Assembly (NCBI GenBank): GCA_017540175.1
Contig: JAFYBN010000055.1
Span: 1 to 53,544, forward strand
Origin: Clostridia bacterium
GTDB lineage: Bacteria; Bacillota; Clostridia; Oscillospirales; CAG-272
DNA length: 53,544 nt
Reading direction: 5' to 3'
Shown here: one piece after another, positions 1-53,544 of the stretch
Layout: every line of letters begins with the position of its first letter
How positions within the stretch are numbered: the stretch's first letter is position 1
The notes under the pieces: generated by a model
The model's database searches: none
The model's input: the letters and a program-made list of their open reading frames with translations, nothing else
Told to the model about the DNA's origin: nothing
Program-made: the position numbers and the translations under genes

Positions 1-37
1 CGGAACACCCAAGACTTTGAAAGAGTTCCTCTTTTTG

Positions 38-71
38 GTACTTTTTCTCCTCGATAAAGGAGAAAAAGTAC
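38..71. repeat. Perfect 14-bp hairpin near left edge
   Basis: An exact inverted repeat: GTACTTTTTCTCCT, a six-base loop (CGATAA) and AGGAGAAAAAGTAC. No gene lies to its left in the window, so it may belong to a terminator or to a small intergenic repeat whose source gene is outside. The short reading frame that crosses it encodes nothing recognisable. Confidence 0.6.
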
Positions 72-97
72 GGCTGTCAGATCTGAAAAGCAAGCGG

Positions 98-139
98 GCT
101 GTCGCATTTCTCCATGGTTTGGGAGTTAATGCGACAGTC
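98..139. repeat. Inverted repeat around a CTCC/GGAG inner stem
   Basis: GCTGTCGCATT pairs with AATGCGACAG across about 19 bases, and an inner CTCC/GGAG can pair too. It lies in the gene-free stretch at positions 1-345. That stretch holds only this hairpin, the one before it and the terminator at 262-293; I see no gene there. Confidence 0.5.
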
Positions 140-261
140 CCTGGCAAAGAATTCTTATACGACTGGTGCGGCGTAACGCTCAAAGTGCAGCTCGGGGTAA
201 TGTGCGGCGCACCGGTGAAGCATTTTCGAATTGCTATAATATGAGAAGAGTATAAAGCCCC

Positions 262-293
262 AAAAAGGGGAGTGCCGCATGACATTCCCCTTT
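262..293 (-). terminator. Terminator of the glycerol-3-phosphate dehydrogenase operon
   Basis: Read on the minus strand, AAAGGGGAATG pairs with a CACTCCCCTTT arm (one G-T pair), followed by TTTTT. It lies about 50 bases past the last gene of the operon, as expected for intrinsic termination. Confidence 0.75.
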
Positions 294-345
294 ATCAAAT
301 TTCTTGCTTGCTATGCAGGGCTTCTTTTCAAAGAAGCGCATCCCC

Positions 346-708
346 TCACGCGAAATCCTTGCACGCGACGAGATTTGTTCCCGGCTCGATGAAGTCCTCG
401 ATCAGCCGGTCCCCGGTGTGTACCGGAGCCTTCGCCTTGACCGCGCGGACCTGCTTCATCGCGTCAAACAGGCTTTCGCGCGGGATCGCGCGGTCGGTGC
501 GGACGGGGAGCATGAAGACGCCCTTCGGAGTTTCGATTTTGACCGTGGAGGTCAGCGTGCGGACGGGGTGGGTCACCTCGCTCTCGGCGTAGGTCTTCCC
601 GCGCAGGCAGGTGTTGCCCTCCACCTTCACGACCGCGCCGTCCTCCAGCGTGACGGTGATGCGGCACCCGGCGGGGCATACGACGCAGGTCAGCTCTCTC
701 GTTGTCAT
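346..708 (-). CDS. DUF1667 family cysteine-rich protein
   Basis: A 120-residue protein of the DUF1667 family. Its N-terminus has Cys8, Cys11 and Cys15 in a CxxCxxxC pattern, and Cys34 follows; these probably bind metal or an Fe-S cluster. Cys116 is near the end. It is the last gene of a three-gene operon: its ATG overlaps the stop of the flavoprotein upstream by four bases, so translation is likely coupled. In other Clostridia this family travels with the same two dehydrogenase genes, which suggests a small subunit or electron-transfer partner. No enzymatic activity is established for it, and that role is inference from context. Confidence 0.85.
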   Translation of the reverse strand: MTTRELTCVVCPAGCRITVTLEDGAVVKVEGNTCLRGKTYAESEVTHPVRTLTSTVKIETPKGVFMLPVRTDRAIPRESLFDAMKQVRAVKAKAPVHTGDRLIEDFIEPGTNLVACKDFA

Positions 709-2009
709 TTTGCCTGCCCTCCCAGTTCCTTCAGATAAACCTTGATTTCAGCCGCTCCGGATTCGAGAACGCCTTTCAGCTTGTCCGCCGGGATCGTCAG
801 CGATTCCATCTCTCCCGGCGCGGCGGCGGATTTCGCCTTCTTCACGAGAACGTCCCCGTTTCCCGATTCGATGACGAACTGCACCTTCTTATAGACGTCC
901 GTGACGCGGAAGAAGATCCGCACGTCCACGAGCTCCTCCGCCAGATCGATCCGCTCCGGAACGGTGTAGCGCACCCCGAAGCCGGTCTTCAGCGCGACGG
1001 AGCTCTTCACCGGCGCGCTTCTCTCGAGAATCCGGTCGGCGGCGGCCCTGCCCGCGATGTCCGCTTCCTCGGAGACGTAGTCCACGAGGTCGTGCACGTG
1101 GAGCACGTTTCCGCAGGCGTAGATCCCGGGCGCGGAGGTCTCGCGGTACTGGTTCACGGACGCGCCGTTCGTCATACGGTCGATGCCGATGCCCGCGCCG
1201 CGCGTCAGCTCGTTTTCGGGAATGAGCCCGACGGAAAGCAGCAGCGTGTCGCAGGGGATGAATTCTTCCGTGCCGGGGATGGGCTTTCTGCCGTTCTGCT
1301 CGTCGACCGCGGCGATCGTCACGCCCTCCACGCGCTCCTTGCCGTGGATGTTCACGACCGTGTGGGATAGCTTCAGCGGAATGCCGAAATCGTTCAGACA
1401 CTGTTCGATGTTGCGCGCCAGCCCGCCGGAATAGGGCATGATCTCGCACACCGCGAGCACCTTCGCACCTTCGAGCGTCATGCGCCGCGCCATGATCAGC
1501 CCGATGTCGCCCGAGCCGAGGATGACGACGCGGTGTCCGGGCATGTAGCCCTCGATGTTCACGTACCGCTGGGCGCAGCCCGCCGTGTAAACGCCGGACG
1601 GGCGCGAGCCGGGAATGCTCAGCGCGCCGCGGGTGCGTTCGCGGCACCCCATCGCGAGGATGACCGCCTCGGCGGAGATCGTCGTGTAGCCCGTCTCCGG
1701 GGAGACGAAGGTCACGCGGCGGTCATCCGTCAGGGAAAGCACCATGGCGTTGCACAAAATCGGGATGTTCCGCTCCCGCGCCATCGCGACGTAGCGGCCG
1801 CTGTATTCGGGGCCGGTCAGCTCCTCGCCGAAGCGGTGGAGCCCGAAGCCCGCGTGGATGCACTGATTCAGAATGCCGCCGGGCTCGCTGTCCCGCTCGA
1901 GCACGAGGATGTCCTGCGGGTCGAGTCCCGCGTCCACCGCGGCAACTGCCGCCGAGAGACCCGCGGGACCGCCGCCGATGACGATGAGTTTTCTCGTGGT
2001 CATGTCCAT
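705..2009 (-). CDS. NAD(P)/FAD-dependent oxidoreductase of glp-type operon
   Basis: A 434-residue pyridine nucleotide-disulfide oxidoreductase-like flavoprotein. The FAD-binding GGGPAG lies at residues 12-17, and a second dinucleotide fold (VVILGSGDIG) at 161-170 should bind NAD(P). No redox CxxxxC disulfide pair is evident, so it is the class that passes electrons to a partner. The start at 2009 has GGAGG six bases upstream and lies one base past the stop of the preceding gene. Operon partners are a GlpA-like dehydrogenase and DUF1667. The likely job is to carry electrons from glycerol-3-phosphate (or another 2-hydroxyacid-like substrate) to NAD or another carrier in the cytoplasm. The substrate is inferred. 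Confidence 0.85.
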   Translation of the reverse strand: MDMTTRKLIVIGGGPAGLSAAVAAVDAGLDPQDILVLERDSEPGGILNQCIHAGFGLHRFGEELTGPEYSGRYVAMARERNIPILCNAMVLSLTDDRRVTFVSPETGYTTISAEAVILAMGCRERTRGALSIPGSRPSGVYTAGCAQRYVNIEGYMPGHRVVILGSGDIGLIMARRMTLEGAKVLAVCEIMPYSGGLARNIEQCLNDFGIPLKLSHTVVNIHGKERVEGVTIAAVDEQNGRKPIPGTEEFIPCDTLLLSVGLIPENELTRGAGIGIDRMTNGASVNQYRETSAPGIYACGNVLHVHDLVDYVSEEADIAGRAAADRILERSAPVKSSVALKTGFGVRYTVPERIDLAEELVDVRIFFRVTDVYKKVQFVIESGNGDVLVKKAKSAAAPGEMESLTIPADKLKGVLESGAAEIKVYLKELGGQAK

Positions 2010-2010
2010 G

Positions 2011-3462
2011 TCAGTCCTCCGTTCTCTTCGTGACGAGCCAGGAGCCGCCCCCGTTCTTGGTGACGGCGTCGAGGGTGACGCCCGTCTTTTCCGCGATCAG
2101 CGCGGCGACGCGCGGCGAGCAGAAGCCGCCCTGACACCGCCCCATACCGGCGCGGAGTCTGCGCTTCATCATGTCGATGGTGACGGCGGGGATGGGGGAG
2201 TCGAGCATGTCGAGCAGATCCCCCTCCGTGACCGTTTCACAGCGGCACACGATTTTGCCGTAAGCCGGGTTCTCCCTGCATTTTTCGTTCTTTTCTTCAT
2301 CGGAGAGCCGGTTCCACTGCCGGTGGTTGCCGTCCTTCCGACGGGTGGGGATATAATCCGGCTTGTCCTCGAGCTTCAGACCCGCCTCTTCCAGCAGCCC
2401 GACGAGGTATTCCGCCGTCGCGGGAGAGGAGGCGAAGCCGGGGGATTCCACGCCGACCGCGTGGATGACGCCCGGGATCTGTTCCGACGGGCGGATATAG
2501 AAATCGTACTGATTCGGCGTCGAGCGCACCCCCGCAAAGGAGGTGATCGCCGCGTTCAGCGGAATCGACGGCATGATGCGCCGCGCGCCCGCGGAAATCT
2601 CGGCAAGTCCCGCCGCCGTGGTGCTCTTGTCCGCCGCGTCCTCGATGGGATAGGCGTTCGGGCCGACGATGGTGTTGCCGTGCACCGTGGGGGAGACGAG
2701 AATGCCCTTGCCGCGGTCGGACGGGCAGACGAACAGGGTGGAGTTCGCGAGGCTGCCGACCGATTTGTCGAGGATATAGTATTCGCCGCGCCGGGGCGTG
2801 ATCGTCACGGGGAAATCGTTTTCCCCGAGGATCGAGGCAACCGCGGCGGAGCTCACGCCCGCGCAGTTCAGAACATAGCGGGCCGCGACGGTGGAGGTCC
2901 CGTTCGTGACGTAGTGGATCCCGCCCGCGGACGAGCAGTCGCTCACGGCGAAATTGAAGTAGAAATCGACGCCGTTCGTCGCCGCGTTCTCGGCGGCGGC
3001 GATGGTGATGCCGTAGGGGCAGGTGATGGCCGCTGAGGGCGCCCAGAGGGAATGCGTCGCCTCGGGGGAGATGTTCGGCTCCATCCGGCGGAGTTCATCC
3101 TGACCGATGATTTCGAGCCCCGGAACGCCGTTTGCCTCGCCGCGTGCTTTCAGCTCTTCGAGCTTCACAAGATCCCCGTCACCGAACCCGACGACGTGGG
3201 AGCCGACTTCCTTCAGCTCCACGTCGAGGGCGGCGGCGATCTCCTTCATGAGCCGGTTGCCGCGCACGTTGAGCTTTGCCTTGAGCGTGCCGGGCAGGGC
3301 GTCGTAGCCCGCGTGCACGATGGCGGAGTTTGCGGCTGTCGCGCCCGTCGCCACGTCGGCGGAGGCTTCGACGACCGCGACCTTCACGTTCTTTGCCGAG
3401 AGCAGACGCGCCGTCATGACGCCGGTGCAGCCCGCCCCGATGATGAGTACGTCGTAGACCAT
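2011..3462 (-). CDS. GlpA-like FAD-dependent glycerol-3-phosphate dehydrogenase
   Basis: A 483-residue FAD-dependent oxidoreductase of the DAO superfamily. It opens with a Rossmann motif (GAGCTG, residues 9-14) and ends in a BFD-type [2Fe-2S] domain with Cys406, Cys408, Cys443 and Cys448. This architecture matches the anaerobic glycerol-3-phosphate dehydrogenase family; L-2-hydroxyglutarate oxidase-like enzymes are the main alternative. I place the start at 3462, where an AGGACGG site sits upstream and the flavin motif begins at once, rather than at the longer frame opening at 3528. It is the first gene of a three-gene operon with the next two flavin and cysteine-rich proteins. It should oxidise glycerol-3-phosphate to dihydroxyacetone phosphate at the cytoplasmic face. 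Confidence 0.85.
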   Translation of the reverse strand: MVYDVLIIGAGCTGVMTARLLSAKNVKVAVVEASADVATGATAANSAIVHAGYDALPGTLKAKLNVRGNRLMKEIAAALDVELKEVGSHVVGFGDGDLVKLEELKARGEANGVPGLEIIGQDELRRMEPNISPEATHSLWAPSAAITCPYGITIAAAENAATNGVDFYFNFAVSDCSSAGGIHYVTNGTSTVAARYVLNCAGVSSAAVASILGENDFPVTITPRRGEYYILDKSVGSLANSTLFVCPSDRGKGILVSPTVHGNTIVGPNAYPIEDAADKSTTAAGLAEISAGARRIMPSIPLNAAITSFAGVRSTPNQYDFYIRPSEQIPGVIHAVGVESPGFASSPATAEYLVGLLEEAGLKLEDKPDYIPTRRKDGNHRQWNRLSDEEKNEKCRENPAYGKIVCRCETVTEGDLLDMLDSPIPAVTIDMMKRRLRAGMGRCQGGFCSPRVAALIAEKTGVTLDAVTKNGGGSWLVTKRTED

Positions 3463-3543
3463 GATTGTCCGTCCTGTTTTGTCAGTTTTATGCTGTTTAC
3501 GGGGTCGGGACCGCGCGAAAAACCCCACTTAAATCCACATTAC

Positions 3544-3572
3544 AGTATAGCATAACCGATTTCGCAAAACAA
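3544..3572 (-). promoter_or_regulatory. Promoter of the dehydrogenase operon
   Basis: On the minus strand, TTGTTT, a 17-base spacer and TATACT lie about 80 bases upstream of the GlpA-like start. The gap at 3463-3832 holds this promoter and the divergent one at 3767; I see no gene in it. Confidence 0.55.
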
Positions 3573-3766
3573 CCGATTTGCCGAAAAATGTTCTCGGCAT
3601 TCCTCACAAAAATTCGCGCGCCGAAAGCGCACGGATTGCGCTGATTCCCCCGGCGAATTTTCCCTCGGATTTGCGGCGGCACGACGGCGCCCCGCTTTTT
3701 CCGGCCTGACGGGAACGACTCCGGAGCGAAGAATGCGCCCGCGTCCGCTCCCGCGGAAAAAAGGGC

Positions 3767-3795
3767 TTGCGAAACGCCGGGAAATCGTGTATAAT
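3767..3795 (+). promoter_or_regulatory. Promoter of the DUF4317 gene
   Basis: TTGCGA, a 17-base spacer and a perfect TATAAT end 37 bases before the start codon at 3833. Confidence 0.7.
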
Positions 3796-3832
3796 GGGAA
3801 ACACGCGACTTAAAAGCAAGGAGACTTCACAG

Positions 3833-4960
3833 ATGAATCAAAAGGAACTCGGCGAGATCAGAAGACGTTTCACGCCCCAGCGGGCGGCGATCTCCCATAT
3901 TTACGGCTGTTACGTCAACACGGCGAAGAACGTGGTCGCACGCTTTTCCGCGCCCGTCTCGCTGATGGACGAGGATGAGCGGGAGCGCTGGCTCCTCACC
4001 CTCCGCGGCGCGCTGGCGGGCACGCTCGGAAAGAATCTGCTCGCCGTCCCGTTTTCCGCGCAGGACGTCACGGCGGCGGAGGGCAAGCACCGGCTGCTTT
4101 CCGATCTCAGGCGCACGGGCCTCACGGACGAGGAGACGAGGGAACGGTCTTATAAAAACATCATCGCGAATTTCGAGATCGAGGATACGAACTACGTCAT
4201 CCTCCTCGCGGACGACGTCTACGACGTGCCGCGGCGGGGGAAGAACGGGGACGCGGACGGCTCGGACACCGTGTTCCACTACATTCTCTGCGCCGTCTGT
4301 CCGGTGAAGGAAATGAAGCGCGGGCTCGGGTACGATCACAAGGATCAGAGCTTCCACACGACCGCGATCAGCCATGTCGTCGGAGCCCCCGCGCTCGGCT
4401 TTCTCTTCCCCTCCTTCGACGGACGCGCCGCGAATCTCTACGCCGCCCTGTATTATTCGCGCGACGCGGGCGAGATCCATCCCGAATTCATCGACGCCGC
4501 GTTCGGCGTGACCGCGCCCATGAGCGCGAAGGAGCAGAAGGACGCCTTCAGCGAAACGCTCGCCGGGACGCTCGGGGACGACTGCAGCTTCGAGGTGGTG
4601 CAGGCGGTCCACGGCAGTCTGCGGGAAAAGCTCGCGATCCACAAGGAGAGCCGCGACCCCGAGCCGCTCGAGCTGACGCCGGAGGAGGTCGGCGACGTGC
4701 TCACGGACAGCGGCGTCGCGCCGGAAAAGATTCAGGCGTTCCGCAAGGAGTGCGCGGAGAAATTCGGCGGGGACATCCTCCCTGCCGTGAATCTCATGGA
4801 TACGGGAAAATTCCGGCTCGAGACGACGGACGCGAAGATCACAGTCAGCCCGGACGCGGCAGGGCAGATCGAGGTCCGCGTGATCGACGGGCGAAAGTAC
4901 ATTCTCATTCCCGCGGAATGCGGCGTCGAGCTGAACGGCATGAACGTGAAGCTGCCGTAA
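3833..4960 (+). CDS. DUF4317 domain-containing protein
   Basis: A 375-residue soluble protein whose opening (MNQKELGEIRRRFTP) and full length match the DUF4317 family, found mainly in Clostridia. No signal peptide or membrane segment is visible. The start at 3833 has AAGGAG nine bases upstream and lies just after a good promoter; the longer frame from 3767 would begin inside that promoter and is rejected. It stands alone between two minus-strand units. The function of the family is unknown, and nothing in the sequence or neighbours identifies one. Confidence 0.85.
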   Translation: MNQKELGEIRRRFTPQRAAISHIYGCYVNTAKNVVARFSAPVSLMDEDERERWLLTLRGALAGTLGKNLLAVPFSAQDVTAAEGKHRLLSDLRRTGLTDEETRERSYKNIIANFEIEDTNYVILLADDVYDVPRRGKNGDADGSDTVFHYILCAVCPVKEMKRGLGYDHKDQSFHTTAISHVVGAPALGFLFPSFDGRAANLYAALYYSRDAGEIHPEFIDAAFGVTAPMSAKEQKDAFSETLAGTLGDDCSFEVVQAVHGSLREKLAIHKESRDPEPLELTPEEVGDVLTDSGVAPEKIQAFRKECAEKFGGDILPAVNLMDTGKFRLETTDAKITVSPDAAGQIEVRVIDGRKYILIPAECGVELNGMNVKLP

Positions 4961-5024
4961 CGCCCCGGAAGGGATCCGGCAGCGTCACCGGCAGCCGGAC
5001 GGGATCGGCGGGCGGGGGGCGGGA

Positions 5025-5927
5025 TCACACCGACAGCCGCGCCGTTTCCCGGTACAGGCGCATCAGGTCGTCGAGCATGTCCCGGTGGGCGAAATCGGTG
5101 TGATAGAGCAGATTGATCTCGCGGATCATGCTCAGGTTTTCAATGGGGAGGGTCGTGATCTTCCCCTTTTTGATTTCGTCCTGGCACGCGCTCTTCGCGA
5201 GGATGGAGATCCCCATGTCCTTGCGCACGAGGTCCTTGATCGTGGCGATGTTATCGACCTCTAAAATGACCTGAAAATCGTCGATCGAGAGGTTGTTCTT
5301 CTCGAGCCCGGAGACGAAGAGATTCCGTGTGCCGGAATCCGGCAGACGCAGGATCATGTTCTCCCGCCGCAGATCGTTCAGCGTGACCATGCTTTTTTTC
5401 GCGAGGGGGTGGTTGTTCGACATGACGCACACGAGATAATCCGTGTCGAGCAGCAGCGCGCTGATGCCCTCCTCCCGCGGTCTCCCCTCCACAAAGGCGA
5501 GATCGATGCGGTAATCCGACAGCATATCATAAAGATTATTCATCGTGTCAGAAAGAATCGTAATGCTTCTGCGGCGTCCTCCGGCGCTCGCGTACTTGGC
5601 GAGCACCTCCGTGATGATGTTCGATTCCGCGGTGTGCGTGACGCCGATGCGCACGCGCGCCATCTCCCGCGCCTCATCCTTCAGCTCGGACTGCATTTTG
5701 TCGTACAGCGCGGCGATGCGACGGGCGTATTTCAGCACGATCTCGCCCTCCGGCGTGATTTTGAGGCTGTTTTTTCCGCGCACAAAGAGCTTTACGCCGA
5801 ATTCGTCCTCGAGCGAGGCGATGTGATGGCTCACGGCGGGCTGGGTCAGGGACAGCGACTGCGCCGCCTGCGTGAAGTTCAGCTTCTCGGCGACGGTGAG
5901 CAGGGTCTCGAGTCTGGGTGAAAACAC
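5025..5927 (-). CDS. LysR-type transcriptional regulator
   Basis: A 300-residue LysR regulator. The N-terminal winged helix-turn-helix is clear (NFTQAAQSLSLTQPAVSHHI), followed by a periplasmic-binding-like effector domain. I choose the GTG at 5927 because AAGGAGG lies seven bases upstream and the conserved family start follows directly; the longer ATG frame from 5984 would add 19 unrelated residues. It is divergent from the MATE exporter gene at 6095, with a short shared upstream region holding a palindrome over the exporter's -10 box. It therefore probably controls that exporter, as divergent LysR genes usually do. The inducer is unknown. Confidence 0.9.
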   Translation of the reverse strand: MFSPRLETLLTVAEKLNFTQAAQSLSLTQPAVSHHIASLEDEFGVKLFVRGKNSLKITPEGEIVLKYARRIAALYDKMQSELKDEAREMARVRIGVTHTAESNIITEVLAKYASAGGRRRSITILSDTMNNLYDMLSDYRIDLAFVEGRPREEGISALLLDTDYLVCVMSNNHPLAKKSMVTLNDLRRENMILRLPDSGTRNLFVSGLEKNNLSIDDFQVILEVDNIATIKDLVRKDMGISILAKSACQDEIKKGKITTLPIENLSMIREINLLYHTDFAHRDMLDDLMRLYRETARLSV

Positions 5928-5992
5928 GGCGCGTCCTCCTTCGCGGCGGCCGATCCATAACGATCCGGAATCGACCGCTTTCAAATCATAAT

Positions 5993-6021
5993 TTGACTTT
6001 ATGGACTTTTGATGCTATAGT
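5993..6021 (+). promoter_or_regulatory. Promoter of the MATE exporter
   Basis: TTGACT, a 17-base spacer and TATAGT lie about 75 bases before the exporter start. The -10 box is inside the palindrome at 6012-6028. Confidence 0.75.
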
Positions 6022-6028
6022 ATAGCAT
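6012..6028. promoter_or_regulatory. Palindromic putative operator over the -10 box
   Basis: ATGCTATA-G-TATAGCAT is a perfect 8+8 palindrome around one central base. It covers the -10 box of the exporter promoter. It is a candidate site for the divergent LysR regulator or another repressor; the regulator is inferred from position only. Confidence 0.5.
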
Positions 6029-6094
6029 AGTTTTTCGCCGGACGCAAGGAGCGGACGGTGAATTTTATTCGATTATACGGAAGGAGGGGACGTC

Positions 6095-7510
6095 ATGAGG
6101 GACCGGGAAGCGCTGTTTTCCGAGGTGCCGGTCGGGCGCGCCGTGATGCGGCTCGCCCTGCCGACGATCGTGAGCCAGATCATCCTCGTGATCTACAACA
6201 TGGCGGACACCTTCTTTATCGGACGGAACGGCACGGACGCGATGATCACCGCGGCGGCGATCTCCATGCCCGCGTTCATGTTCCTCTCCGCCATCTCGAA
6301 CCTCTTCGGCATCGGTGCGGTCGGGGTGATCTCCCGCGCGATCGGGGCCGGTCGGCCGGAGCGGGCGAAAAAGGCGTCGTCCTTCGCCTTTTGGGGCTGC
6401 GCGGCGGCGGCGCTCTTCTATTCGCTGTGCTGCCTCGCGTTCATGAAGCCCTACGTCGGTCTGCTCGGCGGGAGCGCGGCGGCGGTGAGACCGCTCGCCT
6501 CCGAGTATCTGACGCTGACGGTGGTGATCGGCGGCGTCTTCACGGCGGAAAACACCCTGCTCGGGCATCTCATGCGCGCGGAGGGTCGTTCCTTCGCCGC
6601 GAGCTTCGGGATCGGACTCGGCGGGATCCTCAATATCCTGCTCGACCCGCTCTTCATGTTTGTCGTGTTCCCGCGCGGCAGGGAGGTCTGGGCAGCGGGG
6701 CTCGCGACCCTCGTCTCGAATATCTGCGCGTGCGCGTATTTTCTCATTTATTACGCAGTCGTCCGTAAAAAATCCCATCTCACCCTGAAGCCGGTCCGGC
6801 CGGACGGCGCGACGGCGAAATCCGTCCTCGCGACGGGTACGCCTGCCTGCCTCATGACCCTGTGCGAAAACCTGTCCTACGTCGTGCTCGACAACCTCAT
6901 GGCGCAGAACGGGATTCCGGCGCAGGCGGGGATCGGCGTCGCGAAGAAGGTCAACATGCTCGCCCACTGCATTGTCCGCGGCATGTCGCAGGGCGTGCTC
7001 CCGCTGATCGGGTACACGTGGGCGGCGCGGATGCGCGAGAGGATGCGGCGCGTCGTCCGGCTGTCGGCGGGCGCGTCGGTGACGCTGGCGCTTCTCTGCA
7101 TGGCGGTGTCCCTCGTCTTCGCGGAGCCCCTCGTGCGTCTGTTCAACCAGAACGGGGAGGAGTCCGTTCTGCTCGGCGCGCTGTTTCTGAGGATCCTCTG
7201 CGTGGGCGGACCGTTTTCAGCGTGGGCGTACGCGTGCATTTCGATCTTCCAGGGCGTGGGCGAGAACCGCCGCTCCCTGATCCTCGCCCTGATGCGCAAG
7301 GGGATCCTCGACATCCCCCTGATGTTCGTTCTGCGCCTCTTCATGCCGCTCACCGGCATCGTGGCGGCGACCCCGATCGCGGACGTCGCGGTGTGCGTTA
7401 CGGCGGTCTTCGTCTACGCCGCGTTCATCCGGAAGGCGAGGAGCGAAGGGATCGAAGCCGCGCTGCTCGGCGCGCGGGCGAAGGAGAACGCTTACGCGGA
7501 GGAGGACTGA
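6095..7510 (+). CDS. MATE family multidrug/Na+ antiporter
   Basis: A 471-residue polytopic membrane protein of the MATE family (NorM/DinF type), with two MatE halves of about six membrane segments each. The N-terminal stretch (residues about 10-50, LALPTIVSQIILVIYNMAD) and the later GIGAVGVISRAIGAG segment are typical. MATE proteins export drugs or metabolites in exchange for Na+ or protons. The start has AAGGAGG at 6081. Expression is probably controlled by the divergent LysR gene through the shared upstream region, and a terminator follows at 7521. The substrate cannot be read from the sequence. Confidence 0.92.
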   Translation: MRDREALFSEVPVGRAVMRLALPTIVSQIILVIYNMADTFFIGRNGTDAMITAAAISMPAFMFLSAISNLFGIGAVGVISRAIGAGRPERAKKASSFAFWGCAAAALFYSLCCLAFMKPYVGLLGGSAAAVRPLASEYLTLTVVIGGVFTAENTLLGHLMRAEGRSFAASFGIGLGGILNILLDPLFMFVVFPRGREVWAAGLATLVSNICACAYFLIYYAVVRKKSHLTLKPVRPDGATAKSVLATGTPACLMTLCENLSYVVLDNLMAQNGIPAQAGIGVAKKVNMLAHCIVRGMSQGVLPLIGYTWAARMRERMRRVVRLSAGASVTLALLCMAVSLVFAEPLVRLFNQNGEESVLLGALFLRILCVGGPFSAWAYACISIFQGVGENRRSLILALMRKGILDIPLMFVLRLFMPLTGIVAATPIADVAVCVTAVFVYAAFIRKARSEGIEAALLGARAKENAYAEED

Positions 7511-7520
7511 ACCGAAAACC

Positions 7521-7558
7521 AAAGGGAACTCCCCGGACCCGCGGCGGAGCTCCTTTTT
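7521..7558 (+). terminator. Terminator of the MATE gene
   Basis: AAAGGGAACTCC can pair with GGAGCTCCTTTTT (one mismatch, one G-T pair) across a 13-base loop, and the hairpin runs into TTTTT. Confidence 0.65.
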
Positions 7559-7608
7559 CCATTCTCCGATTTTTTCAGGGCTGTATCGAATAAAAAATCG
7601 CGAAACTG

Positions 7609-7637
7609 TTGAAATATTCACAATATTCGCTTATAAT
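7609..7637 (+). promoter_or_regulatory. Promoter of the purA-purB operon
   Basis: TTGAAA, a 17-base spacer and a perfect TATAAT lie 52 bases before purA. I see no purine riboswitch fold in the short leader. Confidence 0.75.
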
Positions 7638-7689
7638 CTTTTCGTGTGACTGAATTTCCGCTCTTTCGGGCGGATCAACGGAGGAACTT

Positions 7690-8964
7690 ATGGCAAACTG
7701 CGCGATCGTGGGCGTCAACTGGGGCGACGAAGGCAAGGGAAGAATGGTCGATCTTCTGACGGAGCATTACGACGTGGTCGTCCGCTATCAGGGCGGGGGC
7801 AACGCGGGGCATACCGTCATCAACGAATTCGGCAAATTCGCGCTGCATCTGCTCCCGTCGGGGATCTTCCGCCCCGGCGTGGTGAACGTGCTCGGCGGCG
7901 GCGTCGCTCTCGATCCCGAGAACCTCTGGAAGGAGATCCAGACGGTCCGCGCCGAGGGTGTGGCGGTCACGCCGGACAATCTCAGAATTTCCCTCCGCGC
8001 GTCCCTGCTCCTGCCCTGGCACCGCCGGCTCGACGAGCTGGAGGAGGCGCGGCTCGCTGACAAGAAATACGGCTCAACCAAACAGGGGATCGCCCCGTTT
8101 TACGCGGACAAGGCGGCGAAAAAGACCGTGCTGGCCGGGGACCTGCTCTATCCTGACAAGCTCCGCGCACAGCTCAAGGATCTGTGCGAATACAAAAACC
8201 TGACCCTCACCGAGGTCTACGGGGCAGAGCCCGTGAGCGCGGGCGAGCTTGAAGAGTGGCTTGCCGATTACGGGGAGAAGATCAAGCCCTATCTCGCAGA
8301 CACGACAAAATTCTTAAAAGACGCGGAAAGGGCGGGGAAGAACCTCCTCTTCGAGGCGCAGCTCGGCTCGCTCAGAGACCTCGACTGGGGCATCGTTCCC
8401 TACACCACCTCTTCCAATACGACCGCGGCGTACGCCCCCATCGGGGCGGGGATGCCGGGGCTGAAGCTCGAGCGCATCATCGGCGTCGCGAAAGCGTATT
8501 CCACCTGCGTCGGCGAGGGCCCCTTCGTCTCCGAATGGTTCGGGGAGAAGGCGGAAAAGCTGCGCGAGGCGGGCGGCGAATACGGCGCGAAGACCGGAAG
8601 ACCGCGCCGCGTCGGTCCGCTCGATCTCGTGGCGACCCGCTACGGAGCCGAGATGCAGGCGGCGACGGAAATCGCTCTCACGAAGCTCGACGTGCTTTCC
8701 TATATGGACGAGATCCCCGTCTGCACCCACTACAAAATCGGCGGGGAGCTCACGGACGAGTTCCCGTTCCCCGCGCTGCTCGACGACGCGGAGCCGGTCT
8801 ACGAGACCCTGCCGGGCTGGGAAACGGACGTTTCCGGCGCGCGGAGCTGGGAGGATCTCCCCGAGAACGCCCGCCGCTACGTCGAATTTGTCGAAAAAGG
8901 CGTCGGATGCCCCATCCGCCAGGTTTCGGTCGGACCGGAGCGTGAGAGCATCATCATCCGATAA
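7690..8964 (+). CDS. purA: Adenylosuccinate synthetase
   Basis: A 424-residue adenylosuccinate synthetase, the normal bacterial length. It joins IMP and aspartate with GTP to form adenylosuccinate, the first step from IMP to AMP, in the cytoplasm. The GTP-binding GDEGKG is at residues 12-17 and the catalytic NAGHT at 38-42. A GGAGG site lies six bases before the ATG. The gene is followed after 33 bases by purB, which does the next step, so the two form an operon covering the whole IMP-to-AMP branch. Confidence 0.97.
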   Translation: MANCAIVGVNWGDEGKGRMVDLLTEHYDVVVRYQGGGNAGHTVINEFGKFALHLLPSGIFRPGVVNVLGGGVALDPENLWKEIQTVRAEGVAVTPDNLRISLRASLLLPWHRRLDELEEARLADKKYGSTKQGIAPFYADKAAKKTVLAGDLLYPDKLRAQLKDLCEYKNLTLTEVYGAEPVSAGELEEWLADYGEKIKPYLADTTKFLKDAERAGKNLLFEAQLGSLRDLDWGIVPYTTSSNTTAAYAPIGAGMPGLKLERIIGVAKAYSTCVGEGPFVSEWFGEKAEKLREAGGEYGAKTGRPRRVGPLDLVATRYGAEMQAATEIALTKLDVLSYMDEIPVCTHYKIGGELTDEFPFPALLDDAEPVYETLPGWETDVSGARSWEDLPENARRYVEFVEKGVGCPIRQVSVGPERESIIIR

Positions 8965-8997
8965 ACGATCAAGAAAATCGAAAAGGAGAACAGAGCG

Positions 8998-10413
8998 ATG
9001 ACGGACCGATATGAATCCCCTCTCTCCTCGCGCTACGCGTCCGACGAAATGCTGCGCCTCTTTTCCGCCGAAACAAGGATCCGGACGTGGAGACGCCTCT
9101 GGGTCGCGCTGGCCCGCGCGGAGCATAAGCTCGGACTGCCCGTCACGGCGGAGCAAGTCGCAGAGCTGGAGGCGAATATCGAAAACATCGACTTTGCCGC
9201 CGCCGAGGCGCGCGAAAAAGAGGTGCGCCACGACGTGATGGCGCACGTCTACGCCTACGGGCTCGCCGCGCCGTCCGCCGCCGGGATCATCCACCTCGGC
9301 GCGACGAGCTGCTACGTGACCGACAACGCGGATATCATTCTTTACCGCGACGCCCTACGAAACCTCCGGGGCAAGCTGCTCGCCGTCGTAAAGTCCCTTT
9401 CGGAATTCGCGACGGAGTACCGCTCCCTGCCCACGCTCGGCTATACGCATTATCAGCCCGCCCAGCTCGTGACGGTCGGCAAGCGCGCGTCGCTCTGGAT
9501 GCAGGACTTCATGACCGACCTCGAGGAGCTTGACTGGGTCCTTTCCACGATGAAGCTGCTCGGATGCCGGGGCACGACCGGAACCGAAGCGAGCTTTGTG
9601 GAGCTCTTCGACGGCGACGGGGAAAAGATCGACGAAGTGAACCGCATGATCGCGGAGGAATTCGGCTTCGACGCGATTTACCCGGTCTCGGGCCAGACCT
9701 ATCCGCGCAAGCTCGATTCCCGGATCCTGAACGTGCTTTCCTCTGTCGCGCAGAGCGCGTACCGCATGGCGAACGATATCCGCCTGCTCCAGCACGACCG
9801 GCAGATCGAGGAGCCGTTCGAGTCCTCCCAGATCGGCTCGTCCGCGATGGCGTACAAGCGCAATCCCATGCGGTCCGAACGCATCTGCTCCCTCGCCCGC
9901 TACCTCATGGCAGACGCGATGAACGCGCCCATGACGGCGTCCGTGCAGTGGCTCGAGCGCACGCTGGACGATTCCGCGAACCGGCGTATTTCCATGCCGG
10001 AGGGCTTCCTCTGCGCCGACGCGATCCTGCGCCTCGCAAAGAACGTCACAAGCGGCATCCGCGTGAACGAAAAGATCATCGAAACGACGACCAAGGAATA
10101 TCTGCCGTTCATCGCCACCGAAAACCTGCTCATGGAGGGCGTGAAGCGGGGCGGGGACCGGCAAGAGCTGCATGAGATCATCCGCAAGGCGTCGATGGAG
10201 GCGACGGCGGCAATGAAGCGGGGCGAGAAGTGCGAGCTGCTCGCGAAGCTCGCCGCGACCGGCGCGTTCCCGATGACGGAGGAGGAGATGAACGCCCTGC
10301 TCGATCCCGCGCTTTACACGGGCCGGTGCGCCCTTCAGGTCGAACGCTACGTTGCCGAAATCGCGCCCCTACTCGAAGGGGCGGCGACAGGCGGCGAAGA
10401 AATCAGCGTCTGA
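8998..10413 (+). CDS. purB: Adenylosuccinate lyase
   Basis: A 471-residue lyase of the fumarase/aspartase superfamily. It releases fumarate from adenylosuccinate to give AMP, and acts earlier in purine synthesis on SAICAR. The signature loop with the catalytic serine (GSSAMAYKRNP) is at residues 280-290, and His151 in GYTHYQPAQ fits the conserved catalytic region. It is co-transcribed with purA, and AAAGGAG precedes the ATG. The product is slightly longer at the C-terminus than the short Bacillus form, which is common in Clostridia. A block of 7-base repeats follows the stop codon. Confidence 0.97.
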   Translation: MTDRYESPLSSRYASDEMLRLFSAETRIRTWRRLWVALARAEHKLGLPVTAEQVAELEANIENIDFAAAEAREKEVRHDVMAHVYAYGLAAPSAAGIIHLGATSCYVTDNADIILYRDALRNLRGKLLAVVKSLSEFATEYRSLPTLGYTHYQPAQLVTVGKRASLWMQDFMTDLEELDWVLSTMKLLGCRGTTGTEASFVELFDGDGEKIDEVNRMIAEEFGFDAIYPVSGQTYPRKLDSRILNVLSSVAQSAYRMANDIRLLQHDRQIEEPFESSQIGSSAMAYKRNPMRSERICSLARYLMADAMNAPMTASVQWLERTLDDSANRRISMPEGFLCADAILRLAKNVTSGIRVNEKIIETTTKEYLPFIATENLLMEGVKRGGDRQELHEIIRKASMEATAAMKRGEKCELLAKLAATGAFPMTEEEMNALLDPALYTGRCALQVERYVAEIAPLLEGAATGGEEISV

Positions 10414-10416
10414 ACG

Positions 10417-10472
10417 CGATCGCCGATCGCCGATCAACGATCGCCGATCGCCGATCGCCGATCACCGATCAC
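10417..10472. repeat. Eight tandem 7-bp repeats (CGATCGC type)
   Basis: Eight consecutive heptamers: five exact CGATCGC units, one CGATCAA and two CGATCAC. They fill the gap between purB and the acetyltransferase gene. Each unit holds GATC, so this is also a dense cluster of Dam/MboI-type sites. Confidence 0.9.
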
Positions 10473-10505
10473 AAACATAAATCACATCACGGGAGAGGAC
10501 ATCAC

Positions 10506-11267
10506 ATGGAATACATAAAACTTACCCCGGAAAATCTTGCGTCGGAGCACATCTGCTGCGCGATCTCGGGCAGCGACGATATTCAGGTCAAATCAAAGAA
10601 GGCGTGGCTCGCGGACCGCTTTCGGGACGGGCTCGTCTTTCTGAAAAGCGCCGAAAGAGGGAAGTGCTTCATCGAATACATCCCCGCCGAGGCGGCGTGG
10701 AATCCCATCGAAGCGGACGGGACCATGTACATCGACTGCCTGTGGGTTTCCGGGTCCCTGAAAGGCCACGGGTACGCGGGCGAGCTGCTCGCGGCGTGCA
10801 TCGAGGACAGCCGCGCGAAGGGGAAGCGTGGTCTGTGCATCCTCTCCTCCGCAAAGAAAAAGCCCTTCCTTGCCGACCCGAAATTCCTGTATCACATGGG
10901 TTTTTCGGTCTCCGACGAGGCGGATAACGGCATTCAGCTGTGGTATCTGCCCTTCGGGCCGGACCGGGACGGCGAGCCGCCCCGTTTCCGCGCCTGCGCG
11001 AAGCATCCCCACATCGAGGAAGACGGCTTCGTGCTCTACTATACGCATCAGTGCCCCTTCAACGCGAAGTACGTCCCGATCGTCGAGCAGACGGCGCGGG
11101 AGGCGGGGGTGAAGTTCCGCCCGATCCTCCTTGAGAGCAGGGAAGAGGCGCAAAGCGCCCCGACGCCCGTCACGACCTACGCCCTGTTCCGGGACGGGGA
11201 ATACCTCACGAACGAGCAGATGAACGACAGGAAATTCCTCAAGCTCATATCCGTAAAAAGCGAATAA
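10506..11267 (+). CDS. GNAT N-acetyltransferase with YoaP-like C-terminal domain
   Basis: A 253-residue protein. The first 150 or so residues are a GNAT acetyltransferase fold (the acetyl-CoA-binding segment is near SGSLKGHGYAGELLAACIED). The C-terminal part, from about residue 175, matches the YoaP-like domain and includes YYTHQCPFNAKYV, which looks like a thioredoxin-fold strand with one cysteine. Size and architecture agree with Bacillus YoaP. The start at 10506 has GGGAGAGG upstream; the longer frame running back into purB is rejected. The substrate is unknown. It probably depends on read-through from the purA-purB operon or a weak promoter within the heptamer block. Confidence 0.85.
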   Translation: MEYIKLTPENLASEHICCAISGSDDIQVKSKKAWLADRFRDGLVFLKSAERGKCFIEYIPAEAAWNPIEADGTMYIDCLWVSGSLKGHGYAGELLAACIEDSRAKGKRGLCILSSAKKKPFLADPKFLYHMGFSVSDEADNGIQLWYLPFGPDRDGEPPRFRACAKHPHIEEDGFVLYYTHQCPFNAKYVPIVEQTAREAGVKFRPILLESREEAQSAPTPVTTYALFRDGEYLTNEQMNDRKFLKLISVKSE

Positions 11268-11280
11268 GGAGATGTGTCGG

Positions 11281-12495
11281 ATGAAAAAGGCAATATTCCT
11301 TGGCGCTGTGTGCTCGCTGCTGCTGATCGCTGCGTTTGCCGGCTGCAGCCTCGCCGGGCAGCCCCGGGAGACCGAAAGCGAAAAGGCGCCGAAAAACGAA
11401 CTGCCGAGATGGGAACACAGCGATTTTTCCTATGATGTGATCACGGGCACAGGGACCGTCGAGATCATGGGATACAACGGCAGCGATGCCGATATCGCAA
11501 TTCCGACGACGCTGAACGGGTACCCCGTCGTGCGGATTGTGGATTACGCGTTTCACAGCAATGAGAAGCTGAGGACCGCGTCGATCCCCGAGACGGTGAC
11601 CGAAATCGGGCTGAACCCGTTTTTGGAATGCTCTGCGCTTGAAAGCATCAGCGTAGCCGAGGAAAACAGCGCGTTTGAATCGATCGACGGCGTCCTCTTC
11701 AGCAAGGGCGGCGAGGAAAAAACGCTGATCAGCTACCCGAAGGCAAAGGAGACGGAGGAATACGCCGTCCCCGAGGGCGTGACGGCGATCGGAGCGGACG
11801 CCTGTTACCGATGCGGCATGCGCGCTGTGACCTTCCCCGAAACCGTGACCTCCATCGGTGACAGGGCTTTCGCGCATTCCGGCAATCTCAGGACGATCCA
11901 TCTGACCGGCAGCACGGCATATATCGGCGAAAGCGCGTTCGGCGTCTGTCAGAAGCTTGAAAGCCTTGCTCTCCCGGAAGGAGTCGAAACCATCGGCAAC
12001 TGGGCGTTTGTCAACTCCCTCGCCATGACGTGGGTCTCCCTTCCGAGCACCGTGCGTACGATCGGCAAAAATCCGTTTTACTACTGCCAGAACCTGTGTG
12101 AGATCGAGGTCGACGGGAACAACCCCGTATTCGAGAGCGTCGACGGAGTTCTGTTCAACAAAGAGGAGCATGTGCTGATCTCCTATCCGATGGACGACGG
12201 TTTTGCGAGACAGTACCGGGTACCGGAGGGGACCGAAGTGATCGGAGAAAAAGCCTTCTGGAGTGTAAACTGGGGTCAGTCTCTGGAAGAGATCTTCCTT
12301 CCGGACGGTCTGGTTTCCATCGAAGCGAAGGCTTTCGCGTACAGCAGCATCAAAAAACTCCGCGTTCCCGAGAGCGTGAGCATGATCGACAAAAGCGCGT
12401 TTGATGACTGTTCCCTGACAATCAAGGTGAAAGAGGGATCATACGCTCAGACCTTCTGCGAGGAGAACGGGCTGACACATTCCGTCGGCGATTGA
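11281..12495 (+). CDS. BspA-type leucine-rich repeat lipoprotein
   Basis: A 404-residue exported lipoprotein. The signal peptide ends in a lipobox (FAGC, Cys22), followed by a short acidic linker and then six or more LRR_5/BspA repeats of about 23 residues. Their typical wording is IPETVTEIGLNPFLECSALESI and similar. The repeats are interrupted by a beta-strand module (SIDGVLFSKGG, repeated as SVDGVLFNKEE) at two places. Such proteins are surface-anchored and often take part in binding or adhesion. I take the ATG at 11281, eight bases after AAGGAG, rather than the one at 11272 that overlaps that site. No terminator is obvious before the repeat-poor gap that follows. Confidence 0.88.
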   Translation: MKKAIFLGAVCSLLLIAAFAGCSLAGQPRETESEKAPKNELPRWEHSDFSYDVITGTGTVEIMGYNGSDADIAIPTTLNGYPVVRIVDYAFHSNEKLRTASIPETVTEIGLNPFLECSALESISVAEENSAFESIDGVLFSKGGEEKTLISYPKAKETEEYAVPEGVTAIGADACYRCGMRAVTFPETVTSIGDRAFAHSGNLRTIHLTGSTAYIGESAFGVCQKLESLALPEGVETIGNWAFVNSLAMTWVSLPSTVRTIGKNPFYYCQNLCEIEVDGNNPVFESVDGVLFNKEEHVLISYPMDDGFARQYRVPEGTEVIGEKAFWSVNWGQSLEEIFLPDGLVSIEAKAFAYSSIKKLRVPESVSMIDKSAFDDCSLTIKVKEGSYAQTFCEENGLTHSVGD

Positions 12496-12761
12496 AGCCG
12501 GGCTGAAAAGGGACTGCGGCTTTTCCCCGAAGAGATGCCCGGCAAAAGACTTTTTCGCGGTATCGTTCGACCTGTGACGTGTGACCGGGGTGAAAGAAAG
12601 CCGCGCGGCGGATGGACGGGTTCCGCCGCCGAACCGAAGCTCCGGCGTGAGCCCGGCGTGAGTCCGGCATGAGCCGCCCGACGTCCGCGGCGGCTGCGTG
12701 CGGACGCGAACGCCGTGAGTCCGGGTATGAATCGATCCGACACGGCGGGAAATCATCTGAC
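12496..12761. other. Gene-free convergent gap
   Basis: The stretch between the leucine-rich repeat gene and the ftsH terminator contains no frame I would call a gene. It is GC-rich, with a few short repeats of the type CGTGAG(T/C)CCGG near 12646-12725. I see no promoter in it. Confidence 0.6.
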
Positions 12762-12807
12762 AGAAAAGAGGACTGCGCGGAGCGAAACTCCGCAGCAGTC
12801 CTTCTTT
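12762..12807 (-). terminator. Bidirectional terminator of the ftsH operon
   Basis: GGACTGC-GCGGAG pairs with CTCCGC-(A)-GCAGTCC around a CGAAA loop. T-rich tracts (TCTTTTC on the minus strand, TTCTTT on the plus) flank both sides. Confidence 0.7.
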
Positions 12808-12852
12808 GTCTCTTCGTATCCTTGTTTTCGGAGGATGGTTCCGATGCGGGGC

Positions 12853-15009
12853 TTACTCGCCGTCCGCGCCGTCTCCGTCGTCCCCGCGGTCCTCGCGGTC
12901 GTCACGGTCAGGATCCTCGGGCGTATCGGACTCATCGTCGTCAAGAGTGTCGTCATCGTCCGGCTCGGACATTCTGTCCTCTTCCTGCTGACGCTGATCG
13001 GGGCGGAGCGGGAAGCCGGGTTTGTGAGAGCGTTCTCTTTCCGCCGCCTCGCGCTCGCGCTGTTTTTCCATTTCCGCCATGTGGCGCGCGTGCGCTTCGT
13101 TTTCTTCCTGACTCTTGCGGCGCTTTTCGGCGACCATTTCCTCAAGCTGCTCGATCGTGACGTCCGGTTCGCTCATGGCGCGGACGAACTGCTCCTCCTC
13201 CATGATCTCGTTCTTGATGAGGTAGGAGGCGATGAAGTGCAGACGGTCCATATTGTCCCTCAGCACCTGTTCGCAGTCGCGGTACGCCTTGAGAACGATT
13301 TCCTTCACCTCCGCGTCGATGACGGAGGCGGTCTCTTCGGAGTAGTTCTGCGTCTGGTTGAAGTCGCGCCCGAGGAAGATCTCGTCGGACGACGATTCGC
13401 TGCCGTAGAGGATCGGGCCGAGCTTCTCGGACATACCGTATTTCATCACCATGTGCCGCGCGATGGACGACGCGCGCTGGATGTCGTTCGACGCGCCCGT
13501 CGAGATGTCGCCGAGAACGATCGCTTCGGCGACGCGTCCGCCGAGAAGGGTAACGATCTCGTTTTCCATCATGCTGCGGGACATGTAGGACTGATCCTCC
13601 TTCGGGAAGGAAAGCGTGTAGCCGCCCGCCCGTCCGGAGGGGATGATCGAGATCTGGTGCACCGGGCTTTCCGGCTGACGCACCCAGGTGGCGATGGCGT
13701 GCCCGGTTTCGTGGTACGCGGTGAGCTTCTTTTCCGCTTCCGTGATCACGCGGGATTTCTTCGCGGGACCGACGATCACGCGGATCATGGCCTCTTCGAG
13801 GTCGTTCATGCCGATGAGGTGCTTGCCCTTGCGGACGGCGAGCAGAGCGGCCTCGTTGAGAAGGTTCGCGAGCTCCGCGCCGGTGAAGCCGACCGTCGTT
13901 TTCGCGATGACGGAAAGGTCCACGTCTTCTTCGAAGGGCTTGTTGCGGGAATGAACTTTGAGGATCTCAAGCCGCCCCTTCACGTCCGGGGCGTTCATGG
14001 TGATCTGGCGGTCGAAGCGCCCCGGCCTCAGCAGAGCGGGGTCGAGGATGTCGGGACGGTTGGTCGCCGCCATGACGATGACGCCGTCAGAGGTCCCGAA
14101 GCCGTCCATTTCGACGAGGATCTGGTTCAGCGTCTGCTCGCGTTCGTCGTGACCGCCGCCGAGCCCGGCGCCTCTGTGACGTCCGACCGCGTCGATCTCG
14201 TCGATGAAGATGATCGCGGAGGGATTCTTTTTCGCGGTGTCGAAGAGGTCGCGCACGCGGGACGCGCCGACGCCGACGTACATCTCAACGAAGTCCGAAC
14301 CGGAGATCGAATAGAAGGGAACGCCCGCCTCGCCCGCGACCGCCTTGGCGATCAGGGTCTTGCCCGTTCCGGGAGGGCCGACGAGAAGAACGCCGTGTGG
14401 GATCTTCGCGCCGAGCTTGGTAAAGTAATCCGGGGTGCGCAGAAACTCGACGATCTCCTCGAGCTCCGCCTTCTCCTCGTCCGCTCCGGCGACGTCCTTA
14501 AAGGTGACCTTCGCCTTGTCCGCGGTGACGAGCTTGGCTTTCGCGCGCCCGACGGAATTGATTTTCGAGCCCTTGCCGCCCGTCGCCTGATTCATCACGA
14601 AGAACCACATCGCGACGAGCAGAACGATGACGATCACATAGGGGATGAGCGACACCCACCACGGAATGCTGACCGGGGCGGGGTAATCGTAATAGGTGAT
14701 GATGCCCTTTTGATGCTGCTCCTCAATGAGCTCGCCGAGGTCGTTCACAAAGAGCTCGACGGAGCGCAGCTTGTAGGAGGCGCTCGTCTGCACCGGGGTG
14801 CCGTCGTCCCGGACGTCGCGCAGGATCAGGGTGAGGTTGTTGTCCTCGTCCACCTCGAACTGCTCGACCTTTTCGTCGCGGAAGAGCTCGATCACGCGGG
14901 AATAGACGAGCTTTTCCTGCGGGACGGACTTCCACAGCGACGCCGTCGCGACGAGAATGACGGCGATCAGGATGATATAGAAAAGTGCGATTTTGAATCC
15001 GTGTTTCAT
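12853..15009 (-). CDS. ftsH: ATP-dependent zinc metalloprotease FtsH
   Basis: A 718-residue membrane AAA+ protease that degrades misfolded membrane proteins and regulators. It has membrane segments at about 6-25 and 119-139, with the extracellular FtsH_ext domain between. The Walker A motif (GPPGTGKT) is at 211-218, and the zinc site HETGH at 433-437. The start at 15009 has GGAGGAG upstream; a longer frame runs back through hpt and is rejected. The last 40 residues are an unusual run rich in Asp and Glu. The tilS-hpt-ftsH order is conserved across the Bacillota, and a terminator follows. Confidence 0.97.
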
Positions 15010-15035
15010 GTTCTCCTCCGGGAACGGGGATGGGA

Positions 15036-15605
15036 TTACTTCTTTTTGGTATAGATTTCCGGCTTCAGGATGCCGATGTAGGGCAGCGTGCGGTACTGCT
15101 CGGCGTAATCGAGCCCGTAGCCCACGACGAATTCGTCCGGGATCAGGGTGCCGACATAGTCGGGCGTGAAGTCCACGACGCGGCGGCTGGGCTTGTCGAG
15201 CAGGGTGCAGGTGCGGACGGAATGCGCCCCGTTCAGCTTCAGATAATCGACCAGGTAGGAAAGCGTGCGCCCGCTGTCGATGATGTCCTCGATGACGATC
15301 ACGTCGCACATGGAGAGGTCGCGCCGGTTGAGGTCAAGCAGGATGTTGATGCGCCCGGACGATTCGGTGCCGGAGGTGTAGGACGAGACCTTCATGAAGT
15401 CGATTTCGACCGGGATCGTCATTTTCTTCATGAGGTCGCCCATGAAGACGACCGAACCCTTCAGAATGCCGAGCAGAAGGACCCGCTCGGCTTTCGCGTA
15501 GTCGCGGTCAAGCAGCGCGGCGATCCTTGTCGTCAGATGATCGATCTCCACCCGGGAGAGCAGAACGCGTTCGATGTCACGGTCCCAAACGGATGAAAGC
15601 GCCAT
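15036..15605 (-). CDS. hpt: Hypoxanthine phosphoribosyltransferase
   Basis: A 189-residue purine salvage enzyme that makes IMP and GMP from hypoxanthine or guanine with PRPP. The PRPP-binding loop VIVIEDIIDSGRTL lies at residues 102-114, preceded by the usual GILKGSVVFMGDL segment at 46-58. Length is typical. It sits between tilS (24 bases upstream) and ftsH (26 bases downstream) in the same operon. Its product feeds the purA-purB branch encoded elsewhere in this window. Confidence 0.96.
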   Translation of the reverse strand: MALSSVWDRDIERVLLSRVEIDHLTTRIAALLDRDYAKAERVLLLGILKGSVVFMGDLMKKMTIPVEIDFMKVSSYTSGTESSGRINILLDLNRRDLSMCDVIVIEDIIDSGRTLSYLVDYLKLNGAHSVRTCTLLDKPSRRVVDFTPDYVGTLIPDEFVVGYGLDYAEQYRTLPYIGILKPEIYTKKK

Positions 15606-15629
15606 GATGATACCTCCGCAGAATGTGGA

Positions 15630-17024
15630 TTATGTCGCAGAGTCCTTCCCGAAACGACAGATCACGCAGAGCGCGCGGGAATCCTGATCCGCCCGCATGC
15701 CGTCCCTCGGGGGGAAGCCGGGGATCCAGACGATCCCGTCCTTATCCTCGAGGACGGGAAGCAGGGCACGTTCCCGCAGGGGGAGCTTTCTGTCGGAGAA
15801 AAGGGTTTTGACCCGGTGCGTCATCCCGCCGAAGCGGTACGCGTCTCCGGGCTCGCGGACTCTGACCTTTAGGCTTCCTTTTATTTTATCAAAATTCAGC
15901 GACACGGATATAGATAATTTGTAAATATTTTCCGGCTTTTCAGCGTTCGCGTCCCCGGGCGCGTTTACCCCCCGAATACCCGCGCCGGGGAGGAAAATCA
16001 GCTCGCACAGCTCGTTCGAGAAGCGGTCCCCGTCCTCGGGCCAGCGGAAGGGAGGGAGCTCCTTCTTTTCCGTGGAAAGAGCTTCTTCGCGCACAAATCG
16101 AACGTCCTGCCGTCCGATCTCGCAGCGCACGCCGCCGGGCAGGCTGACGGACGCTTCTCCCCGCGCGTTTTCCGCGAGCCGGAGGATTTCGGCGATCTGC
16201 TTTTCCGACGGCGTCTCGTCCCCCATATCGGCGGCAAGCCTCCGCAGGACGCGGGACGAAAGGGCAGTGGGAAGGGCGGAAAGCTCAGAGCGGCTGACGG
16301 AGCGGCTCCCGCCGTGCTCTTCCGCGAGGGCACAGAGGCAGTCCTCGTCCGCGCGGAGCAGCGCGGTCATGCGGGTGACGGCGCTTTCGGGATCGGGGAA
16401 CAGGCGGTAGAGGGCGGGGAGGACGTTCAGACGCAGATCGGTCCGCGTCCGGTCCGGTGTGAGATTGGTCCGGTCGGTGACGTAGGGGACGCCGTTTTCC
16501 GCGCACCACGAGCGGACGGCGCCCGAGGAATCGAAGAGCAGGGGGCGGACGTACCGCCCGCGGATCGGGGGGATGCCGCAGAGCCCGGGCAGTCCCGTTC
16601 CGCGCATCATGTGAAAGAGTACGGTTTCGAGGTTGTCGGTCGCGTTGTGGGCGGTCGCGACGGGGCAGTCCCCCGCCGCCTCCGCGATTTCCTCAAAAAC
16701 CGCGTATCGTGCCTCCCGAGCCGCCTCTTCGAGTCCGAGCCCGCGTTCCCGCGCGAGGGCGGGGACGTCGACGCGGCGCGCGTGAAAGGGGATGCTGAGG
16801 CTTTCGCAGCGCTCCCGGCAGAAGCGCTCGTCCGCGTCCGCCTCCTCGCCGCGGATGCCGTGGTTGACGTGCACCGCTTCGAGAACGACGCCGTTTTCTC
16901 GGCACCACGGGAGAAGCAGCAGAAGAAGACAGGAAGAATCCGCGCCGCCGGAAAAACCGACGAGAACGCGTCCCGCCTGCCGGATCCTTTCGTCGATGTG
17001 AAAGCGTCCGAATGCCTCGAGCAT
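15630..17024 (-). CDS. tilS: tRNA(Ile)-lysidine synthase
   Basis: A 464-residue PP-loop ATPase that converts the wobble cytidine of the AUA-decoding tRNA-Ile to lysidine; it is essential in most bacteria. The ATP-binding SGGADS is at residues 25-30, and the family motif HVNHGIRGEEADADE follows. A TilS C-terminal domain is present near GDAYRFGGMTHRVKTLFSDRK. It begins the conserved tilS-hpt-ftsH set, probably with the small membrane gene upstream as leader. Only a few AT-rich codons near 15890-15930 stand out from the GC-rich remainder. Confidence 0.95.
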   Translation of the reverse strand: MLEAFGRFHIDERIRQAGRVLVGFSGGADSSCLLLLLLPWCRENGVVLEAVHVNHGIRGEEADADERFCRERCESLSIPFHARRVDVPALARERGLGLEEAAREARYAVFEEIAEAAGDCPVATAHNATDNLETVLFHMMRGTGLPGLCGIPPIRGRYVRPLLFDSSGAVRSWCAENGVPYVTDRTNLTPDRTRTDLRLNVLPALYRLFPDPESAVTRMTALLRADEDCLCALAEEHGGSRSVSRSELSALPTALSSRVLRRLAADMGDETPSEKQIAEILRLAENARGEASVSLPGGVRCEIGRQDVRFVREEALSTEKKELPPFRWPEDGDRFSNELCELIFLPGAGIRGVNAPGDANAEKPENIYKLSISVSLNFDKIKGSLKVRVREPGDAYRFGGMTHRVKTLFSDRKLPLRERALLPVLEDKDGIVWIPGFPPRDGMRADQDSRALCVICRFGKDSAT

Positions 17025-17046
17025 GCTTTCTCCTTCCTGATTGCCT

Positions 17047-17069
17047 TATCGCCTTTTGCCTTTTGCCTT
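17047..17069. repeat. Short direct repeat GCCTTTT
   Basis: Consecutive units ATCGCCTTTTGCCTTTTGCC and a final GCCTTTC lie just upstream of tilS. On the minus strand this reads as AAAAGGC repeated, close to the ribosome binding region, and may arise by slippage. Confidence 0.6.
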
Positions 17070-17176
17070 TCCTGCGGGGAACTCCGTCGGCTTTCCCGCG
17101 TGAGAAACAGGCTTGTGCCTCTTCCGCCGCGAAGATAACCCGACTTCGTGACGCGCGCGCAGAGCCGCGCGGACGG

Positions 17177-17422
17177 TCATCCCTGACGCCGCTGTGCCGC
17201 GCAGAGCTTCGATACCAGAACCGAAAAGCCGAGATAAACCGCAACCCCGGCGAGCACATGCTCCATCTGCCGGGGCACGGTGTGCCAAAGCGTCATGGCG
17301 AGCCGCGCGTCCGCCGTCATGCGGAGCACCTCGCGGTATATGTACAGGCTGACGCCCGCGAGCGGGAGCATCACCGCCCGTGTCAAAGCCGGGAAAAATC
17401 TTCTGATCCTGTTTTCGTTCAT
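17177..17422 (-). CDS. Small two-helix membrane protein
   Basis: An 81-residue protein with two predicted membrane helices, at about residues 15-32 (AVMLPLAGVSLYIYREVL) and 55-73 (HVLAGVAVYLGFSVLVSKL). I do not recognise the family. The start at 17422 has GGAG eight bases upstream, and a near-perfect promoter lies at 17460-17488, which supports it as a real gene. It lies 152 bases ahead of tilS on the same strand and may be co-transcribed with tilS-hpt-ftsH. No function can be inferred beyond a membrane location. Confidence 0.6.
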   Translation of the reverse strand: MNENRIRRFFPALTRAVMLPLAGVSLYIYREVLRMTADARLAMTLWHTVPRQMEHVLAGVAVYLGFSVLVSKLCAAQRRQG

Positions 17423-17459
17423 GGCGCGCTCCGATCGGTGTACAGACTTTCTCGCCGTT

Positions 17460-17488
17460 ATTATAACGCTCACGCGCGCGCCGGTCAA
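17460..17488 (-). promoter_or_regulatory. Promoter for the small membrane gene and tilS operon
   Basis: On the minus strand, TTGACC, a 17-base spacer and a perfect TATAAT lie 38 bases before the start at 17422. The remaining gap up to 17671 shows no gene. Confidence 0.8.
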
Positions 17489-17670
17489 TGACGAATGGAT
17501 GCCTCGGATTCCAATTTGTCGTTCGGTTTTCCATTATACAGGAGCAAGCGCGCTTTTTACAGACCAAAAATGTAAATTCTGCCGCGGCCGGAAAAAACAA
17601 AAAGAGCCCGCGCGCGAAGCTCCGCCGATCCAAAAACGCCGGTTCGTATGATGCGATTCCTTGTCCCCGC

Positions 17671-17719
17671 GAAAAAACGTCTGCCGCATCCCCCGGGCTT
17701 CGGGGCGAATGCGGCAGAC
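17671..17719 (-). terminator. Terminator of the spore coat gene
   Basis: On the minus strand, GTCTGCCGCAT and ATGCGGCAGAC form an 11-bp stem with an inner GCCCCGAAGCCCGGGG pairing, followed by GTTTTTT. It lies just after the coat gene. Confidence 0.85.
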
Positions 17720-17741
17720 CCGTGATTGACGCGAAAAACGT

Positions 17742-18290
17742 TTACTGCGCGCTGACCATGCCGTTGACCTTCATATAGTCGTACAGCATTTTACCGTGGT
17801 TCTGTTCTTCCTGCTGGATGTGCGCGAGCGTTCCGCGCACCGCTTCGTCGCGGAACTCGAAGATGCAGGTGTCATAGAGATGGGACGCGTGCTTTTCCGT
17901 GGAGAGCAGGTCCCCGCAGAGATAGGAATCGGTCTTGCAGTCCGTGCCCGCGGGCGCTTTCGTGAAGGTCCTCCCCGCGGAGCCGCTCGCGCCGCCCGAA
18001 GAGCCGCTCGCAGAGCCGTTCGAAGAACCGCCCGCGGAGCCTGTCGAAGCGTTTCCGGACCGGCCGCCGGATGTGTTTCCGGACGTGCTGCCCACGGAGG
18101 GGGTGGAGCCGTTTTCGATGGAATTCAGGGTGGAGAGGTGTTCGCGCTCGGTGTTCGCGATGTCGGTGAACAGAGTCTGCAGCTGCGCGTCGGACGCCTC
18201 GGCGGCGTATTTCGTGTATTTTTCGACGCAGAGCTGTTCCTGTCCCTTGAGGTCCTTGATGAGTGAGCATTCCTTTGCTGTGAGCTGCAT
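17742..18290 (-). CDS. CotF-like ferritin-fold spore coat protein
   Basis: A 182-residue protein with a CotF/ferritin-like four-helix fold split in two. The first two helices are at about 3-58 (ECSLIKDLKGQEQLCVEKY) and the last two at about 120-178, with Glu and His in typical positions (E48, H51, E161, H165). Between them is a Gly/Ser/Thr-rich linker (about 59-107) of low complexity, which is long for the family. It has no signal peptide. Such proteins are found on or in the spore coat of Bacillota, so the organism probably sporulates. Expression by a sporulation sigma factor is plausible, but I cannot identify its promoter. Confidence 0.85.
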   Translation of the reverse strand: MQLTAKECSLIKDLKGQEQLCVEKYTKYAAEASDAQLQTLFTDIANTEREHLSTLNSIENGSTPSVGSTSGNTSGGRSGNASTGSAGGSSNGSASGSSGGASGSAGRTFTKAPAGTDCKTDSYLCGDLLSTEKHASHLYDTCIFEFRDEAVRGTLAHIQQEEQNHGKMLYDYMKVNGMVSAQ

Positions 18291-18401
18291 GGTATTCCCC
18301 TTTCTTCACCCGCTTTGCGCGGGATTACGGGGATAGTCTCGGCTGCCGGGCGCGAGCTTATGCGCCTCCGGCGCGTTGTTTACCGTTTCTTCACAATTTG
18401 C

Positions 18402-19733
18402 TCACTCGCTGTCGAGCTCGCAGAGAAGTCTGCCGCCGGCGTCGTACAGATAGGCGATGTCGGTTTTCGATTTATGCCAGACCTTCGCCTCGTTCCAGCG
18501 CAGATCGGGCTCCGCCGAAGAGTCGCGGCATCCGATCGAGAACGTGCCGCCCGCCGCGATGACCGTGCCCTCGGGGAAGCGGAGAAGCTCCTTGCCCGTG
18601 CCGGACGCGAGCCACCAGCCGGAAAGGTCGACCGGGGAGGTCCCGGAATTCTCGAGGATCACAAGTTGATCGCTTTTCGAAATCGATCGGATCGAAACCG
18701 GAGCGGCCGCGTCGAGGGGCTTTTGTTCCCGGATGATGATCCTGCCCTCCGTTGTGATCTCTGCAAGCACGCCGAGCGAGACCTCTTCGGTGACGACGAC
18801 GGTCGCGCCCACCCGCTTCAACGATTTGATCACGCTGCTGTGCGCCGCGTCGCTCTCCTCCTCGGTGCTCGCCGAAATGATCGCGTAGATCGGGGTCGCC
18901 GCTTCGGCGAACTCGTCCGAGGTCGCGTCCTTTTTGCCGTGGTGCCCGACCTTGAGCAGATCGCAGTCGAGGTCGATCCCCTCGCTCAGGAGGGTCTTTT
19001 CCTCCGCCTTCATCATGTCGCCCGTGAAGAGGGTCGTCGTGCCGTTCACGCGCAGCCGGAGCACCAGGGAATTGTTGTCGTCGCGGGTGTTGTAGCGGTA
19101 GGGCCCGAGCACCTCGAACCAAACGCCTTCTCCCGCGGGGACGACCGCGCCGGGATCGAGGGTGACACGCGGCGCGTCCGCGCCGTCGAGCGCCTTATCC
19201 ACGGCCTTCCAGTCCGCGGAGATCGTGCTCGTGTAGACCGCGCCGACCTCGGCGCAGGACAGCAGGGTTTTCAGGCCGCCGATGTGGTCGCCGTCCGTGT
19301 GCGTGATGAAAACGCCCTCCAGCCGGTCCGCGCCGAGCGCCCGCATGCCCGCGCACAGAAGGGGCGGGGAGAGGGCGAGTCCCGTGTCGATCATCCAGAC
19401 CTTGCCGTCGATGGAGACAAGGATCGCGTCCCCCTTTCCGACGTTCAGAAAGAGAACGCGCGCCTCATGCTCCCCGGAGGGTGTTATGCCGAGATAGTCC
19501 GTCAGAAATTCCCGGCTGCTTTGTCCGATGACCGGCTCCGCGGGCTCTTCGGGCTCTTCGGGCTCGGCGGGTTCGACGGGTTCCGTCGCGGCGGGTTCGG
19601 TCGACGGCGTGGAGGGCTGTGTCTCCTCCGTTTCCGTTGGCGTTTCCGTCCCGCATCCCGCGAGCGGCAGGAGCAGGAAAAGCAGAGCGAGCAGCGCGGT
19701 CAAAAAGCGGATGCGAGAGTGTTTCGGTTTCAA
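18402..19733 (-). CDS. ComEC/Rec2-type metallo-hydrolase lipoprotein with lamin-tail domain
   Basis: A 443-residue secreted lipoprotein: signal peptide with lipobox LAGC (Cys27), an acidic Pro/Glu/Thr linker (about 30-68), and a metallo-beta-lactamase fold with the zinc motif HTDGDH at 145-150. A lamin-tail (LTD-like) beta domain fills the last 100 residues. The fold matches the extracellular hydrolase part of ComEC, so DNA or a nucleotide may be its substrate; that is inference. The start is a TTG at 19733, eight bases after AGGAG and at once before the signal peptide; the longer ATG frame from 19925 runs through repeat sequence and is rejected. Confidence 0.85.
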   Translation of the reverse strand: MKPKHSRIRFLTALLALLFLLLPLAGCGTETPTETEETQPSTPSTEPAATEPVEPAEPEEPEEPAEPVIGQSSREFLTDYLGITPSGEHEARVLFLNVGKGDAILVSIDGKVWMIDTGLALSPPLLCAGMRALGADRLEGVFITHTDGDHIGGLKTLLSCAEVGAVYTSTISADWKAVDKALDGADAPRVTLDPGAVVPAGEGVWFEVLGPYRYNTRDDNNSLVLRLRVNGTTTLFTGDMMKAEEKTLLSEGIDLDCDLLKVGHHGKKDATSDEFAEAATPIYAIISASTEEESDAAHSSVIKSLKRVGATVVVTEEVSLGVLAEITTEGRIIIREQKPLDAAAPVSIRSISKSDQLVILENSGTSPVDLSGWWLASGTGKELLRFPEGTVIAAGGTFSIGCRDSSAEPDLRWNEAKVWHKSKTDIAYLYDAGGRLLCELDSE

Positions 19734-19743
19734 ATCATAACTC

Positions 19744-19785
19744 CTGTTCTGTAGAGACTGTTCTGCAGAGACGGTTCTGCGGATC
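19744..19785. repeat. Three 14-bp direct repeats upstream of the hydrolase gene
   Basis: CTGTTCTGTAGAGA, CTGTTCTGCAGAGA and CGGTTCTGCGGATC follow one another without gaps just ahead of the ribosome binding site of the metallo-hydrolase gene. Regular spacing near a start suggests a binding-site array or simple duplication. Confidence 0.6.
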
Positions 19786-19902
19786 GTATCGATGGGGGCC
19801 GGCGCGGGCGTCGCAGGTGCTCCCCGGGAGGAGCCCATGCCGCGCGGACCTCGGAATGGTCGGTGTGTGGTTCCCGAAAGCTCTTTGCGGGCTTTCTGTA
19901 TT

Positions 19903-21696
19903 TTACAGCCCCGCGAGCTTGGCAAAACGGGCGATGATGACGGCCGATTCCGCGCGGGTCGCCGTGTAGAGAGGTCTGAGGGCGGTGTCGTCTGGGAGGA
20001 GCCGGTGCGCCGCGCACCAGGACGCCCCGTCGTTCGCCCAGTCGTCGAGAAGAACGGCGTCCGGGTACTGCGCCGCGTCGAGGGGCGGATAAACGGTCGG
20101 ATCCAGTCCGAGCATTCTGCCGCAGGAGGCGACGATCTTATACATCTGCTCGCAGGTGAGACTTGCCGCGGGATCGAACAGACCGTCCCCCACGCCGTTG
20201 ACGATCCCGCGCGCCGCCGCCCATTCTACATAGGGCGCGTACCATTGTCCCATCTCCACATCGCGGAACGAGGTCGAGGGATAGTCCGCGGGGTTGACGC
20301 CGCAGAGCCGCCCGAGCGTGGTGACGAACATGGCGCGGGTCAGCTCGTCGTGCGGGGCGAACAGGGTGTCGGAGACGCCCTTGAACAGTCCCTGCCGATA
20401 GACGAAGGCCACCGCGTCGTACCAGGGATCGACCGGATACACGTCGGTAAAGGGAAGGGCCGCGGGCGTGGAAACGCCGCTTAAATCGAGCGAGTGGATC
20501 CGCGAAAAGCCGCCGGCGTTCGGCGTGTCCGCGAGCAGGTATTCGACGGCGTCCTTCACGATCGCCGAGCCGAAGACGGAAAGCCCTTCCTCCTCCGTGC
20601 GCAGAAGGACCGAAACCGCCTCGGTCCCGGGGTCGAAGGCGAGCAGCTCGTCGGGGTCGTTGAAAAAGAGCAGACCGTTATAGTCCGAGAGACCGGTGAA
20701 CACCCCCACCCAGTAATGGCCGTTGGTATTGGCCTTGTTCCAGCGCTGGGAGGAGGTAAAATGCGCGCGGAGGTCGGAGCCGTCCGGGAGACAGGACGAA
20801 AGGATCGGCGAGGAGGAGTCGATGAAGTACCATCTGCCCCCGACCGGGATCATGCGCGCCGAGGTTTTGCGCGCGGTCTTCGAAAGCCCGTCCGTGCAGG
20901 AGGAAGGGCATTCGAGAATGCTGCGCCATCCGCTGCGTCCCGCGGCGCGCATTTCCTCGTCGGAAAGGAGGAAGAAATCGTGCAGGACTCTGCCGATCCG
21001 GTCGAAGCGGGGATCGTCGTACACAAGATCCACGTGGTACCAGACCCCGTCGATCCTGACCTGATTCCATGCGTGGTTCATATCCGGGCAGGGAACGACG
21101 ACCGCTTCCATGCCAAGCTCCCGCAGAATGGCGGCGTAGGCGAGGGAATACGCCTGACAGACGCCCTCGCGGGTGCGGAGCAGGGTCGCCGCGTCGTGGA
21201 TCTCCCCGGTTTCGTCGTAGCTGTAGATCGAAATGAGATAATCGTGAACGAACAGCGCTTTTTCAAGCTCGGAAAGGGAGGGGTCGACCAGGGAGACGAT
21301 GCGGGCGATCTCGTTGTCAAAGAGAATGGACTCTGCCTCGCGCGACTGCGCGTCCTCCGAATATGTGAAGAAAACCCTTGTGGCGTACCGATGGCCGAAG
21401 ATCCCGAAATAGTAGTCGACGGCGAGACGCGGGGACAGATAGAAAAGCTCCGGCGCGGACAAAACGAGGTCGGAATAGATGGTCACGATGTCTTCCTCGG
21501 CGACGCGGAACTGATCGAGGGACACCGACTCCCTGCCGGACGCCGCGGCGTCATAGATCCGTTCGTAGATTTCGTCATACCGGTCGATCTGCGCCCGATA
21601 CGGCGAAGGATTCAGGATCTCTCCCGCCGCGGACGCCGCCCCTCCGAGAAGGAAGGCAGCGAGGAGCGTGAGAAGAAGGATTCGGACGGATTTCAT
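19903..21696 (-). CDS. Secreted transglutaminase-like protein with SLH repeats
   Basis: A 597-residue exported protein. It has a signal peptide (about 1-25), a transglutaminase-like core with the triad Cys180, His208 and Asp223 (REGVCQAYSLAYA; MNHAWNQV; WYHVDLVYDDP), a beta-rich middle, and two S-layer homology repeats at about 470-585. SLH repeats bind secondary wall polymers, so the enzyme should stay on the cell surface. This core is a cysteine-protease or cross-linking fold; the substrate is unknown. The start at 21696 has AGGAGG upstream; the longer frame to 21891 is rejected. It is downstream of the isomerase gene but separated by a terminator. Confidence 0.88.
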   Translation of the reverse strand: MKSVRILLLTLLAAFLLGGAASAAGEILNPSPYRAQIDRYDEIYERIYDAAASGRESVSLDQFRVAEEDIVTIYSDLVLSAPELFYLSPRLAVDYYFGIFGHRYATRVFFTYSEDAQSREAESILFDNEIARIVSLVDPSLSELEKALFVHDYLISIYSYDETGEIHDAATLLRTREGVCQAYSLAYAAILRELGMEAVVVPCPDMNHAWNQVRIDGVWYHVDLVYDDPRFDRIGRVLHDFFLLSDEEMRAAGRSGWRSILECPSSCTDGLSKTARKTSARMIPVGGRWYFIDSSSPILSSCLPDGSDLRAHFTSSQRWNKANTNGHYWVGVFTGLSDYNGLLFFNDPDELLAFDPGTEAVSVLLRTEEEGLSVFGSAIVKDAVEYLLADTPNAGGFSRIHSLDLSGVSTPAALPFTDVYPVDPWYDAVAFVYRQGLFKGVSDTLFAPHDELTRAMFVTTLGRLCGVNPADYPSTSFRDVEMGQWYAPYVEWAAARGIVNGVGDGLFDPAASLTCEQMYKIVASCGRMLGLDPTVYPPLDAAQYPDAVLLDDWANDGASWCAAHRLLPDDTALRPLYTATRAESAVIIARFAKLAGL

Positions 21697-21747
21697 ACAA
21701 CCTCCTAACCTCCGGTCGATCCGGTTCAAGCCGGGGGATTCGATTGA

Positions 21748-21782
21748 TTCGAAACAGCCGGACACTTTCCCATGTCCGGCTG
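21748..21782 (-). terminator. Terminator of the isomerase gene
   Basis: CAGCCGGACA and TGTCCGGCTG form a perfect 10-bp stem with an eight-base loop; on the minus strand it is followed by TTTC. The short T tract makes it a modest terminator. Confidence 0.55.
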
Positions 21783-21818
21783 CGTGCTCAGCTGATTTCG
21801 GATGGTATCGACGTGCGA

Positions 21819-22616
21819 TTACTTCGAGAACGGGTCGATCAGAACGTGCATGTCGCGCACGAGATCGCCAACGTCGACGGTGCGTCCGCACTCGAACGCG
21901 AGCCAGCGGTCGTACCCGGTTTCCTGAATGGCCTTGAAGATATTCGTATAGTTGAGCTCGCCGGTGCCGGGCTGGCAGCGTCCGGGGTTGTCCGCGATGT
22001 GGAAATGTCCGATGAGATCAATGTTGTTTTTGATGTTGCGGATGACGTTGCCCTCGGAGATCTGCTGATGGTAGATGTCGAAGAGGATCTTGCACTTCGG
22101 GCTGCCGACCGCCTTGACCATGCGGACGGCTTCCTCGGTGGTGACGAGGTAGTAGCCCATGTGGTTCACGAGGATGTTGAGGGGTTCGACGACGATCATG
22201 AGATCGTTGTCCTCCGCGATCTTCGACATCTCTTTCAGCGTTTCGACGCAGATCTCAAACTGCGCCTCGCGGGAGACGTCGGAGCGCTCGTTGCCCGTGG
22301 TGGCGATGATGTTCGGCACGCCCATGGCCTTCGCCGCGGCGACGGACTCCCTGAAGGATTCGATGAACGCCGGGCGGGAATCCTCCCAGACCATGCCGTG
22401 GGACCACGCGGTCAGCGCCATGTTGTCCTTGTTGACCGACTGGATGACGATCGCGGTGGAGGTGACTTCGTTTTCTTCGAGGGTCTTTTTCGCAAGGTCG
22501 AAATCGAGACCGAGCCAGCCGAGCTGTTCCACGCCGGGGAACCCGTAGCGCGCGCCGAGTCTGACCTTATCGTACCAGTCCTTGCCCCACCAGCCGCCTG
22601 ATGCCGAAAACTTCAT
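21819..22616 (-). CDS. Sugar phosphate isomerase/hydroxypyruvate isomerase-like protein
   Basis: A 265-residue TIM-barrel protein of the AP endonuclease 2 superfamily. The stretch GHFHIADNPGRCQPGTGELNY (residues about 209-229) is close to the hydroxypyruvate isomerase consensus, and glutamates expected to bind a divalent metal are present (VVEPLN; AFECG). These enzymes interconvert keto and aldo sugars or acids. The next gene, on the other strand, is a glycosidase, so sugar use is a fair guess. Its promoter contains a perfect 14-bp palindrome. The exact substrate is not identifiable. Confidence 0.8.
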   Translation of the reverse strand: MKFSASGGWWGKDWYDKVRLGARYGFPGVEQLGWLGLDFDLAKKTLEENEVTSTAIVIQSVNKDNMALTAWSHGMVWEDSRPAFIESFRESVAAAKAMGVPNIIATTGNERSDVSREAQFEICVETLKEMSKIAEDNDLMIVVEPLNILVNHMGYYLVTTEEAVRMVKAVGSPKCKILFDIYHQQISEGNVIRNIKNNIDLIGHFHIADNPGRCQPGTGELNYTNIFKAIQETGYDRWLAFECGRTVDVGDLVRDMHVLIDPFSK

Positions 22617-22672
22617 AATGATGACCTGCCTTTCCCGTTTTTCCCGGTATTTTCGGAGTAATTCCTATCATC

Positions 22673-22701
22673 ATTTTACCCGATGCATCGGGCGTTGTCA
22701 A
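22673..22701 (-). promoter_or_regulatory. Promoter of the isomerase gene
   Basis: On the minus strand, TTGACA, a 17-base spacer and TAAAAT. The gap at 22617-23010 holds this promoter, its palindrome and the divergent one at 22933; I see no gene there. Confidence 0.75.
22679..22692. promoter_or_regulatory. Perfect 14-bp palindrome inside the isomerase promoter
   Basis: CCCGATGCATCGGG lies exactly between the -35 and -10 boxes. That position is classic for a repressor operator, but no regulator gene is adjacent. Confidence 0.5.
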
Positions 22702-22932
22702 GTCTGTTTTGTGAACATTATCCGAATAATACGATTCAGCCGCGGGCGGGCGCCGCTTTTCGGGAGAAGCGAACGCCGCGCGCAGAGGGATAAAGAGCCG
22801 GACAGACCCGGTGTGCTCGCAGCAGCGGCGCTCACCGCGCGGAGGGCGAAAATCGATCCCGGGCGCGTTCCGCAGCCGCGGCGAGAAGACCGCTTTTCGA
22901 AAAAGCCTTTTCGTCTTATCCCGAATTTTCTC

Positions 22933-22961
22933 TTGCAATTTTCCGCTTTTTCCGGTATAAT
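22933..22961 (+). promoter_or_regulatory. Promoter of the glycosidase gene
   Basis: TTGCAA, a 17-base spacer and a perfect TATAAT lie 49 bases before the start at 23011. Confidence 0.75.
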
Positions 22962-23010
22962 GAAACAAACGCCGCACAGCGGCGAAATTGATGATTCCGG
23001 AGGCATTACG

Positions 23011-24264
23011 ATGATTGCAAAAACTTCTCCGATGGGATGGAATTCATGGGACTGCTGGGGCGCGGCGGTCGATGAGGCGACTGTGCGCGCGAATGCGGCA
23101 TATATGGCGGAGCACCTCAAAGAATTCGGCTGGGAATACGTCGTCGTCGACATCCAGTGGTATGAGCCGGGGGCGCTGTCCCACGCATACCGCCCGTTCG
23201 CCGATCTCGAAATGGACGAATACTCCCGCCTTCTCCCCGCGCCGGGACGGTTCCCGTCGTCCGCGGGCGGCAAGGGCTTCGGCCCCCTCGCCGATTACGT
23301 CCACTCCCTCGGGCTGAAATTCGGCATCCACATCATGCGCGGCATCCCGCGGCAGGCGGCGCACCGCAACACGAAGATCCTCGGGACGGACAAAACGGCG
23401 CGGGATATCGCCGACCCGTCGTCCGTCTGCTTCTGGAACTCCGACATGTACGGCGTGAACCCGCGCAGAGAGGGTGCGCGCGCGTATTACGAAAGCATCT
23501 TCGCCCTTTACGCTTCGTGGGGCGTGGACTTCATCAAATGCGACGACATCGCGCGGGAAATGCCCCGGTGCGAGGAGGAACTGAAGCTCCTCTCCTCCGC
23601 TCTGCGCTCGTGCGGGCGGGATATGGTGCTCAGCCTCTCCCCCGGACCCGCGCTGCCGGAGAAGGCGGAGCTCTACAAGGCGACCTCGAATATGTGGCGC
23701 ATCACCGACGATTTCTGGGACGACTGGAAGCTGCTTTACGCCATGTTCGAGCGGGCGGAGCGCTGGTGCCCCCACGCGGGTCCCGGCCACTGGCCCGACG
23801 CGGATATGCTGCCCGTCGGCCCCGTGCGTCAGGTGTACGGCAGGGAAAACCGCACGAAATTCACCGAGGACGAGCAGAGGACCATGCTGACCCTCTGGAG
23901 CGTCATGCGCTCCCCCCTGATGATCGGCGGGGACATGCCCGGGTTTGACGATTTCACCCTCGGGCTCCTCACCAACCGGGAGATCCTCGGCATGCACAAA
24001 AACGCACGCGGCGCGCATCCCGTCCGCCGCGTGAAGGACGGGGAAGGGGAGTACGTCGTCTGGACCGCGCAGAGCGCGGAGGGCGGCTCCTATCTCGCGC
24101 TCTTCAACCTCGGCGAGGAGGACAGAACGCTTGCCTTCTCGCTTGCCGAGGACGCCGAGCTCGAAGGCGGGCACGACGTGTTCGACATGTGGACGGGCGC
24201 GCGCGTCCCGGACGGCACGGTTTTCGTCCCGAAGCACGGCACGGCGGCGCTCTGCGTTCGCTGA
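23011..24264 (+). CDS. GH27-type alpha-galactosidase
   Basis: A 417-residue glycoside hydrolase of the GH27/clan-D type. It opens with MGWNSWDCWG and shows the catalytic nucleophile strand VDFIKCDDI (Asp178) and the acid/base region RITDDFWDDW (about 231-239). There is no signal peptide, so it acts in the cytoplasm on imported oligosaccharides. The likely activity is alpha-galactosidase, though alpha-N-acetylgalactosaminidase is possible in this family. The ATG at 23011 follows GGAGG; a frame reaching back to 22582 is rejected because the promoter lies inside it. Confidence 0.85.
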   Translation: MIAKTSPMGWNSWDCWGAAVDEATVRANAAYMAEHLKEFGWEYVVVDIQWYEPGALSHAYRPFADLEMDEYSRLLPAPGRFPSSAGGKGFGPLADYVHSLGLKFGIHIMRGIPRQAAHRNTKILGTDKTARDIADPSSVCFWNSDMYGVNPRREGARAYYESIFALYASWGVDFIKCDDIAREMPRCEEELKLLSSALRSCGRDMVLSLSPGPALPEKAELYKATSNMWRITDDFWDDWKLLYAMFERAERWCPHAGPGHWPDADMLPVGPVRQVYGRENRTKFTEDEQRTMLTLWSVMRSPLMIGGDMPGFDDFTLGLLTNREILGMHKNARGAHPVRRVKDGEGEYVVWTAQSAEGGSYLALFNLGEEDRTLAFSLAEDAELEGGHDVFDMWTGARVPDGTVFVPKHGTAALCVR

Positions 24265-24323
24265 GCGAAGAGGCGCGGGTCGGAGAAGCGGGTCTGAGAG
24301 GAGCGAAAAAATCGCGCGCCCCC

Positions 24324-24352
24324 TTGTAATTCGCCGCGATCCGCGGTATAAT
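24324..24352 (+). promoter_or_regulatory. Promoter of the acyltransferase gene
   Basis: TTGTAA, a 17-base spacer and a perfect TATAAT lie 82 bases before the start at 24435. Confidence 0.7.
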
Positions 24353-24434
24353 GATATTTGGAAGCAGATAACAAATCAACTGGGAGCACAGAGACGCCGG
24401 ACCGCACAAAAACGGCGGTCGGATCGGAGGACGC

Positions 24435-25736
24435 ATGTGGAAGACGGGCAGGGTGCGCTGGAAGCGGCTGGATAACGCGGCGAAGATTTTTCCGTCGATC
24501 GCGAGCGCGGAGGACCCGGAGGTCTTCCGTCTTGCGTGCGAGCTGCGCGAGGAGATCGCCCCCGCAGCGCTCGAGGCGGCGCTTTCGAGCGCGCTCGCCG
24601 ATTATCCGCAGTTTTCGGACACCATCCGCCGCGGCGTGTTCTGGTACTATCTCGAACGGACGCGCGTGTCCGCCAAGGTCGAAGAGGAAAAGACCGCCCC
24701 GCTCGGCCCGATCGAGATCGACGGCGGCGGACCCCTGTTCCGCGTGAGTTATTATAAGCGGCGGATCAATCTCGAAATGTTCCACGCGCTGGCGGACGGA
24801 ACCGGAGCCTTCGTCTTTTTCCGCAGCCTCATCGAATACTATCTTGCCGAGGCGCACCCGGAGCTTTACGACAAAAGCATGGTGGAGGTGCCGGACGTCT
24901 CCGGGCGCGAGCAGGAGTCCGACGGCTTTACCGAGCATTTCAAGAAGAGTGTGGGCAGCCCCCTGCGCTTTGAGTTCCTCGGGAACAAGGGCGGCGTGCG
25001 GCAGGTTTATCACTTCAGCGAGCGAAAAGCCGCCGATCTGCGCCAGTCCGTCACCGAGGGCTGGGTCAGCGCGGACAAGGTCCACGCGGCGGCGAAAGCG
25101 ATCGGCGTGACGGTGACGGAATACGTCACTGCCGTTTTGATCCTCGCGGTGCATGATACCATGTCCCCGCGCGAAAAGCGCCGGTCCGTGGCGGTCGCCG
25201 TCCCGGTGAACCTGCGCCGGTATTTTCCGAGCTCGACCATGCGCAATTTCTTCGGCATCATTCAGGTGACGCATGATTTTGCCGCGGAGGGAGAGCACGA
25301 TATGGAAGCGGTCGCGGCGGACGTGCGGGAGTCCTTCAAGCGGGAGCTCACGCAGGAAAATCTCGAGCAGAAGATCGCCTCGCAGGTCAAGATGGAGCGG
25401 CACCCCGTCGTGCGCTTCTGTCCGCTCGTTTTGAAGGACTTCATCATGCGCTCGCTCTCACATTCCTCGGCGAAGCGGCGCACGGTCACGCTCTCGAACG
25501 TGGGGCGCATCGGAATGAACGTGCTGTTTTCCCATGAAATCGAGCGGTTCGACGTCTTCAATTCGACCGCCGGACGTCAGCTCTGCCTGTGCACCTTCGG
25601 CGATCGGATGACGCTCACGTTTTCGACCGTCTTTGTGGAGCGCGACGTGGAACGCGCGTTTTTCCGCTGCATGGCGAAGGTCGATCCGGACATCGTCGTC
25701 GCGGCAAGCTATCTCGGCGGAGCGCCGGAGGAATAA
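24435..25736 (+). CDS. Alcohol acetyltransferase/condensation-fold acyltransferase
   Basis: A 433-residue protein of the chloramphenicol acetyltransferase/condensation superfamily. The catalytic HxxxDG motif is present as HALADG (residues 117-122). Members join acyl groups to alcohols or amines, and some synthesise lipids. The gene is followed after 17 bases by a zinc-ribbon membrane protein, a pairing also known from other Clostridia, so the two may work as a unit at the membrane. The acyl donor and acceptor are unknown. Its own promoter lies at 24324. Confidence 0.8.
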   Translation: MWKTGRVRWKRLDNAAKIFPSIASAEDPEVFRLACELREEIAPAALEAALSSALADYPQFSDTIRRGVFWYYLERTRVSAKVEEEKTAPLGPIEIDGGGPLFRVSYYKRRINLEMFHALADGTGAFVFFRSLIEYYLAEAHPELYDKSMVEVPDVSGREQESDGFTEHFKKSVGSPLRFEFLGNKGGVRQVYHFSERKAADLRQSVTEGWVSADKVHAAAKAIGVTVTEYVTAVLILAVHDTMSPREKRRSVAVAVPVNLRRYFPSSTMRNFFGIIQVTHDFAAEGEHDMEAVAADVRESFKRELTQENLEQKIASQVKMERHPVVRFCPLVLKDFIMRSLSHSSAKRRTVTLSNVGRIGMNVLFSHEIERFDVFNSTAGRQLCLCTFGDRMTLTFSTVFVERDVERAFFRCMAKVDPDIVVAASYLGGAPEE

Positions 25737-25753
25737 CGGAAAGGAGAAGCGTT

Positions 25754-26434
25754 ATGCAGAACTGCCCCGCGTGCGGCGTGCGGATCGACGGACAGCGCGC
25801 CCGCTGTCCCCTCTGCGGACGCAATCTCGCGAACGCCCCGGCGGAGGAAGAATCGACCGGCGTGTTCCCGGTCGTGAAGCCGCGCCGCATCTATGATCTC
25901 GCGTTCAAAATCTCAACCTTCGCGGCGATCCTCATCCTCGTCGTGCTGAACATCCTCCGCGGGCTCTGGCTCAAGGAAATGCCGCTTCATATCTATCTGA
26001 TCCTGACCTTCGCCGTGGTCTGCGCGTGGATCATCGTCAACGTGGGCATGCGCAAGCTCGGCAACATCGCGAAGGGCATCCTCTGGGAGGGCGTCATCAT
26101 CCTGCTGCTCTGCCTGCCGTGGGACGCGCTCACGGGCTGGCACGGCTGGAGCTGGGGCTATGTGCTCCCCGTCCTCTCCGCGTCGCTCGCCGTATTCTAC
26201 TATGTCATGGGCATCGCGGATTCGAGGAGGCTCACCACCTACACGGGCTATTTCCTCATCACCCTGATCGGCGCGGCGGCGGTCGCCGTGCTGTACTTCA
26301 CGGGAAACATGCCTGGGCTGTACTCGTATTTCGCGGTGATCTCCATGAGCGTGTGCGGGCTTCTGCTCGCGGCGCAGGTCATTTTCCGCGGCAAACAGTT
26401 CCTCTCGGAGCTGCAGCGCTGGGCGCACGTATAG
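25754..26434 (+). CDS. Zinc-ribbon multi-pass membrane protein (DUF6320-like)
   Basis: A 226-residue protein with an N-terminal zinc ribbon (Cys4, Cys7, Cys18, Cys21) followed by about six membrane helices from residue 50 on. I think it belongs to the DUF6320 family; that is recall, not a search. AAGGAG sits ten bases before the ATG at 25754, and it lies 17 bases after the acyltransferase gene, so the pair is almost surely an operon. The zinc ribbon could hold a partner protein at the inner membrane. No function is established. Confidence 0.75.
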   Translation: MQNCPACGVRIDGQRARCPLCGRNLANAPAEEESTGVFPVVKPRRIYDLAFKISTFAAILILVVLNILRGLWLKEMPLHIYLILTFAVVCAWIIVNVGMRKLGNIAKGILWEGVIILLLCLPWDALTGWHGWSWGYVLPVLSASLAVFYYVMGIADSRRLTTYTGYFLITLIGAAAVAVLYFTGNMPGLYSYFAVISMSVCGLLLAAQVIFRGKQFLSELQRWAHV

Positions 26435-26438
26435 AAGT

Positions 26439-26472
26439 GCGGGTCCGAACCCGCGGCCGGTTATCAGCAGAA
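26439..26472. repeat. Two small adjacent hairpins after the acyltransferase operon
   Basis: GCGGGT-CCGA-ACCCGC is followed by CCGGTT-ATCAGCAG-AACCGG. There is no T tract, so this is a weak terminator candidate or another intergenic repeat. Confidence 0.35.
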
Positions 26473-26590
26473 CCGGAGCTCATGCGCCGGGCGCGCGTAC
26501 AGAAGCGAAGCCGTTCGCTAACGAACAAAAAAATGCCCCAAACAAATCCGCGGGAGTTTCCCGCTCGGAAAAAGAAAGGAAACCGCTGCT

Positions 26591-27400
26591 ATGGAAAAGT
26601 TCAACACGATCAACGTATTCTCCTACAACATCTGGACGGACAACGGCAAGAGGGAGGGCAAGGGCGCATTCGCGTCGCGCATCCCGCTCTTCCGCGACAA
26701 ATTCCTCGCGTATAAGCCGGACCTCATCGGCTTTCAGGAGACCATGCCCTACCAGCGCCAGTGGCTGATGGACAACCTCGACGAATTCGAGGTCGTCGGC
26801 ATCGGACGCGGCAGGAACCTCGACAACGAGTCGAACGTCATCGCGTACCGCAAGGACCGCTTCGACCTCGTCTTCCTCGAGACCTTCTGGCTGTCCGACA
26901 CGCCGCACAAGCCCGGCTCCCGCTTCTCCACCGACCAGAGCGACTGCCCGCGCATCTGTACGACGGTGACGCTCAGAGACCGGGTGTCCGGCGTGCTCTT
27001 CCGGCACTACAACACCCACCTCGACCATGTCGGCGCGTTCGCACAGGCGCAGGGCGTCTCCCTCATTCTGAACCGCATCGCGAACGACTTTGAGGTGAAC
27101 CCCCTGCCCGTGATCCTCACCGGCGACTTCAACGTCAGCCCGGACAGCGAGGTCTACAAATCCGTCATGGGCTTTGAGGGCATGGATCAGAAATTCACGG
27201 ACGCGACGGCGGATATCCCGGTGTCGTTCCACGGCTATCATCCGGAGAGCGGCCGCGGCTCGAAGATCGACTTCGTCTTCACGACCCTGCCCGTCTGCGA
27301 GGGCTCCGCGTTCGCCGCGAAGGACGGCGGGGACGGCATTTACCTCTCCGACCACTATCCGGTCGGTGCGACGCTCGTGCTGAGCCGGGAAAGCGACTGA
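26591..27400 (+). CDS. Endonuclease/exonuclease/phosphatase family protein
   Basis: A 269-residue protein of the EEP superfamily, related to DNase I, exonuclease III and phosphodiesterases. Metal and catalytic motifs are present in order: SYNIW (residues 11-15), the metal-binding glutamate in FQETM (about 48-52), HYNTHLDH, TGDFNVSPDS and SDHYPVG near the end. It has no signal peptide, so it acts in the cytoplasm. The gene stands alone between the acyltransferase operon and nrdR. The class covers nucleic acids, inositol phosphates and lipids, so the substrate cannot be set from sequence. Confidence 0.85.
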   Translation: MEKFNTINVFSYNIWTDNGKREGKGAFASRIPLFRDKFLAYKPDLIGFQETMPYQRQWLMDNLDEFEVVGIGRGRNLDNESNVIAYRKDRFDLVFLETFWLSDTPHKPGSRFSTDQSDCPRICTTVTLRDRVSGVLFRHYNTHLDHVGAFAQAQGVSLILNRIANDFEVNPLPVILTGDFNVSPDSEVYKSVMGFEGMDQKFTDATADIPVSFHGYHPESGRGSKIDFVFTTLPVCEGSAFAAKDGGDGIYLSDHYPVGATLVLSRESD

Positions 27401-27483
27401 CCCGGGGGATCCTGGGGAAAACACTCTCCGAAAGCGGACGCCGCGCGGCATGAGAGCGGGTCGTCCGGGAAAGGAACATACAC

Positions 27484-27939
27484 ATGAAATGCCCCTCCTG
27501 CGGATATGAAGACAGCAAGGTCGTCGACAGCCGGCCGATCGAGGAAAACAACAGCATCAAGAGACGGCGCGAATGCCTTTCCTGTCACGCGCGCTTCACG
27601 ACCTACGAGATCATCGACCAGGCGTACCCGGTCGTGATCAAGAAGGACGGCAGCCGGGAAATCTTCGACAAGAACAAGCTCCTTGCCGGACTGTACAAGG
27701 CATGTGAAAAGCGCCCGGTGGACGCCCTCGCCGTCGCGGACGAGATCGAGGCGACGATCCAGGCGCGGATGCAGTCCGAAATCACCTCGGCGAAAATCGG
27801 GGAAATGGCGATGGAAAAGCTCCGCCAGCTCGACCCGGTCGCCTATGTGCGCTTCGCGTCGGTGTACCGTGAATTCAAGGACATCGATACCTTTATGCGC
27901 GAGATTTCCGAACTGAAACAGGAAGAAAAGGGGAAATAA
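27484..27939 (+). CDS. nrdR: Transcriptional repressor NrdR
   Basis: A 151-residue repressor of ribonucleotide reductase genes. The N-terminal zinc ribbon has Cys3, Cys6, Cys31 and Cys34; an ATP-cone domain follows (about 49-139) and senses ATP and dATP. Length and order fit the family exactly. It is followed by a histidine phosphatase after one base. No nrd gene lies in the window, so it acts on distant promoters. Confidence 0.96.
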   Translation: MKCPSCGYEDSKVVDSRPIEENNSIKRRRECLSCHARFTTYEIIDQAYPVVIKKDGSREIFDKNKLLAGLYKACEKRPVDALAVADEIEATIQARMQSEITSAKIGEMAMEKLRQLDPVAYVRFASVYREFKDIDTFMREISELKQEEKGK

Positions 27940-27940
27940 G

Positions 27941-28660
27941 ATGCTTCTCTACATTGTCCGGCACGGCGATCCGATCTACGGTCCCGTGGAGCGGCTGACG
28001 GAGACGGGATTGAAGCAGGCGCGCGCCCTCGCTCCCCGCATGGCGCAGAGCGGGATCACGCGGATCTTCTCCTCGCCCCTTCGCCGCGCCCGCGAAACCG
28101 CCGCCCCCACCGCCGAGCTGCTCGGTCTGCCCATCGAGATCGAGCCGTGGTGCAGCGAGAATCTCGCCTGGCAGCGCTTCACGCGCATCCGCGAAAACGG
28201 GCACCGCACCTGGACGTGGAACCGCGAGGACGCGGGAGCGCTGGTGCGCGGCGAAAACCACGACGCCGGGGACGCGTGGCCCGATCTGCCCGTCTTCTCC
28301 GACACGCCCGGCGCGAAGGAGGGCTACGCGGAGCTGCAAAAGGAGTCCGACGCCTTCCTCGCCCGCCTCGGCTATGTGCGCGAGGGGAACGAATACCGGA
28401 TCGAGAATCCGAACGACGGCCGCCCCGCGGTCTTCTGCCATCAGGGCTTCGGGCTCTCGTGGCTGTCCCATCTTTTGCGGATCCCGCCGAATATCTTCTG
28501 GACGAGCTTCGACGTCACGCATACGGGCGTGAGCGTGCTCGAGTTCCGGAATACCAAAACGGGGTACACAGTCCCGAAATGTCTCTGCCTCTCCGATATG
28601 TCCCACCTGTTCGCGGACTCCGAGTGTGCCTACGCCTATCACACGAGGATGCCGATATGA
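27941..28660 (+). CDS. Histidine phosphatase (phosphoglycerate mutase family)
   Basis: A 239-residue member of the histidine phosphatase superfamily. The phospho-accepting RHG is at residues 7-9, and a second catalytic histidine (CHQGFG, His167) follows. Family members include phosphoglycerate mutases and phosphatases with many substrates. It starts one base after nrdR ends and overlaps larC by four bases (ATGA), so all three are read together. It carries an insertion around residues 80-125, longer than in the small family members. The substrate is unknown. Confidence 0.88.
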   Translation: MLLYIVRHGDPIYGPVERLTETGLKQARALAPRMAQSGITRIFSSPLRRARETAAPTAELLGLPIEIEPWCSENLAWQRFTRIRENGHRTWTWNREDAGALVRGENHDAGDAWPDLPVFSDTPGAKEGYAELQKESDAFLARLGYVREGNEYRIENPNDGRPAVFCHQGFGLSWLSHLLRIPPNIFWTSFDVTHTGVSVLEFRNTKTGYTVPKCLCLSDMSHLFADSECAYAYHTRMPI

Positions 28661-30090
28661 AAATCCTATATCTCGAATGCGGCATGGGCGCGGCGGGCGA
28701 CATGCTCACCGCCGCCCTCAGCGAGCTGCTGCCCGATCAGGACGCCTTTATCGAAAAGCTGAATCAAATCGCCGAAGCTCTGCCCGGCGTGCGCGTGGCG
28801 AAGGAAAGCTCCGTCAAATGCGGCATCACGGGGACCCATATCTCCGTGACGGTCGACGGGACGGAAGAGGGGGAGGAGATGTTCTCCCACCATCATCACG
28901 ATCACGACCACCCCCATGATCACGATCATGATCACGAGCACCCCCATGAGCACGCTCATGATCACGAGAATCCCCATGATCATGAGCACGATCATGACCA
29001 CGACCACCCGCATGAGCATGAACACGATCATGACCACGACCACCCGCATGAGCACGAGCATCACCATGATCATGAGCATGACCACGAGCATCACCGCGAT
29101 CACGACCACCCGCATACTCACACCCATTCCCACAGCGGGCTCGGCGACATCGAGCATCTGGTCCGCGGGCATTTCGGACCGCTCGTTTCGGACCGCGTGA
29201 AGGACGACGTCATGGCGGTCTACTCCCTGATCGCCGAGGCGGAAAGCCATGCCCACGGCACCCCCGTGACCGACATTCACTTCCATGAAGTCGGGACGCT
29301 CGACGCGGTCATGGACATCACGGCGGTCTGCCTCGCGATGGAAGAGCTCTCGCCCGACGAGGTGGTGGTATCCCCGATCCATGTCGGTTCGGGGAGCGTG
29401 CGATGCGCCCACGGCATCCTGCCCGTTCCCGCGCCCGCCACGGCGTACATCCTGCGGGACGCGCCGACCTACGGGGGCGGCGTAAAGGGCGAGCTCTGCA
29501 CCCCCACGGGCGCGGCGCTTCTGCGGCATTTCGCGACCCGCTTCGGCCCCATGCCCCTCATGCGGACGGAGAAGATCGGGTACGGCATGGGGAAGAAGGA
29601 TTTCGAGGCGGCAAACTGTGTCCGCGCCATGCTCGGTGAGGGCGGCGCGGGCGAGGGAAGGGACGAGGCCGTCCTGCTCGCCTGCAACCTGGACGACATG
29701 ACCGGGGAGGAGATCGGCTTCGCCATGGAGTCCCTCTTCGACGCCGGCGCGTTCGACGTGTGGACCGCTCCGATCGGGATGAAGAAGAGCCGGCCCGGCG
29801 TGCTGCTGTCCGTGCTCTGCCGCCCCGCGGAGAAGGAGGAATTCGTCCGTCTTCTGTTCCGGCACACGACGACGCTCGGAGTACGGGAAACCGTCACGGC
29901 GCGCTGCACCCTGACCCGCAGGACCGAGACCCTGCCTTCCGGCGCGCGTGTAAAGATCTCCGAAGGATACGGCGCGAGACGGGAAAAGCTCGAGTATGAC
30001 GACCTCGCCCGGATCGCGAAGGAGGAGGGCAAAAGCCTCGCCGAGGTCCGCCGCGGGCTTGAACAAGCGCGGAGGGAAGAGAAGCGCTGA
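28657..30090 (+). CDS. larC: Nickel-pincer cofactor protein LarC with long His-rich tract
   Basis: A 477-residue LarC homologue that inserts nickel into the pincer cofactor of lactate racemase-type enzymes. The LarC start (MKILYLECGMGAAGDM) and the C-terminal half (ACNLDDMTGEEIGFAMESLF) are clear. It is one open frame, with no frameshift as in Lactobacillus. Between residues about 78 and 160 lies an 83-residue stretch with 43 histidines, mixed with Asp and Glu, likely to store or buffer Ni or Zn. It overlaps the phosphatase gene upstream. No larA, larB or larE is seen nearby, so those must lie elsewhere, or the protein has another role. Confidence 0.9.
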   Translation: MKILYLECGMGAAGDMLTAALSELLPDQDAFIEKLNQIAEALPGVRVAKESSVKCGITGTHISVTVDGTEEGEEMFSHHHHDHDHPHDHDHDHEHPHEHAHDHENPHDHEHDHDHDHPHEHEHDHDHDHPHEHEHHHDHEHDHEHHRDHDHPHTHTHSHSGLGDIEHLVRGHFGPLVSDRVKDDVMAVYSLIAEAESHAHGTPVTDIHFHEVGTLDAVMDITAVCLAMEELSPDEVVVSPIHVGSGSVRCAHGILPVPAPATAYILRDAPTYGGGVKGELCTPTGAALLRHFATRFGPMPLMRTEKIGYGMGKKDFEAANCVRAMLGEGGAGEGRDEAVLLACNLDDMTGEEIGFAMESLFDAGAFDVWTAPIGMKKSRPGVLLSVLCRPAEKEEFVRLLFRHTTTLGVRETVTARCTLTRRTETLPSGARVKISEGYGARREKLEYDDLARIAKEEGKSLAEVRRGLEQARREEKR

Positions 30091-30123
30091 GCCGAGCCTT
30101 ACGATCACGATCCCATGAAACGA

Positions 30124-30179
30124 AAAACGCGCTGCTTGCGGAAATCCCCGGATACGGGAACCGCGGCAGCGGTTTTTTG
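30124..30179 (+). terminator. Terminator of the nrdR-larC operon
   Basis: AAACGCGCTGC-TT-GCGG pairs with CCGC-GG-CAGCGGTTT across an 18-base loop, followed by six T's. Confidence 0.7.
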
Positions 30180-30312
30180 TTTGGGATTGTCTGATCGGAC
30201 TGCGCCGTGCTTGAGTGGAGTCTGCTGAACCCGCAACAAAGGGAATGCTGTCCCTTGCCTCGCCGGCGCGACTGCCGTGGCGACGCTGTCGCACTCAGCG
30301 CGCGGGAGAGGT

Positions 30313-30334
30313 GGCACCGTCGTTAGACGGTGCC
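30313..30334 (+). repeat. Outer-module hairpin of element A
   Basis: GGCACCGTC-GTTA-GACGGTGCC is a perfect 9-bp stem followed by GGAGAGGGCTTTTTGG. The same module lies at 39835-39862 in element B on the other strand. It resembles a terminator with a weak T tract. Confidence 0.7.
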
Positions 30335-30405
30335 GGAGAGGGCTTTTTGGAAACAAACGCTTCGCGTTTGGGAGACGGATTCAAATTGCCCTGCGCGGGC
30401 GGCGA

Positions 30406-30442
30406 CCGGGGGGCACCAGCTCAGGCCGCAGGTGCCCCCCGG
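30406..30442 (+). repeat. Variable hairpin, left arm of element A
   Basis: CCGGGGGGCACC pairs perfectly with GGTGCCCCCCGG around the loop AGCTCAGGCCGCA. The equivalent hairpin in the right arm has a different stem but the same loop. Confidence 0.85.
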
Positions 30443-31203
30443 TGGGGTCCCCTTGGCCATCCAATCTGTTGTTCTTGATACTCAGAAGCGGCTCCGATTC
30501 GTTTGCGGCACATATCAGCCGAAACTCAAAGCGACTGCGGCTCTCGAATCGTCAGCTGAAACTTTGCAATTCGCGCTCGCGCGAATTGCTGCGATCCAAA
30601 TTCGCGAATTACATGGCGCGGTTGGCTGTCAGCGGTGGTTGAAGTGCGTCTTCGCGAACATGGCGTCAGCTATAATCTGCTAAACCTGTTACCGTTTCAG
30701 CGCGACGATTTGTTCAGCCTTCGCCACTCGTATTGCGAACGCGGGTAGAGAATCCTGCGAAGCCGCGTTAAATCGAGTACCTGTTTTTGCTTCAGTTATT
30801 GCGTATCGCGAGAATGAAATGCGGCGCAGAATACGTCACTCTACAGCACTGCATCCCATTCTCGTGACAGCTAACTTAAAGGTTCGCTGAACTGTCACGC
30901 GGCTCCGCAGGATTTTCTACCCGCGTTAGCTGCGCGAACAGAAACGACATTACTTCACATGCGCTGAAACGGAAACAGGTTTAGCAGATTTCAGCAGACA
31001 TACACTCGCGAGGATGCACTTTAAACGTAAGCTGACAACCAAACGCGCCGTGTAATCAAACGCGCTCGTCTTCACGAAAAACTATGGCTTCAAGTAATCA
31101 GGCCGCGATGAAATGCTATATTCTACAGCTAACTCCGTGCGCTTTGCAATCGGAGCCGCTTCAGAGGATCAAGAACGACAGATTGAGTGGCCAAGGGGAC
31201 CCG

Positions 31204-31238
31204 CACAGAGGGGCTGCGGCCTGAGCTGCCCCTCCGTG
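31204..31238 (-). repeat. Variable hairpin, right arm of element A
   Basis: Read on the minus strand, CACGGAGGGGC pairs with GCCCCTCTGTG (one G-T pair) around the loop AGCTCAGGCCGCA, identical to the loop of the left arm. Confidence 0.85.
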
Positions 31239-31413
31239 CCGCCGCCCGCGCAGGGCAATAAATCGTTCCCAAACGCGTAGCGTTTGTTCCAAAGACGACT
31301 CGCGGTTTCAGCAAATTCCATTATAGAACACGCGGTTTCCGCAAAACTCCGCCATACAGCCTGCCCCGCGGGGCATTTTTCCTCCCCGCTCCGCGTTTTT
31401 CGAAAAATCCCTC

Positions 31414-31442
31414 TTGCAAAACCGCCCGGAATTTGGTATAAT
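31414..31442 (+). promoter_or_regulatory. Promoter of the hisS-aspS operon
   Basis: TTGCAA, a 17-base spacer and a perfect TATAAT lie 35 bases before hisS and just outside element A. I see no T-box leader. Confidence 0.8.
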
Positions 31443-31477
31443 ATAATTTCAAAGCAGATTTACAGGGAGAGGAAAGC

Positions 31478-32743
31478 ATGGAAAAAATCACGAAGCCCCG
31501 CGGCACCATGGACGTGTTCGCGCCGGATATCTTCGCGTGGAATTACATCGAAAAAACCGTGCGCGAGACCGCGGAGAAATACGGCTTCACCGAGGTGAAG
31601 ACCCCGATGTTCGAAGAGATCGGTTTGTTCCGCCGCGGCGTGGGCGAGACGACGGACGTGGTGCAGAAGGAAATGTACACCTTCACCGATAAGGACGGCA
31701 CGGTCTTCGCGCTCCGCCCCGAGGGAACAGCGTCCGTGGCGCGCGCCATCATCGAAAACGGCAAGGCGACCGATACCCTTCCGCTCAAGTATTTCTATCT
31801 CATCAACTGCTTCCGCTACGAGAAGCCCGAGGCGGGCAGAAGCCGCGAATTCGTGCAGTTCGGCACGGAAATGTTCGGCGCGCCGTCCCCGGGAGCGGAT
31901 TTCACCGTCATCTCCCTCGCGAACGCCGTCATCACAAAGCTCGGACTCAAGAACATCCGGCTGCACATCAATTCCATCGGCTGCCCCGCGTGCCGCCCGA
32001 AGTACCGCGAAGCGCTCGTGGAGTATCTCCGCGGGCATCGGGACGAGCTCTGCGATACCTGCCTCGACCGCATGGAATCAAATCCCCTCCGCGTGCTCGA
32101 CTGCAAGAACGATTCCTGCAAAAAGGTCGCCGAGGGCGCTCCCCGCACCGTCGACCACCTCTGCCCGGAATGCGAAGCGCATTTTTCCGAACTGAAATCC
32201 TATCTTGACGCCTGCGGGATCGAATACGTGATCGACCCCCACATTGTCCGCGGGCTGGATTACTATACCCGCACCGTCTTCGAGTTCATCGCCGAGGGCA
32301 TCGGCTCGCAGAGCACGGTCTGCGGCGGCGGACGCTACGACGGACTCATGGAACAGCTCGGCGGACCGAAAATGGCGGGCATCGGCTTCGGCATGGGCAT
32401 CACCCGTCTCATCCTCGCGATGAAGCAGGACGGCGTCGAGATCCCCGCGCTTGCCGTGCCGGAGCTCTATATCGCCTCGATGGGACCGAAGGCCGCCGTC
32501 GAAGCCGCAAGGATCGTCACCGACCTGCGCGCGTCCGGCGTGAACGCGGAGTGCGACATCATGAGCCGCTCCCTCAAGGCGCAGATGAAATACGCGGACA
32601 AGATCGCGGCGCGCTTCGTGCTGATCCTCGGCGACGCGGAGCTCGAAAGCGGACGCGCCGTCATCCGTGAAATGGCGAGCAGCGAGCAGACGGAGATCGC
32701 CCTTGACGCGGTCGCCGCGTATCTCGCGGAAAAGAGGAGTTGA
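31478..32743 (+). CDS. hisS: Histidyl-tRNA synthetase
   Basis: A 421-residue class II aminoacyl-tRNA synthetase that charges tRNA-His. Motif 2 is present (CFRYEKPEAGRSREFVQFGTE is close to the family form), with the histidine-binding region LDYYTRTVFEF at about residues 258-268 and motif 3 near GIGFGMGITRL. The anticodon-binding domain takes the last 90 residues. GGGAGAGG precedes the ATG. It is followed after one base by a MazG-like gene and then aspS, a modified form of the common hisS-aspS pair. Confidence 0.97.
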   Translation: MEKITKPRGTMDVFAPDIFAWNYIEKTVRETAEKYGFTEVKTPMFEEIGLFRRGVGETTDVVQKEMYTFTDKDGTVFALRPEGTASVARAIIENGKATDTLPLKYFYLINCFRYEKPEAGRSREFVQFGTEMFGAPSPGADFTVISLANAVITKLGLKNIRLHINSIGCPACRPKYREALVEYLRGHRDELCDTCLDRMESNPLRVLDCKNDSCKKVAEGAPRTVDHLCPECEAHFSELKSYLDACGIEYVIDPHIVRGLDYYTRTVFEFIAEGIGSQSTVCGGGRYDGLMEQLGGPKMAGIGFGMGITRLILAMKQDGVEIPALAVPELYIASMGPKAAVEAARIVTDLRASGVNAECDIMSRSLKAQMKYADKIAARFVLILGDAELESGRAVIREMASSEQTEIALDAVAAYLAEKRS

Positions 32744-32744
32744 C

Positions 32745-33350
32745 ATGGAGCTCGGCGAATTTCTGAAGATGCAGCACACGCTCGCCGTGGAAAAGGGCTG
32801 GATGAAGGACCGCGATCCCGAGCACGGCGCGTTCTCCCTGCTCTGGAGCATCGACGAGCTCGGCGAGGCGATTTCCATCATCAAGAAAAAGGGCGCGGAC
32901 GGGATCATGCACAACCCCGCCGTCCGCGAGCGCTTCGTCGAAGAGATCGCCGACCACCTCATGTACGTCTTCGACATGATGGAATGCTTCGGCATCACGG
33001 CGGAGGAGTTCACCGAGGTCTACGTGAAGAAATTCGAGCGCAACCTCGGGCGCAGCTGGACGGAAAACGAAATGATGTACGAAAACGCACCCGTCCGCCG
33101 TGTCGTTCTCTCGGACAGCGCGCTCCCCGACGAGAGGCTGTGGGAACTGCTGCTCCGCGCGGGCGTAAAAGTCACGGTTGTGACCAAGGACCCCGCCCGG
33201 GTGAAAATCCTGCTCGAAAGCCTTGTCAGCGACCCCGAAAAGGTGACGGTCACGGAATCCGAGCCGGATGATCCGGGATCAGACGCCCTGCGCGTCACGG
33301 ACGAAAAATCCCTCGCCGCGCTGAAAGAGGCGTTCGGGGAGGAAGAATAA
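32745..33350 (+). CDS. MazG-like NTP pyrophosphohydrolase-fold protein
   Basis: A 201-residue protein. The N-terminal 105 residues fit the all-alpha NTP pyrophosphohydrolase (MazG/dUTPase-like) fold, with metal-binding acids in WSIDELGEAI and EEIADHLMYVFDMM. A further 95-residue C-terminal part has a Rossmann-like pattern (VRRVVLSDSALPDERL, VKVTVVTKDPARV) that I do not recognise. It begins two bases after hisS stops and is part of the hisS-aspS operon. House-cleaning of non-standard nucleotides is the usual role, but the substrate is unknown. Confidence 0.75.
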   Translation: MELGEFLKMQHTLAVEKGWMKDRDPEHGAFSLLWSIDELGEAISIIKKKGADGIMHNPAVRERFVEEIADHLMYVFDMMECFGITAEEFTEVYVKKFERNLGRSWTENEMMYENAPVRRVVLSDSALPDERLWELLLRAGVKVTVVTKDPARVKILLESLVSDPEKVTVTESEPDDPGSDALRVTDEKSLAALKEAFGEEE

Positions 33351-33474
33351 TTCTGCGTTTCGAAATTCAGCGAGAGGAAGTGGTCCCGTGCGGCATACAG
33401 ATCATGCCGGAGCGGACGCGGCTGAAAGCGTCCTACCATTCAAAATCAAACATCACCGAAAGGACTGAATCAAA

Positions 33475-35265
33475 ATGGAATCCTTTGCGAAAAACGATAA
33501 AAGAACCGTTTACTGCGGCACCCTGACCGCGGCGGACATCGGCAAAGAGGTTGTCGTCGACGGCTGGTGCCAGCGCCAGAGAGACCTTGGCTCCCTCATC
33601 TTCATCGATCTGCGCGACCGCACCGGCATCGTGCAGCTCGCCTTCGACGAGAGCACCGACCGCGAGATTTTCGACCTCGCGTTCGGCATCCGCGCCGAAT
33701 ACGTCCTCAGCGCCCGCGGCGTCGTCCGTTCCCGCGGCGAGGCGGCGATCAACCCGAACCTGCCGACCGGGGAAATCGAGATCTACGTCACCTCTCTGAA
33801 AGTCCTCGCGTCCGCGGAGACCCCGCCGTTCGCCATCGTCGAAAAGAGCGACGTCAAGGCGGAGCTGAGACTGAAGCACCGCTATCTCGACCTGCGCCGC
33901 CCGGACCTCATGCGCAACATCCTCGCGCGGTCCGAGATCGTGCGCATCGCCCGCAACTATTTCGCCGAACAGGGCTTTATCGACATCGAGACCCCCTGCC
34001 TCATCAAGCCCACGCCGGAAGGCGCGCGCGACTACCTCGTCCCGAGCCGTGTGCATCAGGGCAAGTTCTACGCGCTGCCCCAGTCCCCCCAGCTGTATAA
34101 GCAGCTTCTCATGTATTCCGGCTTCGACCGCTATTTCCAGATCGCCCGTTGCTTCCGCGACGAGGACCTGCGCGCGGACCGTCAGCCCGAATTCACCCAG
34201 ATCGACGAGGAAATGTCCTTCGCCGACGAAGAAGACATCATGGCGGTTAACGAGGGCTTCCTCAAGACCCTCTTCACCGACTTCATGCACAAGCCGCTCG
34301 AGACGCCCTTCCCGCGCATGACGTGGAAGGAAGCCATGAACCGCTTCGGCTCGGACAAGCCGGATACGCGCTTCGGACTCGAGCTCTGCGACCTCTCCGA
34401 CCTCGTGAAGGACTGCGGCTTCGGCGTCTTCTCCGGCGCGGTCGCGGACGGCGGCTCCGTGCGCGGCATCCGCGTCCCCGGCGGCGCGTCGATGACCCGC
34501 AAGGAAATCGACTCCCTGACCGATTTCGTCAAGACCTACGGCGCGAAGGGACTCGCGTGGTACAAGGACACCGCTCCCCAGCCCACCTCCTCCTTTGCGA
34601 AATTCCTGACGCAGGACGAAGTGTTCTCGATCCTTGAGCGCATGAGCGCGGAGGAAGGGGACCTCATCCTCATCGTCGCGGCGAAGAACAAGATCGTTTT
34701 CGATTCCCTCGGCGCGCTGCGGTGCGAGGTCGCGAAGCGCCTCGGTCTGATCGACAAATCGAAGTTCAACTTCCTCTGGGTCACGGAATTCCCGCTGCTT
34801 GAGTATTCGGAGGAGGACGGCCGCTTCTACGCGATGCACCACCCCTTCACCATGCCGATGGAGGAGGACCTGCCCCTGCTCGACACCGATCCCGGCGCGG
34901 TCCGCGCGAGAGCGTACGACTGCGTGCTCAACGGCACGGAGCTCGGCGGCGGCTCGATCCGCATCCACACCACCGAAATGCAGACGAAGATGTTCGACGC
35001 ACTCGGCATCGGGGAAGAGGAAGCAAAGGAGAAATTCGGCTTCCTGCTCGAAGCGTTCCGCTACGGCGTTCCCCCGCACGGCGGACTTGCGTTCGGGCTT
35101 GACCGCGTGGTCTGCCTGCTGCTCGGGCTCGACGACATCCGCGACGTCATCGCCTTCCCGAAGGTGCAGAACGCCTCGGAGCTTCTCTCGAAGTGCCCCG
35201 CTCCCGCCGATCCCAAGGCGCTCGAAGAGCTCGGCATCGCCGTCGTGAAGATGGAAGAGGAATAA
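33475..35265 (+). CDS. aspS: Aspartyl-tRNA synthetase
   Basis: A 596-residue bacterial-type class II enzyme that charges tRNA-Asp (or Asp and Asn tRNAs if the non-discriminating form). It has the N-terminal OB-fold anticodon domain (about 1-110), motif 1 near FIDIETPCLIKPTPEGARDY, the motif 2 arginine in CFRDEDLRADRQPEFTQ, the GAD insertion domain (about 300-410), and motif 3 in GGLAFGLDRVVCLL. AAAGGA lies 11 bases before the ATG. The gap after the MazG-like gene is 124 bases with no clear promoter, so it is probably read with hisS. Confidence 0.97.
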   Translation: MESFAKNDKRTVYCGTLTAADIGKEVVVDGWCQRQRDLGSLIFIDLRDRTGIVQLAFDESTDREIFDLAFGIRAEYVLSARGVVRSRGEAAINPNLPTGEIEIYVTSLKVLASAETPPFAIVEKSDVKAELRLKHRYLDLRRPDLMRNILARSEIVRIARNYFAEQGFIDIETPCLIKPTPEGARDYLVPSRVHQGKFYALPQSPQLYKQLLMYSGFDRYFQIARCFRDEDLRADRQPEFTQIDEEMSFADEEDIMAVNEGFLKTLFTDFMHKPLETPFPRMTWKEAMNRFGSDKPDTRFGLELCDLSDLVKDCGFGVFSGAVADGGSVRGIRVPGGASMTRKEIDSLTDFVKTYGAKGLAWYKDTAPQPTSSFAKFLTQDEVFSILERMSAEEGDLILIVAAKNKIVFDSLGALRCEVAKRLGLIDKSKFNFLWVTEFPLLEYSEEDGRFYAMHHPFTMPMEEDLPLLDTDPGAVRARAYDCVLNGTELGGGSIRIHTTEMQTKMFDALGIGEEEAKEKFGFLLEAFRYGVPPHGGLAFGLDRVVCLLLGLDDIRDVIAFPKVQNASELLSKCPAPADPKALEELGIAVVKMEEE

Positions 35266-35286
35266 ACGATAACCGGATCAACAAAA

Positions 35287-35332
35287 CATGCCCCGCCCCT
35301 CGGCGCATTCCAGCTGTCGGGCGGGGGCATTT
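35287..35332 (+). terminator. Terminator of the hisS-aspS operon
   Basis: ATGCCCCGCCC pairs with GGGCGGGGGCAT (one extra G) around a 20-base loop, then TTTC. The long stem makes up for a short T tract. Confidence 0.6.
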
Positions 35333-35363
35333 CAGCTCCCGATCCGCGTTCGCGGATTTTTCC

Positions 35364-35401
35364 CAAAACAAAACCGACTCCGCCGGGATGACGAAGTCGG
35401 T
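35364..35401 (-). terminator. Terminator of rny
   Basis: On the minus strand, ACCGACT and AGTCGGT form a stem with extra internal pairing, followed by TTTTGTTTTGG. Confidence 0.75.
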
Positions 35402-35433
35402 GTATTCTTTTCGGATCCTTTGCCCCGCTCAGC

Positions 35434-36978
35434 TTATTTCGCGTAATCGATGGCGCGGCTCTCGCGGATCATGTGGACCTTGATCTGGCCGGGGTACTCG
35501 AGCTCGTTTTCGATCTTCTTCACGATCTCGCGGGCGATGAGGGTCATCTGGTCGTCGTTGACCATGTCCGGCTTCACCATGATGCGGATCTCGCGGCCCG
35601 CCTGGATCGCGTAGGACTTCTCGACGCCGTCGAACTCGTTCGCGATTTCCTCGAGCTTCGTCAGACGCTTGATATAGTTTTCGAGATTCTCGCGTCTCGC
35701 GCCGGGTCTCGCCGCGGAAATAGCGTCCGCCGCCTGAACGATCAGAGCGGTGATGGTCTGCGCCTCCACGTCGCCGTGGTGCGCCTCGATGGCGTGAATG
35801 ACTTCCTTCGATTCGCGGTACTTCTTCGCGACCTCGACGCCGAGCTGGACGTGCGAGCCCTCGACCTCCTGCGTCAGCGCCTTGCCGATGTCGTGGAGCA
35901 GACCCGCGCGCTTCGCGAGCATGCTGTCCACGCCGAGCTCGTCCGCGATGATGCCGGAGAGCAGGGAAACCTCAACGGAATGACCGAGCACGTTCTGACC
36001 GTAGCTCGTGCGGTACTTGAGCCGTCCGAGCAGCTTGACGAGCTCCGGATTGATGCCGTGGATGCCGGTGTCGAACGTCGCGCGTTCGCCTGCCTGCTTG
36101 ATGGCGAGCTCGACTTCCTTGCGCGCCTTTTCGACGGTCTCCTCGATCCTCGTCGGGTGGATGCGTCCGTCGGACACGAGCTTTTCAAGCGCCAGACGGG
36201 CGATTTCGCGGCGGACGGGATCGAAGCAGGACACCGTGATCGCTTCCGGCGTGTCGTCGATGATGAGGTCGACGCCCGTGAGCGTTTCGATGGTGCGGAT
36301 GTTCCGGCCTTCGCGCCCGATGATGCGTCCCTTCATTTCCTCGCTCGGGAGCGGGACGGCGCTGACCGTGATTTCGGATACGTGATCGGCGGCGCAGCGC
36401 TGGATGGCGAGCGCGATGATCTCGCGCGCCTTTTCGTCCGCCTCATCCTTGAATTCGGCTTCCAGTTCGATGATCTTCTGTGCCTGCTCGTGACGAAGCT
36501 CGGTTTCGAGACGGGCGATCAGCTTCGCGGTCGCCTCCTCCGCCGTCATGCCGGCGATCTTCTGCAGGGTTTCGTACTGTTCATCCTTGATTTTTTCGAT
36601 CGCTTCGCGCTGCTCGGTGATTTCCTTCAGCTTTTTCGTGAGCGATTCGTCCTTCTTTTCGACCGCCTCGGTTTTGCGGTCGAGGGTTTCTTCCTTGGTC
36701 TGCACGCGGCGTTCCTGACGGGTCAGCTCGCTGCGGCGTTCCTTCAGTTCCTGCTCGAATTCGTTTTTGGTCTGGAGGATTTCCTCCTTGGCTTCGAGAA
36801 GGGCTTCTTTTTTCTTGGTGTCGGCGGATTTGATCCCGTCTTCGAGGATCTTTCTCGCCTGTTCTTCAGCGGAATTGATTTCCGCCTCGGCGACTTTTTT
36901 GCGGTACATGACGCCGGCGAAGAATCCGACGACGAGCGCCGCGACACCGACGAGAATGTAAATCACAATGGGTGGCAT
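35434..36978 (-). CDS. rny: Ribonuclease Y
   Basis: A 514-residue endoribonuclease that starts mRNA decay in Bacillota. It has one N-terminal membrane helix (about 4-23), a long charged coiled coil (about 30-190), a KH domain with [13 protein letters not shown], and an HD domain with HDIGKA. The start at 36978 has AAAGGAGG and is chosen over the longer frame that runs to 37116. A perfect -35/-10 promoter lies at 37140-37168 and a terminator follows. Length is normal. Confidence 0.97.
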
Positions 36979-37139
36979 TCCAAACCTCCTTTGTTCGAAT
37001 TTTGGTCTGTGCGGTATCTGCACGGTTCCGCGGGCGCGGTAAGCCATGGCATCCCGACCCCGGCGGAGAATTTCAAAAAGCAATGCGGAGCGGACCGAAC
37101 AAGCCGTTATTCTCAAAAGGCAAACAGCCCGCTCTTAAT

Positions 37140-37168
37140 ATTATACTTTCTTTAGTCAGTAAAGTCAA
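37140..37168 (-). promoter_or_regulatory. Promoter of rny
   Basis: On the minus strand, TTGACT, a 17-base spacer and TATAAT. About 160 bases of leader separate it from the start. The gap at 36979-37366 holds this and the divergent promoter at 37304, and no gene. Confidence 0.8.
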
Positions 37169-37303
37169 GATATTTTTTCGGTTTGCTTCCGGAAAACAGT
37201 GACAGTTTTCAATATATTTACAAATAAATCGCATTTTGCAGAGATCGAACGAGGAAGCGCGCGCCCGGGCATCCGGTGTGCTTCGGCGAACGCGCGGCAT
37301 GTC

Positions 37304-37332
37304 TTGACAAAAGAAGCCCGTTGTGCTATGAT
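37304..37332 (+). promoter_or_regulatory. Promoter of prsW-like gene, extended -10 type
   Basis: TTGACA, a 17-base spacer and TATGAT, preceded by TTGTGC, so a TGN extended -10 element is present. Confidence 0.8.
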
Positions 37333-37366
37333 GACCATGACGGAATGAGAAAAGGGGGGAATGAAG

Positions 37367-38086
37367 ATGGAACCGTGGCTTCTCGTGCCGCTCCTTGCCG
37401 CGGCGGTCCTCCCCGCGGCTGTCCTGATGTCGTATATTTATAAGAAGGATCGGATCGAAAAAGAACCGAAGGGAATGCTCGCGTCCCTCTTCGTGCTCGG
37501 CGCGCTGACGGTGATTTCCGCGGTTGCCGTCGGTCTGATCTTTGAATGGATCCTTTTGGAATTTACGGGCGGGGAAGGGCTGCTGTTCGTCCTCCTCGAC
37601 AATTTCGTCGCGACGGCTCTCGTGGAAGAGGGCGGGAAATTCCTTGTTCTGCGGCTCAGGACGTGGAAGTCCCCCCATTTCAATTTCACGTTCGACGCCG
37701 TGGTGTATGCCGTCGCCGTCTCTCTCGGCTTCGCGACGCTTGAAAACATCTGCTATGTCCTGCCGGGCGATTTCTCGACGGCGATTCTGCGCGGGGTCCT
37801 GGCCGTTCCGGGACACGCCATCGACGGCGTTTTCATGGGATGCCATTACGGCATGGCAAAGCTGTACGCCATGCGCGGCAGCACCGCCGAGTATTCGAAA
37901 TCGATCCGGCGCGCCCTGCTCGTCCCGGTCCTGCTGCATGGCTTCTACGATTTCTGCCTGGAGATGGATTCGCCGCTGTTCCTTCTCGCGTTCTTTGTCT
38001 TCGAGATCGCGGTCACGCTCATCGCCGTGAAACGGATCAACCGCCTCGCCCGCGAAGACGGCCCGGTTTTTCCTCCCATGCCGTGA
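37367..38086 (+). CDS. PrsW family intramembrane metalloprotease
   Basis: A 239-residue polytopic membrane protease related to PrsW, the site-1 protease of anti-sigma factor RsiW in Bacillus. The conserved EEGGK is at residues 87-91, FATLEN near 122-127, a metal-binding-type histidine in PGHAIDG (His150), and HGFYDF from residue 191. The ATG at 37367 is preferred over that at 37361, which is only one base after the GGGGGG site. The window also has an ECF sigma/anti-sigma pair at 42.5-44.7 kb, a possible client, though no link is shown. A terminator follows. Confidence 0.88.
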   Translation: MEPWLLVPLLAAAVLPAAVLMSYIYKKDRIEKEPKGMLASLFVLGALTVISAVAVGLIFEWILLEFTGGEGLLFVLLDNFVATALVEEGGKFLVLRLRTWKSPHFNFTFDAVVYAVAVSLGFATLENICYVLPGDFSTAILRGVLAVPGHAIDGVFMGCHYGMAKLYAMRGSTAEYSKSIRRALLVPVLLHGFYDFCLEMDSPLFLLAFFVFEIAVTLIAVKRINRLAREDGPVFPPMP

Positions 38087-38090
38087 ATCC

Positions 38091-38136
38091 CGCCGGAGCA
38101 GGCTCCCCGATTCGGAGAGCGGCCCCGGCGTTTTTT
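38091..38136 (+). terminator. Terminator of prsW-like gene
   Basis: CGCCGG and CCGGCG close a hairpin with further pairing inside, followed by six T's. Confidence 0.75.
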
Positions 38137-38218
38137 CCTTTCTGACCGCATAAGCCGTCCCGCGCGGGAACATACTATCGGTGAACACAGCGTCAGACGT
38201 CAGAAAGGAAGACATAAA

Positions 38219-38563
38219 ATGACCGTCAGGAGAGGAGATATTTATTACGCGGATCTCAGTCCCGTCGTCGGGAGCGAGCAGGGCGGCGTCCGCCCGGTGC
38301 TGATCGTGCAGAACGACGTGGGAAACCGATACAGCCCGACCGTGATCGCCGCCGCCATCACGAGCCGCCTCGGAAAGAACCGGATGCCAACGCACATCGA
38401 CGTGAGCGCGGACCGGGTCGGGCTCGCGAAGGATTCGATCATCCTGCTCGAGCAGATGCGGACGATCGACAAGAAGCGGCTCGGCGAAAAAATGGGGCAC
38501 CTCGACGACGAGACCATGAGCGCGGTGAACGACGCGATCTCGGTCAGCCTCGGGCTCGGGTAA
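38219..38563 (+). CDS. MazF/PemK-type mRNA interferase without visible antitoxin
   Basis: A 114-residue toxin of the MazF/PemK family: [28 protein letters not shown] at residues 6-33 is the hallmark, and the rest matches Bacillus NdoA in length. Such enzymes cut mRNA at short sites. The gene has an AAAGGAAG site and a terminator of its own. Only 82 bases separate it from the preceding terminator, and I find no antitoxin frame there. Element B starts about 100 bases downstream. An antitoxin may lie elsewhere in the genome. Confidence 0.9.
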
Positions 38564-38576
38564 GCAAAGAATCAGC

Positions 38577-38625
38577 AAACCGCCGCGGTTTCCTGCGTGA
38601 AAGCAGGGAACGCGGCGGTTTTGAA
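38577..38625 (+). terminator. Terminator of mazF
   Basis: AAACCGCCGCG pairs with CGCGGCGGTTT; inside, TTTCCTGC pairs with GCAGGGAA around GTGAAA. A short T tract follows. Confidence 0.75.
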
Positions 38626-38832
38626 GTCGTCCGGTTTCAAGCCCCGCGCTGCCGCGGCATGACTGACATGACTGCGTCGGCACGCGTGACGGAGAGGACC
38701 TTTTGGAACAAACGCTGCGCCCGAGTTCGCTTCGCGAACTCGTGGAATTCGCGCGCAGCGCGAACTTCCGTGTTTGGGAGACGGATTCAAATTGCCCTAC
38801 GCGGGCGGCGACCTGCGCGACTGCGTCGGCGC

Positions 38833-38883
38833 GGGGCACACATCTCATGGCCGACTGCTTTCGCGAAGCGAAAGCGGTGCCCT
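38833..38883 (+). repeat. Variable hairpin, left arm of element B
   Basis: GGGGCAC pairs with GTGCCCT (a G-T pair at its base) around a loop holding TCTCATGGCCGACTG and an inner CTTTCGC/GCGAAAG stem. The right arm has the same loop. Confidence 0.75.
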
Positions 38884-39058
38884 CCCCGAGGGTCCCCTTG
38901 GCCATCCAATCTGTGCTCCTATCATCACCGAAGCGGCTCCGCCGGTGCAGCTTCACTCCTCTCCCCTATTCAGCGATACTTGTCGGCGAACAGCAATTGT
39001 CAAGGGGACTGGACTTGAACAGATTCAGCGCGAACTAAATACTCTGCAGCCGAAACTT

Positions 39059-39084
39059 GGAAATTCGCGCCCGCGCGAATTTCC
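39059..39084 (+). repeat. Inner hairpin of element B left arm
   Basis: GGAAATTCGCG pairs perfectly with CGCGAATTTCC around CCCG. The same hairpin in element A (30566-30589) reads GCAATTCGCG and CGCGAATTGC: a C-G pair replaced by A-T. Confidence 0.8.
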
Positions 39085-39568
39085 TCATGCGCTCATAAAC
39101 GCGCATTACACAGGCGCGTTCAGCTTCAGCGTCATCGCTCAACAGCCTCGCGCACATGGGGGCAGCTATAATCTGCTGAAACGCGAACAAGTTCAGCAGA
39201 CTACCGCAAACTCAAATTCGCGAAGACGCACGTCGACTTCCACTGACAACCAAACGCGACCTGTAATCAAACGCGTTCGTCTTCACGAACGGCATCAGCT
39301 TCAAGTAATCACTCCGCGCTGAAGCGCGTTAATTCTCCGCACCGCATCCCATTCTCGCGACAGCATCAGCAAAAATAATGAGCGCTTTACCGCGGCTCCG
39401 CAGGATTCCTCGCCCGCGTTCGCTAAACGAACAAAGATAACAGCACCTCGCGCCGCGCTGAAACGCGGACAGGTTCAGCAGATTTCCGCCGACATACATC
39501 CGCGACACTGCACTTCGACTTCCGCTGACTGCCAAACGCGATGTGTAATTCGCGAATTTGGATCGCGG

Positions 39569-39591
39569 CAATTCGCGCGAGGCGCGAATTG
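39569..39591 (-). repeat. Inner hairpin of element B right arm
   Basis: CAATTCGCG and CGCGAATTG form a perfect stem around CGAGG; it corresponds to the hairpin at 30566-30589 in element A. Confidence 0.75.
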
Positions 39592-39713
39592 CAACGTTTC
39601 AGCTGACGATTCGAGAGCCGCAGTCGCTGAAAGTTTCGGCTGATGCCGTGCGCTTCGCTGTCGGAGCCGCTTTTGAGGATCAAGAACAATAGATTGGATG
39701 GCCAAGGTGACCC

Positions 39714-39770
39714 GCACGGGGCGCCACTTTCGCTTGCGAAAGTAGTCGGCCATGAGATGGCGCCCCGTGC
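39714..39770 (-). repeat. Variable hairpin, right arm of element B
   Basis: GCACGGGGCGCCA pairs perfectly (13 bp) with TGGCGCCCCGTGC around a loop with TCTCATGGCCGACT (minus strand), the same loop as in the left arm. Confidence 0.85.
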
Positions 39771-39834
39771 CGCCGCCCGCGCAGGGCAATACAAATCCGT
39801 AATTCTCAAACGCGAAGCGTTTGTTCAAAAATGC

Positions 39835-39862
39835 CCTCTCCGTCACCGTCTCACGACGGTGC
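39835..39862 (-). repeat. Outer-module hairpin of element B
   Basis: On the minus strand this is GAGGTGGCACCGTCGTGA followed by GACGGTGACGGAGAGG; compare 30313-30334 in element A. The stem GCACCGTC/GACGGTGA is slightly decayed. Confidence 0.6.
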
Positions 39863-40006
39863 CACCTCTCCCACGCGCCAAGTGCGACAGCGTCGGCACG
39901 GCAGTCGCGCCGGCGAGGCAAGGGGTCAGCATTCCCTTTGGTGCGGTTTCCGCAGACTCCATCAAGGACCGCGCGGTTTCATCCGCCCCCGCGCACGGCT
40001 CTGCCG

Positions 40007-40846
40007 TCATTCATGCCCCTCAATCCACCCCACCACATCCTCCGTCACATCGTCCGCGGCCGCTTTGACCTCGTCGGACGCACCCGCGGCGGCCACGGCA
40101 ATGTCCGCCGCCTCGAACATCGGCAGATCGTTTAAGTTGTCGCCGAACGCGACGATAAGGTCAGCTCCCGTAAAGTCACGGAGAAAACGCGCGGCGTGGG
40201 CCTTTGAAACCTCACGCGGGGAAATTTCGAGATACCACAGCCCCGGCGTGTATTTGCCCGGATAGACCGTGATGCGGATGCCGGGCACACCCCCGAGCGC
40301 ACCCTCGAGCCGACGCATCCTCTCCTCGGTGTCCATGGCGCAGAAATATACCGCCTCGCCCGTCAGCTCACCGGGATCGGAATAGGTGAAAAAGGGCTTC
40401 GAATACCGCCCGGTCCGCTCCGCGAGGAAGCCGCGCATGAAGTCGTTCGTGATCCTGCGGTACCCGGTGATAAGGGTGTCCCCCGCCACGGGGTGCTCCG
40501 GATCACGGAGATAAACAAAGGCGTCCGTGCCGAGCCGCTCCGTGATTTCGAGGATCTTCTGCGCGGAGTCCGCCGGAATGGCGCGGTAAAACACATACTC
40601 CCCCTCCGCCATCGAGCGGATCATCGTCCCGTTCATGAGGGAGACGGGCGCGGAACCCGGGTTGGTGAAGTCGATTTCCGAAAGGATCCGGGAAACCGAG
40701 CGCACGGTCCTCGCCGTCGAATAGGTGATGAGGACGCCCCGCGCCGTAAGCCGGTTGATGCGGGCGGCGTCCTCGGAGGGCAGCGTCGCGTCCCGCGAGA
40801 GCAGGGTCCCGTCGAGATCGGACAGATAAAGAACGGTCGGTTTCAA
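40007..40846 (-). CDS. Cof-type HAD-IIB phosphatase
   Basis: A 279-residue HAD-superfamily hydrolase of the Cof/IIB type. The catalytic DLDGT is at residues 10-14 and the C-terminal metal-binding GDNLNDLPMF is clear. Such enzymes dephosphorylate sugar phosphates or flavin precursors. The start is a TTG at 40846, seven bases after GGGAGG and just ahead of the first strand; no ATG is placed well. It is the last gene of a CPBP-tadA-HAD operon (24 bases after tadA), and its transcript would run into element B. The substrate is unknown. Confidence 0.87.
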   Translation of the reverse strand: MKPTVLYLSDLDGTLLSRDATLPSEDAARINRLTARGVLITYSTARTVRSVSRILSEIDFTNPGSAPVSLMNGTMIRSMAEGEYVFYRAIPADSAQKILEITERLGTDAFVYLRDPEHPVAGDTLITGYRRITNDFMRGFLAERTGRYSKPFFTYSDPGELTGEAVYFCAMDTEERMRRLEGALGGVPGIRITVYPGKYTPGLWYLEISPREVSKAHAARFLRDFTGADLIVAFGDNLNDLPMFEAADIAVAAAGASDEVKAAADDVTEDVVGWIEGHE

Positions 40847-40869
40847 AGCCGCCTCCCGGATTAAAAGAA

Positions 40870-41421
40870 TCAGTTTTCCGTCCGATTCCGGCGCGCGCGG
40901 AAAAACGCGCCGAGCAGGGCGCGCGATTCGTCCGCGCACACGCCGAACGTCACCTCGGAACGGTAATTCAGCGGATAGGAATTGAGATTCAGCACGCTCC
41001 CGAACGCGCCCGCGCGCGCGTCCTTCGTGCCGACGACGACGCGGGGGATCCGCGCGTTCCAGATCGCGCCCGCGCACATCGGGCATGGCTCGAGGGTGAC
41101 GTAGAGGGTCGTGTCCGGCAGACGCCAGCCGCCCAGCCGCTCGCAAGCCTTCGCGACGGCGGCGGCTTCCGCGTGCCAGAGGGCGGATCTCAGGGCCTCC
41201 CGCCCGTTGTAGTCCGCCGAGACGATCTCGCACCCGCGCGTGATGACGCATCCCACCGGGACCTCTCCCTCTTCCGCCGCGGCGCGGGCGAGAACGAGGG
41301 CGGCGCGCATGAAGCGCTCGTCCCGCTCCTCGGGGGTAAGGCCTTCGACCGGCAGGGGGACTGAGCTCAGCAGACGGGCGATCTTTTCCTCCCGCGCGGC
41401 GATCTCACGCTCGTATTTCAT
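40870..41421 (-). CDS. tadA: tRNA adenosine(34) deaminase TadA
   Basis: A 183-residue zinc deaminase that makes inosine at the wobble position of tRNA-Arg(ACG). The zinc and catalytic residues are in HAEAAAVA (His83, Glu85) and PCPMC (Cys113, Cys116). About 30 residues precede the usual start of the family. The ATG overlaps the stop of the CPBP protease gene by four bases (ATGA), so these are co-translated. The frame that runs far upstream belongs to other genes. Confidence 0.94.
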   Translation of the reverse strand: MKYEREIAAREEKIARLLSSVPLPVEGLTPEERDERFMRAALVLARAAAEEGEVPVGCVITRGCEIVSADYNGREALRSALWHAEAAAVAKACERLGGWRLPDTTLYVTLEPCPMCAGAIWNARIPRVVVGTKDARAGAFGSVLNLNSYPLNYRSEVTFGVCADESRALLGAFFRARRNRTEN

Positions 41422-42233
41422 GATGTCGTCCCCTCTTCCCGCGCAGGTTCGGACGCCTTCGCGGTCCGCCGCGATCTCACCCGCACGACGATGAGCGCGG
41501 CGCAGGCAAGCAGCGCGAGGGTGAGCAGAACGGCGTCCGCGGCCAGACGCTGCGATTTTTCGGTCAGGAGAGTCAGGCAGAGCAGGGAACGCAGATTCGT
41601 GAGGCTGTGCGCGGCGATCACGCACCAGAGCCGCCCCGTGCGCTCCCGGAGGATGCCGAGGATCAGACCCGCGCCGAGCGCGTAAATCATGGTCTCGGTC
41701 GAGCGGTGGGCAATGGCGAACATCACCGCCTGCGCGAGGACGCCGAAGATCGGGTTCATCAGCCTCAGCTCCCCGTAGAACATGCGGCGGAAGATCCATT
41801 CCTCCGCGACGGGGTGCAGCAGGATCAGGGAAAAGATTCTCAGAGCTCCGAACGCCCATCCTCCGGCGCGCAGCTCTTCGGAGAAACCTGCCCCGTCCGC
41901 GAGCAGGTTTACCGCGTACATCCAGCCCGCGAGGGCCGCGAGGGCGATCACGAGACGGAGCGCGCAGAACACGACGGGTTCCGTCTTGATCGGGCCGACC
42001 GGCTCCGCGCCGTCGTCGCTCTCTGCGACCTCTCCGCCGTCGTAAAGACGGAAGAACAGAACGGCAGCCGCGGCGCCGAGCAGGAACGAGACGAGATCCA
42101 CGGTGTCCCCCGCGTCCGGGAAGAAACGGATCGCTTCGAAATATACGCCTTTTTCCAGGGCGATCATGATGAGAAACGGCACGAGCACATGCAGAAGCCG
42201 GTTCACGTTCGCGTTGCTTCGGATCCGATCCAT
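41418..42233 (-). CDS. CPBP/Abi family intramembrane protease
   Basis: A 271-residue membrane protein of the CPBP (CAAX protease and bacteriocin-processing) family. The glutamate pair is in VAEEWIFRR (144-149), with MFAIAH (His176) and AAHSLTN as the other motifs. About seven membrane segments. Members cleave or protect against peptides; some give immunity to bacteriocins. It heads the CPBP-tadA-HAD operon with a good promoter at 42265. No bacteriocin gene is seen nearby, so the role is open. Confidence 0.85.
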   Translation of the reverse strand: MDRIRSNANVNRLLHVLVPFLIMIALEKGVYFEAIRFFPDAGDTVDLVSFLLGAAAAVLFFRLYDGGEVAESDDGAEPVGPIKTEPVVFCALRLVIALAALAGWMYAVNLLADGAGFSEELRAGGWAFGALRIFSLILLHPVAEEWIFRRMFYGELRLMNPIFGVLAQAVMFAIAHRSTETMIYALGAGLILGILRERTGRLWCVIAAHSLTNLRSLLCLTLLTEKSQRLAADAVLLTLALLACAALIVVRVRSRRTAKASEPAREEGTTS

Positions 42234-42264
42234 GACCGTCGATCCCCCCTTTCCTTTTTACCGC

Positions 42265-42293
42265 ATTATAGCACAGAACGGCGCGTTTTGCAA
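42265..42293 (-). promoter_or_regulatory. Promoter of CPBP-tadA-HAD operon, extended -10 type
   Basis: On the minus strand, TTGCAA, a 17-base spacer ending in CTGTGC and TATAAT. Confidence 0.8.
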
Positions 42294-42398
42294 GCGATTT
42301 CACGCCGCAGAAGCGATTTGTGCCCGCGGGCACGGCACGGACTGCGCCCGCCCTCTTGTCAAAACCGCGCGGAAACGAATGAAAATCCGGGTTTGTAG

Positions 42399-42427
42399 TT
42401 GACACAAGCCGCGGTTTGTGCTATGAT
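42399..42427 (+). promoter_or_regulatory. Promoter of the ECF sigma gene, extended -10 type
   Basis: TTGACA, a 17-base spacer ending in TTTGTGC and TATGAT. Confidence 0.8.
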
Positions 42428-42485
42428 ATATGCGTATAAGAATCAAGTTTTTTGGGTCTTTTGTCTTTCAGAGGAACCTTTCGAT

Positions 42486-43175
42486 ATGATTTTTCTCTTT
42501 CTCAGCTCACTGTCGGACGAGCATGCGGCGAACTCGCCGAAAGCTCCCCCCGCGCGTGAGATCGCCGATCCCGAGAACGATTTTCCCGAGCTTGACGAGC
42601 TGCTCCGACGCGCGAAGGAAGGCGACGGCGACGCGTTTTCCGATCTTGTCGTTCACTATGAGCGATTTGTTTACAACACCGCCGTGCGCGTGCTGTCCGC
42701 GTCCGGGCAGTCCTCCGATCTCGCGGACGACATCGCGCAGGATTCCTTCATCAAAGCGTGGCGCAATCTCACGCAGTTCCGCGGCGAATGCACGTTTTCC
42801 ACGTGGCTCTTCCGCGTGACCGTGAACACCGCGAAGGACGCCATCCGTTCCGCCGCGCGCCGCCCGACCGTTTCGCTTTCCTATCCGGACGGCGACGACG
42901 AGGACGGCTATGCCGAATGGGACGTGCCGGTCACGTCCGGGGACGAGATCCCGGAGGAAGTCCTGGAAAAGAAGGAACTGATCCTCGGCGTCCGCCGCGC
43001 CGTAGAGGCTCTGCCCGAGGAACAGCGTCAGGTCGTCGTCATGCGCGACCTGCATGGGCTTTCGTATCAGGAAATCAGCGATACGCTGGGCGTGGAGCTC
43101 GGCACGGTCAAATCAAGACTGAACCGTGGAAGAACAAATTTGAAAATTCTTCTCGAAAACGGGAACTTTTTATGA
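42486..43175 (+). CDS. ECF-type RNA polymerase sigma factor
   Basis: A 229-residue sigma-70 family regulator of the ECF type. Region 2 is at about 55-125 (VYNTAVRVLSASGQSSDLADD, then QDSFIKAWRNLTQFRGECTFSTWLFRV) and region 4 at about 170-225 with a helix-turn-helix (LSYQEISDTLGVELGTVKSRL). It has a somewhat long acidic insert between the two. AGGAACC precedes the ATG at 42486; the longer frame from 42399 would start inside the promoter. The next gene is its probable anti-sigma partner, separated by a terminator. The extracytoplasmic stress signal is unknown. Confidence 0.93.
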   Translation: MIFLFLSSLSDEHAANSPKAPPAREIADPENDFPELDELLRRAKEGDGDAFSDLVVHYERFVYNTAVRVLSASGQSSDLADDIAQDSFIKAWRNLTQFRGECTFSTWLFRVTVNTAKDAIRSAARRPTVSLSYPDGDDEDGYAEWDVPVTSGDEIPEEVLEKKELILGVRRAVEALPEEQRQVVVMRDLHGLSYQEISDTLGVELGTVKSRLNRGRTNLKILLENGNFL

Positions 43176-43192
43176 ACGCGCGGCGTCTAATG

Positions 43193-43229
43193 AGCGGATC
43201 GGAAAAAACCGGTCCGCTGATTCTTTTTT
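43193..43229 (+). terminator. Terminator between sigma and anti-sigma genes
   Basis: AGCGGATCGG pairs with CCGGTCCGCT (one T-G pair) around AAAAAA and is followed by TTCTTTTTT. It may reduce expression of the downstream gene relative to the sigma factor. Confidence 0.75.
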
Positions 43230-43264
43230 GACGAACGATGATTTTATAAAGGAAAGGACGCCCC

Positions 43265-44704
43265 TTGTGCGGGGTGATCTCGAACATGACGCAGCAGAAA
43301 AAGAGTGCTTCCGGAGACGACGCGCTTCTTGATCTCCTTCGCTCGGCATATCCGTCACCGAAGACGGATATCCGGGCGGCGGTGATGGAGCGCATCGCCG
43401 CGGAAGGAAAGGTCCTCCCCGCCATTCCGGCCGCGGATCGCCCGGCGGACCGCACGGCAGAGCGGGCAGGAAAACGGGCCGCCATCCTGAGCCGCGCCGC
43501 GAAATGGGGCGCGCTCGCCGCGTGCCTCGTGCTCGTCAGCCTGATCGGGTGGAAACTGATTCCCAGACTGGGCTCGAAGAACATGATCGCGGCGGACAAC
43601 GCGGAGTCGTATCCCGCGAGCGACGCCGCGGCGGAAGAGGCGTATGTCGGGCAGGAAACGATCGACGCGAGCTTTGAAGCCGACGCACCGGCCGCAGCCG
43701 CATCCGAGGCAGACGGCGCGCTGCTCACGGAGCAGAAAAGCGCGGCAGGCGGCACGGCGCAGGAGAACGGCGAAGCCGCTTCCCCCGAAGAGGACATTGC
43801 CGCCTTCTTCGGGTTTGGGGACGGCGTGACCGTGGAATTGCCCGAGATACCCCTGACGGAGATCGCCGCGGAGCCTGCGGCGGAGAAACCGCAGGACAAC
43901 GCCGCAAACGCAGCGAATGACACCGGCGAACTGCTCACATACGGTTTTTCCGGCGGCGCAGCGGAACCCGAGGCGCCCGCTGCCGAAGAAAACGAGGCGG
44001 TCCTGACGGATTCCGCGGAAGAGGAAGAAGCCTTCGATGAAGCGCTGTCGGAATCATACTCCGTGACGGCGGAGGCGGCGATTCCCGCCGCGGAGCCCAC
44101 AGAAGCGCCCGCGGAAGCGCCCGCGGAAGCGCCCGCCGCCCCTCCCGGAGCGGCGCCGGGGGATGAAAAGCGGATGCTGCAGAGCAACCCCGCCGGCGGA
44201 GAACATGAGGGCGACGAGCTGTATTCTCCCTACGACGGACGCACGGGAAGCATCGTTTACCTGCCGGGCACCTTCGCAGAGAACAGCGGGGAATACTGCA
44301 CCGAATACGAGGCGCTGAGGCGGGATGACCCGTACACAGCTCCCTGCCTGATGTACTACCTCACCCACGCGATGGGGCTGACGGAAGCCGACCTCAGAGC
44401 ATACTACGAGGCGGCGGGCGTGACGGACGTCCCGGATACGCTCATCAAAGGCCTTCTCACCGAGAGCGCGGAGGAGTCCATGCAGATTCTGAAGGATCCG
44501 TATTCCTTCTATTCGGACGGCGCGCTCTATACGGTGTACGACCTCTATGAACTGCGGGACGACGAGCGCGTGAAACCCATCCTCGAGAGCGGGGAATACG
44601 GGGAGACGTGGGACGCGGTGAGCGCGTATATCGCCGAGACGAACGGCACTCTCACGGCTTACCCGGACGATCTCATCGCGTTCGTGGAAGCGCACAGACC
44701 TTAA
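43265..44704 (+). CDS. Membrane-anchored putative anti-sigma factor
   Basis: A 479-residue single-pass membrane protein. An N-terminal cytoplasmic part (1-80) is followed by one helix (about 81-99) and a long Ala/Glu/Pro-rich external region with imperfect repeats (AEAPAEAPAEAPA near 308-320). A C-terminal globular domain with many tyrosines and acids (about 330-479) ends it. The arrangement and the sigma neighbour support an anti-sigma role; I recognise no anti-sigma motif such as HxxxCxxC. The start is a TTG at 43265 after AAAGGAAAGGA; an ATG at 43286 is the alternative. Terminators lie on both sides. The PrsW and CPBP proteases in the window are possible processors. Confidence 0.75.
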   Translation: MCGVISNMTQQKKSASGDDALLDLLRSAYPSPKTDIRAAVMERIAAEGKVLPAIPAADRPADRTAERAGKRAAILSRAAKWGALAACLVLVSLIGWKLIPRLGSKNMIAADNAESYPASDAAAEEAYVGQETIDASFEADAPAAAASEADGALLTEQKSAAGGTAQENGEAASPEEDIAAFFGFGDGVTVELPEIPLTEIAAEPAAEKPQDNAANAANDTGELLTYGFSGGAAEPEAPAAEENEAVLTDSAEEEEAFDEALSESYSVTAEAAIPAAEPTEAPAEAPAEAPAAPPGAAPGDEKRMLQSNPAGGEHEGDELYSPYDGRTGSIVYLPGTFAENSGEYCTEYEALRRDDPYTAPCLMYYLTHAMGLTEADLRAYYEAAGVTDVPDTLIKGLLTESAEESMQILKDPYSFYSDGALYTVYDLYELRDDERVKPILESGEYGETWDAVSAYIAETNGTLTAYPDDLIAFVEAHRP

Positions 44705-44718
44705 TCTTCATCCAAAGC

Positions 44719-44753
44719 AAAAAGCCCGGCAGAGCAGAATCTGCCGGGTTTTT
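44719..44753. terminator. Bidirectional terminator of anti-sigma and comM
   Basis: CCCGGCAGA and TCTGCCGGG form a perfect 9-bp stem around GCAGAA, with AAAAAG before and TTTTTCC after, so both strands can use it. Confidence 0.88.
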
Positions 44754-44837
44754 CCTTTGGAATAAACGCCGTTTCCGACCGATCGTTTCCGTATCGGCAG
44801 GAAATCCGTTGCGCCGACGCGGTCTCCGCTCTGCGCT

Positions 44838-46418
44838 TTACCAGTATTTCCGATCCAGCGCGCGCATCTGCGCGGCTTCGGTGAGGTGGCGTTTTTTGAT
44901 CCTGCCGCCGATCATGTCTTCCGAGACGTGCTTGTCCTGCTCCACCGCTTCGAGATCGGCAAGGGTCCGCGCCACGCGGAGGATGCGGTCGTAGGCGCGC
45001 GCCGAAAGATTCGTGCGTGAAAAGACGTTTTCCATGACGCGGCGTCCCTCGTCGTCGAGGGAGCAGAATTCCCTGAGCTCGTCCGTGCCCATGAGGGCGT
45101 TCGAGCGGCGGGACCAGTTTTCGATCCCGGCGGCCTTGAAGCGCTCGCGCGAGAGTTCCCGCGCGCCTTCGACCCGGACGCGGATCTCGGCGGAGGTCTC
45201 CGCGGGCATCTCGTCGGAGAGCTCGTTGAAGTTCAGCTCCGGCATTTCCACCTGGATGTCGATCCGGTCGAGCATCGGTCCGCTGATGCGGGAGAGATAG
45301 AGCTTGATGTCCGCGGGCTTGCAGGTGCATTTCCCCGACCGGCTGCCGTAATAGCCGCACCGGCAGGGATTCATCGCGCAGACCATCATGAACGCCGACG
45401 GGTAGGTCACGCGCCCCGCCGCCCTTGTGATCGTCACTTCCTTGTCCTCGATGGGCTGGCGCAGGGCTTCGAGCGCGTCCTTTTTGAATTCCGGGAATTC
45501 GTCAAGAAAGAGCACGCCGTTGTGCGCGAGCGAGATCTCTCCGGGCAGGGGGACCTTGCCCCCGCCCACCAGCGCCGCCGTGCTCAGCGAGTGATGGGGC
45601 GAGCGGAAGGGCCGCTCCAGCATGAAGGGCACTTCCTCGTTCAGCATCCCGGCGCAGGACCAGATCTTCGTCGCGTCAAGCGCCTCCTCGTAGCTCATCT
45701 TCGGCAGGATCGACGGGAGGCGCTTCGAAAGCATCGACTTGCCCGAGCCGGGCGGTCCGATGAGCAGGATGTTGTGCCCGCCCGCCGCCGCGGTGATCAT
45801 CGCGCGCTTCGCGCGGTACTGCCCCTTGACCTGCGAAAAATCCTCCGCGCCGATCCGGTCGCCGACCGAGCCGAACGGGTTCTCCGTCACGGGCTGAAGC
45901 GGCGTCCGTCCGGCGAGGTGCTCCACGAGGGAGCGGATGCAGTCCACGCCGTAAATGCGCACGCCGTCCCGGCAAGCCACCGACGCCTCTTTCAGATTGT
46001 CCTTCGGGACGAAGATCTCCCGCCGTCCGCTGTTGATGGCTGCGATCGTCATGCCGAGCGCGCCGCGCACCGTGCGGACCTCGCCGGAAAAGGAGATTTC
46101 CCCGATGAAGGACATCGTCTCCGTGTCCTCCCGGATGAAATTCAGACAGCGGTAGATCGCGACGACGACCGCCAGCTCGATGGCGGTGCCTTCCTTGCGC
46201 TTGTCCGCAGGCGCGAGATTGACCGAGATCTCCGCGGAGGGAATGGGGAAGCCGCTGGATTCCGAACCGGTGAAAATGCGCTTTTCCGATTCCCGGATGG
46301 CGGCGTCCGGCAGACCGACGATCTCAAAGGAAGCAAGCCCCCTTTTCGCCGCGCATTCCACGGTCACCTCGTAACCGTCCGCGCCGTAAGTCGCCGCCGT
46401 ATAGGCCGTTGAAAGCAA
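44838..46418 (-). CDS. Mg-chelatase-like ATPase ComM/YifB
   Basis: A 526-residue AAA+ protein of the YifB/ComM family. It has the N-terminal ChlI-like S5 domain (about 1-170), Walker A (GPPGSGKS, 221-228), the family FLDEFPEF, and a cysteine-rich segment (NPCRCGYYG...CTCK). ComM is a helicase-like factor for DNA integration in natural transformation in some bacteria; its role in Clostridia is not known. I take the TTG at 46418, eight bases after AAGGAGG and directly before the family start LSTAYTAATYGADG. The ATG at 46457 would add 13 extra residues. Confidence 0.88.
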   Translation of the reverse strand: MLSTAYTAATYGADGYEVTVECAAKRGLASFEIVGLPDAAIRESEKRIFTGSESSGFPIPSAEISVNLAPADKRKEGTAIELAVVVAIYRCLNFIREDTETMSFIGEISFSGEVRTVRGALGMTIAAINSGRREIFVPKDNLKEASVACRDGVRIYGVDCIRSLVEHLAGRTPLQPVTENPFGSVGDRIGAEDFSQVKGQYRAKRAMITAAAGGHNILLIGPPGSGKSMLSKRLPSILPKMSYEEALDATKIWSCAGMLNEEVPFMLERPFRSPHHSLSTAALVGGGKVPLPGEISLAHNGVLFLDEFPEFKKDALEALRQPIEDKEVTITRAAGRVTYPSAFMMVCAMNPCRCGYYGSRSGKCTCKPADIKLYLSRISGPMLDRIDIQVEMPELNFNELSDEMPAETSAEIRVRVEGARELSRERFKAAGIENWSRRSNALMGTDELREFCSLDDEGRRVMENVFSRTNLSARAYDRILRVARTLADLEAVEQDKHVSEDMIGGRIKKRHLTEAAQMRALDRKYW

Positions 46419-46457
46419 ATTGTCCGCCTCCTTCCGAGATTTGCGCGTATTTTTCAT

Positions 46458-46486
46458 ATTTTACCACAAAAACCGCGCGTGCGCAA
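46458..46486 (-). promoter_or_regulatory. Promoter of comM
   Basis: On the minus strand, TTGCGC, a 17-base spacer and TAAAAT lie 40 bases before the TTG start. Confidence 0.6.
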
Positions 46487-46598
46487 GAGGGAAGGGAAAA
46501 TCCGTTTCCCAAAGCGGGTTTCGGATATGCCCGGCGGCGCGGGAACTTCCGCGCCGTGTGCCGGGTGCTGTCAGCCGCGAAAAAATACGCCGCGCGTC

Positions 46599-46627
46599 TT
46601 GCAGTCCGTCGGGATTTGTGCTATAAT
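46599..46627 (+). promoter_or_regulatory. Promoter of vanW operon, extended -10 type
   Basis: TTGCAG, a 17-base spacer ending in TTTGTGC and TATAAT, 32 bases before the start. Confidence 0.8.
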
Positions 46628-46659
46628 CACGATAACAGGTGTTTTTCGGGAGGCTGACG

Positions 46660-47502
46660 ATGGCAAGAAGGCTGTTTTGCGAGCTGTCGCCTTGGGCGTA
46701 TTCCCTGTCGGTGAAGAAGGGGATTTTTCTTCGCCGGAGCAGGGATTTTGTCTCGTCGCTCTTCGGGCGCACGCGCTTCGCCCGTCGGCGGGAGACCGAG
46801 CCCCTCCCCGTGATCGTAAAGAGCCATACCTCCCCCGTTTTGCGCAAGCTCCACGGCGTCGACATGAAGCTGCAGGAGAACAAGGCGAAAAACCTTGAGC
46901 TCGCGGCGGAAAAGCTGAACGGACTGATCTTGTCGCCCGGCGAGACCTTTTCCTTCTGGCGCACGGTGGGGATCGCGGACAAAAAGCACGGCTACCTCGA
47001 AGGGCTTGTGATCTCGAAGGACGGGCTCCGCTCGGACTGGGGCGGCGGTCTCTGCCAGATGGCGAACATGATCCACTGGCTCGTATTGAACAGCCCGCTG
47101 ACCGTGACGGAACTGCACCACCACACCGACGCGCTCTTCCCGGACGACCGCCGCCGCGTGCCCTTCGGAACGGGCACCTCGGTCTTTTACAACTATGTGG
47201 ATTACCGCGTTCGGAACGACACCGGCGACCGCTTCCAGTTCCTGCTGTGGCTGGAGGACGGCACTCTCTGCGGCGAGCTCCGCTGTGACAGGACGCTGCC
47301 GTACCGCTGGAAGCTGACGGAGGAAAACCACCATTTCCGGCGGGAAGGGGAGAAGATGTTCCGCATTTCGCAGGTGTATCGGACCGTGATCGACCGGGAG
47401 ACGGGAGAGGAAGTGAAAAAAGAACTCATCCTCGACAACCACTCCGAGGTCATGTACGACTACGCGCTGATTCCCCCGGAGCAGATCCGGAACGAACCGT
47501 AA
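46660..47502 (+). CDS. VanW family protein
   Basis: A 280-residue VanW family protein. The core includes SPGETFSFWRTVG, GLCQMANMIHWLVLNS and HHHTDALFPDDRRRVPFGTGTSVFYNY. VanW proteins occur beside some vancomycin-resistance genes and beside cell-wall modification genes; their biochemical role is not known. No signal peptide is visible, so this version is probably cytoplasmic. GGGAGG precedes the ATG at 46660. It is the first gene of a three-gene operon with an adenylation protein (six bases on) and a carrier protein, which suggests transfer of an amino acid to a cell-envelope acceptor. Confidence 0.9.
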   Translation: MARRLFCELSPWAYSLSVKKGIFLRRSRDFVSSLFGRTRFARRRETEPLPVIVKSHTSPVLRKLHGVDMKLQENKAKNLELAAEKLNGLILSPGETFSFWRTVGIADKKHGYLEGLVISKDGLRSDWGGGLCQMANMIHWLVLNSPLTVTELHHHTDALFPDDRRRVPFGTGTSVFYNYVDYRVRNDTGDRFQFLLWLEDGTLCGELRCDRTLPYRWKLTEENHHFRREGEKMFRISQVYRTVIDRETGEEVKKELILDNHSEVMYDYALIPPEQIRNEP

Positions 47503-47508
47503 AACCGT

Positions 47509-48999
47509 ATGATTCTTGAAAGAATAGAAACCGCCGCCCGGCTGTTTCCTTCGCGGACGGCGTTTGACGACGGAAAACCGCTCTCCTACGGGGAGCTGTG
47601 GCAAAGCGCCCTCCGCCGCGCCGACGCGATCCGGAGCCTGACGGCGTCCGCCGACGCGCCCGCCGCGCTCTGCGCTGGCAAGCGCGAAACGCTGATTTCC
47701 ATGCTCGCCTGTCTGATCGCGGGCGTCCCGTACGTCCCTCTGTCCCCGGATACGCCCGCGGCGCGCACACTGCTCAGCGCGCGCAAGGCGGGCGCGCGTC
47801 TGCTTGTGACGGACGGGCCCGCGCGCTTTTCGGAGCGGGAGGGTGCCGAGCCGTTTCAGGCGTCCGACCCCGAATGCCTTTCGCTCCCCGACGGGCTTTC
47901 GGTGCTGACGCCCGAGGCGCTCGATGAACACGCGCGCGGCGATTTCCGCCCCGTCGGGATCGACGGATCGCGCACGGCATACATCATTTTTACCTCCGGC
48001 AGCACCGGCGAGCCGAAGGGCGTTCCCATCGCGCGCGCGAGTCTCGAAAACTTTGTCGGCTGGCTCGATGGGCTTGAAGGGCTGAGCGGCGCGGACGGCG
48101 CGGATTTCCGCGTGATGAATCAGGCGCGCTTCGGCTTCGATCTCAGCGTCGCCGACGTTTATTATTCCCTCTGCGGCGGGCATACGCTCGCGGCGTTCGA
48201 TTCCGACCGAGACGGTCCGGACGCGCCGTGGAAAACGCTCGCTTCCTGCCGCGGCGCGGTCATGACGCCGACGTTTCTGCGCTGGCTCGCGCTGGACCAA
48301 AGGTTTTCTCCGGCATTCTGCCCTGAGCTCCGGTGGATCTTCCTCTGCGGCGAGCGGCTGAAGCCCTCCGTCGCGAAAAAAGCGCTCGACGCGTTCCCCG
48401 ATCTGATCCTTCTGAACGCCTACGGCCCGACCGAGGCGACCTGCGCGGTCTGTGCCGTGCGCGTCACGAAGGAGATGACGGAGCGGGAAGCCGTCCTTCC
48501 CGTCGGGCGCGTGAACGGTGCGGCATGCACGGTCGAAGTGCGGGACGGCGAGATCGTCCTCATCGGCGGGGGCGTGTTCGGCGGCTACCTCGGCGGCGAG
48601 CGGGGCGGGCACTTTGTCGAAAACGGGCAGAACGCCTACCGCACGGGGGACGCCGGCTTCATCCGGGACGGACTCCTCTACTGCGCGGGAAGACTGGACG
48701 AGCAGGTCAAGCTGGGGGGCTTCCGCATCGAGCCGGGAGAGATCGAGGCGCGGCTGACGGCGCTCGAGGGCGTCGCGGACTGCGCGGTGATTCCGAAAAG
48801 AGCCGCGGACGGCGAGGTCGTAGCGATGCGTGCGTTCGTCACGGCGGCGCGGGGATTTTCCCTCGACGGGGACGATCTGAAAAAACGGCTCGCGGAAAAC
48901 CTGCCCGCGTACATGATCCCGAAGGTCGTGCGGGTGCTTGAGGCGATGCCGGTTACAGGAAACGGAAAAACGGACAGAAAGGCGCTGGAGCTGTTATGA
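47509..48999 (+). CDS. DltA-like amino acid adenylation ligase
   Basis: A 496-residue AMP-forming ligase. Core motifs are in order: A3 (TSGSTGEPKG, residues 162-171), A5 (NAYGPTEAT, about 305-313), A7 (YRTGD), A8 (GRLDEQVKLGGFRIEPGEIE) and the final lysine in NGKTDR (Lys487). Size and the single-domain form resemble DltA, which activates D-alanine and loads it onto DltC for teichoic acid decoration. The substrate pocket has not been matched, so another amino acid is possible. It overlaps the carrier gene by four bases. No DltB or DltD follows, which is odd for a D-alanylation operon. Confidence 0.85.
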   Translation: MILERIETAARLFPSRTAFDDGKPLSYGELWQSALRRADAIRSLTASADAPAALCAGKRETLISMLACLIAGVPYVPLSPDTPAARTLLSARKAGARLLVTDGPARFSEREGAEPFQASDPECLSLPDGLSVLTPEALDEHARGDFRPVGIDGSRTAYIIFTSGSTGEPKGVPIARASLENFVGWLDGLEGLSGADGADFRVMNQARFGFDLSVADVYYSLCGGHTLAAFDSDRDGPDAPWKTLASCRGAVMTPTFLRWLALDQRFSPAFCPELRWIFLCGERLKPSVAKKALDAFPDLILLNAYGPTEATCAVCAVRVTKEMTEREAVLPVGRVNGAACTVEVRDGEIVLIGGGVFGGYLGGERGGHFVENGQNAYRTGDAGFIRDGLLYCAGRLDEQVKLGGFRIEPGEIEARLTALEGVADCAVIPKRAADGEVVAMRAFVTAARGFSLDGDDLKKRLAENLPAYMIPKVVRVLEAMPVTGNGKTDRKALELL

Positions 49000-49226
49000 T
49001 CGATATCAAGAAGCTGCTCTGCGAGGTATGCGGGGACGACGCGGCGGGTGAGCCCGGCGTCGATCTCATCGAATCGGGGCTCCTTGATTCGCTTGCCCTG
49101 ATCGAGCTGTTTTCGCGGCTTGAGGACGAGGGGATCGAGCTTCACCCCACGCGGATCGACCGCGACCGCCTCAGGACGGCGGAGAGCATCGAAGAGCTCG
49201 TCCGCGAAGCGGAGAAGAACGGATAA
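48996..49226 (+). CDS. Acyl/peptidyl carrier protein (DltC-like)
   Basis: A 76-residue carrier protein. The phosphopantetheine site is Ser32 within ESGLLDSLALIEL; the surrounding acids fit a four-helix carrier fold. The start overlaps the adenylation gene (ATGA), so it is its cognate carrier. DltC from Bacillus is about 78 residues, which agrees. The transfer partners (an MBOAT or similar) are not in the window. The cassette probably feeds an activated amino acid to a transferase encoded elsewhere. Confidence 0.85.
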   Translation: MIDIKKLLCEVCGDDAAGEPGVDLIESGLLDSLALIELFSRLEDEGIELHPTRIDRDRLRTAESIEELVREAEKNG

Positions 49227-49279
49227 ACAGAACCCGAACCAAAACAAATCAAACTATAATCCGAAAAGGAGAAAAAGCC

Positions 49280-50365
49280 ATGGCACAAGCGAAAAAACTC
49301 AGAGTCGGCATCATCGGAACGGGCGGGATCGCGCACGCGCACGCCAGAGCGTACAAGGAGTTCGACGACGTGGAGATCGTCGCCGGAGCGGACATCATTC
49401 CGGGCAAGGCGCGTGACTTCCTCGATGAATTCGGCTGGAAGAACGCCGCCGCCTACGAAACCCACGAGGAGCTCTGCGCGCGGGACGACATCGACGCCGT
49501 TTCAGTCTGCACCTACAACGCGCAGCACGCCGCTCCGACGATCTGCGCGCTGACCTCCGGCATGAACGTCATGCTTGAAAAGCCGATGTGCGTCACCCTT
49601 GACGAGGCGAAGGCGATCCGCGCGGTGGAAAAGGCGACCGGGAAATTCGTCACCGTCGGCTTCCAGCCCCGCTACGGCGCGAACGTGAAGAAGGTTCGCG
49701 AGATCATTTCCTCCGGTGCGCTCGGCAAGGTGTACTATGTCGTGGTCGGCGGCGGGCGCGTGCGCGGCATTCCGGGCCGCACCTTCATCGAGAAGGACAA
49801 GGCGGCGGTCGGCGCGGTCGGCGACATCGGCTGCTACGGGCTTGACTTCGCGCTCAACTCCATCGGCTATCCGAAGCCGCTGACGGTTTCCGCGAAACAG
49901 TTCGCCTATTTCGGCAAGAACCCGAAGAAGTACGCCGAGGCGAAGCGCTTCACCGTGGACGACGATTTCGCCGTCGCCATGATCCGCTGCGAAGGCGACA
50001 TCGTGATCGACTACCGCGCGTCGTGGGCGATGAACATGGATACCACGGGCGACTCCCTCTTCTTCGGCACGGACGCCGGCCTGAAGGTCAAGGCTCCGGT
50101 CGGCTGCTGCTGGGACGGCGCGGCTGGCGATCTCATCCTTTACAAGGACGACGAAAACGGCCAGCAGACGGCGACCCAGATCCCGGTCGAGGGCAACAAC
50201 GTGAAGATGGGCATGTTCGAATCGAAGATCCGCGCGTTCGTGGATGCCTGCCTCAAGGGCGGTCCCGCGCCCATCCCGACCTCCCAGATCATCTACAACC
50301 AGGCGATCATCGACGGCATCATCCGCTCGAACGCCTGCGGCCACGAGGTCGAGATCGAGCTCTGA
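49280..50365 (+). CDS. Gfo/Idh/MocA family oxidoreductase
   Basis: A 361-residue NAD(P)-dependent oxidoreductase. The Rossmann motif GTGGIA is at residues 13-18, and the family EKP (about 98-100) lies in MLEKPMC; a GFO_IDH_MocA C-terminal beta domain follows. These enzymes act on sugars, inositols and related compounds. AAGGAG lies before the ATG. It starts 54 bases after the carrier gene and ends at a strong terminator; it may be read with the vanW operon, but no functional link is evident. The substrate cannot be set from sequence. Confidence 0.88.
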   Translation: MAQAKKLRVGIIGTGGIAHAHARAYKEFDDVEIVAGADIIPGKARDFLDEFGWKNAAAYETHEELCARDDIDAVSVCTYNAQHAAPTICALTSGMNVMLEKPMCVTLDEAKAIRAVEKATGKFVTVGFQPRYGANVKKVREIISSGALGKVYYVVVGGGRVRGIPGRTFIEKDKAAVGAVGDIGCYGLDFALNSIGYPKPLTVSAKQFAYFGKNPKKYAEAKRFTVDDDFAVAMIRCEGDIVIDYRASWAMNMDTTGDSLFFGTDAGLKVKAPVGCCWDGAAGDLILYKDDENGQQTATQIPVEGNNVKMGMFESKIRAFVDACLKGGPAPIPTSQIIYNQAIIDGIIRSNACGHEVEIEL

Positions 50366-50389
50366 GCCGGACGGGTAAAACAGAACAGA

Positions 50390-50415
50390 AAAAGGGGCGC
50401 TGCGGCGCCCCTTTT
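50390..50415. terminator. Bidirectional terminator between oxidoreductase and solute-binding gene
   Basis: AAAAGGGGCGC, a TGCG loop and GCGCCCCTTTT form a perfect stem with A's and T's on both sides. It can stop transcription from both convergent genes. Confidence 0.9.
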
Positions 50416-50428
50416 GCAATTCGGAGAA

Positions 50429-51964
50429 TCATTCCCCGAAGAAGAATGTATTGGTCTTGTCGAGCGTTTTGGTGACGGATTTCGACATCTTCCTGACGAG
50501 GGAGGTGACGTTCTCGACATTCCCGGTCAGACCGGTCTGAATGGTGGAACGGATGGCCACGTTGCTGAAGTGGATGCTGTAGGACAGCTCGTCGAACACG
50601 AGGTGGAGCATCCGCACGGTGTCCGGATCACGGGCGACCTTGCCGCTCAGCGTGACGTTCACGTAGGCGTCGACGACGGTGTCGTGCGAAGCGGCGGCGA
50701 GGGCGTCGAGAATGTTGCAGGTTCGGGAGATATCCTGATTCGTGATGGGGATCATCTGCATGAATGGATTGATCATGATCGAATAGTAGCGGTCCTGATC
50801 CTCGTTGAACTTCGGGGGCGGCATGACGCCGAAATCCGCTTCCATCTCGCGCAGCACGCGCGTCCACGCCATGCACTCGGAATAGAAGAGCGCCTTGTTT
50901 TCGGTGAAGATCGCTTCCTGGATGCGGTCGCTCAGCCCGCGCTTGTAACTGTCGTAGCGGCTCTGGTGGCAATCGAACGCCAGGTTCTCGTCCCAGAGGA
51001 TGTGCAGGATCTTTCCGTAGACGTCGACCATACGCTCGCCCTGCGTCCCGTCGATCAGGCGGCCAGTTTCGGGATCCTTTTCGATGTAGTGGATGCCGGA
51101 GCCCGCGAGGAGCATGTCGGAGATGAGCTCGCCGTAGGACACGATCCCGTAGCGGTCCATGTCGGTCATGACGCCGTCGCCGTCCATATCGAGCTGGGCG
51201 GCCTCGCACATGGAGGTGAACTTGTCGATCGTCCAGTGGTTTTCGTCCACGAGATCATAGGGGTTTTCGAGTCCGAGGTCGGTGCGGATCTGCTTGTTGA
51301 AGTACAGGGAGCGGATGGAATCGAAGCGGGTCGTGTCGAAGTCGCTCGTCACGAAATAGAGCTTGCCGCCGATGTCGAGGTCGTGCACGGCGTTGCGGTC
51401 CCACCACACGTTCGTGAGGTCAAGATCGTCCGAGAGCGTATTGAGATCGAAGACGTTGTTCTCCATGGCGATGCCGTAGGAGTTCATCAGCGTGCAGAGC
51501 GCGATGTCGAAGTCGTTCGTGCCCGCCTTGACGCCCTGCCTCAGCTGCGCGGGCGAGTCGGAGACGTTGTTCTCCTCAACGACTACGTTGAGATATTCAT
51601 TCGCGCGCTGCGTGCGCTCGAAGATCGCGTCGTTCACGGGCTCGCCCGTGGTTTCCTCCGTCGTGACGCGGGTGTAGGAGAACCACGACGCGGTGCATCC
51701 GTTCAGGATGACGAACTTGTAGCCGCCGTAGTCGTTTTTCTTCACGCCGTCGGACCAGACGTAGTCTTCCTCCACGACGATCAGGTCACCGGTCCCGGAC
51801 TGGGAAGGCGTGTCGCTGCCGCCCTGCGGGGTCTCGGCGACGGGCGCGGAGGTTTCGGCGGGCGTATCCGCCGCGGTTTCCTCGGCTGCCTTTTCCGAGC
51901 ACGCGGTGAGCAGCATTATGAGCGCGGCGAGAACGAGCGCAAGCGTTCTTGTCAGAGTTTTCAT
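50429..51964 (-). CDS. Extracellular solute-binding lipoprotein
   Basis: A 511-residue substrate-binding protein for an ABC transporter, related to the family-1 sugar-binding type. The signal peptide ends in a lipobox (LTAC, Cys22), followed by a Thr/Ser/Pro/Glu-rich linker to about residue 60. The start at 51964 is seven bases after AGGAGG; the ATG at 51970 overlaps that site too closely. Permease genes are not in the window, so the transporter is incomplete or they are encoded apart. Oligosaccharides are the likely ligands, but this is inference. Confidence 0.85.
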   Translation of the reverse strand: MKTLTRTLALVLAALIMLLTACSEKAAEETAADTPAETSAPVAETPQGGSDTPSQSGTGDLIVVEEDYVWSDGVKKNDYGGYKFVILNGCTASWFSYTRVTTEETTGEPVNDAIFERTQRANEYLNVVVEENNVSDSPAQLRQGVKAGTNDFDIALCTLMNSYGIAMENNVFDLNTLSDDLDLTNVWWDRNAVHDLDIGGKLYFVTSDFDTTRFDSIRSLYFNKQIRTDLGLENPYDLVDENHWTIDKFTSMCEAAQLDMDGDGVMTDMDRYGIVSYGELISDMLLAGSGIHYIEKDPETGRLIDGTQGERMVDVYGKILHILWDENLAFDCHQSRYDSYKRGLSDRIQEAIFTENKALFYSECMAWTRVLREMEADFGVMPPPKFNEDQDRYYSIMINPFMQMIPITNQDISRTCNILDALAAASHDTVVDAYVNVTLSGKVARDPDTVRMLHLVFDELSYSIHFSNVAIRSTIQTGLTGNVENVTSLVRKMSKSVTKTLDKTNTFFFGE

Positions 51965-52011
51965 GGTCATTCCTCCTGGTTCATCAAGGATTTCGGACAG
52001 TTTTCATTGTT

Positions 52012-52040
52012 ATTATACTATGACGCGCGGATTCTGTCAA
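52012..52040 (-). promoter_or_regulatory. Promoter of the solute-binding gene
   Basis: On the minus strand, TTGACA, a 17-base spacer and a perfect TATAAT: the strongest promoter in the window by match to consensus. Confidence 0.85.
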
Positions 52041-52082
52041 CGGGCGGGGAAGAGTTTGCCGTGAAAAAATCAGGGGGAGCGC

Positions 52083-52124
52083 AAAACCGGGCGGCACACG
52101 CTGAGATCCCGTGTACCGTCCGGC
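52083..52124 (-). terminator. Terminator of the glycine-rich surface gene
   Basis: On the minus strand, CCGG-A-CGG-T-ACACG pairs with CGTGT-G-CCG-C-CCGG around a nine-base loop, followed by TTTT. Confidence 0.65.
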
Positions 52125-52166
52125 TTCTTATGTGATTCGGTTCACGCGAGAGAGCGGCCTCCGCGC

Positions 52167-53544
52167 TCATTGCCCGGATTGACCGGAACTGGGAGTCTTG
52201 TACGCATAGGCGGCCTGAGCGTACGCCCAGATCGCCGCCACCGCGTTCCGCGCTTTCACGTGGAATGCGTCTGAGTCGTCGTCATAATACTTCAGCGCCG
52301 TATCGACGTAGGACAGTGCCGAAACCGTGACCTTCACCGTGCGCCCTTCTCCGGTCGTGAGCACGATCTCATGGGACTCGCTCAGCTTATGCGCCGCGAT
52401 GTTGGCGATCCGCACGCAGTATGCTCCGCTGTCTGTTACATCAACCGCTGCGTCTATGCCGTCAACGGTCGCGGTCGCGGTGCCGCTGTACGTCTTCGAT
52501 GGCTTGAAGTATACGTTGATCGCCGTTTCGCTGTCCAGCGTGAGAGAGTAGGAAACAGCTGTGATGTCGCCCTCGGTCCGGTTGTCATTCCGGATCGCGT
52601 GCTCCGCCGCTCCGGTTTCGATGGTCTCCATATCGAAGGCTTCGGTATAGTGCTTAAACATCATCGCGTAGTCCTCGTCCAGCGTCAGGCCATGTGCCTC
52701 AGCAAGGAACGACTGTACATAATGACCGTAGTCCGCGACGGCTCTGACAAGCGCCTGAGTCTTCGCGTCATACTGATTCGCCATGCTGTCGAACGCGTCG
52801 AAGTAATCCGCTGTCGAATAGATCTTCTCCACCGTTTTTTCCACGCCGCCCTCGGTGTAATGGAAGGTCGCCGTAATGGGCTCCGCCATCTGGATGGCAT
52901 TGATGCGGCAGGTGAAGCGGTAATACGTTCCGGTTTCGTTCATGTCGCCGGAGTCGAAATCATCCCATTCCGTTACCGTGCCGTGGGGAACGGAGAAGGT
53001 CATCCGGCTGCCCGTGAAGTCCGCGCCCTCCGGCAGAGCCATGAAGAAGTTCACGCCGATCTGCCCGGAGAGAACGAGGGAGACGGACTTGAACCGGGGT
53101 ACGCCGAAAGGCCTCAGAGTCTTGCCCGCGAGATCGGCATTGTCCGTCACTTCCCCTGCAGGCCAGAACCCGTCGTCGTCGTCCATGATCGGTTTGGAGA
53201 GCGTGACCGTTCCCGCGTAGGAAGAGGCGGTGACGCTGAATGTGGGATCGCCGTCGGTATACGTCAGGGTGACCGTGCCGCCGATGCTGCCGCCGATACC
53301 CGCGCCGCCTTCGCCGCCGGTCGCGTTGACCGTGCCGCCGGTAACTGTGATGCTGCCGCCGTACCCGCCCCTGCCGTCGTAAAATGCGCCGCCGCCGATG
53401 CCCGCGGCGCCGCCGAAGTCCCCGGAAGATCCGCCCGTCGCGATAACCGTGCCGCCGCTGATCGCGATCGTGCCGCCGTCGCCGCCGAAGCCGCCGCCGA
53501 TACCCGCGCCGCCTTCGCCGCCGGTCGCGTTGACCGTGCCGCCG
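52167..53544 (-). CDS. Glycine-rich repeat surface protein, C-terminal part (cut by window edge)
   Basis: The reading frame is open to the right edge, so only the last 458 residues are visible. The first 110 of these are a glycine-rich repeat with GGTVxATGG(E/S)GGAGIGG units, typical of beta-helix-like surface proteins in Clostridia. A C-terminal region of about 330 residues follows; it begins with KPIMDDDDG, contains SLVLSGQIGVNFFMALPEG and an alpha-helical stretch (about 235-280), and resembles the conserved tail of such proteins. The N-terminus and signal peptide are beyond the window. An ATG at 53186 is internal and is not a start. A terminator follows at 52083. Confidence 0.8.
   Translation of the reverse strand, partial: GGTVNATGGEGGAGIGGGFGGDGGTIAISGGTVIATGGSSGDFGGAAGIGGGAFYDGRGGYGGSITVTGGTVNATGGEGGAGIGGSIGGTVTLTYTDGDPTFSVTASSYAGTVTLSKPIMDDDDGFWPAGEVTDNADLAGKTLRPFGVPRFKSVSLVLSGQIGVNFFMALPEGADFTGSRMTFSVPHGTVTEWDDFDSGDMNETGTYYRFTCRINAIQMAEPITATFHYTEGGVEKTVEKIYSTADYFDAFDSMANQYDAKTQALVRAVADYGHYVQSFLAEAHGLTLDEDYAMMFKHYTEAFDMETIETGAAEHAIRNDNRTEGDITAVSYSLTLDSETAINVYFKPSKTYSGTATATVDGIDAAVDVTDSGAYCVRIANIAAHKLSESHEIVLTTGEGRTVKVTVSALSYVDTALKYYDDDSDAFHVKARNAVAAIWAYAQAAYAYKTPSSGQSGQ
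53290..53340. repeat. 51-bp direct repeat, first copy
   Basis: Exact copy of the sequence at 53494-53544, offset by 204 bases, within the glycine-rich region. Confidence 0.9.
53494..53544. repeat. 51-bp direct repeat, second copy at window end
   Basis: Exact copy of 53290-53340. The window ends at its last matching base, a sign that the edge may be an assembly break in a repeat array. Confidence 0.9.

Follow-up and report, generated by a model that had tools for sequence, protein, structure and literature searches.

The analysed stretch (hereafter the window, 53,544 nucleotides) lies on contig C24 of a draft genome of 3.9 Mb in 125 contigs, from a rumen-type Oscillospirales bacterium. Genes related to the hisS of this genome are mostly from MAGs labelled Ruminococcus, Clostridia or Oscillospiraceae, many of them from ruminant guts. 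The window holds two copies of a gene-less repeat. Copy A sits between two genes read in the same direction, which we take to be larC and hisS, and a promoter-like sequence can be recognised by eye between it and hisS. The second copy borders a presumed mazF. These names, and those of mutS and mutL below, were assigned by reading the sequences and not from database matches, and are our assumptions.

The original prediction placed at the first site a non-coding palindrome of 1.1 kb (30217..31319) with paired ends, and supposed that it was recent, mobile or useful. The palindrome is real: the left half aligned to the reverse complement of the right half with a local score of 181, against 24.4 ± 3.8 (maximum 35.5) for 200 dinucleotide shuffles. 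This alignment, which runs from about 30333/31305 inward to about 30828/30846, has 363 identities in 433 aligned positions and a further 89 gap positions. The arms were recovered independently by the repeat search (e.g., 30445-30499/31148-31202, 91%), and the RNA fold of 30345-31295 has an energy of -545.5 kcal/mol, compared with -324.7 ± 8.4 for 20 shuffles (z = -26). The proposed limits do not hold, because the palindrome proper covers only about 30345-31295 (Table 1). The roughly 90 bases to its left belong to a separate small repeat, found at nine other loci without the palindrome, and on the right an extra U3-like copy begins beyond the proposed end. The outermost 18-mers do pair at 15 of 18 positions, as claimed; they are copies of a module, GGAGTCTGCTGAAACCGC, that matches 40 places in the genome with at most two mismatches (none for the reversed-pattern control). 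The modules U3, U1 and U2 are inverted between the two ends of the element, which thus has terminal inverted repeats. Copy A consists almost wholly of long inverted repeats, a foldback-like make-up that does not extend to every species: the four loci compared in genome G024 have only one U1/U2 end.

Table 1. Positions of the two repeat copies and their parts in the window.
Feature	Position	Strand	Basis or remark
U3 end module, left, outermost	30217..30234	+	GGAGTCTGCTGAAACCGC with 1 mismatch
Separate small REP-like repeat between U3 and hairpin end	30252..30342	+	Whole or partial in L038-L046 without palindrome
Palindromic element proper, copy A	30345..31295	.	Repeat listing, half alignment, BLAST, RNA fold
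U1 terminal hairpin, left	30354..30370	+	Stem 7, loop TTC (other strand GAA); sequence letters and family statistics
U2 hairpin, left	30388..30400	+	GCCC-TGCGC-GGGC; sequence letters and family statistics
U2 hairpin, right, inverted	31244..31256	-	Sequence letters and family statistics
U1 terminal hairpin, right, inverted	31270..31286	-	+ strand loop GTA; sequence letters and family statistics
U3 end module, right	31302..31319	-	Followed by another U3-like copy at about 31328-31346
Second copy (subfamily II), between presumed mazF-like gene and convergent gene	38690..39832	-	Sequence comparison
Small repeat and U3 module, right end of second copy	39840..39960	-	Sequence comparison and module search

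The copies fall into two subfamilies with common ends and different middles. The larger pieces of other copies are about 72-83% identical to copy A in direct orientation, and the arms of copy A are 68% identical to each other (BLAST). With copies about 20% and arms about 30% divergent, this is not a recent perfect palindrome, and the suggestion of recency is not supported. The second copy (38690-39985) carries an extra inverted block in its middle. One block of subfamily II (38942-39166, about 225 bases), matched at L020, L021, L022, L024, and L031, differs much less between copies than the rest does (68-96% of columns invariant, per 50), as if it had spread or been converted recently. One of its 29-mers gives 11 genome-wide matches at up to three mismatches.

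The absence of coding capacity was confirmed. Variable sites show neither codon-position bias nor periodicity: the counts for the three positions are 84/98/93 in set A2 (4 copies), 145/128/145 in A3 (6 copies), and 117/137/133 in A1 (9 copies, some partial, including the four of A2). The length of most gaps among copies is not divisible by three. No Pfam match at the cut-off was obtained for five of the longer open frames; below it there were two weak ones (MIT and CdiI_N). A protein-coding origin was thus rejected: several copies have long open frames, yet the variable sites lack codon periodicity and the five frames examined have no Pfam match at the cut-off.

The repeat belongs to a family with many members. 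Searched against its own genome, the whole stretch gave 162 local matches, for which 40 of the 68 candidate places were scored, and 38 stretches around such matches were compared. Counting the two in the window, twelve copies at separate places escape truncation by a contig end. Among 295 genomes sampled from the GTDB family, the core or ends were found in five, including the own genome, and all belong to one genus (E-value 1e-6). At an E-value of 0.001, 7 of 59 relatives match, two of them weakly, and none of 34 genomes outside the genus does. The relatives match the window's copy through the end modules; its full core was seen only in its own genome. The exact end hairpin AAACGCTNCGCGTTT occurs 43 times in the own genome and 64, 58, 44, and 49 times in the other four of the five rich species. 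Elsewhere in the genus it is found 19, 3, and 1 times (G003, G016, and G019) and is absent from the other 17 of the 25 genomes; the reversed control is absent from all 25. In an unrooted tree of nine species (two genes, 416 columns), the five rich species are split from G003, G011, G012, and G019 with support 0.988, and G003, with its 19 hairpins, falls on the other side. As the tree is unrooted, it does not prove that the rich species form a clade. Inside their common ends, the cores differ among most carrier species. In G024, 26 copies match each other's core over most of its length (78-88%), whereas matches in other species cover only part of it; G018 and G006 share longer core stretches (71-80%). 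A search of viral contigs with two longer family patterns found none, and a 17-mer pattern hit four. Of the 40 places with U3, 38 lie in stretches already read for the family and two in its short forms. No gene-bearing form with the same ends, i.e., no autonomous parent, was noticed in the U3 stretches of this 125-contig draft.

The prediction that the element looks mobile is supported by its multiple copies and by orthologous sites filled in one species and empty in another. Upstream of mutS, G006 has a 0.7-kb copy between the preceding gene and mutS where G018 has about 72 bp between matching flanks. A second such site is in G002: a copy of about 0.6 kb separates a -10-like box from the leader of a gene, and six bases stand in its place in G006 and G018. 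On a G006 contig (L249), four family stretches were compared with G018, counting only matches above 100 bp: a homologous copy is present at one (mutS-mutL), none at two (one of which has about 3 kb of other DNA between the flanks), and one is undecidable. With G002, the comparison gives a copy at one, none at one, and two undecidable. The homologue in G018 and the core common to G006 and G018 indicate that some copies persist through speciation. Target-site duplications could not be read at the empty sites (mutS and the G002 leader), the intergenic DNA being too diverged. In none of eight relatives does the DNA directly behind the presumed mazF that borders the second copy match the window's copies, and in G006 a short match lies about 740 bp further on; this search used the window sequence only and could miss a copy whose core differs and whose ends are worn. 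No larC match was found at 12 hisS loci (L047-L056, L072, and L074; two with less than 1 kb upstream), nor a hisS match in the examined DNA next to nine larC loci of the genus, so there is no orthologous larC-hisS junction to compare. As the ends are not sharp and have other small repeats at or in them, some of the gain may be local growth of modules.

With gene orientations called by a simple in-house codon score, 23 of the 26 copies of G024 with both neighbours called lie between co-directional genes (13 in ++ and 10 in --), two between convergent and one between divergent genes; a 27th has one called neighbour. The 12 copies of the own genome comprise 4 convergent, 5 co-directional, 2 divergent, and 1 undecided.

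Of the original prediction, the paired ends matter most, but not by pairing with each other: instead, small local hairpins lie inside each end. U1 has a 7-bp stem and a 3-base loop, and U2 a 4- to 5-bp stem and a 5-base loop. We counted them by regular-expression searches that fix part of each hairpin and leave the tested positions free. One stem position of U2, in 105 modules from five species, is T·A in 54, C·G in 40, G·C in 6, A·T in 1, T·G in 3, and G·G in 1. It is thus Watson-Crick in 101 of 105 modules, against 46.5 expected if the two bases were independent, and all four Watson-Crick types are seen. The loci were mostly chosen because they bear the family, and the copies share ancestry, so these counts are not independent events; even so, four pair types at one position require several independent changes. 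The outer pair of U1, counted in 85 hairpins, is C·G in 44, G·C in 40, and A·C in 1; the second pair forms in 83 and the inner tested pair in all 85 (68.9 expected). The U1 loop is T-N-C in 92 of 93 cases, with a variable middle base (T 35, G 26, A 20, C 11). A freer search that accepted any hairpin upstream of U2 gave a best hairpin with a T-N-C loop in 66 of 94 cases, the others being neighbouring or nested hairpins. The 27 copies of G024 are also predicted to fold mostly into local hairpins: among 2340 cells of 88 predicted pairs, 78 are doubly changed and 55 broken.

The long arms behave differently. Arm-to-arm pairs were taken from the consensus, favouring neither strand, because in counts on RNAalifold structures G·U outnumbered A·C for either strand, as expected of a structure that favours G·U on whichever strand is folded. 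Double Watson-Crick changes between arms number 6 in A2 (7.8 cells expected under independence), 11 in A3 (15.6 expected), and 11 in A1 (11.3 expected). G·U and A·C amount to 46/49, 65/57, and 50/60 pair types in A2, A3, and A1, none of them a significant difference, or to 50/54, 101/78, and 63/84 cells. On the four copies of A2, RNAalifold returns a covariation term that is unfavourable, with double changes at 12 of 304 pairs. If the arms were a message folded as RNA, one strand should favour G·U; with neither this bias nor an excess of compensatory changes, the giant hairpin is not what is maintained, and the suggestion of a useful giant hairpin or cruciform is not supported. The long RNA hairpin was rejected on the same counts. 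The end hairpins are therefore maintained through compensatory change and the long arms are not. The family thus separates two things that are usually confounded, a large palindrome and small end hairpins, and the arms look like a decaying inverted duplication.

We observe, in summary of these comparisons, a multicopy and non-coding repeat with conserved end hairpins, unconserved arms, presence or absence at orthologous sites, and near-restriction to a few species of one genus. Our best reading of copy A is that it is one of dozens of hairpin-ended repeats without genes, which have been gained and lost at intergenic places in a few related rumen bacteria. We lean, with moderate confidence, towards a non-autonomous mosaic mobile repeat. 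Each element would be built of U3 modules (often in tandem), U1 and U2 hairpins, a long body, and the same ends inverted. The body probably originated as an inverted duplication; it would bear no message, and its palindrome would decay with the age of the copy. New copies would arise in intergenic DNA by transposition, the putative cause of the gains, and an enzyme acting in trans would recognise the ends in their folded form, probably when replication exposes single-stranded DNA. A constant loop on a stem that is free to vary while pairing suggests recognition of shape in single-stranded DNA. On the complementary strand T-N-C reads G-N-A, which makes a GNA triloop, and DNA mini-hairpins with such loops on G-C stems are described as extraordinarily stable (PMC4686876). 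The DNA and RNA energy models give GNA and TNC loops equal energies, so that these parameters speak neither for nor against the argument, which draws on that source and on the conservation of the loop.

The main rival, possible although we rather doubt it, is a mosaic akin to BIMEs that grows in place. Small palindromes would duplicate, invert, and convert by template switching during replication, and homologous exchange would spread the blocks, with no real transposition. Strand switching corrects quasi-palindromes, and short hairpins would then stay perfect. The mosaic blocks among copies, the end hairpins nested in hairpins, the variable number of end modules, the tandem palindromic array (3.9 x 102 bp) upstream of mutS in G002, and the lack of a link to a transposase all agree with this account. 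It is at odds with the finding of complete elements (0.6-0.7 kb) where sister species have an empty site, and local growth alone does not explain how dozens of unrelated loci came by the same ends.

That the element is retained because it serves the cell as a large structured non-coding RNA, or as a long double-stranded RNA, is disfavoured and in our view improbable. The very strong fold (z = -26) and the compensatory changes in the local end hairpins would suit it, as would the lower variation of paired than unpaired columns in G024 (0.068 vs 0.256, for a structure predicted on the same data) and the G002 copy just behind a -10-like box. This copy (L253, about 95-1090) lies between the box and the gene start and would be transcribed as a leader. 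The arms, however, have no compensatory excess and no significant G·U preference, and the RNAalifold covariation is unfavourable. At the Rfam gathering cut-off the window matches nothing; five lower-scoring matches, with E-values of 1 to 4.8, are at chance level. The core differs among most carrier species, copies occur in both orientations relative to genes, and the many copies per genome turn over.

Still less probable is a role as DNA sites whose palindromes a nucleoid or segregation protein would need. The copies are intergenic and numerous, and in 21 of 27 G024 loci (L182-L208) a sequence to the left of the core, TTTCACGTGAAA, resembles what we take to be parS, the ParB site. This sequence is nevertheless absent from the window and from all 40 of the own-genome family loci checked, other genomes of the genus have part of its surrounding stretch as a separate repeat, and the family is confined to few species. 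An assembly or amplification artefact, such as a chimeric inverted join, is for practical purposes refuted: many copies lie at contig ends, as is usual for repeats, but with 68% identity the arms have diverged, the copies are spread over many loci, and five different genomes contain related elements.

The nearest known kinds are REP/BIME repeats and MITEs. The element shares with the REP/BIME/REPIN sequences that go with RAYT the intergenic location, the many copies, the short hairpin units, the inverted pairs, and the mosaic clusters, but is about 1 kb long where those units have 20-40 bp. By eye, no constant GTAG or CGTC tag was found at the foot of U1 in 57 end modules; GGAA or a similar sequence mostly precedes it. 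The RAYT/IS200-type Y1 transposase (Y1_Tnp, PF01797) was detected in 8 of 25 genomes of the genus and in none of the five carriers; the control ring gave 5 of 14. Carrier assemblies are 78-94% complete, so that it could be missed in one but is unlikely to be missed in all, and RAYT was rejected as the mover. MITEs are gene-less and intergenic, with inverted ends and many copies, and all this applies here. The differences are that the body is itself a decayed palindrome, that the ends are conserved as local hairpins and not only as sequence, that target duplications are unreadable at the diverged sites, and that no autonomous parent was met in the U3 stretches. Foldback-type elements, known from eukaryotes, have very long inverted repeats that make up nearly the whole element, as here, but in our family the long repeat is not maintained. 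Palindrome-associated elements derived from IS200/IS605 have subterminal hairpins as likely recognition signals; in our family the hairpins of one end are inverted relative to those of the other, and none of the five carriers yielded the Y1 transposase. The closest parallel for many short hairpins with no known enzyme is given by the CGTC-tagged REPs, which are described as apparently lacking a dedicated transposase (PMC3733652). They differ from our much larger composite, where by eye there is no CGTC tag beside U1, and the five phyla named for them there do not include Firmicutes (PMC3733652). Among the open-licence papers listed by our literature searches, none appears to describe this repeat family.

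A bolder version, which we regard as unlikely, is that these elements are a new class of bacterial mobile DNA. Their ends would be read as folded single-stranded GNA-triloop hairpins by an enzyme other than the known Y1/HUH kind, and the kilobase palindrome would be a by-product that may aid the extrusion of the ends. Palindromes of kilobase size are usually regarded as unstable in bacteria, yet in several species of this genus many imperfect ones survive and turn over. The conserved GNA loop on its variable but pairing stem provides a concrete bait for a missing enzyme.

Some smaller structures accompany the family. Two short gene-less forms (L241:770-1030 and L242:940-1140) consist only of end modules and the small repeat, the second with a 35-nt hairpin arm at 97%. 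The array upstream of mutS in G002 (L254:49-450) has 3.9 palindromic units of 102 bp and takes up the same intergenic space as the G006 element; in G018 this space is short. Finally, the left flanks of many G024 elements (L183-L205) contain runs of short degenerate repeats, e.g., GGCTAGTGGCTAGT and GAGGAGTTAGGAGTGAGGA.
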